Assembly: GCA_002010305.1 (NCBI GenBank)
Contig: MTND01000021.1
Location: forward strand, 35,926-79,093
Length of the DNA: 43,168 nt
From: Archaeoglobi archaeon JdFR-42
GTDB lineage: Archaea > Halobacteriota > Archaeoglobi > Archaeoglobales > JdFR-42
Direction of reading: 5' to 3'
The notes beneath the pieces were generated by a model. That model saw only the letters and a program-made list of their open reading frames with translations. It was not told the DNA's origin and did no database searches. Shown piece by piece: positions 1-43,168 of this stretch. Position 1 is the stretch's first letter. Each line of letters opens with the position of its first letter. Position numbers and translations under genes: made by a program.

Positions 1-470
1 CCCCAGCCACTACCTGAACTTTTCACCAGATCCACTGCAACAGTTTTTTCCAAGATAGTGGAATTTTCTTTTGCCATAGCTGCCAGAATGGGTTTTATTT
101 TCTCTCCCCTAATCCTTAAACCCCATCTACCCTGCTTTGCATACTTTCCGTTTTCTTTCTCTATGTAAAGACCGTAATCTTCCAAGATAGAGACAGCCTG
201 GGGAGTTTCTTTTATCATACTGAGAGCAAGATCTTCTCTCAGTATCCCCATTCCTTGAAACCTAATCCATCGAACAAACTCTTCTGGCTTCTCCCCATCA
301 TGAAGATACGAATAAATGGCATTTACTCCTGGAGCAAGACATCCTGATCTCTCTATCGAGCTTTTCTCCACAATAACAACATCAAGGTCTTTCCGAGAGG
401 CTTCATAGGCTGCGATACACCCTGCTGTTCCTCCTCCAACTATTATGAGATCGGTATTTAGCACTTCCAT
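1..470 (-). CDS. AprA-like / fumarate reductase-family flavoprotein, N-terminal part
   Basis: The 5' end of a flavoprotein gene that runs off the left edge; about 156 residues are visible. Near the N-terminus is the FAD dinucleotide-binding motif IIVGGGTAGCIAAYEAS. It is followed by ERSGCLAPGVNAI, then a MGILREDL stretch and GRWGLRIRGEKIKP. These match the order of elements in the alpha subunit of adenylylsulfate reductase (AprA) better than in succinate dehydrogenases. The ATG at 470 directly follows the TusA stop, so the genes are translated in series behind the sulfite reductase. By family the protein would reduce APS to sulfite or do the reverse, but catalytic residues and any AprB partner lie outside the window. 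A fumarate-reductase-like enzyme with another substrate remains possible. Confidence 0.75.
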   Translation of the reverse strand, partial: MEVLNTDLIIVGGGTAGCIAAYEASRKDLDVVIVEKSSIERSGCLAPGVNAIYSYLHDGEKPEEFVRWIRFQGMGILREDLALSMIKETPQAVSILEDYGLYIEKENGKYAKQGRWGLRIRGEKIKPILAAMAKENSTILEKTVAVDLVKSSGSGW

Positions 471-719
471 TTATTTCTTCACCACAATGTGCCACTGTCC
501 GTTGGATTTTTTCACTTCTACCTCATACCCCTTTTTCCGGAGGGCGATAGGCACATCTCTGGCAGACGGAGGGTTGTCTGTGATGACTTCAAGGATGCTC
601 CCTTCTCTCAGCTTTTCGAGAGCTAACTGGCTCAGTATCTGAGGAAAAGGACAGGTCTGTCCACGAACATCCAGAGTATATTCTCCTTCACTTTTCCGTT
701 CAAGCTTGGGTTCCTGCAT
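471..719 (-). CDS. TusA-family sulfur carrier protein
   Basis: A small (82 aa) TusA/SirA-like protein. The family signature CPFP lies at residues 23-26, with Cys23 the expected persulfide-carrying residue, after the TLDVRGQTCPFP strand-loop. The length matches the family. The gene starts at the base after the sulfite reductase stop and ends one base before the AprA-like start, so the three form one transcription unit. In dissimilatory sulfur metabolism TusA passes sulfane sulfur between cytoplasmic enzymes, and a sulfite reductase and AprA-like neighbour fit that role better than tRNA thiolation. The direction of sulfur flow is not readable from the sequence. Confidence 0.88.
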   Translation of the reverse strand: MQEPKLERKSEGEYTLDVRGQTCPFPQILSQLALEKLREGSILEVITDNPPSARDVPIALRKKGYEVEVKKSNGQWHIVVKK

Positions 720-2216
720 TTAGGTCACCTCCACTAGTTTTTTTATTTCTGTATCGCTCAGCTTTTCAAGAAAATCAACAAATCTAATTTCAGACTCATT
801 TTTCAGCTTTATTTTGTACTGTTCCAGCAGTTTATTAAGGACGTTTACTACATTTTCAGCTGGGACTCCTTCTGCAACCCGTCTACCAATACTCCCGTTT
901 TCCAGCTTCCCTCTTAGGTAGATATCATATCCCTGTTTTACACTTCCATTCACCCTGATGAGTCTGCCCTCGAGACCTACACTGGCGATTACACTATATC
1001 CACAGTTATTCGGACAGCCACTCACTCCGATCTTAAAATCCTGATTCACGAATATGTTCGGGTAACTGGTTTCAAGATGCTCAACGATATCTCTTACAAT
1101 TTCTTTTGAGTGGTATTCTTTTGTTTTACCACAGAAATCTGAAGCACATCCCACTGCTGTCCATTTTGGGATGATTCCTTTGAGGACCACACCTTCTTTG
1201 CCAAGTTCTTTTAACAGCCCTTCTTTGTCTTCTACATTCACAATTATGAGATTTTGAAATGTTGTAAGCCGTAAATCTCCAGTACCATACTCCTCAGCAA
1301 GCCCAGCATACCACTCCATTATATCGGAAGATAGCTTCCCGCCAATCAGTGGAACGCAGACATAATATCTCTCATCCTTCTGTTCACCAACTCCTGTGTG
1401 CTCTATCCATTCTCTCGATACATCACCATGATAATCTTCCAATTTTCGACCAAGCTTCTTCTCTATCATATTACGTAACCCATTCACTCCAATCTGGTCA
1501 AGGAGATATTTGAAACGTGCCTTTGCTTTGCTCTCTCTGTTTCCATGATCTCTGAAAATCTCAACTGTTGCAACAGCAACATCAAACACTTCTTCCTGTG
1601 ACAGAAAAACTCTCAGAGGTTTGGCTAATGTCGGACCTGGTAAAGTTTTACCTGCCCCACCTCCAGCCAGAACTGTAAATCCTATCTCTCCATCATGAAC
1701 TACCGGTATGAAAGCCATATCATTGATTTCTGCTCTTGTACAGTTATACATACACCCTGAGATTGAAAATTTAAATTTTTTAGGAAGGTCTAAAAAGTCC
1801 TCATTACCGGTGAAAAATCTAGTAAGTTCTTTAATTACAGGATATCCATCTATCAACTCGTCTTTGTTAACACCTGAAAGGGGGCATCCAACGATATTTC
1901 TCACATCACCATGTCCTGCTCCAGGAAAGGCTTGGCCACACATATCAGTAGTAAATCCCATCTTTTCCAGCCTTTCGAAGATATCAAGGGCATCATCTCC
2001 TTCTATCCAGTGTAGCTGAATGTCCTGTCTGTCTGTAATCTCAGCATACCCTCGACCATACTCTCTGGAAAGTTCTGCAATCCCTTTAAAATACTCTGAA
2101 GTAATAACCCCCCCTGGAATCTTTATCCTGAGAAAGTGAAGTGATCCCATTCCGTTGTCTCTTCCTAAAGAGTACCTCCCCATGAATCTCATTACTTTTT
2201 CCATCTCTAACTCCAT
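720..2216 (-). CDS. Siroheme / 4Fe-4S sulfite (or nitrite) reductase
   Basis: A 498-aa protein with the duplicated ferredoxin-like and siroheme-4Fe-4S architecture of nitrite/sulfite reductases. The N-terminal half has GHGDVRNIVGCPLSG and a second cysteine pair SISGCMYNC. The C-terminal half has the cluster ligands as Cys357-x4-Cys362 and Cys401-x3-Cys405 (SGCPNNCG). The usual first pair is C-x5-C, so this spacing is one residue short. It heads a unit with TusA and an AprA-like gene, favouring sulfite over nitrite. A TATA-like element lies at 2229-2237, about 15-25 nt from the ATG at 2216; a leaderless message could instead begin at Met5 (2204). The upstream region holds a palindromic operator shared with the TauE gene. 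Dissimilatory versus assimilatory use is unclear; it is not DsrAB. Confidence 0.85.
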   Translation of the reverse strand: MELEMEKVMRFMGRYSLGRDNGMGSLHFLRIKIPGGVITSEYFKGIAELSREYGRGYAEITDRQDIQLHWIEGDDALDIFERLEKMGFTTDMCGQAFPGAGHGDVRNIVGCPLSGVNKDELIDGYPVIKELTRFFTGNEDFLDLPKKFKFSISGCMYNCTRAEINDMAFIPVVHDGEIGFTVLAGGGAGKTLPGPTLAKPLRVFLSQEEVFDVAVATVEIFRDHGNRESKAKARFKYLLDQIGVNGLRNMIEKKLGRKLEDYHGDVSREWIEHTGVGEQKDERYYVCVPLIGGKLSSDIMEWYAGLAEEYGTGDLRLTTFQNLIIVNVEDKEGLLKELGKEGVVLKGIIPKWTAVGCASDFCGKTKEYHSKEIVRDIVEHLETSYPNIFVNQDFKIGVSGCPNNCGYSVIASVGLEGRLIRVNGSVKQGYDIYLRGKLENGSIGRRVAEGVPAENVVNVLNKLLEQYKIKLKNESEIRFVDFLEKLSDTEIKKLVEVT

Positions 2217-2238
2217 TTTCCCACCACAATATTTATAT

Positions 2239-2272
2239 GTGTTAACAGTGTTAACACTTTCACGGTGTTAAC
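2239..2272. promoter_or_regulatory. Palindromic operator between divergent sulfur genes
   Basis: Three copies of the 8-mer GTGTTAAC lie in the 87-nt divergent spacer. The first two (2239-2246 and, inverted, 2250-2257) form a perfect dyad with a 3-nt centre. The third (2265-2272) is inverted relative to the second with a 7-nt spacer. TATA-like elements flank the block on both sides: 2229-2237 for the leftward sulfite reductase and 2273-2281 (TATATAAAA) for the rightward TauE gene at 2304. A repressor bound here would cover the upstream edge of both promoters. Its identity is unknown. Confidence 0.7.
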
Positions 2273-2303
2273 TATATAAAAACTTATCGGTGGCGATGAG
2301 AGC

Positions 2304-3110
2304 ATGGATGAGGTCTTACTATTTATAGGTTTTGCAGTCGGAATGGCAGTGGGTATGACAGGGATGGGAGGAGGGTCTCTCATGACTCCCGTGTTAATAC
2401 TCCTCGGAGTACAACCATCTGTTGCAGTAGGTACTGACCTCATATATGCATCCCTCACCAAATTTACTGCAACCTTATTCCATCACAGAAAAAGGAACAT
2501 AAGTCGAAATCTGATACAGCTTATGATTCCAGCTAGCCTTGGTGGAGCGATTGGTGGATGGTATCTCTTAAAGATGCTCGAGGACCATTATGGAATCGAG
2601 GCTGTTAATACCCTTATTTTAATTGCCGTTGGAGGAATTCTTGCCATTGTATCCATTATAATGGTGTTGTCAGCTTTAAAACGTTTTCTGCGAACTGAAT
2701 GTGAAATCTGTGAAATTAGCTGTTCCAAGTATAAAATGGATAGTACAGATAAATGGAAAATTCTTGGAATGGCTTTTCTTGTAGGAATTGCTGTTCAGCT
2801 TTCCTCTGTAGGGAGTGGAGTATTGCTGGGATTTGCCCTTCTTGCTACAACAAGAATCCATCCTCGTTTGATTGTAGGAAGTGATATTGTTATAGGGCTA
2901 CTGCTGACAGCAGCTGGTGGACTGCTCCATTATCAGCTTGGAAATGTAGATATCCTTATGGCTTTAAAGCTCTTCACCGGATCTATTTTTGGAGTATATA
3001 TTGGCACTTCTCTGAATTCCAGAATTAATGCTAATACGTTAAGAACTGTTTTATCAACCACCATATTTTTTTCAGCTGTTATTACTCTTGGAAAGGTTTT
3101 CTTATATTAA
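2304..3110 (+). CDS. TauE/SafE-family sulfite or organosulfonate permease
   Basis: A 268-aa integral membrane protein with two similar halves. Each starts with a glycine-rich hydrophobic helix typical of TauE/SafE/TSUP permeases (GMGGGSLMTP in the first, SVGSGVLLG in the second). It has about seven or eight membrane segments. Family members export or import sulfite, sulfoacetate, thiosulfate or taurine-derived anions. Divergence from a sulfite reductase across a shared operator supports sulfite or another sulfur oxyanion as substrate. The central loop carries a short cysteine motif, TECEICEISCSKYK, which is not a general hallmark of the family. The TATA element at 2273-2281 is about 25 nt before the ATG, suggesting a leaderless mRNA. 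Confidence 0.85.
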   Translation: MDEVLLFIGFAVGMAVGMTGMGGGSLMTPVLILLGVQPSVAVGTDLIYASLTKFTATLFHHRKRNISRNLIQLMIPASLGGAIGGWYLLKMLEDHYGIEAVNTLILIAVGGILAIVSIIMVLSALKRFLRTECEICEISCSKYKMDSTDKWKILGMAFLVGIAVQLSSVGSGVLLGFALLATTRIHPRLIVGSDIVIGLLLTAAGGLLHYQLGNVDILMALKLFTGSIFGVYIGTSLNSRINANTLRTVLSTTIFFSAVITLGKVFLY

Positions 3111-3177
3111 CAGATATAGAAAAGTTTAAATAAACTTTATCATGTCGAATTCACCTTGTTACTGGGATGTATGACAT

Positions 3178-4404
3178 ATGAAAGACCATTATGACAAAAA
3201 CATTCAGCTCGCCATACTCGCGGTGCTCACCGCCTTTGTTGGAGCTATGTGGGGGATGGAAAGAGCTCTTTTACCCTTAATTGGCAGAGAAGAATTTTTG
3301 ATATCATCGACTATGGTTACTCTGTCCTTCATTATAGGGTTTGGACTTTCGAAAACTCTGGCCAACTTAGTCGCAGGGAATCTGATGGACAGAGTAGGAA
3401 GGAGGAAAGTAATGATCCTCGGATGGATCATAGGAATACCAGTGCCCTTCCTGATCATATTTGCTAATAGTTGGGCTTGGATAGTGGTTGCAAATCTATT
3501 TCTGGGTGCAAATCAGGGATTGTGTTGGTCCACAGCCATTCTGATGATGATGGACTTGATGTCCTCACGTAAAGGATTGTCAACTGGATTTAATGAATTC
3601 GTGGGATATACCGGAGTTTCTTTAGCTACCTTTTCCACTGGCATAATAGCATCTGTATACGGTCCGAGGCCTTTCCCATTTTTTATTGGTGTTATTCTCT
3701 CATTTTCTGGTTTTTTAATTTCTCTCTTTTTTCTTAAAGATACAGTGTTTTTTGTAAAAATGGAAGAGGAAGAGACAAACACTTTCCCCTCATATACCGT
3801 AACCACAGCCTTTAAAACATCTATACAGGACCGTACTCTGATCAGCTGCAATATGAACGGTATGATTACAAAGATTAACGATGCTACCGTATGGGGAATC
3901 TTTCCCCTTTATTTTGCTTCAAAAGGGATGAGTGTAGAGATGATAGGTAGTCTTGTAGCCCTTTACCCCATGGTATGGGGCATCGCTCAGTTTGGTACAG
4001 GGGCCTTGAGTGATTATATTGGTCGAAAACCTCTTTTAGTCCTAGGAATGTTTGGCCAGGCACTGGGGATGCTACTAGTGTTGCTGGGGAGAGGCCATCT
4101 TTACTGGAGTATCGGAGTATTCTCTCTTGGACTGAGCACTGCAATGGTATATCCCACTCTGATTGCAGCAATTGGTGACAGAGCTCATCCAGCCATTAGA
4201 GCCTCAGAAATCGGTATATATCGGTTCTGGCGTGATGGAGGATTTATTGTAGGGGCCTTTATCTCAGGTTTACTGGTCGATCTGAGTGGCTTTGGATGGG
4301 CTATTGGAGTCATCGCCGGACTTAATGTATTATCGGGTATGACAACATATAATTTCATGGAAAGAGAGATATATCAGGCATACCTACATCCGAGTTCAGG
4401 ATAA
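3178..4404 (+). CDS. Major facilitator superfamily permease
   Basis: A 408-aa polytopic protein of about 12 membrane segments. It has the MFS loop 2-3 signature NLMDRVGRRKVMILG in the first half and a repeat, GALSDYIGRKPLLVLG, in the second. It belongs with drug/metabolite antiporter-type MFS proteins; substrate is not predictable. A TATA-like TTTAAATAAA at 3126-3135 lies about 45 nt before the ATG. The gene is transcribed in the same direction as the TauE gene, 67 nt downstream, so both may answer to the sulfur operator, though it has its own promoter-like sequence. Its stop abuts the convergent radical SAM gene. Confidence 0.85.
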   Translation: MKDHYDKNIQLAILAVLTAFVGAMWGMERALLPLIGREEFLISSTMVTLSFIIGFGLSKTLANLVAGNLMDRVGRRKVMILGWIIGIPVPFLIIFANSWAWIVVANLFLGANQGLCWSTAILMMMDLMSSRKGLSTGFNEFVGYTGVSLATFSTGIIASVYGPRPFPFFIGVILSFSGFLISLFFLKDTVFFVKMEEEETNTFPSYTVTTAFKTSIQDRTLISCNMNGMITKINDATVWGIFPLYFASKGMSVEMIGSLVALYPMVWGIAQFGTGALSDYIGRKPLLVLGMFGQALGMLLVLLGRGHLYWSIGVFSLGLSTAMVYPTLIAAIGDRAHPAIRASEIGIYRFWRDGGFIVGAFISGLLVDLSGFGWAIGVIAGLNVLSGMTTYNFMEREIYQAYLHPSSG

Positions 4405-5460
4405 TCATCGCAATAGATGAATATTCCCTATATTCACTCTCTTGAGATGTTGTTTTGCTTTTTCAAAGCACTCAAACACTTGCTTTTTAGGTGTTACAGG
4501 CAGATCACTCATATAAAACTGAGGATGAAAAACTAAGAGGCTGTAAGGAATTTCTGGATGTACTGAGGCGATGAACCTAGCTATACAGTCCACCTCCTCT
4601 GCATCAACATAATAAGGAACAAGAAGTGTTGTGGCAGTCAAAATCGGTACCTCTGAATCTGTATAATGCTGTCCCACCATCTGAAAATTTTCCTTTACCG
4701 TCGAATTATCCTTTCCGGTCAGAACCATATGAAGATTTGGGTTCCATGCTTTGAGGTCAAATTTTATTATTCCCCCTGTTTCAAGAGAGATTTTTGTAGC
4801 TTTCTTCACAAATTTTCTATTTCCTGAACCATTCCACTCCCAGCATATTCTAACCTGCCTATCGACTTCTGCAATCAATCTTTCACTCACATTGAGCGCA
4901 AAAGGAAACTGAGGTTCAGGAGATCCTCCAAAAAAACACACACATGCTATTCTATCATTGTCTGCAACATATTCTACAAATTGATTGGCAGAGACCCTTT
5001 TTCCCTCATGGATGTATTTATGAGTGTAATTCTGACAGAAAAGACAGTTAAAACTACAACCATAGAAAAACACTGCCAGATTGTATTTTCCATACTCTCT
5101 GGATCCGGGACAGAACCACGAGGCACAACAGTTGGTTGGAAGAGGATCGAGATACATGTGAAGAATTCCCATTTCGCGTGTAGTCAAAGATACAAGACGT
5201 TTATCAGCCACTGAACGAAGTCCACAGTATCCACTTTCACCTTCATCCATGCAGCATGAGTTAGAACACATGGTACATTTCAGAGTCCCTTTTTTTGGAA
5301 CATCTAGAGGTAGAGAGAACTTTCTTCTCGATTCTGCATGAACTCCTATAGCAAGTTCTGGGGCTACATTCTTTTTTGAACATGGTGGGCAGATGCCAAT
5401 TCTAAAAGTATCTGATTGGCAACTTGCGCATTTCATCATCATGATATGTTTACAACTCAC
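4405..5460 (-). CDS. Radical SAM protein, pyruvate-formate-lyase-activase-like
   Basis: A 351-aa radical SAM protein with the 4Fe-4S motif C-x3-C-x2-C in FFYGCSFNCLFCQNY. Upstream are two cysteine-rich segments (CASCQ with CPPC, and CTMCSNSC with YCGLR), so it probably binds further metal. The layout matches the PflA-like / COG1313-type proteins common in anaerobic archaea, whose substrates are mostly unknown. No glycyl radical enzyme is in this window. The longest reading starts at a GTG (5460); a run of three ATG codons at 5434-5442 gives plausible alternative starts. It is a single gene, convergent with the MFS gene. Confidence 0.8.
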   Translation of the reverse strand: MSCKHIMMMKCASCQSDTFRIGICPPCSKKNVAPELAIGVHAESRRKFSLPLDVPKKGTLKCTMCSNSCCMDEGESGYCGLRSVADKRLVSLTTREMGILHMYLDPLPTNCCASWFCPGSREYGKYNLAVFFYGCSFNCLFCQNYTHKYIHEGKRVSANQFVEYVADNDRIACVCFFGGSPEPQFPFALNVSERLIAEVDRQVRICWEWNGSGNRKFVKKATKISLETGGIIKFDLKAWNPNLHMVLTGKDNSTVKENFQMVGQHYTDSEVPILTATTLLVPYYVDAEEVDCIARFIASVHPEIPYSLLVFHPQFYMSDLPVTPKKQVFECFEKAKQHLKRVNIGNIHLLR

Positions 5461-5592
5461 CGTTAATAGGCCTTATGTCTTCAATTACCAAAAGATTATT
5501 CACCGCAAATATTCACCACAAAAAAATCAGTAATAGTCAAAAGAGAACAGATAAGCAAAAAGATTATACTGAATAACGTCGGACTAAAGGGT

Positions 5593-5838
5593 ATGATTGA
5601 GATAGTGTATGATTATATATATGAACTGATTGCCCTGATAATAATTCTTCTGTTATTTGCCTACCTCACACGAATGAGTCGAAAGATTTCTCGGATTGAA
5701 GAGAAAATAGGGACTTTGATATCTCAGACCCATGGAGTGAAAGAGGAAGTGGAAATAATCAGAGAGTATGCTCATCACGTCTCACGAGATACTTCTTTTA
5801 TAAAGGGTGCTCTGAGACGAGAAGAGGACCAAGAGTGA
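5593..5838 (+). CDS. Small single-pass membrane protein with coiled coil
   Basis: An 81-aa protein of unknown function. Residues about 10-26 (ELIALIIILLLFAYLT) form one transmembrane helix. The rest is a charged segment with heptad-like spacing (ISRIEEKIGTLISQ), a likely coiled coil ending in an acidic-basic tail. A TATA-like GATTATAC at 5561-5568 lies about 25-32 nt upstream of the ATG, so the message is probably leaderless. It stands alone, with gaps on both sides, and may scaffold a membrane complex. No family is recognised. Confidence 0.6.
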   Translation: MIEIVYDYIYELIALIIILLLFAYLTRMSRKISRIEEKIGTLISQTHGVKEEVEIIREYAHHVSRDTSFIKGALRREEDQE

Positions 5839-6247
5839 GTGATACATATAACGTTGGTTAATAACTTAGCTATTTTCATAGCACTTTCATTCTAGATCTA
5901 TTTTTGATCTGACGACTTTCTATAAATATAGAGGACTTCTTTACGATTAATGGTGGCAGCCCTCTTATTCAGTATGAATAGGGAATAGGGGTACTAGGTA
6001 ATCGATTGTATCGTTCTGTTTTAAGAAATCTATTCTACAGGTTGCATTTCCTGAACTCCTGAATTAAAGATTGATAAGAGATACTAGTAAAGATTAAAAT
6101 ATCAATGCGTAATCCACGAACATAATTCCCTCCATGGAATTTCAATTTCTTAATTGATATTGTCAACAGATGTTGACGACTTATAAAACTACGTTCTACA
6201 AAATCCAAGAAGTTTTCAAATGAAAACCACTCTGAGATGTTGTCTGA
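5839..6247. other. Gene-free 409-nt stretch
   Basis: AT-rich and without a convincing open frame. It holds a rightward TATA-like TCTATAAATATAG near 5919-5931, a short stem (TATTC-AGTAT-GAATA) near 5967-5981, the GTCAACA palindrome at 6162-6177, and, reading leftward, a GTTTTATAAG element near 6180-6189. A small non-coding RNA in either direction is possible but unproven. No tRNA T-arm motif is present. Confidence 0.4.
6162..6177. repeat. 16-nt palindrome GTCAACA-GA-TGTTGAC
   Basis: A 7-bp perfect inverted repeat around a 2-nt centre, next to a leftward TATA-like element. A relative (GTCAAC-TTCT-GTTGAG) occurs at 22999-23014. It is probably a protein binding site; no adjacent coding gene is correctly oriented to use it. 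Confidence 0.45.
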
Positions 6248-6544
6248 CTAAATTCTCACCATCTGAGCGTGAGGGACATTCTGGATCCTCAACACCTTAT
6301 CTTCATCTATAATGTTTGCCTCAATGGCACACTGAACAGACTTCTCTCCAGTAATATTGGCAATGGTTGCCATTTTTAAAGCTCGAATGACTTCTTCTCG
6401 GCTAACCGTGGCGTTTCCATAAAAATTTTCAGTAATTTCCAGAATAAGTTCTCCTTCGACAAAAGTTTTCCCAATCAGATCTGCATCACACACTGCCACT
6501 AAAATTTCTGAGCCCTCTCTGTATACTTTCAAACAATAACTCAT
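6248..6544 (-). CDS. DUF424 archaeal protein
   Basis: A 98-aa protein matching the archaeal DUF424 family: an N-terminal strand (CLKVYREGSEILVAVCD), the conserved DLIGKTFVEGEL turn, a FYGN segment, and the C-terminal VLRIQNVPHAQMV. DUF424 is widespread in euryarchaea and near-universal in some orders; its function is unknown to me. The length is typical. It lies 48 nt downstream of the leftward unknown gene at 6593-7363 and may be cotranscribed. Confidence 0.8.
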   Translation of the reverse strand: MSYCLKVYREGSEILVAVCDADLIGKTFVEGELILEITENFYGNATVSREEVIRALKMATIANITGEKSVQCAIEANIIDEDKVLRIQNVPHAQMVRI

Positions 6545-6592
6545 AGCTCACCCTCAAAAGATCTCGTGCAAAGAAGTACATTAAGGCTTCTT

Positions 6593-7363
6593 TCAATCAA
6601 GTTCATCCACCTTAGTTCTCCACATGGATGAGATCATAGTTGCAACTTTGGGGTTTTTGAATCTGGATATGAGAGTAAAATCCCTCGGATAACCAATCAA
6701 TGGGTCCATGTATCCTTCCTCCGGATTAACAACCCATATCTTGATGTCATTTCTTTTTAATACCTCGGACTGTCTTCGGTAAAATCCTATGAAGGATTCC
6801 ACAGTTCGCTCAGTTGGTACCGTAATAACATATTCTCCTTTGATTTTTTTCCTTATGGCTACATGAGCATTTATATTGCTCTCCATGGACTCTATACCGC
6901 TCTCTATATATATCACATATTCATAAGGCTTTTTTTCACAGAAAAGAAATATTCCATTGTAGATTAGCTTATAATCTGAAAAAAATTCTTCAATAATTCT
7001 CTTTTGCATTTCAATTGAGCTTTCTTCATTGGAAACTTTTAGATGCCTTTTCACCGCCGATGCCACATTTTCTCTGGAGGGGATAGTGCCATGAGCGTGG
7101 AAATACTTTATTCCATCTATTTCGATTGACTCAGAAAGATAAGGAAGCTTGACAGAGACAGGATGGGCAGTAATTCCTTCAAAAACTTCTTCAATCATAG
7201 ACGGGAGATCTGTTGTCTTCTCAAAAATACCACTCATTCCAGATCTAAATAAACCGAGTTTGATCAACCATCGAAGTTCTTTTTCAGAGTAAATGGTCTC
7301 CCTCAACTGTCCTGATAGTGATTCCATGATCTCTTGCATGAATAAAAATGCTCTAGATGACAT
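6593..7363 (-). CDS. Uncharacterised cytosolic protein (256 aa)
   Basis: Not recognised. It is soluble, with no signal peptide or membrane helix. A mixed helical N-terminal part (to about residue 120) precedes an alpha/beta-like C-terminal part with strands such as YEYVIYIESG and IKIWVVNPEEG. The alternation in YVITVPTERTVESFIGFYRR suggests a Rossmann-like or restriction-nuclease-like core, but no catalytic signature can be assigned. The start at 7363 is the first of several possible Met codons. It lies between the AOR module and DUF424 on the same strand; the 53-nt gap to the MoaD-like gene allows readthrough. Confidence 0.65.
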   Translation of the reverse strand: MSSRAFLFMQEIMESLSGQLRETIYSEKELRWLIKLGLFRSGMSGIFEKTTDLPSMIEEVFEGITAHPVSVKLPYLSESIEIDGIKYFHAHGTIPSRENVASAVKRHLKVSNEESSIEMQKRIIEEFFSDYKLIYNGIFLFCEKKPYEYVIYIESGIESMESNINAHVAIRKKIKGEYVITVPTERTVESFIGFYRRQSEVLKRNDIKIWVVNPEEGYMDPLIGYPRDFTLISRFKNPKVATMISSMWRTKVDELD

Positions 7364-7416
7364 AAAATACTTTTTCGGGTTGTTACTTCTAATTAAAAAT
7401 GTCGGTATTCTCCACT

Positions 7417-7737
7417 CTAACTCCTACAAAACAGCAATATTGAAAAATAAAGAGAACCTCCTCCTATGGCTGGAAAGATGGTTACACGATCTCCATGCCT
7501 CACTTTTGTTTTTCTGAGTTCAGATGGATGGATGAGATGGTCATTGATAGAGAACTGATAAAAAAATCGGTCTTCATCTCCTCTCAGTTCTTCACTGATA
7601 TTCGGGTATTCCTGTATCAACATCTCAATCACATCATACAGAGTGTATTCTTCATCAGACAATTCCAGAAGTATTTCTGATTTACCAAGCTTATCCTTCA
7701 GGAGAATATCTCCCATCAATTTTATGGTGACCTTCAT
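7417..7737 (-). CDS. MoaD/ThiS-like ubiquitin-fold protein with C-terminal tail
   Basis: A 106-aa beta-grasp protein. The body (residues 1-91) has the order expected of MoaD: IKLMGDILLKDKL, a helix around YDVIEMLIQEYP, and HGDRVTIFPAIGGG at the end. Usual MoaD proteins stop at a terminal Gly-Gly, whose carboxylate is adenylated and thiocarboxylated. Here Gly92-94 is followed by 12 more residues (SLYFSILLFCRS), so the tail must be removed before activation, or the protein is not a sulfur carrier. It is 1 nt from the ferredoxin gene in the AOR operon. A role in tungstopterin synthesis for the oxidoreductase is the natural guess. Confidence 0.8.
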   Translation of the reverse strand: MKVTIKLMGDILLKDKLGKSEILLELSDEEYTLYDVIEMLIQEYPNISEELRGDEDRFFYQFSINDHLIHPSELRKTKVRHGDRVTIFPAIGGGSLYFSILLFCRS

Positions 7738-7738
7738 A

Positions 7739-8224
7739 TCAAAGATGCTCCATTCTTTTTACAACTTCTGCGTACTTTTCTACAGATGCCCTCCTTTTTC
7801 TCTGATTAGCCAAGGATGCATCAACCCATTCAATGGCTCTTGTTTTGCAGAACCTGGCACATGCTGGATCTCCGTGACAGAGGTGACACTTGATAGTTTT
7901 GTTTGTTACTGGATCAACAGCACACCCTCCAAGAGGGCAAGAGATTACACATGTTCTGCATCCCATACATTTGGAATAATCAATCACTTTAGCCCCTGTT
8001 TCATCATTGACATATATGGCATTTACTGGGCAGACTTCCATACATATGGGCTCTTCACACTGCATACATACCATGGGAAACTCATAACCTTCGAACACAT
8101 CTTTGATAACAGAAATCCTGGACCTTGCTGGATTTATCGTACCTTCGTTCTTAAGAGTGCAGACTATCTCACACGTCCTGCATCCTGTACATCTCTCTGG
8201 ACTAATTAAAAGAATCTTGGACAT
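7739..8224 (-). CDS. Four-cluster ferredoxin subunit of the aldehyde oxidoreductase
   Basis: A 161-aa protein with sixteen cysteines in four 4Fe-4S motifs: CTGCRTCEIVC, CMQCEEPICMEVC, CMGCRTCVISC and CHLCHGDPACARFC. It belongs to the HycB/DmsB-like electron-transfer subunits. The start codon abuts the AOR stop, the arrangement of AorA-AorB in multisubunit bacterial aldehyde oxidoreductases and of the BamB-BamC pair. It would carry electrons between the tungsten subunit and an external partner, probably the FAD protein encoded divergently at 10460. It is cytosolic, with no export signal. Confidence 0.88.
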   Translation of the reverse strand: MSKILLISPERCTGCRTCEIVCTLKNEGTINPARSRISVIKDVFEGYEFPMVCMQCEEPICMEVCPVNAIYVNDETGAKVIDYSKCMGCRTCVISCPLGGCAVDPVTNKTIKCHLCHGDPACARFCKTRAIEWVDASLANQRKRRASVEKYAEVVKRMEHL

Positions 8225-10126
8225 TTACTCCACCTCAGGGAAATTCTTTTCAGGTTTCTCTATTCCCAGTCTGGCTAACGTATCTTCTGTCGGGATACCA
8301 TTGGCATCCCAGCCATGCTGAGCATAATAGTCGTCCAGCATTTTCTCATACTTATCTCTGTCAAGCTTTCGCCCTTTCATGAAGGGTAAGCCTCTTTTAT
8401 TTGCCTCGTTGAAATATCGCTCTGGGGGATAATCGTCTTTCCTGCTCATACCATTCATAACATTGAACATTCTCTCCAAGGTGTAGTTTCTCTCTCCAAT
8501 TACCATCAGATCTTCCTTCGATATCTCCAGACCCGTCGCTATTTTAATCAGTTTGGAATAATCCTCAAATTTAGGAGAAGTAGGACTGTTAAAGACTGTC
8601 TGAAACTTACATATACCAAGGGAATCGACCACATTGTACAGCAGTTCATGCCACCATACCATGATACCTTTCCCCTCATAAGAAGTGAAATCATTGCTTA
8701 CTTTGTAACCATACAGGCTCTCAAGAAAATCTTCAGGTAGCTGGAACAGATCTATGGCCGGTCTGCTTCTCAGATGATCCGCTCCTCTGGTCGAGGTAGC
8801 AATTCCAAGTGAAAAGCTCGGTATACCTCTCTCATCAGTATGAAGATTAGGATGCCCCTTCACATGAATGGCATAATAGCCTGTCTCTTCCCCAAAATGG
8901 GAAATGGCTTCTTTAAAGCCTCGAGCCAGCACATCTCCAATGCCCTCTCTTTCCACTATCATTCTTGCAAGTTCAAGAACAGCATCTTGATCACCCCATT
9001 CCAGTTTTAATCCCCCTGTATCCTCGTCAGTTATGTACCCCCTTTGATAGAGCTCGAAAGCCCAAGACATAACTGCTCCGAGGGATAGGTTGTCTACACC
9101 CCACCTGTTACATGCATCATTACCTTTTATTACAAATTCCCAGTCATTACATCCAACCAGAGTCCCAAAGGTTCCCATCATGGTGTATTCAGGCCCTTCT
9201 CCAAAGACTCCGGCATATTTCCCTTTATCTATTTTAACCCGATGTCTGCAATGAACAGAACATCCAAAGCATGCCACCATTTTAATGGAATATGGAGTTA
9301 AATTCTCTGCCTCAAGGGGTTTCCCATCTTCTCCAAGTGTATTGTACTGCCAGTTCATAGTTCCTATAAACCCTGTAGTGCTGGACACATCATACAGCAA
9401 TGGAGTGCCAAGCCTTCCAAGAGTTTTAGCCCATCTGCTACTGTAAGCCCTCTTGTTTATCTCCGCAAAATATTCCAACAATCCTTCAGGGTCATGGACA
9501 TCCAGATCCATGGTGCCTCTACAAGCTATAGCTTTAAGATTCTTGGATCCCATCACAGCCCCGGTACCACCTCTGCCCCCGGCATTCTTAATTCCAGTCA
9601 TCACATTGGCAAAAGCTACCTGATTCTCACCAGCAGGACCTATTACCAGTGACTCGACCTGTTCATCACCATGTTCTTCCCGTATCGTGGTTTGGGTGTC
9701 AAAAACGTCCATACCCCATAAATGAGATGCATCAAGAATCTCTACCTCTCCGTTATTGACAAACAGGTAAACAGGGGTTTCTGCTCTACCCCTGATTATA
9801 AGATGATCAAATCCAGCATACCTCATCTCAGGAGAGAAAGCACCTCCCATGTTAGAGTCCCCAACTCCACTAGTCATTGGATTTTTGGTAGCAATGTTGG
9901 TTCGGCCTGACCCTGGGGCTGGCAGTCCGGTTAACAATCCTGCACCTACTGCCAGAATGTTCTCCGGATCATAAGGTCTTACTTCAGGAGGGACATTATT
10001 ATACAGATAGTACCAGTTAAGTCCTCTCCCACCCAGGTGCTTTAATCTCAGTTCTTTGGGTATATCCCTATATACAACCTTTCCCTTAGTTAGATCTACA
10101 AAAGCTACTTTTCTTTTTAAAACCAT
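8225..10126 (-). CDS. Tungsten-dependent aldehyde ferredoxin oxidoreductase
   Basis: A 633-aa member of the AOR family. The tungstopterin-binding N-terminal domain shows HLGGRGLNWYYLY and NPMTSGVGDSNMGGAFSPE. The cluster ligands appear as CFGCSVHC (C-x2-C-x3-C), with the distal cysteine at SLGICKF. It would oxidise aldehydes to acids, or run in reverse with low-potential electrons. The substrate is not readable, and BamB-type benzoyl-CoA reductases share the fold. A GAGGTGAAAAG Shine-Dalgarno precedes the ATG. It lies 10 nt after a zinc-ribbon gene and directly before the ferredoxin subunit, so the operon is zinc ribbon, AOR, ferredoxin, MoaD. Confidence 0.92.
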   Translation of the reverse strand: MVLKRKVAFVDLTKGKVVYRDIPKELRLKHLGGRGLNWYYLYNNVPPEVRPYDPENILAVGAGLLTGLPAPGSGRTNIATKNPMTSGVGDSNMGGAFSPEMRYAGFDHLIIRGRAETPVYLFVNNGEVEILDASHLWGMDVFDTQTTIREEHGDEQVESLVIGPAGENQVAFANVMTGIKNAGGRGGTGAVMGSKNLKAIACRGTMDLDVHDPEGLLEYFAEINKRAYSSRWAKTLGRLGTPLLYDVSSTTGFIGTMNWQYNTLGEDGKPLEAENLTPYSIKMVACFGCSVHCRHRVKIDKGKYAGVFGEGPEYTMMGTFGTLVGCNDWEFVIKGNDACNRWGVDNLSLGAVMSWAFELYQRGYITDEDTGGLKLEWGDQDAVLELARMIVEREGIGDVLARGFKEAISHFGEETGYYAIHVKGHPNLHTDERGIPSFSLGIATSTRGADHLRSRPAIDLFQLPEDFLESLYGYKVSNDFTSYEGKGIMVWWHELLYNVVDSLGICKFQTVFNSPTSPKFEDYSKLIKIATGLEISKEDLMVIGERNYTLERMFNVMNGMSRKDDYPPERYFNEANKRGLPFMKGRKLDRDKYEKMLDDYYAQHGWDANGIPTEDTLARLGIEKPEKNFPEVE

Positions 10127-10135
10127 CTTTTCACC

Positions 10136-10288
10136 TCAGGCAGGCCCCTGAACTTTGGGTTGTTCAGGATCGACCCATGAAATTCTCCATTTAGAGCCGC
10201 AATGGTCACATTCGGCTATGTTCTGGCCTTTCTTTACTTCAAATCTGTTCCTACAGTTCAAACACCTTGCATGCAATTTATCGGTCAT
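10136..10288 (-). CDS. Small zinc-ribbon protein
   Basis: A 50-aa reading frame: two Cys pairs (CLNC at residues 9-12 and CDHC at 27-30) around a basic segment, as in a single zinc ribbon, then a Trp-containing tail and a Pro-rich end. An upstream GGAGGAAAAC Shine-Dalgarno, seven nt from the ATG, supports translation. It is the first gene of the AOR operon, with 9 nt between its stop and the AOR start. It may help assemble or regulate the oxidoreductase, or bind metal; no named family is recognised. Confidence 0.7.
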   Translation of the reverse strand: MTDKLHARCLNCRNRFEVKKGQNIAECDHCGSKWRISWVDPEQPKVQGPA

Positions 10289-10459
10289 GATGTTTTCCTC
10301 CTTTACATCTTTCGACCTATTACCATAATTTGCTTACACTTTAGTCAATCTTATATGTTCTACATTTCCATTATAAATATGTTATTATCTTTGATTTGTT
10401 AACTCTTCATAGTCAAAAGATAATAAAATATTTATTTTCCACCATCCATTTTCGGATGT
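10289..10459. promoter_or_regulatory. Divergent promoter of the AOR operon and the FAD gene
   Basis: A 171-nt AT-rich spacer between divergent units. A rightward TATA-like AAAATATTTATT (about 10425-10436) lies about 24-35 nt before the FAD oxidoreductase ATG at 10460, implying leaderless transcription. A leftward element was not pinned down. No dyad operator is seen. Confidence 0.5.
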
Positions 10460-11743
10460 ATGAACGCTGATTATGTAATCATAGGAAGCAGTGCTGCCGG
10501 CGTAAGCTGTATTTCTGCCATCCGAAGACACGATCCTAAAGGAACAATAATAACAGTCACAAAAGATAGATACCCTCCCTATACTCCACTTTTCCTTGCC
10601 GACTACATCATGAAAGATATAGAGGAGAAAGATCTTTTCTTCAAGGGAATGGATTTCTTTGAGAGAATGAATGTAACGGTTCTTAAAGGTAAAATCGCAG
10701 AACAAATTGATCCACAGACAAAAGAACTGATTCTCGAAAACGGAGAAAAAATAAAATATGGGAAGATCCTTATCGCAACAGGAGGTTATCCTTTTATTCC
10801 TCCAATTAAAGGGGTGGACAAAAAAGAAGTTTATACACTCCAGACTCTTGACGATTCAAAGAAAATAATCGAAAAATCAAGAGATGCCAGTAAGGCTGTT
10901 GTAGTAGGAGCTGGGCCCATAGGTCTTGAGGCTGCCTATGCCCTCAGAAAACTTGGTCTAGATGTAGTGGTCGTGGAACTGCTGGATAGGGTTCTTCCAC
11001 TTATGCTTGAAAAAGAGGCAGCTGACATGATTATGAAAGAGTTTACCGACATGGGCATCAGGATCATCCTTGGAACGGGAATTGAGGAAATCACCGGTGA
11101 TAAACATGTGAATGGAGTGGTAGCTGGAAAGGAAGAGATCTCGACAGATCTGGTGATAATGGCAACAGGTGTTAGGCCCAACGTCGAAATGGCCAGAAAT
11201 AGTGGTATAGAGGTTAATAAGGGCATCATAGTTAATAGAATGATGGAAACTTCTGTAAAAGATATCTATGCTGCCGGAGATGTTGCAGAGGCCGAAGATG
11301 CTTTTGGAGATGTGTGTCTAACCCCAACCTGGGTTAACGCTGTGAGGCAAGGAGAAGTGGCAGGTTTGAACATGGCTGGCTTGACTATTGAGTACGAGGG
11401 ATCTATCAGGGTCAACATTATGAAGGGGATTGGAACACCTGTGGTATCTTTAGGGCACACCTCTGCAACTCTTAGGAACACAGAATATGAAGAGGAGGAA
11501 TTCAACGGAAGAGGCATATATCGGAAAGCATTTTTTGATGGGAAATGCCTTCTTGGTTTTCAGTCCGTAGGTAGTCATAAGGACATAAGGCTGGCAGGTA
11601 TGCTTCAAATTCTAGTGAGAAAACGCATTCCTGTGGAGGATAGACGAGCTCTTGTGAGAAAGGGGCACCTGGTGGTAAAGAATATACCTGAACTATACCA
11701 CAAAGCTAGGGCAGATACTTTGAAAAGTACAGTATTGAATTGA
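10460..11743 (+). CDS. FAD/NAD(P) oxidoreductase, probable electron partner of the AOR
   Basis: A 427-aa class I pyridine nucleotide-disulfide oxidoreductase-fold protein. FAD motif IIGSSAAGVSCISAI is at the N-terminus, the NAD(P) motif VVVGAGPIGLEAAYALR in the middle, and the second FAD motif VKDIYAAGDVAEAED in the C-terminal half. The active-site cysteine of CoA-disulfide reductases and NADH oxidases near residue 42 is absent (the region reads DRYPPYTPLFLADYI), so it is not one of those. It fits the FAD subunit of multisubunit aldehyde oxidoreductases or a rubredoxin/ferredoxin reductase. Its position divergent from the AOR genes supports the former. Other partners are possible. Confidence 0.8.
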   Translation: MNADYVIIGSSAAGVSCISAIRRHDPKGTIITVTKDRYPPYTPLFLADYIMKDIEEKDLFFKGMDFFERMNVTVLKGKIAEQIDPQTKELILENGEKIKYGKILIATGGYPFIPPIKGVDKKEVYTLQTLDDSKKIIEKSRDASKAVVVGAGPIGLEAAYALRKLGLDVVVVELLDRVLPLMLEKEAADMIMKEFTDMGIRIILGTGIEEITGDKHVNGVVAGKEEISTDLVIMATGVRPNVEMARNSGIEVNKGIIVNRMMETSVKDIYAAGDVAEAEDAFGDVCLTPTWVNAVRQGEVAGLNMAGLTIEYEGSIRVNIMKGIGTPVVSLGHTSATLRNTEYEEEEFNGRGIYRKAFFDGKCLLGFQSVGSHKDIRLAGMLQILVRKRIPVEDRRALVRKGHLVVKNIPELYHKARADTLKSTVLN

Positions 11744-11750
11744 ACTCCCT

Positions 11751-12143
11751 CTACAATCCAAGTGCATCTAGGTAATATTCAAGGTTATTGAGAAAATCGT
11801 TTAATCGAGTATAAGGTACTATTATACAGCCTGAATGGAGATATATTTCCTCTTCAATATACGTCACGAGAACTGGAATTACTCTTTTATCCACGACCTT
11901 CTGGAATTCATTACATCTCTCTACATGCTTTTCTGCTTCTTTTTTTATCTGTGAGAGTCTATACCGCTGAGGTCCATATAGCTTACAATCAATCCCGAGA
12001 TATAAGCCGTATCGAAATGCCACAACATCAATTTCATATTTCTGGTTGGTTTTGAAAACCTTCCTCAGAGATGTTTCGAAGGAATGTTGCTTTAGAATTT
12101 CTTCCACATTTTCTTCAAATTCCTGCCATGTAAGCTCTTTCAT
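11751..12143 (-). CDS. PD-(D/E)xK nuclease-fold protein (restriction endonuclease-like)
   Basis: A 130-aa protein with a nuclease-like core: the strand YEIDVVAFR, a loop, and LGIDCKLYG. The Asp ... Asp-x-Lys arrangement is that of the PD-(D/E)xK superfamily in its Mrr/RecB-like archaeal forms. A helical stretch (KKEAEKHVERCNEFQKVV) and a further strand (VIPVLVTYIE) follow, in the usual order. A role in DNA cleavage or repair is likely but unspecified; no partner methylase is present. It is last in an apparent operon after DUF1786 and the polyprenyl synthase (5-nt gap to the DUF1786 stop) and convergent with the FAD gene. Confidence 0.65.
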   Translation of the reverse strand: MKELTWQEFEENVEEILKQHSFETSLRKVFKTNQKYEIDVVAFRYGLYLGIDCKLYGPQRYRLSQIKKEAEKHVERCNEFQKVVDKRVIPVLVTYIEEEIYLHSGCIIVPYTRLNDFLNNLEYYLDALGL

Positions 12144-12148
12144 AACCT

Positions 12149-13180
12149 TTATAAAGCCTTGGATAAGGATTCACCTTTCTTCTGAAGGAAGGCTTCAATC
12201 AGTCCCAAGTTGCCAACTACCATTACATCTCCTGCTGGATTGGCAAGAGTTCCGTGATAACCCTGCGAGAAGTAAATATCAGAATTTGGCCCCGTAACAA
12301 CAATTTCTTTAGGCTCAACGACTTCGAACACAGCACACCCATGACCTCCATCTTCGAACACATCTCTATTAGTCAGTTTTCCAGCAATAAATCTAGCAAA
12401 AAAATCTCCAACATCTCTATTTCGAATAATGGAAGTATGATGCTCAAATAAGGAATATACTTCCATATCCTCCCCAATAACACCCCCAACTGTATGACCG
12501 TTTCCAAAATTGACTATCAAAGCAGGAAAAGTGTCTACAGAAAGCCAAGCTCCTATCATCGACGAAAATACCGTGTCCATAACATATATCTCTCCAGAAA
12601 GATACTCATAGAGACTCTTCATTCTGCTAAAATAATCAGGCAATGTGTTCTTGGAAAAAAGAAAAGCAGAAAGTCTGGAGTTCTTTTTCAGAATTTCCTT
12701 AAATTTGGCAAATCTAAATTTCCTATTACTAACATCTGGAGAGAAACCATGATCCTGGACAGCTATTAAAGCAATATCAGGCCACGGCTCATATATCCTT
12801 TCCAAAATTTCTCTAATAATAGACTCATCCACATCTTTAAGAACAACTTCCTTAACGGGCTTATCAGGCTCTTCAAACTTCACACCCCATCGCAACACTT
12901 TATCAAGATCGTCAGAAAAAGTATATGCTGCCTGTTTCTCTGCATAAACGTCTAAACCAGCTTTAAGATGGTTTTTCACAGCCATTGTCACCGCTCCACC
13001 ACCCATAATGTATCCCTTTAAATAAACCGGCATACTCTGCTCTGTGGCCTGTGAGATCTCCCTGCTCTTTATGATGGTGGGAGATGGTAAAATTAGCTTT
13101 GGACAGTTCTGTAACTTCCTTGATGGATCATATAACAGTATATCTTGGGTTCCCATGCCTATATCCATTGTAAGAATCAT
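12149..13180 (-). CDS. DUF1786 protein with ASKHA-like fold
   Basis: A 343-aa protein beginning ILTMDIGMGTQDILLYD, a phosphate-binding-1-like motif of actin/sugar kinase folds. It also has a glycine-rich LKGYIMGGGAVTMAV and NFGNGHTVGGVIGED. The overall pattern matches DUF1786, an archaeal family that databases label 'putative pyruvate formate-lyase activating enzyme' without, to my knowledge, experimental support. It has no radical SAM motif. ATP binding is the only inference I would make. Its ATG overlaps the polyprenyl synthase stop by 4 nt (ATGA), so the two are translationally coupled. Confidence 0.75.
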   Translation of the reverse strand: MILTMDIGMGTQDILLYDPSRKLQNCPKLILPSPTIIKSREISQATEQSMPVYLKGYIMGGGAVTMAVKNHLKAGLDVYAEKQAAYTFSDDLDKVLRWGVKFEEPDKPVKEVVLKDVDESIIREILERIYEPWPDIALIAVQDHGFSPDVSNRKFRFAKFKEILKKNSRLSAFLFSKNTLPDYFSRMKSLYEYLSGEIYVMDTVFSSMIGAWLSVDTFPALIVNFGNGHTVGGVIGEDMEVYSLFEHHTSIIRNRDVGDFFARFIAGKLTNRDVFEDGGHGCAVFEVVEPKEIVVTGPNSDIYFSQGYHGTLANPAGDVMVVGNLGLIEAFLQKKGESLSKAL

Positions 13181-14124
13181 GGTACCATAGGCTGAATTAT
13201 TGTTGCTATGCCCACGTGGGTGTTGTCGGCCAGATATTCTTTTATCAGATCAACAGTCATATAATCAACAATTTTCAGAAGTTTCTGCTTTTCTTCCCTT
13301 GCAGGAAAGATCTCAAGAGATCTTTTTGCTTTTTCCACATGTTCCCAGATCCTTGTCAGTACCTTTCGGATTCCTCTTTCAAGCCCATACAGCTTCGTAT
13401 ATATCAGGGGCAAGGTTATAGATTCGAATTCAGAGCTTTTATCTTCTTGGAGCCTTGCGAATTCAAGGAAATCGTCAACAATCTGGTATGCCAAGCCGAG
13501 TTCTTTCCCATAGTTGTATAGATGACTGGCCCACTCTTTATCCTGGGAGACGATTCTACATCCAGCCCAACTACTAATAGCAAAGAGAGTGGCTGTTTTG
13601 TTCCATATACAGCGGTAATAATCCTCCTCAGTGAAGGTGTCCATCCTGACACTCTCAAGATCAAGAATCTCTCCCTCTGCCATCTTCATACCAACCATGG
13701 CAAATTCCCGTATAAGCTCCTTCTCATATCGGGAAATGAGTTCAACAGATTTAGAAATAAGGAAATCTCCGATAAGCAGTGCTATTGATTTATCATACTC
13801 CCTATGGAGACATTTCACATTCCTTCTGTAATTCCCCTCGTCGATTATATCGTCATGAACCAGTGATGCTGTATGAATGAGTTCAATTGCCAGAGCAGCA
13901 TCCAGCACTTCATCGATATTACCCCCACACATTTTCCCTGAAACCATTGTTATGATAGGACGTACTCTCTTTCCCCCTGCTCGGATTATATGCTCCAGCC
14001 CTTTTTTTACTTTTGGTTCTCCATTCAGTTTTTCTACCATATTTTTCAGGGAGTTTTCTACCACTGAATACTCAACCCAGTCCTGAACCATCTGTTTAGC
14101 ACCTTTTTCTATGAGGCTTTCCAA
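13177..14124 (-). CDS. Polyprenyl (geranylgeranyl or longer) diphosphate synthase
   Basis: A 315-aa trans-isoprenyl diphosphate synthase. It has GGKRVRP (residues 50-56), the first Asp-rich motif DDIIDEGNYRR (from Asp91), and a second motif DDFLE (Asp217-Asp218-x2-Glu221) where Glu replaces the usual final Asp. Archaea need such enzymes for ether lipid chains. The residue five before the first motif, which helps set chain length, is Ala86 (HTASLVHDD), as in bacterial octaprenyl synthases; bulky residues there stop elongation early. So a product longer than C20, for a quinone-like or phenazine side chain, is possible. It heads the operon with DUF1786. Confidence 0.85.
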   Translation of the reverse strand: MESLIEKGAKQMVQDWVEYSVVENSLKNMVEKLNGEPKVKKGLEHIIRAGGKRVRPIITMVSGKMCGGNIDEVLDAALAIELIHTASLVHDDIIDEGNYRRNVKCLHREYDKSIALLIGDFLISKSVELISRYEKELIREFAMVGMKMAEGEILDLESVRMDTFTEEDYYRCIWNKTATLFAISSWAGCRIVSQDKEWASHLYNYGKELGLAYQIVDDFLEFARLQEDKSSEFESITLPLIYTKLYGLERGIRKVLTRIWEHVEKAKRSLEIFPAREEKQKLLKIVDYMTVDLIKEYLADNTHVGIATIIQPMVP

Positions 14125-14162
14125 ATAATATAAATGTATTCCTATTTAGATAAATTTGATGT

Positions 14163-16622
14163 TCAGTATGGAAGACTATCATTCAGATTAAATTCTCTAA
14201 ATTCTCCATTTGCTTCCGTCATTCCACTCATCATATCTCCTATTCCCTGAATCCCAGGTGGGACAACCACTACAATGGCCGTAGTGAAATTAAAGGATGG
14301 AGGGCGGTTTTCACCAATGAGCTCACCATTAAAAGGATCTTTTACAACCTCGAACTGTCTTGTGTACTTCAGAGGATAATATCCTTCATCACCAGGTATC
14401 CCTATATTAGTTATATCCGCGATGGTAGAGGAGAGGTAATGTCCTTTGACCTGGATGATCCAGATATTGAGTGTTATAAGCCATGGTTCAGGAGGAGGTA
14501 AAATTCTAAGACCGCCATGTAAAGATGTTAGTGAGGGAAAAACACACACATTGCGTATAGAAAGCAGATACAGCTTCTTTTCAGTTCCATTTACGTTAAT
14601 GCGGGTAACAGCCCCACCTTTCAGATAAGAAGGTTCCTGATAAATCTCCAGAACAACTGATTCATTGAAAAGGGTTCTATTACCTTTAAGGCGTGTAAGC
14701 TCAAAACCTCCTGTGGAGTATATGGTTATCTCTTTAGTCAGATATTCTTTTCCCTTCTCCCATCCTTCTACAACCTTTTCAATTAGAGGTACGGAGCTCA
14801 ACTGGCCTTTCATGGTCGCACGGGTATCCTCAAGCCCTTTATTATAAGTCTCCTCCATTTTTTTCCCTACATAATCGATGAACCATTTTTTTGAAAGGTA
14901 CATAGCCTTATCTTTTGCAGAATTGAATTGACCATTACCATCCCTGTACCTATCAGAGGAAAGCCAGTCTTCTCGATTACTGTTAAACTCCTGTAACGAA
15001 ATGGAACGCATCTCTACAATGAGTTTTTCTGGATGAGAATATTCTCTGAAATCTATTTTCCCAGTGAGGTTCAGGCTCTTCTTCATGCTCGCTTTTATTT
15101 CATTCAATTCCTTTAGTATCTCTTTTCTGAGTACCGGATCGTAGTCACATACAACATTCCCATATACATGGCTTAGATTGCCATATAACATAGATTCCTT
15201 ATTTGGATCATACAGCTGATTCTTTATTTTATCCACTATATCAGCCAGATTCCTATCCCCTCTATGAGGTATGAAAGGTCTTGCAATGTCATCATAAAAG
15301 CCAAGAGATTCTGAATAACGTATAATCCTGAAATTCACCACCACTTCTGTTATCTTTCTGTCTGTAAACGATGCAATATCACCATTTTTATTCCAATAAT
15401 AACTTTCCCTAGTATAGATTAATTTCCATTTTTCCTTGTAGATATCTGGATATAGACCCTCGCTCTGTTCAACGAGATAGGATGTGAGCAACTCCCATTC
15501 TGTACTTCCAGATGGAAACTCGAATCCGGGATGGGGAGAATAGAGATAATAGGAGTGTTTCTTAACCTCTATGGACACGTCTGCTGAGTAAACACCTCTG
15601 ATGATTTCACTTACAGTCCTGTTCATCGTCTCCAGATCAACAGCATCTACTATGGATGACAGATTCACAGTCACTTCAGACATGGATGATGTCATTTCTG
15701 GATTATTACCTGATTTAAACAGTAATTCTGTAAGATCTATCACAGCACTCATGTTACGAGTCCTGTTAAATTTTTTAATACCCCATTTCAGGGCATCTAC
15801 ACCTGTCTCTTTCCCTAACTCAAAGATGCCATCGACATCCACTGCTCTGAGTTTTTGATTCTGATATACAAATACTCCCAGATTAACGATTTTCTCAATA
15901 TCTGAATTGCTCACCACATTGGATATTCCTTTTCCAAAATACTGAGCATACCCTTTGGTCCATGCAATAGCCCAGATCATTGGTGTTGTCATGATCAGCA
16001 TTCCGGTATCATTAATTGACTCATAATATTCCTCAGCCCTCCACTCTAAGAAGGGTAATCGTGATGTTACAGTGGTTTCCAGAAAAACAGGATATTCAAT
16101 AGTACTCTGATCATGATGGATGAATATTATCGTCGCCGGTATTTTCACAGTATAATATACGGTTACCGACGATGCATTATCCAGTGTCATATTGTATCTC
16201 TCGAGAGATAATCCATCCCAGTCCCCGATTCTGACATCTACGGTGTACTCTTCCCACAATAGAGGAAATCTTGATTCCAACATATCTTCAAAATACCTGT
16301 AAGTTAAATATCTCCAGTAATTTTCACGGACAGTATAATTGCCATTCTTAAATAAAGATTTGTTGTACCACACCACAATGGGATGGTTTCCAGCATAGTC
16401 TGATGCCCTTAATCCAGCGTAATTGAGGAGGGAATTTAACTCTTGAACAAGAAAAGGAATCCTTCGATCCAGTCTGTTAATTTCAGATGCTTCAATAACA
16501 TCCATTGCTTTCTGGTACTCTAAGTGATTAAAGTATGCAGAAATAGTGATGGATAGAATAATCAGCAGTATCCCAATAACAGCAAATGGAATTCGGGCAA
16601 AAGAATCTTTCCAGAACCTCAT
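14163..16622 (-). CDS. Large N-terminally anchored surface protein of the pilin-like cluster
   Basis: An 819-aa protein with one N-terminal membrane helix (about residues 12-32, IPFAVIGILLIILSITISAY). A long extracellular-type region rich in Asn-x-Ser/Thr sequons and aromatic residues follows. No enzyme motif or repeat is recognised. It is the last gene of a five-gene leftward cluster of membrane-anchored proteins, preceded by GGAGATAATACC (Shine-Dalgarno plus spacing) 4 nt after the shifted end of the fourth gene. The gene order (small pilin-like proteins followed by one large protein) recalls uncharacterised pilin-like clusters of other euryarchaea, but I cannot assign a named family. Confidence 0.6.
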   Translation of the reverse strand: MRFWKDSFARIPFAVIGILLIILSITISAYFNHLEYQKAMDVIEASEINRLDRRIPFLVQELNSLLNYAGLRASDYAGNHPIVVWYNKSLFKNGNYTVRENYWRYLTYRYFEDMLESRFPLLWEEYTVDVRIGDWDGLSLERYNMTLDNASSVTVYYTVKIPATIIFIHHDQSTIEYPVFLETTVTSRLPFLEWRAEEYYESINDTGMLIMTTPMIWAIAWTKGYAQYFGKGISNVVSNSDIEKIVNLGVFVYQNQKLRAVDVDGIFELGKETGVDALKWGIKKFNRTRNMSAVIDLTELLFKSGNNPEMTSSMSEVTVNLSSIVDAVDLETMNRTVSEIIRGVYSADVSIEVKKHSYYLYSPHPGFEFPSGSTEWELLTSYLVEQSEGLYPDIYKEKWKLIYTRESYYWNKNGDIASFTDRKITEVVVNFRIIRYSESLGFYDDIARPFIPHRGDRNLADIVDKIKNQLYDPNKESMLYGNLSHVYGNVVCDYDPVLRKEILKELNEIKASMKKSLNLTGKIDFREYSHPEKLIVEMRSISLQEFNSNREDWLSSDRYRDGNGQFNSAKDKAMYLSKKWFIDYVGKKMEETYNKGLEDTRATMKGQLSSVPLIEKVVEGWEKGKEYLTKEITIYSTGGFELTRLKGNRTLFNESVVLEIYQEPSYLKGGAVTRINVNGTEKKLYLLSIRNVCVFPSLTSLHGGLRILPPPEPWLITLNIWIIQVKGHYLSSTIADITNIGIPGDEGYYPLKYTRQFEVVKDPFNGELIGENRPPSFNFTTAIVVVVPPGIQGIGDMMSGMTEANGEFREFNLNDSLPY

Positions 16623-16626
16623 GGTA

Positions 16627-17372
16627 TTATCTCCAGATTGCCATCTTAACCGTGATGATATGTGGCTTGAAAGATGTATTGAGCCATGTGTACACTGGAC
16701 CTTCTACCTCTCCCTTTTCCAGCATAACTTCTACAAGCTCGTAGATATCCCTGAACCTGCCACTGCATCATTCCTGTCTGTTACATTGGTCACAATATCA
16801 TATTTCAGATCTATTAATAGGCTGGTGCTTTTCCTTCTGAATAGCTCTTCTGAAATACCACCATCTTTATAATCCTTCATTGCTGATGAAAGCTCTGCAA
16901 CTACAAGAGGTAATCTCTCCGATATGATACTCTTCAAAGGACTAATGTTTACTGGAGTGAAAAGAATAGTCCTGGCATGATACTCTCCACTATAAGGTTC
17001 TCCTACCGACTTGCGAGTTACAACTCCTAATATGGGTTCGTATTCCATTGAAATATTATAGTGGTAACTTGGAGGTAAAAGACTGGACATCACTGAGTTG
17101 ATCGTACTCTCTAAGCCGATACTTTCATTGTAACAGACCTCCCTGACAATCATTTCCCGGACTGTAAGATGATAGCTGCCATTAATTTCAATTAACCTGG
17201 TATTCAGGAGATCAAACAGAGCTGCTTCAGCCAGATTCTTTTTCCCAGTATGCAATAATACATTATGAGATAGATCAGAGTACTGGGGGTGTATTATAAT
17301 GACAATGGCCACTGAAACCATGGAAAGGAATATTAACGCATCGATAAGAGAAGAGAATCCAGAATCGTCTAT
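16627..17372 (-). pseudogene. Pilin-like anchored protein with AUA start and internal frameshift
   Basis: The uninterrupted ATG-initiated frame (17321-16731) cuts into a membrane helix and ends at a TAG. The same frame reads upstream as DDSGFSSLIDALIFLS joined to MVSVAIVIII, a complete pilin-like N-terminus. No ATG, GTG or TTG lies in that upstream stretch; the codon in place is ATA (17372-17370), overlapping the stop of the preceding gene and 6 nt after a GGAGGT Shine-Dalgarno. At the other end, a -1 shift between about 16768 and 16731 opens a protein-like extension (RDIYELVEVMLEKGEVEG and on) to a TAA at 16629-16627, 4 nt before the next gene. Together these suggest one gene of about 245 codons carrying two lesions, or errors in the assembly. 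Confidence 0.6.
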
Positions 17373-17806
17373 GGAACCACCTCCACTATCATCTGACCAG
17401 GAACTTGCAATAATTCATCAAACTCAATAATCACAGGAAGCTGCATTGTCACTGGTCTTCCATTCTTAACCCCCTTCTCGATTATCCAAACCATTCCATT
17501 TCCACTTACCTCAATTCTAAAATAAAAAAAGAAAGAAGGTATTTCATCTGAATTGTTGCTAAAATATTCTAGCCTCTCGACCTTCAATACACCAGGGGAT
17601 TCCCCAAGATAGTTTTCTATGAGATGGCTGGAAAAAAGCATCAAACTCTGAACGTTTTGTTCTATTTCTTCTGATTCCATCATATCCCCATAAGTAGCCA
17701 TTAAAAAGGATAAAAAGAGCATAAAACCAATAATCACCAGAATCAGGGATATTAGATCGAACAAAGAGTCCATTCCTTTTTCATTCAAAGATAACGATAA
17801 GCCCAT
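17369..17806 (-). CDS. Pilin-like small membrane-anchored protein
   Basis: A 145-aa protein with a short charged N-terminus ending NEKG, a helix DSLFDLISLILVIIGFML, and a soluble beta-rich C-terminal region (VSGNGMVWIIEKG). The Lys-Gly then hydrophobic helix starting at Met-Asp-Ser is the layout of a class III (prepilin peptidase-type) signal. The start at 17806 overlaps the previous gene by 26 nt; an internal ATG further in (GMDSLF) would remove the signal region, so the longer start is preferred. Third of five cluster genes. Function inferred only from context. Confidence 0.6.
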   Translation of the reverse strand: MGLSLSLNEKGMDSLFDLISLILVIIGFMLFLSFLMATYGDMMESEEIEQNVQSLMLFSSHLIENYLGESPGVLKVERLEYFSNNSDEIPSFFFYFRIEVSGNGMVWIIEKGVKNGRPVTMQLPVIIEFDELLQVPGQMIVEVVP

Positions 17807-18329
17807 ATTTCATAACACCATTTGAGGTATTCACATGAATGAGAGCCTTTCCCAGCTTCATCTCCTTCCAGAACACAGCTGGACTGGTAGAAAGTTCCAA
17901 GCCAGCTTCATCCACATATTTCATAAACTGGTCCATGTCTTGTTGATCAAGAGGGTTAGTGAAATTTCCGGAATGGTTGTACATTGAGGCAAGATATCTA
18001 TGGAAGGCCTTAAGATCCTTGAAAGGCATTACCACCAGCGGCAAAGGAGTTTTCATAACATAACTCATTTCATCTACAGTTAATGTAAAATACTCTCTGG
18101 ATATCTCCAGTTTTCCTTCAAAACTCACATATACCTCTTTCTCCATTTGAGCTCTGCCAAGCTCTGATATTACTCTGCTTATTTTGCTTGCTTCTGCCTC
18201 TATTTCAAGCTCTCTGTTATAAGCATCAATTACGCCTGATAACCTCAAAACAACAGTTATCAAGACAAGAGAAATGAGCAATAGTCCAATTTTTGAATAT
18301 ATAAGTTCTAACCACCCTTCATCGCTCAT
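17781..18329 (-). CDS. Pilin-like small membrane-anchored protein
   Basis: A 182-aa protein with start MSDEGWLELIYSKIG, followed by the helix LLLISLVLITVVLRLSGVI and a soluble region including YNRELEIEAEASKISRVI. A longer reading begins at 18374 but would overlap the upstream gene by 56 nt; the ATG at 18329 overlaps by only 11 nt and puts Asp-Glu-Gly directly before the hydrophobic helix, as in the neighbours. The start is therefore set at 18329. Second of five cluster genes. No enzymatic motif is seen. Confidence 0.6.
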   Translation of the reverse strand: MSDEGWLELIYSKIGLLLISLVLITVVLRLSGVIDAYNRELEIEAEASKISRVISELGRAQMEKEVYVSFEGKLEISREYFTLTVDEMSYVMKTPLPLVVMPFKDLKAFHRYLASMYNHSGNFTNPLDQQDMDQFMKYVDEAGLELSTSPAVFWKEMKLGKALIHVNTSNGVMKYGLIVIFE

Positions 18330-18804
18330 ATTCAACGACTCTGATCCCCAAAACACTTCTGTTTGAAATCTCAAATATCTTGATTTCCAGAATATGGCTT
18401 CCTGGATAGAGAACTACCGGCCGATCTTCAAGTCGCTCATCAAACCTGTAAAAATCCAGTTCATTTACATAGATTTTCATATCACCTCCTGCTTTAAAAA
18501 ACATATTATTACGGCCTCCTTCTCTAATAACACCATTGTCAGAAGGGAGGCCCCCAATAACCACTATGTTCACATCAACTGGTATGTGTATATTCACCTT
18601 TTGCCAGTTTACAAGCCCTGTTGATGCCATGGTTTCTCCTAAAGTAGTAATTTTCAATAATTCCTTTTCCATCATTCGCTGGCTTTTCTCAAACTCCATA
18701 TCCTTGATAAGGTCGACAGCAACTCCCAGAAGAATCAGAACTAGCACCAGAGGAACTACTATTCTGAAAGACAAACCCTCCATCAAAGGCCTCCACTCAT
18801 CCAA
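18319..18804 (-). CDS. Pilin-like small membrane-anchored protein, first of the cluster
   Basis: A 161-aa protein with N-terminus ending MEG, then the helix LSFRIVVPLVLVLILLGVAV, and a charged linker (FEKSQRMMEKELLKITT) before a soluble beta-rich domain. It has Gly before the hydrophobic helix, as in the next three genes. No pilus ATPase (TadA/FlaI-type), TadC-type platform or prepilin peptidase is encoded nearby, so the assembly machinery, if any, is elsewhere. The gene starts the operon; the upstream spacer (18805-19006) is shared with the divergent ArsA gene. Confidence 0.6.
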   Translation of the reverse strand: MDEWRPLMEGLSFRIVVPLVLVLILLGVAVDLIKDMEFEKSQRMMEKELLKITTLGETMASTGLVNWQKVNIHIPVDVNIVVIGGLPSDNGVIREGGRNNMFFKAGGDMKIYVNELDFYRFDERLEDRPVVLYPGSHILEIKIFEISNRSVLGIRVVEYER

Positions 18805-18954
18805 TTCATAATCTATTTATTAATTTTTCCAAATATTAACAGACGATTCTGTGGGGGAAAATATATGTATAAAGATACACTCTCCAGAATTCGAATTATT
18901 GACATTCAGACTATTCCATTTAAGGTAAAAATAGTAGATTGAGAGTAAAGAAGG

Positions 18955-18966
18955 ATATTTATATGG
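18955..18966 (+). promoter_or_regulatory. TATA-like element before the ArsA gene
   Basis: ATATTTATATGG lies 41-52 nt upstream of the ATG at 19007, leaving room for a short 5' leader with a GTGATGATG region. Assignment rests on position and base content only. Confidence 0.4.
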
Positions 18967-19006
18967 TCATTGATTGTGATTAATGGATTAAGGCAGTGAT
19001 GATGAA

Positions 19007-20170
19007 ATGAGGATAATTCTGTTTACGGGAAAAGGAGGAGTAGGCAAAACAACCATAGCGGCTGCTACCGGAATAACTGTAGCAGATGAGGGAAAAGAGT
19101 GTTTAGTGATATCTACTGATCCCGCCCATAGTCTTTCAGATTCCTTCGATAGAGATCTTGGACCAGATCCAGTTAAAATTACTGAGAATCTTTACGGTCA
19201 AGAGATTGATGTTCAGCATGAGTTGAACCGGTACTGGGGAGTAATAAAAAATTATTTGATTACCCTTTTCAGATCTCAGGGGCTGGACGATGTACTGGCT
19301 GAAGAACTGGCTGTTCTGCCAGGATTTGATGAATTGGCCAGCTTACTTTATGTGCTGAAATACCATAATGAGAATGGATTTGATTGCTTAATACTGGATT
19401 GTGCGCCTACAGGGGAGACGCTTCGTCTCCTCAGTTTTCCAGAAATGGCAAGATGGTACATGGACAGATTTTTTGGAATTGAAAAAAAGTTGCTGAAGCT
19501 TATCAGGCCAGTGGCAGAAAGTGTCACTAAAATTCCCATGCCCACAGAAGAGGTGATGGATAACATCGAAGAGCTGTACATAAACCTCAGTCGCATCAAA
19601 GATATTCTTGAAGGAGATTCCACTACTGTAAGACTGGTGAGTGTACCGGAAAAAATGGTAATCAGAGAAACTCAGAGGGCTTACACTTACCTCAACCTGT
19701 TTGGTTACAATGTCGATCTCATGGTAATTAACAAAGTCATTCCTGAATTAGAGGGAGGATATCTGACAGAATGGCGAAAGATTCAGGAAAAATATCTGGA
19801 TACCATGGCTAATATATTTCCTATTCCAAAAAAGTATGTGAAACTGTACCAGCAAGAAGTGTATGGCTTGGATTTGCTGAGAAAAGTGGGTGAAGAGATT
19901 TATGGGGGGGAGGATCCCCTTACCAGATACGTGCAGGAGAGGCCTATGAGGTTATTCAAAAAAAATGGTGAGTATGTATTGAGCCTTAGAGTGCCTTTTG
20001 CAAAAAAAGAAGAAATAGATATTATGAAGCGAGGTGATGAATTAATTATAATTACAAAAAACTGGAAACGGATTTTATTTCTCCCACAAGTTCTTTCCGG
20101 AAAAGAGGCTGTTGGGGCTACATTTACCGATGGCAGACTTGAGATAACTTTCAATGAAAAAGTTATATGA
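19007..20170 (+). CDS. ArsA/Get3-family ATPase
   Basis: A 387-aa, single-domain ATPase of the ArsA/Get3 (TRC40) type. It has the deviant Walker A FTGKGGVGKTTIAAATG at residues about 7-22, the signature DCAPTGETLRLLSFP in the switch II region, and a C-terminal alpha-crystallin-like domain (YVLSLRVPF ... GRLEITF) found in many archaeal members. These proteins handle tail-anchored membrane proteins or metalloids. No arsenic genes are nearby, so the targeting role is more likely. The Get3 CxxC zinc motif is not visible. A small acidic protein follows. Confidence 0.85.
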   Translation: MRIILFTGKGGVGKTTIAAATGITVADEGKECLVISTDPAHSLSDSFDRDLGPDPVKITENLYGQEIDVQHELNRYWGVIKNYLITLFRSQGLDDVLAEELAVLPGFDELASLLYVLKYHNENGFDCLILDCAPTGETLRLLSFPEMARWYMDRFFGIEKKLLKLIRPVAESVTKIPMPTEEVMDNIEELYINLSRIKDILEGDSTTVRLVSVPEKMVIRETQRAYTYLNLFGYNVDLMVINKVIPELEGGYLTEWRKIQEKYLDTMANIFPIPKKYVKLYQQEVYGLDLLRKVGEEIYGGEDPLTRYVQERPMRLFKKNGEYVLSLRVPFAKKEEIDIMKRGDELIIITKNWKRILFLPQVLSGKEAVGATFTDGRLEITFNEKVI

Positions 20171-20237
20171 GATGGAGTATACTTGTAGTAACAAATAGAT
20201 TAAATAGAGTGAACTCAGAAGGATCTATGGTGGAAAT

Positions 20238-20447
20238 ATGAAGGAGAAAGATTACAAGGAGATTACAATTAAAATTCCGGCAAAATTTCCTGAGATCATC
20301 CCAAAAGAAGCGAAGGTTCATATGCTCAATGCCTACAAAGAATTTCTTCTCGCAATAAAAGAGCTAACTGAAGAGGGTATTAAAAGGATTGAGGAAGAGA
20401 TTAGTGAATCCGAAGAAAAGAAACTGAAAAAGATAGAGGTAAAATAA
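20238..20447 (+). CDS. Small charged protein (69 aa)
   Basis: Mainly charged: KEKDYKEITIKIPAKFPEI, then a long predicted helix (LTEEGIKRIEEEISESEEK). It has no cysteines or membrane segment. It lies 68 nt downstream of the ArsA gene with a TATA-like GATTAAATAGAG (about 20197-20208) and a GGTGG before the ATG, so it may have its own promoter. Not recognised. Confidence 0.55.
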   Translation: MKEKDYKEITIKIPAKFPEIIPKEAKVHMLNAYKEFLLAIKELTEEGIKRIEEEISESEEKKLKKIEVK

Positions 20448-21013
20448 GTAAAATAGATGATTGCTGTATTATTTCATTCTAGATCATGATTTTCATTTAT
20501 TTCAGGGAATCAATCTCGCTGATACAAACTTAACAGATAGTATCCTAGATTATGCAGGTGAATTCATATATCGTGTTAAGATCAATATTCCTAAAGCTTT
20601 TGCAATATGCACGACTTACTGACTTCTCTTTATCTTACCACCAGCAAATATTAGAAGTCTTATTCCGCTTTGAGTTTGATGAGTTTGATATATTCACTTT
20701 TGAATAAACAATACATATCTCTCATTTAGCATATATCTCATTTTTGCGATAACAATATATTGATAAAGCAGAAGAGAGAGGATATCTCAGAAATTCGAAT
20801 AAACATTTATTCCTCTATTTCAGTAATCGTCCGTATTGTATTTCCGCGAGTGTCAACAAAGTACTATGATGTAGTACCAGAGAATTGCATGACCTCTGTG
20901 GATACCCCGCTACTTCTGTGACAGAATCCATATCAAATTAAATCAAAATCTTTTAACTCGCCTCTTTTTAAAAATTCGGAAGATTTATTAATTAACATTC
21001 AAACTCATATATC
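20448..21013. other. Gene-free 566-nt stretch
   Basis: AT-rich and broken by stops in all frames that I checked by eye. It holds a 6-bp perfect inverted repeat (GTACTA-TGATG-TAGTAC) at 20861-20877 and a promoter-like TTTATTAATTAA at 20984-20995 just before the DUF6125 gene. No tRNA, rRNA or repeat family was recognised. Confidence 0.4.
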
Positions 21014-21523
21014 ATGAATTCTTTTCCCTTAGAAAACAGAGAAGAACTTAAAGCTTATCTTGAATTTCTTTTGAGACAATATCGCCTGGTAGATGCTCTC
21101 TGGTTTCTTAATGTGGAGAGAAGATTTGGAACTGAAACTGCAGAAAAAATAAATGAAGAGATATGGGTCAAGATTGGAGAATTGGCTGCGAGGGAGATAA
21201 AAGAGCGATTTCAAATAGGAAAGGGCCTTGAAGAGTTTGCCCGGGCATTCATGCTATACCCATGGAGCATACTGATATCTCATGAAATAGAGAAGGGGGA
21301 AGATAAGTTAATAATTAAAACACCCCACTGTCCACCCCAAGAAGCAAGGAAAAAACAGGGTCTTGGAGAATTTGCGTGCAAATCTATGCATGTAAGAGAG
21401 TTGACCAACTTTGCTCGTGTGATCGATGAAAATATCGAGGTTGTATGCCTTTATGCTCCACCAGACGAACACCCTCCAGATGTATGGTGTGAGTGGGAGA
21501 TTAAACTTAATACCAGAGAATGA
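21014..21523 (+). CDS. DUF6125-type protein
   Basis: A 169-aa soluble protein. The N-terminal helical part (LRQYRLVDALWFLNVERRFG) and the later HCPPQEARKKQGLGEFACK segment match the DUF6125-type proteins I know from anaerobes, although no catalytic role is established for them. The cysteine pair may bind metal or act catalytically, as in the related L-2-amino-thiazoline-4-carboxylate hydrolase-like proteins. It is coupled by a 4-nt overlap (ATGA) to the MFS gene, suggesting joint work on a transported small molecule. Confidence 0.65.
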   Translation: MNSFPLENREELKAYLEFLLRQYRLVDALWFLNVERRFGTETAEKINEEIWVKIGELAAREIKERFQIGKGLEEFARAFMLYPWSILISHEIEKGEDKLIIKTPHCPPQEARKKQGLGEFACKSMHVRELTNFARVIDENIEVVCLYAPPDEHPPDVWCEWEIKLNTRE

Positions 21524-22722
21524 AGGATATGGACAGAATTTACCGCGGATGGGTGGTAACTGCATCCACCTTTGTGATTCTTTTCATTGTATTTGGCATA
21601 TCATACTCTTTTGGAATATTTTTTAATTCCCTCTTGAGAGAATTCGGGGCTTCAAGAGAGAGTATCTCTCTGATCTTCTCTATCCACATCTTCATTCTGT
21701 TTATTTCGGGAGCCTTCTTTGGAAGACTTTCAGATGTGATGTCACCAAAGATAGTAATTGGCCTTGGAATTGCACTCATTTCTTTTGGACTGATAATATC
21801 CAGTTTTGCCAAAGAGATCTGGCATCTTTATATCTCATATGGCGTTATTTTTGCTCTGGGGATCGGGGCTGCATATATTCCGTCTATATCAACTATGCAA
21901 CAGTGGTTTATAGAACGTGGTGGCACTGCAGCAGGCATAGCCAATACCGGCATAGGGTTTGGAAGTCTCGCCATCGCACCCATCGCGGCTCATATGAACA
22001 TAACCATCGGATGGAGATACTCTTTCATTATATTCGGGGTTTTGTCTTTATTGGTGTTGACTATTGCAGTACTATTTCAAACACAACCTGAAGATATATC
22101 TGGGAGAGGCGTTGAATTCCATTTTACAGATTTATTTCGATCCAGACCATTTTTATTGCTTTTTACTGCAATCCTTTTAGGCGACATATCTATCTATATT
22201 TCCATAGCACATATTGTTCCATACGCTATTGACAGAGGGGTGGGAGATGTGATGGCATCCACTATCCTTGGAATGCTCGGTGGAGCCGGAATAGCTGGAA
22301 GATTTGGAATGGGGTATCTCTCAGATACATTGGGGAAGGACAAAGGCCTGATAATATGTTTTCTTGGCATGGGACTGGTCATAATCTGGTTGATCATGGC
22401 AGAAACATATTGGATGTTCATGCTATTCTCTCTTGTATTTGGTTTTACTTATGGAGGGTTCGTAGCCTTGCTTTCTCCAATTGCCATGGATCTTTTTGGA
22501 AGAGATAATCTGAGCTCTATTATAGGAGCTCTATTTGCAGCTGCTGGAATTGGTGCTCTGATTGGACCTACTATGGCCGGAAGTTTATACGATTCCTTCG
22601 GAAGTTATATGATCCCTTTCACAATAAGTGGGATTTCAAGTCTTGTAGCCGCAGGACTGATGATCTCTCTTAAAAAAAGTGGTGATGATTGCAGTTTGAC
22701 TCCCAAATACCCTGAATCTTAA
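21520..22722 (+). CDS. MFS transporter, oxalate/formate antiporter-like
   Basis: A 400-aa, 12-helix MFS protein. It has the N-terminal YRGWVVTASTFVILFIVFG typical of the oxalate/formate antiporter and monocarboxylate porter group, the loop motif GRLSDVMSPK, and in the second half RFGMGYLSDTLGKDKG. Substrates in this group are small carboxylates. The start overlaps the DUF6125 stop, so both proteins are made from one message. Two further Met codons lie close to the start and could also serve. Confidence 0.82.
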   Translation: MKDMDRIYRGWVVTASTFVILFIVFGISYSFGIFFNSLLREFGASRESISLIFSIHIFILFISGAFFGRLSDVMSPKIVIGLGIALISFGLIISSFAKEIWHLYISYGVIFALGIGAAYIPSISTMQQWFIERGGTAAGIANTGIGFGSLAIAPIAAHMNITIGWRYSFIIFGVLSLLVLTIAVLFQTQPEDISGRGVEFHFTDLFRSRPFLLLFTAILLGDISIYISIAHIVPYAIDRGVGDVMASTILGMLGGAGIAGRFGMGYLSDTLGKDKGLIICFLGMGLVIIWLIMAETYWMFMLFSLVFGFTYGGFVALLSPIAMDLFGRDNLSSIIGALFAAAGIGALIGPTMAGSLYDSFGSYMIPFTISGISSLVAAGLMISLKKSGDDCSLTPKYPES

Positions 22723-23059
22723 GGTTTCTCTATCTAGAGTTTGGAACTAGATTCTCAGTCTTTGACTACCGAAAATGAGTAAATAAGGCCACGGTATCAT
22801 GAAAACTTTCATCTCTTTTGAAGGTTTTTTACTCATTAGATCCTTTAAAATACCAGAAAGATGACTGAGATCGTTCTTCATCTCTACAGAATTTTTCGAA
22901 TTATTTTTTAAATAGCTCTTATTTCATCATAGAAGATGATTCTTTAATAACATATAATCCACAATCAATCAATATTGTAAAGCATAGCTTTGCAAATTGT
23001 CAACTTCTGTTGAGAATACTTTCTCATTTAGAGGTGCTTAATGCAAACTATTCAGAGGC
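22723..23059. other. Convergent intergenic region with palindromes
   Basis: A 337-nt spacer between the 3' ends of two convergent genes. It contains the near-palindrome at 22975-22995 and a second dyad (GTCAAC-TTCT-GTTGAG) at 22999-23014. No T-tract terminator follows them. No open frame is convincing. Confidence 0.45.
22975..22995. repeat. 21-nt palindrome TTGTAAAGC-ATA-GCTTTGCAA
   Basis: Nine-base arms with one mismatch around ATA. A copy with two substitutions occurs at 30922-30942. One copy is between convergent 3' ends and the other in a divergent promoter region, so a single promoter role does not explain both. Confidence 0.6.
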
Positions 23060-24562
23060 TCAAAGATAACAGATTCTACAAGCGTCGCATTCAGATTTAC
23101 AAGAGGATGTAGTGGTTCCTGAAAAGGTCTTTTTATATTCTCTCTTTAAAAACCCCTTGTTGATTATTTTAATATTATCCCAAGGTAGATCGTCATTCAG
23201 GTCCAGAGAACCAAGATAACTCTTGAATCCCAGCCCAATCTCCTTCAGAGATTTACGAATTGCCATCAAACCTCCCCCAAGGTGGTAAGCCCTTTTCATT
23301 ATTGTTCCAACCTTTCTATCTGCTCTGGCCAAGATACATTGTAGAGCGGCAGAATTATATTCCTCTATCTCTACTCTAGCATATCCTTTCAGATTTTTTT
23401 TCAGCAATCGCACTTTCTGTACGTAGTCCCTTTTGGATATAAAAGAGAGCCACTGAAAAGGGGTGTGTGGTTTAGGGACAAGAGGATTAACACTCACAGA
23501 GACTTTTGCACCCATACTTCTGATTTTTTTAAAGAGATTAGTGAGACTTTCGATATCTTCTTCAGTTTCGCCAGGAAGTCCTATAATAACATAAAACTTG
23601 AGCTGACGAATTCCAGCATTAATCAAGTGTTCAGAAGCCTGTAAAAATTCAGAATCTTGTATTTTTTTATTTACAAACCACCTCACTTTTTGACTGGTTT
23701 CTGGAGCCATGGTTACTGTTTTCTGTCCCTTTTTTTTAAGAAATTGCGCAACAGTCTCATCAACTATAGAGGGGCGAAGGGATGGAAATGAGACATCCAC
23801 ATCGAAATCCTGAAAGATTTCGAGAAGTTGATGCATTCTGGAATAATGGGATGATGGGTTGATCACAACAATTTTCTCTGGACTCGATTCTTCTAAGGCC
23901 TTTTCAAGTATCACTCTGATAGTAGATATCTGCCTTTCCCTCCCCGGTCTGAATATATAACCTCCCATGCAGAATCTACATCCCTCTACACATCCTCTTC
24001 CAACCTCAAGGATGAAAGCATTTCCAAAAGAACTTTTTGAGGTCATCACCTGCCGTGTTGGAAAATATACGTCAAGATCCATCATATATGCACGTTTTAC
24101 CTTCCCATTCAGAGATGGAGAACATACGTTAGGGGTGGATATTGGATCTACCCCCTCAGCCAGCTCTCTTACAACAGATATTAGATTAAATTCTGCCTCA
24201 CCCACATAAAAATAATCTACATACTCTCTCAAAGCATTCGGGTTAACGCAGCAAGGACCCCCAGCAATTTTAATCTTATCAAAAATTTTTTCTTCTTCGA
24301 TGATTCTGATGATGTTAAAGGCATCCAGTTCAAATTGCCAGCAAAAAGCTATTACATCAAAATCTCTAAGTGGAGAACCCGTCTCCAGACTTTTTCGATG
24401 ATCAAGGAAAAACCTCTCACAGTATACCCCATCTATTCCATTCAGAAGATCATATACAATCCTCAACCCCAAGTTAGACATACCAGCGCTGTATAAATTG
24501 GGATATACCAAAGCAATCCTAAAGTTTTTCATAGGGTTTTTCTGGACTACATTCCACTCCAC
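23060..24562 (-). CDS. B12-binding-type radical SAM protein
   Basis: A 500-aa protein. The N-terminal part has the cobalamin-domain-like PNLYSAGMSNLGLRIVYDLL and the order of a B12-binding fold. The radical SAM motif CVEGCRFCMGGYIFRPGR (C-x3-C-x2-C) is near residue 190. GLPGETEEDIESL is the second conserved SAM-domain signature. The C-terminus is cysteine-rich (CKSECDACRICYL), a possible extra metal site. It resembles archaeal YgiQ-like/TIGR-type radical SAM proteins of unknown substrate. The GTG start at 24562 lies 21-30 nt after a TATA-like TAATATATCG (24583-24592), consistent with a leaderless message. Confidence 0.8.
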   Translation of the reverse strand: MEWNVVQKNPMKNFRIALVYPNLYSAGMSNLGLRIVYDLLNGIDGVYCERFFLDHRKSLETGSPLRDFDVIAFCWQFELDAFNIIRIIEEEKIFDKIKIAGGPCCVNPNALREYVDYFYVGEAEFNLISVVRELAEGVDPISTPNVCSPSLNGKVKRAYMMDLDVYFPTRQVMTSKSSFGNAFILEVGRGCVEGCRFCMGGYIFRPGRERQISTIRVILEKALEESSPEKIVVINPSSHYSRMHQLLEIFQDFDVDVSFPSLRPSIVDETVAQFLKKKGQKTVTMAPETSQKVRWFVNKKIQDSEFLQASEHLINAGIRQLKFYVIIGLPGETEEDIESLTNLFKKIRSMGAKVSVSVNPLVPKPHTPFQWLSFISKRDYVQKVRLLKKNLKGYARVEIEEYNSAALQCILARADRKVGTIMKRAYHLGGGLMAIRKSLKEIGLGFKSYLGSLDLNDDLPWDNIKIINKGFLKREYKKTFSGTTTSSCKSECDACRICYL

Positions 24563-24642
24563 ACTCCATAATGGCTGTGTATCGATATATTAGATTAATC
24601 CCTGATGATATAGTCAAATCCATGGCAATATTAACACAATAA

Positions 24643-24650
24643 CATATATA
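24643..24650 (+). promoter_or_regulatory. TATA box of the NMD3-Taw2 operon
   Basis: CATATATA lies 22-29 nt before the ATG at 24672, the spacing of an archaeal TATA box feeding a leaderless start. Confidence 0.5.
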
Positions 24651-24671
24651 TCGAAAAAGCATCCAAAAGAG

Positions 24672-25709
24672 ATGTTCAAGATGACATACTACTGCCCTTC
24701 ATGCGGAACAGAGATCGAAAAGGGAATAGATGGACTATGCGTGGAGTGCTACTTCTCAAAAAATCATCTTATTACGCTACCGGACATTATCAGAATAGAA
24801 TACTGTCCAAGATGTGATTCTTATCGAGTCGGCAGTTCCTGGATCTCAAAAAACCGAGATGAGATCATTGAAGAAGTATTATCCAGATACGTCCATCTCC
24901 CAGACCTGATTTCAGATCCTGATTTACGATTCCATTATATAAAAGAGGATACATGGAGCAATACGGTTATTGTTACTTGTAGCGCCCATTTAGCATCCAA
25001 GGAGATACGAGGAGAGAGACAAACTGAAATTCGGTTCATTCCAAAAGTATGTGAGACTTGCAGTCGACAGGCCGGAAGTTATTACGAATCAATTGTCCAG
25101 CTCAGGGCAGATTCAAGAAAGCTCTTGGATAGTGAGATTGATACTTTCATTGAAATCGTAGAAAATATCGTGGATAAAGAAAGGGCAAGCGGCAATAGGA
25201 TGGCTTTTATATCCAGATGGATTAGAAGATCCGAGGGAGTTGATGTATACCTCAGTTCAAGGGCCCTTGGAAAAAAAATTGCAAGAAAGATTAGGGAATC
25301 CATGGGTGGAAAAATTCTGGAAAGTAAAAGTATTTCTGGACGGAAAGATGGGAAAGATTTGTTCCGATTTACCTACTCTGTCCGACTACCTTCATATACT
25401 GCTGGAGACCTGATTAAAACTGAAAAAAGCATAGCAGTCATCACAAAAAATGGAAAGGGAATAGACTTAATGACAGGCCAGGAGATTAAATTACACAGGG
25501 CATCTGTCAAGGTAATTGGAAACATCAGAACTGCAAAAAAGACTTTTGTTGTGGACGTGGACAGATATGCCATCCAAATTATTCATCCTGAAACCCAACA
25601 CATTATCACTGTAGAAAAACCCTTGATTCGGGTTCAGCCAGGAGATGAGATATCGGTAGTTGAGACCACTTCAGGGATTATAATCGTCCCGGAGGGTCTT
25701 CTCGGATGA
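24672..25709 (+). CDS. NMD3-family 60S/large ribosomal subunit export-type protein
   Basis: A 345-aa protein with N-terminal zinc-binding pairs CPSCGTEIEKG, LCVECYFSK, CPRCDSYRVG and the later CETCSRQAGSYYESIVQLR, the hallmark order of NMD3. In eukaryotes NMD3 escorts the large ribosomal subunit; the archaeal homologue probably acts in ribosome maturation. The start at 24672 gives MFKMTYYCPSC, with Met4 as an alternative. The stop overlaps the next ATG by 4 nt, so it is cotranslated with the Taw2-like enzyme. Confidence 0.85.
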   Translation: MFKMTYYCPSCGTEIEKGIDGLCVECYFSKNHLITLPDIIRIEYCPRCDSYRVGSSWISKNRDEIIEEVLSRYVHLPDLISDPDLRFHYIKEDTWSNTVIVTCSAHLASKEIRGERQTEIRFIPKVCETCSRQAGSYYESIVQLRADSRKLLDSEIDTFIEIVENIVDKERASGNRMAFISRWIRRSEGVDVYLSSRALGKKIARKIRESMGGKILESKSISGRKDGKDLFRFTYSVRLPSYTAGDLIKTEKSIAVITKNGKGIDLMTGQEIKLHRASVKVIGNIRTAKKTFVVDVDRYAIQIIHPETQHIITVEKPLIRVQPGDEISVVETTSGIIIVPEGLLG

Positions 25710-26731
25710 GTGGAAATAAAGCTGTCAGAGTTCCCAGATACAGAGGGGAGGAGGTAAGGAGATGGTTAGAGAATACTGGAGCCAAGGACAAACACAGGCT
25801 TATATTGTCAGACGATGAGTATGTGGAAATCCCAATCTATGATCAGTTTATTCCAGAAATTAAAGATGTTCTGAAAGACTTTGAGATAGTAACTCAAAAA
25901 ACCCCGATGTTTACGAGAAAAAGAACACTTTTTCAACTGCTTAAAGGAAGAATTCCCGATTCTTACCTTGATCTGTTACCGAGACGATATAAAATACTTG
26001 GAGATATAATTCTGGTAAAATTACCCGTAGAACTGAGAAAGTACAAAAAAGAGGTTGGTAAAGCCCTTTTAACCCTCCACCCCAGGTGTCAGTCTGTATG
26101 GCTGGATTATGGGAAACAAGGAATGATGAGGAGACCTCGTGTAGAATTACTAGCTGGCACAGGCAGCGAGACTACTCATGTGGAGAATGGGGTCAAGTTC
26201 AAACTGGATGTGACCAAGGTTATGTTCTCTCCCGGGAATCAAGCAGAAAGAATGCGAATGGCAAAAACTGGAAATGGAGAGCGAGTAGTGGACATGTTTG
26301 CTGGAATTGGTTATTTCTCCATACCCATGGCCGTCCATTCCAGACCAAAAAAAATTATAGCCATAGAGATAAATCCCGAATCATATGAATTCTTGAAATA
26401 CAACATAAAACTCAATTATGTTGAAAAAATCATTGATCCGATTCTTGGAGATTGTGCTGATAAAACTCCAGAAAACTGGGCCGATAGAGTAATCATGGGC
26501 CATTTATTTGCAGACCAGTATATACCTATAGCCATTAAAGCTCTGAGAAATGAGGGGATAATCCATTATCATGAGGCTGTGCCAGAAAGTATTTTCGATC
26601 GTCCAATCCATAGAATGAAAAAATATGCTAAGACTCAAGGAAAAGATGTGGAAATTCTGGATATAAGAAAGATTAAAAATTACTCGCCTGGGGTCTGGCA
26701 TGTAGTGGTGGATGCAAGAATTAAAGAATGA
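25706..26731 (+). CDS. Taw2-like SAM-dependent tRNA wyosine-pathway enzyme
   Basis: A 341-aa class I methyltransferase-fold protein of the Trm5/TYW2 group. It has the N-terminal RNA-binding segment, VVDMFAGIGYFSIPM (SAM-binding motif I) and IAIEINPESYEFL. The later segment DRVIMGHLFADQY replaces the Asn-Leu-Pro-Pro of Trm5 methylase sites, and the tail HYHEAVPE ... SPGVWHVVVDA is typical of archaeal Taw2, which transfers the 3-amino-3-carboxypropyl group from SAM in wybutosine synthesis at tRNA position 37. Trm5-type methylation is the main alternative. It is coupled to NMD3 upstream and 50 nt before RfcS. Confidence 0.78.
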   Translation: MSGNKAVRVPRYRGEEVRRWLENTGAKDKHRLILSDDEYVEIPIYDQFIPEIKDVLKDFEIVTQKTPMFTRKRTLFQLLKGRIPDSYLDLLPRRYKILGDIILVKLPVELRKYKKEVGKALLTLHPRCQSVWLDYGKQGMMRRPRVELLAGTGSETTHVENGVKFKLDVTKVMFSPGNQAERMRMAKTGNGERVVDMFAGIGYFSIPMAVHSRPKKIIAIEINPESYEFLKYNIKLNYVEKIIDPILGDCADKTPENWADRVIMGHLFADQYIPIAIKALRNEGIIHYHEAVPESIFDRPIHRMKKYAKTQGKDVEILDIRKIKNYSPGVWHVVVDARIKE

Positions 26732-26748
26732 AAATAGCTTACATACAG

Positions 26749-26762
26749 TTATAATTATATAT
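26749..26762 (+). promoter_or_regulatory. TATA-like element of rfcS
   Basis: TTATAATTATATAT lies 20-33 nt before the ATG at 26782, suggesting a separate leaderless promoter despite the short gap after the Taw2-like gene. Confidence 0.5.
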
Positions 26763-26781
26763 CTCCAGACTGGATACCATC

Positions 26782-27771
26782 ATGGGTGAAACCATCGAAC
26801 CAGTAATCTGGGTAGAAAAATACCGACCCTCAAAACTGGAAGAGGTCGTGGGACAGGAGGAGGTAACTCGCAGGCTTATCTCATACGTTAAGAGTAAAAA
26901 TATCCCTCATTTGCTTTTTGCTGGTCCTCCCGGTACCGGAAAAACAGCCTCTGCTCTAGCCCTCACAAAAGAGCTTTTTAGAGAGAACTGGCAGAACAAC
27001 TTCATAGAACTGAATGCCAGCGATGAGAGGGGTATAGATGTAGTAAGACACAAAATAAAGGATTTTGCTCGAACATCTCCCCTGGGAGGTACTCTTTTTA
27101 AAATAATTTTTCTGGATGAAGCTGATGCTCTTACCCCAGACGCTCAAGCTGCTCTCCGAAGAACCATGGAACGATATTCTAAAACGTGCAGGTTTATTCT
27201 CTCATGTAATTACCTTAGCAAGATCATAGAACCGATTCAATCAAGATGTGCTGTATTCAAATTCAGACCTATTCCTGTGGATGCCATGAAAAAACGGCTC
27301 TTGGAAATAGCCAGTAAAGAGGGATTGACCATCACAGAGGATGGTCTCAATGCCATCATTTATATTTCCGAAGGAGATTTTAGAAAAGCAATAAATGCTC
27401 TTCAAGGTGCCTCCACCCTCACCAGTACAATAAATGAGGAGACCGTTTATCAGATAACTGCCACAGCACGGCCTGAAGAGATATGGACTCTTATCGAAAA
27501 AGCGATGAAAGGGAGTTTCATAGAGGCGAGAGCCCTTCTTGATGATCTTCTCATAAAGTATGGCATGGCTGGAGAAGACGTGATCAACCAGATGTTTCGC
27601 GAGTTAATTAAATCTGGTTTGGATGAGAGTGTAAAAGTACGGTTGATTGACAGACTGGGAGAGATCGATTTCAGGTTAACTGAGGGAGCTAATGAAAGAA
27701 TTCAGCTGGAATCCTATCTAGCATACCTCTCCCTAGTGGGGAACCGATTACAGAACAATCAAAAAATATAA
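26782..27771 (+). CDS. rfcS: Replication factor C small subunit
   Basis: A 329-aa AAA+ clamp loader subunit. It has [16 protein letters not shown] at the N-terminus, Walker A GPPGTGKT (residues 48-55), Walker [10 protein letters not shown], the arginine-finger motif [10 protein letters not shown] (SRC), and the C-terminal collar domain. It loads the PCNA sliding clamp with RfcL, which is not in this window. The length is standard and no intein is inserted at the P-loop. Its 3' end faces the convergent DUF2240 gene with only 9 nt between. Confidence 0.96.
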
Positions 27772-27780
27772 TCCCCTTTC

Positions 27781-28239
27781 CTACCCAAACAACCTGGCGC
27801 TCACTTCCTCTATCAGATCAGCAATTTCTGCGTCTTTTTCTTTGGCGACAATAAGAGCTACCACGTTGATATCTATTATTTCTCCATACTTTTCATATCT
27901 ACGATTGATCTCAGATGCCACTAATTTCCTCTCAGCTCCTGTAGCAATGACAATTCTATCCAGAATTGTATCAAACACCGAGTGTTCAATAATCTTCTTA
28001 AAATCTGGTTTGAAGTCAGGTGGAACAGATATACGGTCAATGTCGAACCCTGGATAAAGAGAGTCATTCTCTTGTTTTAATAGGCCTCTCCGAATTGCTC
28101 TATCCATCACAACTCTTGCTTGATCTGGAGAGAACCATTTCAGATCAAGAGACAATGTGAAGATGAACTCAGAGACTGCCAACGTGCTTTTCCCTTTCAA
28201 TTTAAAAGGAGAGGCTACAATATACATCATTTCAGCCAT
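27781..28239 (-). CDS. DUF2240 archaeal protein
   Basis: A 152-aa protein of the archaeal DUF2240 family: an N-terminal helical winged-helix-like part (SPDQARVVMDRAIRRGLLKQE) and a C-terminal helix bundle. The function is unknown. The chosen start, ATG at 28239 (MAEMMYIVASPF), follows a GGAGGG Shine-Dalgarno with 5-nt spacing and overlaps the end of the upstream gene by 8 nt; the adjacent ATG at 28242 also works, and a longer reading to 28263 seems unlikely. Confidence 0.7.
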   Translation of the reverse strand: MAEMMYIVASPFKLKGKSTLAVSEFIFTLSLDLKWFSPDQARVVMDRAIRRGLLKQENDSLYPGFDIDRISVPPDFKPDFKKIIEHSVFDTILDRIVIATGAERKLVASEINRRYEKYGEIIDINVVALIVAKEKDAEIADLIEEVSARLFG

Positions 28240-28687
28240 CATGTCCCTCCAACATTTTGACAATTTCCATTGGGTCTGTTCTTTGCATTCCCCTTGTGTG
28301 ATGGATATACAATGTGAGCATGTTCTGTGTTTTAATTGCCCTTATAAGAAATATGTCCTGATATAAAGGCACTTGGTAATCGAAACTTTCCAGATAATAA
28401 TCTACCTCAACGCGAAAATCAATTTTACCCTCCTCTGAAACTTCTTCCATCCAGCCTTTATCGAGGGGGAGGGGGGCAAACATACCTTTTTCGGCGATAC
28501 AGCAACGAAACTTTCGTTCTACCTCTACCAGTTTTGGCCCTAACCCGGTTGAAAAGGTAGAGATTTTATCAACATACCCGTCAAGATCATAGAGACGCGC
28601 GACGAAATCCCCAAGAGGTTTTTCATATCTACTTTTGTACACTTGAGCTGTTTTATTAGATGGGAAATTCCTGTATACTCTTTTCAT
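28232..28687 (-). CDS. Uncharacterised soluble protein (151 aa)
   Basis: Not recognised. It has no cysteine motif, P-loop or membrane helix. Its sequence has alternating strands (IDFRVEVDYYLE, VPLYQDIFLIRAIKT), suggesting a small alpha/beta or beta-sandwich fold. It overlaps the DUF2240 start and is probably translated with it. Upstream of 28687 is a leftward AT-rich ATTAAGTATTAATTA that could serve as promoter. Confidence 0.6.
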   Translation of the reverse strand: MKRVYRNFPSNKTAQVYKSRYEKPLGDFVARLYDLDGYVDKISTFSTGLGPKLVEVERKFRCCIAEKGMFAPLPLDKGWMEEVSEEGKIDFRVEVDYYLESFDYQVPLYQDIFLIRAIKTQNMLTLYIHHTRGMQRTDPMEIVKMLEGHDG

Positions 28688-28831
28688 AGATATCTTCTCT
28701 TTACCATTTACCTAATTAATACTTAATCAAAGTAATTAAAGCTAAGGCGATATTCACCCTCGATGAGATCCTTTCCCCAAAGTTGTTTCATGCCTGGTCA
28801 CCATCTATGTTTCAGTATAATTTGATAAAAG

Positions 28832-28840
28832 TTTTTATAA
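28832..28840 (+). promoter_or_regulatory. TATA box of the membrane protein gene
   Basis: TTTTTATAA lies 24-32 nt upstream of an ATG at 28864. This position favours the internal ATG over an earlier one at 28783, which would place the TATA box inside the coding region. Confidence 0.55.
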
Positions 28841-28863
28841 CTTTCAGTAACACAATAAAGGTT

Positions 28864-29601
28864 ATGATAAGCATTTCCAACATAATTTATGAAGTGCTGC
28901 TGATTATCAATATCTTTGGAGGTATTATCGCACTCTGGCTATTGACTGTAATTGACGAACGTTATAAAAACAGAATGCTCTTTTTTCAGGTTAGAAAACC
29001 CGTTTTTCTGGTCATTGTAGGGTACTCTTTAATATGGGGGATAATTCTCATAATAGAATCAGTCTTCCATGATATGGTCATTTACAAAATACTGGAATTT
29101 ATTATCTCAATATCTTTTGTAACCACTATTTTTTTCTGGATCATTTATTTGAAGCTTCTCGGTCCTGCCATCAAAGTTCTAAAAGCTCCATTCAAATTCT
29201 CCAAGATAGTTCTGGGGATAACTATTTTCTGGCTGGTGGCTTTCCAACTTGAAAATCTCATACCAGAATCGATCTTATTTCCCGTTAAGCTGGTTATTTC
29301 CTTTACTGCCCTGACAGCCATAATGCTGTACTCTTATGATATCTATAAAACACAATATTCTCCTCATTCATTTCCAATTGAGGTAAATATTCTCAGATTG
29401 CTGATCCCTGCCCTTATTGGTTTCGAACTATTGAGTTTCAGTCTGGTTAACGAGTTTTTTGGTCATGAGATTGTCTACAACCTCATGGAAATGGGTGGGA
29501 TAATATCTCTTGGTTATGCCATTCTTCAGTACTACCTGATGACAAAAGACCCTGGATACCATGGAGAGCAAGTTTCTGTGGGCTTCAACTTTTCTTACTA
29601 A
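28864..29601 (+). CDS. Polytopic membrane protein, unknown function
   Basis: A 245-aa protein with about seven hydrophobic helices and few charged residues, for example [17 protein letters not shown] and [21 protein letters not shown]. No transporter signature or catalytic motif is seen. The number and spacing of helices recall small sensory or haem-binding membrane families, but no histidine ladder is evident. The chosen start ([11 protein letters not shown]) agrees with the TATA box; a longer frame starts at 28783. Its 3' end overlaps the convergent ArgG gene by 17 nt. Confidence 0.6.
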
Positions 29602-30772
29602 AAATCCGTTTCATCAATCTTCCCTGTAATCCGTGGAATTTGATAAAACCCTCCGCATCTTTCTGATCAATGGAAACACTATCGAATGAGACAAGTTCTT
29701 GAGAATATAGTTTGAAAGGTGAATCTCTTGCAACGACGCTGGCGTTGCCTTTATACAGCCTCACAGTCACTGTTCCGGTTACTCGCTGTTGAGTTTCATC
29801 AATGAAAGCGTTGAGATCGGCAAATAGTGGTTCGTTTACCAGTCCTTCGTAAACCAGTTCAGCCCACTCCTGCTCGACCAGTGATTTGAACTTCAGCTCT
29901 TTTCTGCTTAACACCAGCTGTTCCAGATCACGGTGGGCCTTTATCAAGATAGTTGCAGCCGGATGTTCATAATTTTCTCTTGCTTTTAACCCTAAAACCC
30001 TGTCTTCGATAATATCTGTTCGTCCAACCCCATGCTTGCCCCCTATTTCATTCAGAGTTTTTATGAGACTCACACCATCCATAGATTCATCATTCAGTGT
30101 TACTGGGATGCCTTTATCGAATCCAATAGTAATAAATTCCGGGTGTTCTGAACTTTCAGCCGGATTAACTGTCCATTCATATATATCCTCGGGCGGAATG
30201 GTCAAGGGATTTTCGAGATCCCCTCCTTCAATACTCCTACTCCACAGATTTTCATCAATGCTCCATGGTTTTTCTTTTGTCGCAGGCACGTCAATGCCAT
30301 GTTCCATTGCATATTCTATTTCCCATTCCCTTGTAAGGTTCAGATCTCGCATGGGAGCAATGATCCTAAGATCATACTCTCTAAAGATGTTCTCAAATCT
30401 GAGCTGATCATTTCCTTTACCGGTACATCCATGGGCAACTGCTTCTGCATTTTCTTTAAGAGCAACTTCAATAACTTTTCTAGCAATCAAAGGTCGGGCT
30501 ATTGCATGCCCCAAAAGATACCCTTCATAATCTCCATTCGCTTTTATGAGAGGGAACAGGTAATCATAAACAAATTCTTTTTTTGCATTGATGGTATAGT
30601 GCTTATCGGAAAGCTTCTTTCCCCTTTCTTCGGCTATTTTAAGATCTTCTTGAGGTTGACCAACATCTACGGTAACGGAGATTATCTCATCAAATCCATA
30701 TTTTTCTCTAAGGAGAGGAATGCATACTGTCGTATCTAGACCACCTGAGTAAGATAACACTACCTTCACCAT
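29585..30772 (-). CDS. argG: Argininosuccinate synthase
   Basis: A 395-aa enzyme joining citrulline and aspartate with ATP in arginine synthesis. It has the N-terminal nucleotide-binding motif [18 protein letters not shown], the [14 protein letters not shown] segment, and [20 protein letters not shown]. The ATG at 30772 is preferred, giving [11 protein letters not shown] at the usual distance from the N-terminus, with a GGTGGT just upstream. A longer reading to 30823 adds a sequence not typical of the family. It is a single gene; argH is not in the window. Confidence 0.95.
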
Positions 30773-30921
30773 TACCACCCAGAGGGAGTCCCTATGAGCC
30801 ATTAGTTTAAATATTTTATCCAATACATTGGAATAACCTCTATCAGATCTCTTAACTAGGTTGAGATAAATCCAATTGGTTAAACACTGCTTTCCTCATT
30901 TAGTCAATGTTAATTGATAAT

Positions 30922-30942
30922 TTGTAAAGCATAGGTTTGCAA
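30922..30942. repeat. Second copy of the TTGTAAAGC palindrome
   Basis: Nineteen of 21 positions agree with 22975-22995: it reads TTGTAAAGCATAG then GTTTGCAA. It lies in the divergent spacer between argG and serB, 54 nt before the serB start. Confidence 0.55.
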
Positions 30943-30995
30943 CTACCCTCAAGAATAATCAAGAGCAAATAAGTTTATTACTACCTTCGACAGAG

Positions 30996-32195
30996 ATGAT
31001 ACGGATGCCCATGAACAACCCACTCATAGGAATAACAGTCTATGGTATGGACAGGCCAGGAATCATTGCCGGAATATCCGAAGTCCTAGCAATGAATAAC
31101 ACGAACATAGTTGATATTGAACAGCATGTCCTCCAGGGACTGTTTTTTATGTTCATTGTTGCTGACACCACGAACTCGAATATAGCCGTTGATAGGCTTA
31201 CTGCTCTTTTGAAAAAAAAAGGTAAGGAGATAGGTGTTGAGGTAAGGGTTGTTCCCTTCAGACAATCAGAAAGAGCCAAAAATGAGCTGTATGTTATGAC
31301 TGTCCTTGGAAGAGATCGGGTTGGAATCGTATTTGAGATTTCCAGCATTCTATACCAGCATGGGATTAACATAGAAAAAACCAGCCTTAAAGCCAGAGAT
31401 GACCTCATATCCATTGAATGGCTCCTTGATTTAAAAGAGCATGATGTGAATCAGGTTAAAAAATTTCTGAAGTCAAAAATAGAAGAGTTTGGGCTGGATG
31501 TTGTAATACAGCCGGAATCGATTTTTAAGAGAAAGAAGCGGCTTATAGTATTCGATATGGACTCCACTATAGTAGAAAACGAACTCATAAACGAGATTGC
31601 CAAGGAGGCAGGAGTGATTGAAGAGGTTAAAAGGCTCACCTATGAGGCCATGAACGGTAATGTGGACTTTGAACAAGCATTGAGAAATAGGGTTTCACTC
31701 CTAAAAGGTTTGCCAGTAGAAGTTCTTGAAAAAATAGCTAACGAGATTAAACTCACTCCCGGAGCAAAGGAGTTGATACGGAGTCTTAAATCCGCCGGAT
31801 ATAAAACTGCTCTAGTCAGTGGAGGATTTACATATTTCACTAACCGTTTGAAAGAGGAGCTTGGATTTGATTATGCTTTCGGCAATGAGCTTGAGATAAA
31901 AGATGGTAAGTTAACAGGCAGGATTAAAGGTACAGTCATTAACGCTGAAGTGAAAGCAAAAATAATCGAAGATCTAGCAAAGAAGGAAGGGGTCAGCAAA
32001 GAAGATGTAGTAGCTGTAGGAGATGGGGCTAATGATACTTTAATGATAAAAAACGCTGGTTTAGGGGTGGCTTTTAATGCTAAAAAAGTTCTTAAAGAAG
32101 TGTCTGATGGATCCATTTCAAAAACTAATTTGATTGGCCTTGCTAGTGTTTTAAATCTGCCTTCTGAATTCTATCGACGGATTGACGATAGATAG
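30996..32195 (+). CDS. serB: Phosphoserine phosphatase with two ACT domains
   Basis: A 399-aa protein. Two N-terminal ACT-like regulatory domains (GITVYGMDRPGIIAGISEV and MTVLGRDRVGIVFEISSI) precede a HAD phosphatase with the motif FDMDSTIVENELINEIA (DxDST), TALVSGGFTYFT, and VGDGANDTLMIKNAG. It hydrolyses phosphoserine to serine; the ACT domains suggest feedback by an amino acid. The start is set at the first ATG (30996); Met codons at 31005 and 31011 are also possible. A TATA-like AATAAGTTTATT lies about 20-30 nt before it. Confidence 0.92.
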   Translation: MIRMPMNNPLIGITVYGMDRPGIIAGISEVLAMNNTNIVDIEQHVLQGLFFMFIVADTTNSNIAVDRLTALLKKKGKEIGVEVRVVPFRQSERAKNELYVMTVLGRDRVGIVFEISSILYQHGINIEKTSLKARDDLISIEWLLDLKEHDVNQVKKFLKSKIEEFGLDVVIQPESIFKRKKRLIVFDMDSTIVENELINEIAKEAGVIEEVKRLTYEAMNGNVDFEQALRNRVSLLKGLPVEVLEKIANEIKLTPGAKELIRSLKSAGYKTALVSGGFTYFTNRLKEELGFDYAFGNELEIKDGKLTGRIKGTVINAEVKAKIIEDLAKKEGVSKEDVVAVGDGANDTLMIKNAGLGVAFNAKKVLKEVSDGSISKTNLIGLASVLNLPSEFYRRIDDR

Positions 32196-32281
32196 TATAT
32201 TGTACACCCGGAAAGAAAGGGCACATCATTTTCCTAAAACCTTATTTTTTTAAGTTATTGCTACCTATATCTATGATATTT

Positions 32282-32301
32282 GATGAATGCAGATGAATGC
32301 A
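32282..32301. repeat. 10-bp tandem duplication GATGAATGCA
   Basis: Two exact copies side by side in the 234-nt spacer between serB and the convergent UbiD gene. Probably a replication slippage event; no function is proposed. Confidence 0.5.
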
Positions 32302-32429
32302 GAACAAATACTGAAAATTTATTGCTGAGTCATATTATCCTCCAGTCCTGATATAGGTCTTCTCTATTTCTGTTTCTGCTCTATCCTTCAGGTAGTATTC
32401 ATATTGGAGAAACCCTCAATAGCTGTCAT

Positions 32430-33812
32430 TCATTTCGGTTTTTTAGGAACCCATTCTTCCAGTTTTATTTTAGCATATATATCTGAAGGAATTGAATTTC
32501 TCTCAAGAAATGATTCGTCTGTTATAGTAGCATCTATTATCACTTTCTCCAACCTCAACCATTTGTGAAGTGCCTCAACGTTATTGATGACATCCAAGCC
32601 TTCCGAAAAATTTGTTCTTGTTATAACTGCCCATAAAACCTCCCTTTCATCAAAAACGTCAACATCATCATCAACCACAACTACCAGCTTCAGCTGAGCA
32701 GTTTCTGATAAAGCTGCAAGGGCAAGCCTCTTCGGAATTCCATCTCTTGTCTTTTTAACAGAAACGTAACAGCTCATTCTCGATTGTCCAGAGTAAGGAA
32801 AATGTACAGATTTCACATTAGGGTCAATCGATCTCAATTTTCTGAGAAGACTCCCCTCTTTTGGGATTCCCCCTAAATTGAAATGTTCCTTATGTGCTGG
32901 AAAAATGTGCTGTATCATGGGGCTCTTTCTCATATTAATTGCTGTAACCTCAATGACTGGTTTTTCCAGTCTGGGCTGGTAGTATCCAGTGATCTCTCCA
33001 AAAGGATTTGTAATTTCTCTTTTTCCAGGAATTATTTCTCCCTCGATAACCATTTCTGCGTCGGCTGGTATAAGAAATTTATCTCCCCACGTTTCTGAAG
33101 GCGTCAATCGAAATTCTTTTTCAAAAAAAGACGATATAGTTTCATAATCGTTATTTTCAAAGGGTGTGAGAGGGAGGGTGCCGAGAAAAAACAGCGGGTG
33201 ATGACCCAGAATTATAATAACAGGGCATCTGGAATTTTCTTTTTCATATTCTTCATGCACTAATGCCAGATGCTGTCCTGGATGTGCTACAAAAGTAAGT
33301 CGAGAAGAATCAACGATTCTATTTTTAACAAATGAGAGTTCATAAAATTCCCTTCCAAACCCCTTCACTCCATCAACCATTGTTAATGTATATCCAAAAT
33401 CTTTTTCATGAAATTTCGGGACAGGTAGATCATTCAGATTAATTTTCTCTCCTTTTAAGATTCTTTGTTTAACTGGTGCATCTTTTTTATCTATAACTTT
33501 TGGATATTTCTTTTCTTCCAGTATATTGTAAAATCCCTCCACAAGCTCAGTCTTTTCATCTTCAGCATCTATCAATCTGGCACATCTTTTTCTTGACGCA
33601 AATATGTTGAAGAGGATTGGAATATCTGAAGGATTTCCTTTGATGTTAATGGGATTCTGGAAGATAACAATGGGTGGGTCTTTTTCTTTATCAAGCTTGT
33701 CCAGAATAGTAGAAATCACGAAGTCATCCATTCTGACCTCTCTTTCTATCCATATGACTTCATCAGGGTATTCCTCCTCATATTGAATCAAAAACTCTCC
33801 CAACCCATCCAT
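32430..33812 (-). CDS. UbiD-family protein with altered active site
   Basis: A 460-aa UbiD-fold protein. Aligned by eye to its neighbours, it loses most catalytic residues of the prenyl-FMN decarboxylases: the Arg of NVGxYR is Lys163 (SFVKNRIV), the preceding Asn is Glu, and the first Glu of EGPFGE is Thr268 (TNPFGE). The second Glu (Glu273), the metal-site Glu in IPADAE and a His in PGQH remain. It may be a structural or regulatory partner of the UbiD encoded just upstream, with which it overlaps or abuts; the start at 33812 follows GAGGAGG. A role alone as decarboxylase seems unlikely. Confidence 0.8.
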   Translation of the reverse strand: MDGLGEFLIQYEEEYPDEVIWIEREVRMDDFVISTILDKLDKEKDPPIVIFQNPINIKGNPSDIPILFNIFASRKRCARLIDAEDEKTELVEGFYNILEEKKYPKVIDKKDAPVKQRILKGEKINLNDLPVPKFHEKDFGYTLTMVDGVKGFGREFYELSFVKNRIVDSSRLTFVAHPGQHLALVHEEYEKENSRCPVIIILGHHPLFFLGTLPLTPFENNDYETISSFFEKEFRLTPSETWGDKFLIPADAEMVIEGEIIPGKREITNPFGEITGYYQPRLEKPVIEVTAINMRKSPMIQHIFPAHKEHFNLGGIPKEGSLLRKLRSIDPNVKSVHFPYSGQSRMSCYVSVKKTRDGIPKRLALAALSETAQLKLVVVVDDDVDVFDEREVLWAVITRTNFSEGLDVINNVEALHKWLRLEKVIIDATITDESFLERNSIPSDIYAKIKLEEWVPKKPK

Positions 33813-33813
33813 C

Positions 33814-35277
33814 TCAAGATTCCTCCTCAAAAACATCAACCACAGGAGGGTCTTCTTCTATTCCAAATTCTTTCCATCTTGTTATAACTCTCTCATAGAC
33901 TTCTTTTCTAAGCAGGTTTCTAGGTGAAAATTTATCGAAGTGTTTGTAGTCTTTGCAGGCGTTTAACAGAAGCTTTGACCCCCAAGGTCTTATCTCAGGC
34001 GGATTGAGAGTCGGATCAAGCCAAGTGCTCCATGTATCCTTAAGCACAGTTATATCATCTTTTGGGCTGAATCTCGTAGCAAGAGCCCATATAACCTGAT
34101 TTATATCATATGGGTCTATATCCTCATCCACTACAATTATGATTTTAGAGTAATAGGCACCGGCAGGACATTGTGCAGCAAGAGATAGCACCTGTGAAGC
34201 ATGTCCAGGATGGAGTTGTTTGAGAGAGATAATTGTCATTCCAAATCCACCAGCAGCAGCAGGATGGCTGTATACCCCCTTCACACCTAGAATTCCAAGT
34301 TTATCGAGATCTTCCCAGATTTTTGCAGCTCTACATATTCCAAAAAAGAAGGCTTGATCACTTGGTGGATACTCTGCCATTAAAGCTGAAGTAATGATAG
34401 GCTTATCTCTATGATATACAGCCTCAACTTCAATGTAAGGGGTTTCCTCTGCTGGTCTCCCATAGTACCCTGTAAATTCGCCGAAAGGGCCTTCTATGAC
34501 TGTTTTCTCTGGATAGGAGTAACCCTCTATCACCACCTCGGCATTAGCTGGAATTGGTAAACCTGTTATTTCACCTTCTATTAGTTTGAAAGATCCTTTT
34601 ATCCCTGCCACATGTTCGAATTCATTCTCTCCTCTCGGGAAGGCCAGAGACCCGATGAGATACAGCAATGGATCTGTGCCATACACTGCTACAACCGGAC
34701 ATGGTTCTCCCCTGTCCCAATATTTTTTCCGTATAATATCAACATCTTTCCCAGGTGATGAATAGAACCCAACTTTAGTTTTATCTACAACCATCTGTCT
34801 ATAAACTCCCACGTTGACCCAGTCAGAATCAGGATCTTTGGTTATGATTGCATCAGCCGTCCCTATGTATCTACCTCCATCTCTTGGCCACATCTTTGGA
34901 GCAGGAAATTTAGTCATATCAATATTTTCTTTATAAATCACGTTTTCTTTTACAGGGGCATCTTTTACGAATCTCGGCTTTTCTTTCTTTTTCAGAAGTT
35001 CCTTAACTTTCAGAACCATCTCTCTAATAGAGGTATTTGGGTCTAAACCGAGAGTGTATGCTATTCTCCTTGGGCTATTCCCAAACATATTGAAAAGCAC
35101 TCTTCCGTCTTCCCCACCTTTGATGTTTTCAAAAAGGAGGGCAGGAGGGTTATTAGTTTTCCCGACCATATACACAAGGGAAGCCATTTCTTCAACTGGA
35201 TCTATTTCCGCATTGATTCTTTTCAATTCCCCCAACTCATCCATGGCCTCTATCCATTCACGTAGATCCGAATACAT
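33814..35277 (-). CDS. UbiD-family decarboxylase/carboxylase
   Basis: A 487-aa UbiD homologue. It keeps NVGVYR (Asn and Arg of the prenyl-FMN/metal site), IPANAEVVIEG, and the catalytic pair in EGPFGEFTGYYG. The usual metal-site His of PG-x-H is Asp here (PGKDVD), which may change cofactor binding. It would decarboxylate or carboxylate an aromatic or alpha,beta-unsaturated acid using prenylated FMN; the substrate is unknown. It is first of a two-gene leftward unit and divergent from the TrmB regulator across a 73-nt spacer, which suggests control by TrmB. Confidence 0.85.
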   Translation of the reverse strand: MYSDLREWIEAMDELGELKRINAEIDPVEEMASLVYMVGKTNNPPALLFENIKGGEDGRVLFNMFGNSPRRIAYTLGLDPNTSIREMVLKVKELLKKKEKPRFVKDAPVKENVIYKENIDMTKFPAPKMWPRDGGRYIGTADAIITKDPDSDWVNVGVYRQMVVDKTKVGFYSSPGKDVDIIRKKYWDRGEPCPVVAVYGTDPLLYLIGSLAFPRGENEFEHVAGIKGSFKLIEGEITGLPIPANAEVVIEGYSYPEKTVIEGPFGEFTGYYGRPAEETPYIEVEAVYHRDKPIITSALMAEYPPSDQAFFFGICRAAKIWEDLDKLGILGVKGVYSHPAAAGGFGMTIISLKQLHPGHASQVLSLAAQCPAGAYYSKIIIVVDEDIDPYDINQVIWALATRFSPKDDITVLKDTWSTWLDPTLNPPEIRPWGSKLLLNACKDYKHFDKFSPRNLLRKEVYERVITRWKEFGIEEDPPVVDVFEEES

Positions 35278-35350
35278 GATAAATTATTTATAATATAAAC
35301 TATAAAAGTTTTTTGTTGTTGTCAATAATTTAACAACACATTTAACACAT
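35278..35350. promoter_or_regulatory. Divergent promoter/operator of UbiD and TrmB genes
   Basis: The leftward TATA-like TTTTATAG (35301-35308) lies 24-31 nt from the UbiD ATG. The imperfect palindrome GTTGTCAA-TAAT-TTAACAAC (35318-35337; 7 of 8 arm pairs) overlaps an AT-rich element about 20 nt before the TrmB ATG. A TrmB-like regulator binding here would control both its own gene and the UbiD pair. Confidence 0.6.
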
Positions 35351-36172
35351 ATGAGAAATTATTTCAGCATAAGGACAAATAGAGATAATGGTGAGAGAGT
35401 GTTCGATGAAAAAACTTTATTCTATTTGCGTGAAAGTGGATTGAAGGAGGAGGAAGCAGAGGTATATCTCACCCTACTCAACTATGGTCCGTCTTCCGCA
35501 AAAGAGATCTCATATGTTACAGAAATAGAAAGGACAAATGTTTATCAGATTCTTAACAAACTCATAGAAAAAGGATTTGTTGTTCAGTTGCCCATTAAGC
35601 CAAAACGCTTCAAAGCTATGAAACCATCGACAATGGCTAAAAAATTAATTAAGAGGGAAGAGGAAAAAATAAAGAGGATAGAAGAAGTTTTTAAAGATCT
35701 TTCCAAACTTATAAACACATCTAATGTAAAAAATGGACTGTTAGACAATCAGGAGATCTGGGAACTAAGAGGTAGAAGAAATATATATGAGAAAATGGAT
35801 GAAATGGTTTCAGACCCCATAGAACTTCTCTACATCCTCACTAGTGAAAACGGTGTTCATAGAATGTACATGAGACATGGGAAACTATATAAAAAACTTG
35901 CTTCTCGTGGAACTAGGTTCAGGTTGATGGCTCCCGTTACGGAGAGAAATATAAAAACAATCAAAGAGCTGGAAAAATTCATGGAAATTAAGAATTTTAA
36001 AAACAATCCTGCTAAACTGATGCTTGTAGATAGGCGAGAGGTCATATTTTTCGCATTTAATCCGGACGACCTGAATATTGATGTCGGGAATGATGTCGGA
36101 TTCTGGACAAATTACAGAGTATTTGTAGAGACCATCGCCTGTCTTGTTGAGAATACATGGAACTTCATATAA
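35351..36172 (+). CDS. TrmB-family transcriptional regulator
   Basis: A 273-aa archaeal TrmB protein. The N-terminal winged helix-turn-helix has LKEEEAEVYLTLLNYGPSSA, EIERTNVYQILNKLIEKGFV and a basic linker. A coiled coil (KREEEKIKRIEEVFKDL) and an effector-binding-like C-terminal domain follow. TrmB proteins usually sense sugars, but the neighbours here are UbiD genes, so the ligand may be an aromatic acid or its CoA ester. It is followed 27 nt later by a third UbiD gene and is probably cotranscribed with it. Confidence 0.85.
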   Translation: MRNYFSIRTNRDNGERVFDEKTLFYLRESGLKEEEAEVYLTLLNYGPSSAKEISYVTEIERTNVYQILNKLIEKGFVVQLPIKPKRFKAMKPSTMAKKLIKREEEKIKRIEEVFKDLSKLINTSNVKNGLLDNQEIWELRGRRNIYEKMDEMVSDPIELLYILTSENGVHRMYMRHGKLYKKLASRGTRFRLMAPVTERNIKTIKELEKFMEIKNFKNNPAKLMLVDRREVIFFAFNPDDLNIDVGNDVGFWTNYRVFVETIACLVENTWNFI

Positions 36173-36199
36173 GTATTTCCTTAAAAAAGGGGGGAACTG

Positions 36200-37624
36200 A
36201 TGAAGATTGAATTTGAGGATCTTAGAGAGTGGTTGATAAAAGTTAATCAAATGGGAGAACTCAAAAGGGCAAAAGGTATAAAATTGGAAAATGTGGGAAA
36301 AATTGCAGAAACTACTGTGCATCTTGAAAACACACCAGCTTTGCTTTTAGAGGAGTTTCCTGGATATGACCCTGGGTTTCGAATCTTGCTTAATGTATTC
36401 GGAAGCATTCAGAGGATTGCTCTCACTTTTGGCTTTCCCATCCATTCTGATAGAGTAACCTTAGTTAAACATTTTCAAAAAAAATTAGATGAAATGGAGC
36501 TTTTACCTCCTAAATATGTAAGTTCAGGCCCAATATTCGAAAATCGATTAACCGGTGAGAATGTAAACTTATACCAATTTCCAGTACCTAAATGGCATCC
36601 GGAGGATGGTGGTCCTTATATCGGTACTGGCTGTATGGTAATCACGCGAGATCCTGAAGATGGATGGGTAAACGTTGGTACCTACAGGAATCAACTTCAT
36701 GATGAAAAAACCATTGGGTTTTACATCTCACCTGGACATCATGGGTGGGTTCACAGAAAAAAATATTTTGAAAATGATGAGCCATGTCCTGTAGCAGTTG
36801 TTTTTGGTTCCGATCCCTTGTTATTTGCGGGTAGCATGATCGAGTTTCCTTGGGGGGTATGTGAGTTTGATGGGATCGGTGGTTGGCGAGGAGAGTCAGT
36901 AAAGGTTGTTAAAGGCTCCGTTACTGGACTTCCAATTCCTGCAAACGCTGAAATTGCTATCGAAGGATATTCTTATCCTGACAAGAAAAAAGAGGAGGGA
37001 CCTTTTGGAGAATGGACTGGGTATTACGGCAGTTCTCTTAGAGAGGAGCCATACATTGAGGTTGAAGCTGTTTACTTTCGTGACAATCCAATATTGCTTG
37101 GAATGCCACCCCAAAAGCCTCCATACGATGCAGATAAAGCAAGAGAATACATTAAATCTGCTCTCCTTTTTAATGAGCTGAAAAAATTGGGAATTCCGGG
37201 AATTATTAATGCATGGTGTTTTGGAATTGGAGGATGCAGACTTTTAATTGCTGTATCTATCAAACAGCAGTATCCAGGACATTCTCGACAGGTTGGCCAT
37301 GCTGTTTATTCTACTCCAATGGCAAATTACCTAGGGCGATATGTTATAGTTGTTGATGAAGATATTAACGTTACCGATCTCAATGAAGTGATGTGGGCTG
37401 TTTTAACCCGTTCTGATCCGGCTACGTCAATTGATATAATCACCAGAGCAACTTCAGGTCCTCTGGATCCTATATTGTCTCCTGAAAATAAAAAGATGGG
37501 GAGATTCTATAATTCTCGTGCTATTATCGATGCCACTAAACCATATGAGTGGAAGGAGAAATTCCCCAAATCTTTAAATCAAACTTCAAACAGCAAAACT
37601 TCTGAGAATATCACTGATGGGTGA
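36200..37624 (+). CDS. UbiD-family decarboxylase, complete active site
   Basis: A 474-aa UbiD homologue with NVGTYRNQ, PGHHGWVH, IPANAEIAIEG and EGPFGEWTGYYG all present, so it is the best candidate for activity among the three UbiD proteins of the locus. It lies 27 nt downstream of the TrmB gene, with a GGGGGGAAC Shine-Dalgarno-like element before the ATG. The C-terminal end is Ser/Asn-rich. No UbiX-like flavin prenyltransferase is encoded in the window. Cosubstrate and product are not predictable. Confidence 0.85.
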   Translation: MKIEFEDLREWLIKVNQMGELKRAKGIKLENVGKIAETTVHLENTPALLLEEFPGYDPGFRILLNVFGSIQRIALTFGFPIHSDRVTLVKHFQKKLDEMELLPPKYVSSGPIFENRLTGENVNLYQFPVPKWHPEDGGPYIGTGCMVITRDPEDGWVNVGTYRNQLHDEKTIGFYISPGHHGWVHRKKYFENDEPCPVAVVFGSDPLLFAGSMIEFPWGVCEFDGIGGWRGESVKVVKGSVTGLPIPANAEIAIEGYSYPDKKKEEGPFGEWTGYYGSSLREEPYIEVEAVYFRDNPILLGMPPQKPPYDADKAREYIKSALLFNELKKLGIPGIINAWCFGIGGCRLLIAVSIKQQYPGHSRQVGHAVYSTPMANYLGRYVIVVDEDINVTDLNEVMWAVLTRSDPATSIDIITRATSGPLDPILSPENKKMGRFYNSRAIIDATKPYEWKEKFPKSLNQTSNSKTSENITDG

Positions 37625-37791
37625 TGCCCTTGAAATGTATCTCTAATCCCATTAATTCTTTCATCTTTTATTCTTCTAAAGAAAATTTAAACTACTCGAT
37701 TTTATTTACCTGTAAACCCCCCCCTTTATTTGAGACATTTAAAAATTAAAAGATTTAAAGGATAACTGAGTTAAGAATCAAACGACATATT

Positions 37792-38457
37792 ATGTATGTG
37801 GAAAAGCTACCAGTTAAAGGTTTAATCATAGATTTCGAAGGAACTCTGGCAGATACATCATATTTCTATTACAGGCTTTTAAAGGATTCGGCCCAGAGAA
37901 CTGGTATTGAATTCGATTATTCCTTTTCTGAAATTCAAAAAATTAGAGATTGCATTGCTGATGGTGTAGAGTTAATTAAAAGAATTGGAAAAGAGTACAA
38001 GGAAATATACATGAAGAAGATTAAAGAAATATACTGGGATTATAACTACAAATATGTCCATCTATTCCCGGAAGCCATAGATGTTCTTTCCGATCTCGTA
38101 AATCTGGGGTTTTCCATCTCCATATACACAAACCTGAACTGGTCATGGACTCAAATAATAGATCGTTTTCCAGAATTTAAGGACGTCGAGGCAAGTCTTT
38201 TCTATTTAAATCGTAACAACGTTGAGAATCCAAAACCATCTCCAGAAGGGGTTCATATATGCTGTAGAGAAATGGGAATAAACCCAGAGGATGTTGCTGT
38301 TGTTGGAGATTCCCTAGCAGATACAAAGATGGGGAAAGAAGCGGGTTGCTATACAGTAGGTGTCCTGACAGGAGTGTCAACTGAAAAGAGGTTGAACGAG
38401 AGTAGAGTAAATGTTATAATCCCGAGGATAGGGTACATTACTGATGTATTGTATTGA
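37792..38457 (+). CDS. HAD-superfamily hydrolase with D-x-E motif
   Basis: A 221-aa HAD phosphatase. Motif I reads DFEGTLADT, so Asp14 (nucleophile) is kept but the usual general acid/base Asp at +2 is Glu16. Motif II is IYTN, motif III the Lys in NPKPSPEG, and motif IV VVGDSLADTKMGKEAG. It has a C1-type helical cap (residues about 25-85) as in phosphoglycolate or pyrophosphatase-like members. It lies 20 nt before the riboflavin kinase gene, so dephosphorylation of a riboflavin-pathway intermediate is a reasonable guess. A TATA-like region precedes the ATG. Confidence 0.78.
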   Translation: MYVEKLPVKGLIIDFEGTLADTSYFYYRLLKDSAQRTGIEFDYSFSEIQKIRDCIADGVELIKRIGKEYKEIYMKKIKEIYWDYNYKYVHLFPEAIDVLSDLVNLGFSISIYTNLNWSWTQIIDRFPEFKDVEASLFYLNRNNVENPKPSPEGVHICCREMGINPEDVAVVGDSLADTKMGKEAGCYTVGVLTGVSTEKRLNESRVNVIIPRIGYITDVLY

Positions 38458-38477
38458 CCGGATGAGAGAAGACAGCC

Positions 38478-38903
38478 ATGCTATTAAGGGGACAAGTAGT
38501 CAAAGGGATAGGGGAAGGTAGGTACTTTATGAGCTTTGATTGGGTTAAAGAGCAGATAAAAGAGCATTATGGATTTTATCCTTTTCCTGGCACATTAAAC
38601 GTAAAGCTGGAAAAGGAGAGTTCTAAAAAATTTAAATGGATGAGAGAAAAATATAACGCGGAGAAATTGATAGTGCCACCCCATGAAGGGTTTTGCACTG
38701 CAGTAACAATCCCTGTAACCATTGAAGATGCAATAAAGGGGTGTATTTGCCTGATTCCACAAGAATACACCGTTCATGAAGAAGATGTGATTGAGATTGT
38801 CGCTCCGGTAAAGATCATAGATGAGCTAGGGTTGAATTTTGGAGATATGGTGAGAGTGTATATACATGAGAATAAAAAAATGATTTTCAAAAGGGAAAAT
38901 TAA
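38478..38903 (+). CDS. ribK: CTP-dependent riboflavin kinase
   Basis: A 141-aa archaeal-type riboflavin kinase, which phosphorylates riboflavin to FMN using CTP. It has RGQVVKGIGEGRYFM at the N-terminus, FYPFPGTLNVKLE, and the later LIPQEYTVHEEDVIEIVAP. The length and order fit the MJ0056-type family. It lies 20 nt after the HAD gene, and near three UbiD genes that need prenylated FMN, which makes local cofactor supply plausible. Confidence 0.85.
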   Translation: MLLRGQVVKGIGEGRYFMSFDWVKEQIKEHYGFYPFPGTLNVKLEKESSKKFKWMREKYNAEKLIVPPHEGFCTAVTIPVTIEDAIKGCICLIPQEYTVHEEDVIEIVAPVKIIDELGLNFGDMVRVYIHENKKMIFKREN

Positions 38904-39426
38904 AATTTGGAATATGAGTTGTGCTACATCTTCCTTGAAAATCAAAGATGGCAAGAATTACACTCTTTTATAGTGGTTGAACTCTCCCTCTCACTTCTGT
39001 CACTTATATTAATTCAACTCTAGAAAACATAAAAGGCCACGTCAACATAACAAACATCTACCCAAGCAAAATCGATCCTTCATGATCTTGGGATATCAGA
39101 AACAGAATTGAATCCATCATCGAGTCTTTTGAAATCATGTCCTAAAAGAAGCTGGTGAATCCATAAAAGAGGTAAAGAGGAGGAACGGAGAGTAAAGCTG
39201 AAGGATTTTGACAGGTTCTTCTAGAGCTGAAGCCTCTCCATAAGTTCAGGATTCCCTCCGATTCTCTCCTACAAAAAATATGATACTCTGCAACCATTTC
39301 AAGCAAATCAGAAGAATCCATGGTTGAAAAAGTTTGTTATGTTTTTCACACTATTATTCATATTTAAGTTGTTAGTTTTTCAAAAACATCATAAATCTTA
39401 AATACAATTATTTGTAATGAGAAATT
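38904..39426. other. Gap with a possible gene relic
   Basis: A 523-nt stretch with no intact gene. 38981-39195 holds two protein-like segments in different frames (described separately). Upstream of the TRAP receptor, CTTAAATAC near 39397-39405 may be its TATA box. Confidence 0.4.
38981..39195 (+). pseudogene. Possible decayed gene
   Basis: In one frame, residues including NIKGHVNITNIYPSKIDPS are read until a TGA (39089-39091); the frame then continues as WDIRNRIESIIESFEIMS to a TAA. Shifting frame at that point gives VLKEAGESIKEVKRRNGE and a stop at 39193-39195. The joined text looks protein-like but I recognise no family. Chance reading in an AT-rich gap is a real alternative. Confidence 0.3.
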
Positions 39427-39435
39427 GTGGGTAGT

Positions 39436-40479
39436 ATGATAGAAAGCAATCTAACAAGAAGGGGGTTTATTAAGGGCGTGACCTTACTTGGAGCTTCAAC
39501 TCTTATAGGAAGTAACTTTCTAGGATGTGCAGAAAGGGGAGAGAACCCGGTAACTGTTACTGTTGGTACACCACCTGAAGGAAGTGGAAACTATATTCTG
39601 GCTTCAAATATAGCCGAAATGGTCACGAAATATCTTCCCAAGGGATCTTCGGTGGATGTAATCCCAACAGGAGGTACTGCTGCAGAAATCAAAGCATTGG
39701 ATGAGGATAAGATAGATTTAGCCAGTTCTGGGCAGCAGAGTACCAATTACTTAGCTTACAACGGTATGTGGCCATTTGAAAAAGCCTATACACAACTCCG
39801 TGCTATTGCCGGGAAGTTATCAAACCTATATTTTGCAACAGCAGTTCTGAAAAAGACAGGGATAACAAGCTGGGAAGAGCTTATAGATGAGCAATATCCA
39901 ATAAAATTTGCTACATTTCCAAAAGGAAGTACCGGTATAATAAGTTTGCAATACCTGTTAAAAACAATGGGTCTATCAATCGATGACCTTCTTTCATGGG
40001 GTGGAAAATGGTATCCTGCTAAACCATCCGACATAACTACTCTGTTTGCAGATGGAAAGGTTGAGGCATTCTTCCATGTTATTCAAAAAGGACATCCTCT
40101 GTGGACCCAATTAACTTCAACCTATGAATTCAATTATCTCCCATTCCCTGAAAAACTAGAGTCGAAAATTAAAGAATTTAGGTATGATGTCGGTGATATA
40201 CCAGCAAGTGATGAAGTATGGAAAAACACACTTAACGGACTAGACTCAGATTACCATGCAATTCTGATGTACACTGAATTTTTTACAACTGATAAACTTC
40301 CAGATAACATAGCTTACACCTTTGCTAAGGCCATTGCAGAAAACCGAGAAGCAATTCTCAAAGCATTTCCAGCATTCGAAGTATACAGCCCTGAAGATAC
40401 ATGGAAGGAAAAATATGTTGGAGAACCTCTTCATCCCGGTGCTGAAAGATATTACAAAGAAGCTGGGTACATGAAATAG
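39436..40479 (+). CDS. TRAP transporter receptor, TAXI family, Tat lipoprotein
   Basis: A 347-aa periplasm-type binding protein of the TAXI family of TRAP transporters. The N-terminus has the twin-arginine motif NLTRRGFIKG (Arg8-Arg9), a hydrophobic helix, and the lipobox Leu-Gly-Cys31. It should therefore cross by the Tat route and be lipid-anchored on the outer face. Mature-region motifs such as VIPTGGTAAEIKALDEDKIDLA are typical. The ATG at 39436 is preferred over a GTG at 39427. The ligand is unknown; TAXI systems are often tied to dicarboxylates or amino acids. Confidence 0.85.
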   Translation: MIESNLTRRGFIKGVTLLGASTLIGSNFLGCAERGENPVTVTVGTPPEGSGNYILASNIAEMVTKYLPKGSSVDVIPTGGTAAEIKALDEDKIDLASSGQQSTNYLAYNGMWPFEKAYTQLRAIAGKLSNLYFATAVLKKTGITSWEELIDEQYPIKFATFPKGSTGIISLQYLLKTMGLSIDDLLSWGGKWYPAKPSDITTLFADGKVEAFFHVIQKGHPLWTQLTSTYEFNYLPFPEKLESKIKEFRYDVGDIPASDEVWKNTLNGLDSDYHAILMYTEFFTTDKLPDNIAYTFAKAIAENREAILKAFPAFEVYSPEDTWKEKYVGEPLHPGAERYYKEAGYMK

Positions 40480-40480
40480 C

Positions 40481-42358
40481 ATGGAATATCCATCCAGAAA
40501 GCAACTGGCATACATAACAGGAATAATCTGGGCAGTTGTTCAGCTTACAACAGGCTTTACTACAGTTCCACTTGGCGTTCTTCTTCCGTCTCACCTGATG
40601 TTTGCCTTAATAATCTGTTTCCTTATTTACCCTTTTAAATCCAGATGGAAATCAATATCAGCCGCCTTAGATGCTATTTTAATACTAGTGGCTATTGTAA
40701 TAAATGTCTGGATCTTGATGAACCATCAGAGATTAATTTCAAGATCTCCTCTTGTCGACCCTTTAAAACCCTTCGAAGTTTATTTTGGTATTCTGGCCCT
40801 TTTTTTAGTTCTTGAAGCTAACAGAAGGATTTTAGGAAAAATATTTACAGTACTCGGTCTGATAGCTTTGACATATGCAGTGATGGGAAACAGAATACCG
40901 GGAGGTTTTTTTACCCACCGAGGTCTGAGTTTATATGATCTATCTGATTTCCTATATCTCTCTACAAGCGGGATTTATGCCATACCACTTAGCGTCGTGT
41001 CCAGATACGTTTACCTTTTTATATTAATGGCAGCCGTGCTTATCAAATCAGGTGCAATTGAAAGATTTATGAGCCTCTCAACCTCAATAGCTGGACATTT
41101 GAAAGGTGGACCGGCAAAAGTTGCAGTCATATCTAGTGGGTTGATAGGCAGTATTAATGGAAGTGCAGTAGCCAATGTTGTTACTACTGGATCTGTTACA
41201 ATACCCCTTATGAAAAAAGTTGGATACAGGTCTGAAGATGCTGGAGCAGTTGAAACATTGGCCTCAACAGGAGGGCAGATTCTCCCTCCTGTGATGGGTG
41301 CTGCAGCATTTATAATGGCCCAACTTGCTGGTGTTAGCTATAAAGATGTTGCACTAGCAGCAGTTTTCCCAGCTATCCTTTATTATTTCGGAGTATACGG
41401 TGTGGTACACTTTATAGCGAGAAGAGACAATCTAAGAGGATTATCAAAAAAGGAACTGCCTAAACTCAGTGAAGAGATTAAAAGAAGTGGGCATTTGTTT
41501 ATACCTTTTATAGTAATTGTGCTTCTATTGATGAAATATCCATATGCTATCATGAAAGTTGCTTTTTATGCAGTCATCTCAACATACATTATAGTGATGC
41601 TTAAAAAGGAAACAAGACTTAACATAAAAGGGATTTTGGAATCTTTATGGAGCGGTTCTGAGATGACCATTTCTGCAACTATCCCTTCTGCTCTAGCAGG
41701 TATTATCCTCGGTGTACTTCTTTACTCTGGGCTGGGGAGGAAATTCTCAACAGCTCTTGTTGGAATTGGGGGTGAGCAGATTCTTTTAATTGCTGTTATG
41801 GTGGCTATAGTAGCTCTGATTCTCGGTATGGGTATGCCAACCACTGGTGCGTATATTACTGCAGCCATAATGGCCATTCCTGCTCTGATAATAGCTGGCG
41901 TTCCCAAAATTATTGCCCACTTATTTGGGCTATATTTTTCTGTAATTTCAATGATCACTCCACCTATATGCATTGCTGCTTATGCTGCATCTGGGATTGC
42001 CAATTCAAATCCTATGAGAACGGGTTTTAGAGCATTCATTTTTGGTATTCCTGTCTATATTATCCCCTTTCTAATGTTAATACATCCAGATATTGTTCTT
42101 GGAGTTGGGTCTTTTTCTATAGGATTTCTATATTTTCTGAAAGCTGCAGTAGCAATTCTTCTATTCAGTTCAGGGGTAGTTGGATTCCTGATAAAAAGGC
42201 TCTCAATTTTTGAAAGAACAACGTTGATAGGAGGTAGTATACTCCTATTATTCTCCTCCCTTAATAGTACTCTGATAATCATATCAATAATATTGATATC
42301 TGCAGGAACTCTAGTTCAGATTATAGAATACAGGAAGCCGAGTATAAATCAAAGGTGA
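40481..42358 (+). CDS. TRAP transporter fused permease
   Basis: A 625-aa membrane protein with the fused 4-helix (DctQ-like) plus 12-helix (DctM-like) layout of TAXI-type TRAP permeases. The DctM part has NGSAVANVVTTGSVTIPLM and the later GMGMPTTGAYITAAIMAIP. The start is 2 nt after the receptor stop and the stop is followed 6 nt later by the flavoprotein gene. The system would import an organic anion, using a sodium or proton gradient. Confidence 0.9.
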   Translation: MEYPSRKQLAYITGIIWAVVQLTTGFTTVPLGVLLPSHLMFALIICFLIYPFKSRWKSISAALDAILILVAIVINVWILMNHQRLISRSPLVDPLKPFEVYFGILALFLVLEANRRILGKIFTVLGLIALTYAVMGNRIPGGFFTHRGLSLYDLSDFLYLSTSGIYAIPLSVVSRYVYLFILMAAVLIKSGAIERFMSLSTSIAGHLKGGPAKVAVISSGLIGSINGSAVANVVTTGSVTIPLMKKVGYRSEDAGAVETLASTGGQILPPVMGAAAFIMAQLAGVSYKDVALAAVFPAILYYFGVYGVVHFIARRDNLRGLSKKELPKLSEEIKRSGHLFIPFIVIVLLLMKYPYAIMKVAFYAVISTYIIVMLKKETRLNIKGILESLWSGSEMTISATIPSALAGIILGVLLYSGLGRKFSTALVGIGGEQILLIAVMVAIVALILGMGMPTTGAYITAAIMAIPALIIAGVPKIIAHLFGLYFSVISMITPPICIAAYAASGIANSNPMRTGFRAFIFGIPVYIIPFLMLIHPDIVLGVGSFSIGFLYFLKAAVAILLFSSGVVGFLIKRLSIFERTTLIGGSILLLFSSLNSTLIIISIILISAGTLVQIIEYRKPSINQR

Positions 42359-42364
42359 ATGGAA

Positions 42365-43168
42365 ATGGAAAAAACTGAAGTAGATGTAGGAATTATCGGA
42401 GGAGGACTCGCTGCATTAAATGCATCAATAGCAATTGCTGAGAATGGAGATAGTGTGATCCTCCTTGATAAAGGCAACCCTTTGAGAAGTGGCTCTACAG
42501 CGGGTGGTGTGGATCACTTTATGGCATATTTGAATAGGGATGGAGAATGGGATACTGAAAAGGCATATCTGGGGTATGTAAAAAAAGTGGCCTATGGAAT
42601 TGTAAACCTGAAAATTCATAAAAAAGTATTCTGTGATGAACTGGAGGAAGCTATAAGACGAATGGAGAAGATAGGGGTCCCTCTCACCATAAATGGAGAG
42701 TTTGTAAGGACTAGATCTTTCGGTCAACCCGGGCCATTCATGATTAATTTTAATGGGAAAGATATTAACAAGAAACTTGCCAAATTTTCCAGAAATCTTG
42801 GAGTTCAATTTTTTAAAAGAACTATCCCCGTGAAAATTTACAGACTGAATAAAGGATTTGGATTATTCAGTTATAACTACAGAAAAGATTATTTCAGCTT
42901 TATTAAATGTAAATCAGTGGTGATTGCATCAGGTAATGCTAACAGACTGTTTGAGTCCCCTCATAGCAATCCATTCAATAGTTGGCAATCACCATATAAT
43001 ACAGGAGATGGACACGTCCTGGCTTTTAATGCTGGAGCAAAACTCGCTAATATGGAATTTGCTCGAATGACTATCGTTCCCAAAGGATTTAGCGCTCCTG
43101 GGTTGAATGCCTTCATGGGTTTGGGAGCGAAGCTGGTGAATTCCCATGGTGAGGCTTTCATGGAGAGG
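42365..43168 (+). CDS. AprA/FrdA-like flavoprotein, N-terminal part
   Basis: About 268 visible residues of a FAD-dependent protein running off the right edge. It has GIIGGGLAALNASIAIAE, then RSGSTAGGVDHFMAYL, GDGHVLAFNAGAKLAN and MEFARMTIV, in the order of AprA and fumarate reductase flavoproteins. It is not a copy of the left-end gene. Start ATG 42365 is preferred because AGGTGA lies 6 nt upstream; ATG 42359 overlaps less well. Adjacent TRAP genes suggest that the imported anion is its substrate or electron acceptor (inference). Cofactor ligands and the reaction cannot be judged from this part. Confidence 0.75.
   Translation, partial: MEKTEVDVGIIGGGLAALNASIAIAENGDSVILLDKGNPLRSGSTAGGVDHFMAYLNRDGEWDTEKAYLGYVKKVAYGIVNLKIHKKVFCDELEEAIRRMEKIGVPLTINGEFVRTRSFGQPGPFMINFNGKDINKKLAKFSRNLGVQFFKRTIPVKIYRLNKGFGLFSYNYRKDYFSFIKCKSVVIASGNANRLFESPHSNPFNSWQSPYNTGDGHVLAFNAGAKLANMEFARMTIVPKGFSAPGLNAFMGLGAKLVNSHGEAFMER

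Follow-up and report, generated by a model that had tools for sequence, protein, structure and literature searches.

Bacterial Tad systems combine minor pilins (TadE, TadF and TadG), with small N-terminally anchored pseudopilins and one large one, and a motor of the TadA/TadC type. In archaea, the closest described relatives of the locus presented here are the pili of subclade 4F, outlined in 2016 by Makarova et al. (PMC4858521). In the parts of that survey devoted to them, their ATPase and TadC are considered probably of crenarchaeal origin and their pilins euryarchaeal, the ATPase has a Cys-rich N-terminus, and an S-layer-like protein (frequent) and a stand-alone PilA-type pilin are further traits. 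Known archaeal pilin processing sites have G or A before the cut (RALS, KAIS, RAVS and KGQV; PMC4371748). Haloarchaeal genomes also contain clusters of DUF7311, DUF7283, DUF7285, DUF7284 and DUF7286 genes, in which TadA and TadC are located inside the cluster and DUF7311 lies upstream of TadA. In the literature searched we found no experimental study of this pilus type and no mention of DUF7286 or its sister DUFs by name.

The window, i.e. the whole stretch of DNA analysed (43,168 nucleotides of Archaeoglobi archaeon JdFR-42), contains at positions 14163-18804 of its minus strand five co-directional genes that overlap or are nearly contiguous. This cluster had been noticed in a first-pass annotation made from the sequence alone, and it is present at the coordinates given there, with all four of the quoted motifs (MEG|LSFR, DEG|WLEL, EKG|MDSL and DSG|FSSL). 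Gene 1 (18319..18804; 161 aa as listed) encodes a predicted DUF7311-like minor pilin, whose true start, as read from the sequence, is likely the ATG at 18783 (M-E-G|LSFR), preceded by GGAGG. Gene 2 (17781..18374; 197 aa as listed) encodes a putative minor pilin that corresponds in position to DUF7283 of haloarchaea, and its likely start is the ATG at 18329 (M-S-D-E-G|WLEL). The predicted products of gene 3 (17369..17806; 145 aa) and gene 4 (16731..17372; start approximate) are DUF7285-like and DUF7284-like minor pilins with the sites NEKG|MDSL and DDSG|FSSL, respectively; gene 4 has ATA at its start position, and its probable C-terminal end lies in a different reading frame (16627..16755). Gene 5 (14163..16622) encodes the DUF7286 protein of 819 aa, a predicted large pilin-like tip subunit with the site SFA|RIPF.

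No tRNA or Rfam element was found within the window. Downstream of the DUF7286 gene (window 12149-14163) lie genes for a polyprenyl synthetase and a DUF1786 protein, whose order is kept in a sister genome (L051:76-3237), where DUF7286 comprises only 390 aa. At 32430-35277 and 36200-37624, the window also encodes a trio of proteins that resemble one another (469, 487 and 474 aa) and by eye have the look of UbiD-type decarboxylases.

The families of these proteins, which the first-pass annotation could not name, can in large part be assigned. Gene 5 directly matches the Pfam model of DUF7286 (PF23957) with 124.5 bits against a curated cut-off of 27 (E 6.9e-36). The small proteins of the window gave no direct score against the models of DUF7311, DUF7283, DUF7285 and DUF7284, and DUF7311, DUF7285 and DUF7284 were reached through homologues. 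The profile of the gene 1 family finds the haloarchaeal DUF7311 proteins encoded upstream of TadA (best E 1e-12), and the two families align by hhalign with an E of 3.6e-8, cross-controls being null. Homologues of gene 3 occur in methanogen-type genomes and in Thermoplasmata, and one of them matches PF23956 (DUF7285) at 2e-8. An iterated profile search of the fetched loci detected relatives of gene 4 in 28 of them, mostly directly upstream of DUF7286, and these homologues match PF23955 (DUF7284). Homologues of gene 2 occupy the same position in methanogen-type genomes; its comparison with DUF7283 was not significant (E 0.04), and the two correspond by position only. None of the five proteins has a TadE-type Pfam match up to E 1. 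A profile search of the genome contigs with the 819-aa protein as a single sequence revealed no relatives; those of DUF7286 were found with a six-sequence alignment, an eight-sequence alignment being too divergent as a query.

The first-pass annotation ascribed a charged residue followed by Gly, ahead of a hydrophobic helix, to all four small proteins. This is the case for three of them; the fourth does not fit, having Ser before its Gly. Of 109 genes sampled from this genome, six encode a charged residue plus Gly ahead of an N-terminal hydrophobic stretch, and since three of those six belong to this operon, the motif exceeds chance expectation and a chance occurrence was rejected. In alignments, the residue at position -1 is Gly or Ala in 6/6 members of the gene 2 family, 8/8 of the gene 3 family and 20/21 of the gene 4 family, while the Gly of gene 1 is shifted relative to its homologues. 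The residue is thus conserved nearly throughout as Gly/Ala, in the manner of class III-type sites, and not as strict Gly.

A similar site in the 819-aa protein (SFA|RIPF) had been overlooked. In all 49 distinct DUF7286 N-termini with the motif [RYW][VIL]P, this is preceded by G (22) or A (27), the search having fixed the residues after the site and not G/A itself; nine further entries, some of them fragments, do not contain the motif and are outside the 49. The site, commonly [DE]xR[GA]|R[VI]PF, is usually preceded by Arg within an acidic stretch, and some leaders, as read from the sequence, are apparently only 3-5 residues long. Unlike the known archaeal sites (PMC4371748), that of DUF7286 is followed by R, Y or W and then by x-Pro.

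As regards the pilin fold that had been suggested, the AlphaFold model of gene 1 (pLDDT 84) predicts a helix (residues 5-62) followed by a beta domain of about eight strands, which would correspond to the general layout of archaeal pilins. This model gave no significant match to solved or viral structures (Foldseek), nor did sequence searches of solved structures with genes 1, 3 and 5; the pilin fold is therefore supported in part only. The model of the 819-aa DUF7286 protein (pLDDT 50) is uninterpretable and too poor for a structure search. The pilin-like character of the proteins is supported by the Gly/Ala site in the homologues, by the gene 1 model and by a prepilin peptidase encoded in the genome (C2:87677-88342; 57 and 65 bits).

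Own-genome searches gave no match to T2SSE, T2SSF or prepilin peptidase on the contig of the window (C6), in agreement with the earlier statement that no ATPase, platform protein or peptidase is nearby; all three are encoded elsewhere in the genome. There are four strong T2SSE matches, each adjoining a TadC/FlaJ-like gene: the archaellum locus (contig C10), two ordinary pairs (C2 and C11) and a divergent pair on C8, comprised of a TadA-type ATPase (C8:51784-53556) and a TadC (C8:49950-51779) that is below the threshold of the Pfam T2SSF model. The C8 ATPase scores 230-266 bits against the ATPases of haloarchaeal DUF7286 loci, compared with 109-121 bits against its own paralogues, and in a tree it groups with the homologues from haloarchaeal DUF7286 loci and methanogen-type genomes (support 100/100). 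A search with the C8 TadC matches only the TadC genes of haloarchaeal DUF7286 loci. The first 120 residues of the C8 ATPase include six Cys, as opposed to none in its three paralogues, and three Cys of this N-terminus are invariant in the alignment. The cluster had been described as lacking an assembly ATPase; a matching TadA/TadC pair is present on another contig. The genome also encodes two stand-alone Pilin_N (PilA-like) proteins, which may be major pilins of the dedicated arCOG02981 kind.

The link between this type of motor and DUF7286 was analysed in 296 genomes of the window's phylum, of which 98 contain DUF7286 and 100 a C8-type TadC. Both are present in 94 genomes and neither in 192, with DUF7286 only in four and TadC only in six (Fisher test, p 3e-64, a value that is descriptive only, as it ignores the relatedness of the genomes). 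Among the six TadC-only genomes, TadC is split or interrupted by a stop in three, and gene 3 persists in two; three of the four with DUF7286 only have a partial or stop-containing copy. The co-occurrence is near-obligate. The distance between the two loci depends on the type of genome, the labels haloarchaeal-type and methanogen-type being inferred from named relatives, named controls and neighbouring genes: C8-type TadA/TadC lies within 15 kb of DUF7286 in 46 of 49 haloarchaeal-type genomes and in 0 of 45 others, where the closest distances are 21.7 and 24.3 kb. The two loci are tied together by one methanogen-type genome, in which the motor pair is directly followed by a pilin resembling gene 1.

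The conservation of DUF7286 extends across haloarchaea, methanogens, Archaeoglobales and Thermoplasmata, and both Haloferax volcanii and Methanosarcina acetivorans contain it. The order gene1-gene2-gene3-gene4-DUF7286 is maintained in methanogen-type genomes, and gene3-gene4-DUF7286 in Thermoplasmata; in another genome (G307), a cluster of four pilins runs up to the edge of its contig. The next gene after DUF7286 in methanogen-type and Thermoplasmata genomes commonly encodes an exported sarcinarray MAST-domain protein (TIGR04209), a candidate for the S-layer-like component of the 4F system. Two Thermoplasmata loci (L104:6155-12064 and L113:7420-13435) comprise gene3-gene4-DUF7286-sarcinarray-like clusters (the sarcinarray protein of L104 was confirmed), and the system thus reaches beyond the window's phylum. 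The genome of the window has one lone sarcinarray-family gene (G000:C14:1696-2232), around which no pilus genes were found. A separate array (L060:3-4384; G188:C40) consists of three tandem units, in each of which a gene of the DUF7286 C-terminal type precedes one for a sarcinarray-like protein; the first of these proteins was confirmed as TIGR04209. Such pairing is suggestive of a cassette for recombination or of tips that can be exchanged.

The locus and its relatives share with subclade 4F a TadA with a Cys-rich N-terminus and its cognate TadC (here the C8 pair), a set of pilins whose sites are of class III type, PilA-like pilins from stand-alone genes, the occurrence in haloarchaea and methanogens, a coiled-coil gene recognised by eye in the vicinity of the haloarchaeal loci and of some methanogen-type ones and, in many relatives, an exported S-layer-like component, here sarcinarray. 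They differ from it in that the motor and the pilins are on separate contigs here and that the sarcinarray gene is also found elsewhere. The ATPase fits that of subclade 4F by its Cys-rich N-terminus, phyletic pattern and gene layout, rather than by placement in the published tree. Compared with the haloarchaeal DUF clusters, the families are the same or corresponding and genes 2-5 have the same order, the difference being the external motor. The layout is also similar to that of bacterial Tad minor pilins, an analogy that would apply to how the proteins work and not to membership. The system, which the first-pass annotation supposed might be undescribed, appears to be of a kind outlined in 2016 (subclade 4F; PMC4858521). 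Based on the computed family relations, gene order, Gly/Ala site, machinery present in the genome and co-occurrence, we consider it likely that the operon of the window supplies minor pilins and the tip for an archaeal pilus of the 4F type, the motor of which is encoded apart.

Two other readings concern the machine to which the proteins are assigned. The operon might be a real pilin set whose motor is supplied in trans by an ordinary euryarchaeal ATPase/TadC pair, either that on C2 or that on C11, with the C8 pair serving otherwise, and the exchangeability of motor modules and pilin sets, argued by Makarova et al. in the part of the survey concerned (PMC4858521), would permit this. However, it is the C8 type of TadC that tracks DUF7286 (together in 94 genomes, with ten discordant ones, several of them degraded-looking) and the C8-type motor that adjoins DUF7286 in haloarchaeal-type genomes, which makes this option very improbable. 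Alternatively, instead of an extended filament, the proteins could make up a complex anchored in the membrane, for secretion or as part of the envelope, which would be pseudopilin-like or S-layer-linked. The large size of DUF7286, the exported sarcinarray protein encoded next to it in methanogen-type and Thermoplasmata genomes and the lack of a dedicated major pilin in the operon are in keeping with such a complex, but the class III-type sites and the pilus-type motor speak against it, and the genome has stand-alone PilA-like pilins of the kind expected for archaeal pili from what the same survey says of them (PMC4858521); we regard it as unlikely.

A further question is whether the system is decaying in this particular genome, with both the start codon and the reading frame of gene 4 lost. 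No ATG, GTG or TTG start was found for this gene, and the ATG of its homologues is replaced by ATA at 17372-17370. A C-terminus-like end in another frame (16755-16627) corresponds to profile positions 366-400 of 404, a weak match (4.1 bits; E 0.005 with four targets searched), and gene 4 probably carries a frameshift. In the sister genome with the short DUF7286 (G001), gene 3 is not detectable. On the other hand, the other four genes of the operon and the C8 pair are all open, and the ATA overlaps the TAG stop of gene 3 as ATAG and is preceded by GGAGGTG (window 17363-17400), which suggests a usable start; an error of the metagenome assembly is also possible, and the assembly of the sister genome comprises 230 contigs. 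The ATA is possibly an initiation codon or a lost ATG. Gene 4 may be decayed or mis-assembled; decay, an unusual start together with an assembly error, or both could account for its state. Decay of the system in this genome appears rather improbable.

If the operon encodes the minor pilins and tip of a 4F-type pilus, its products would be inserted into the membrane, where the prepilin peptidase of the genome would cleave them behind the Gly or Ala, and the processed products would be extruded by the TadA/TadC pair on C8. The minor pilins would be the four small proteins, DUF7286, the large protein, would most likely be a tip or adhesin subunit, and the shaft would be built from the PilA-like pilins of the stand-alone genes. 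What we infer from the comparisons is thus that the products are cleaved and assembled, that the C8 motor serves them in this cell, and that DUF7286 sits at the tip and takes part in adhesion. More tentatively, and with somewhat more doubt than belief, the five proteins might constitute one dedicated tip complex in which DUF7286 is itself a giant class III-type prepilin, an archaeal counterpart of tips of the PilY or TadG type that is often linked to an exported sarcinarray protein.

In each of the 45 non-haloarchaeal genomes compared, the pilins of this 4F-like kind are encoded at a distance from their motor, and the absence of a nearby ATPase is therefore no evidence for a new system. The operon is ordinary in kind and its value lies mainly in annotation: five unnamed genes, together with several Pfam families of unknown function, become predicted parts of one pilus machine, and the C8-type motor, DUF7286 and sarcinarray become testable partners for this pilus type.
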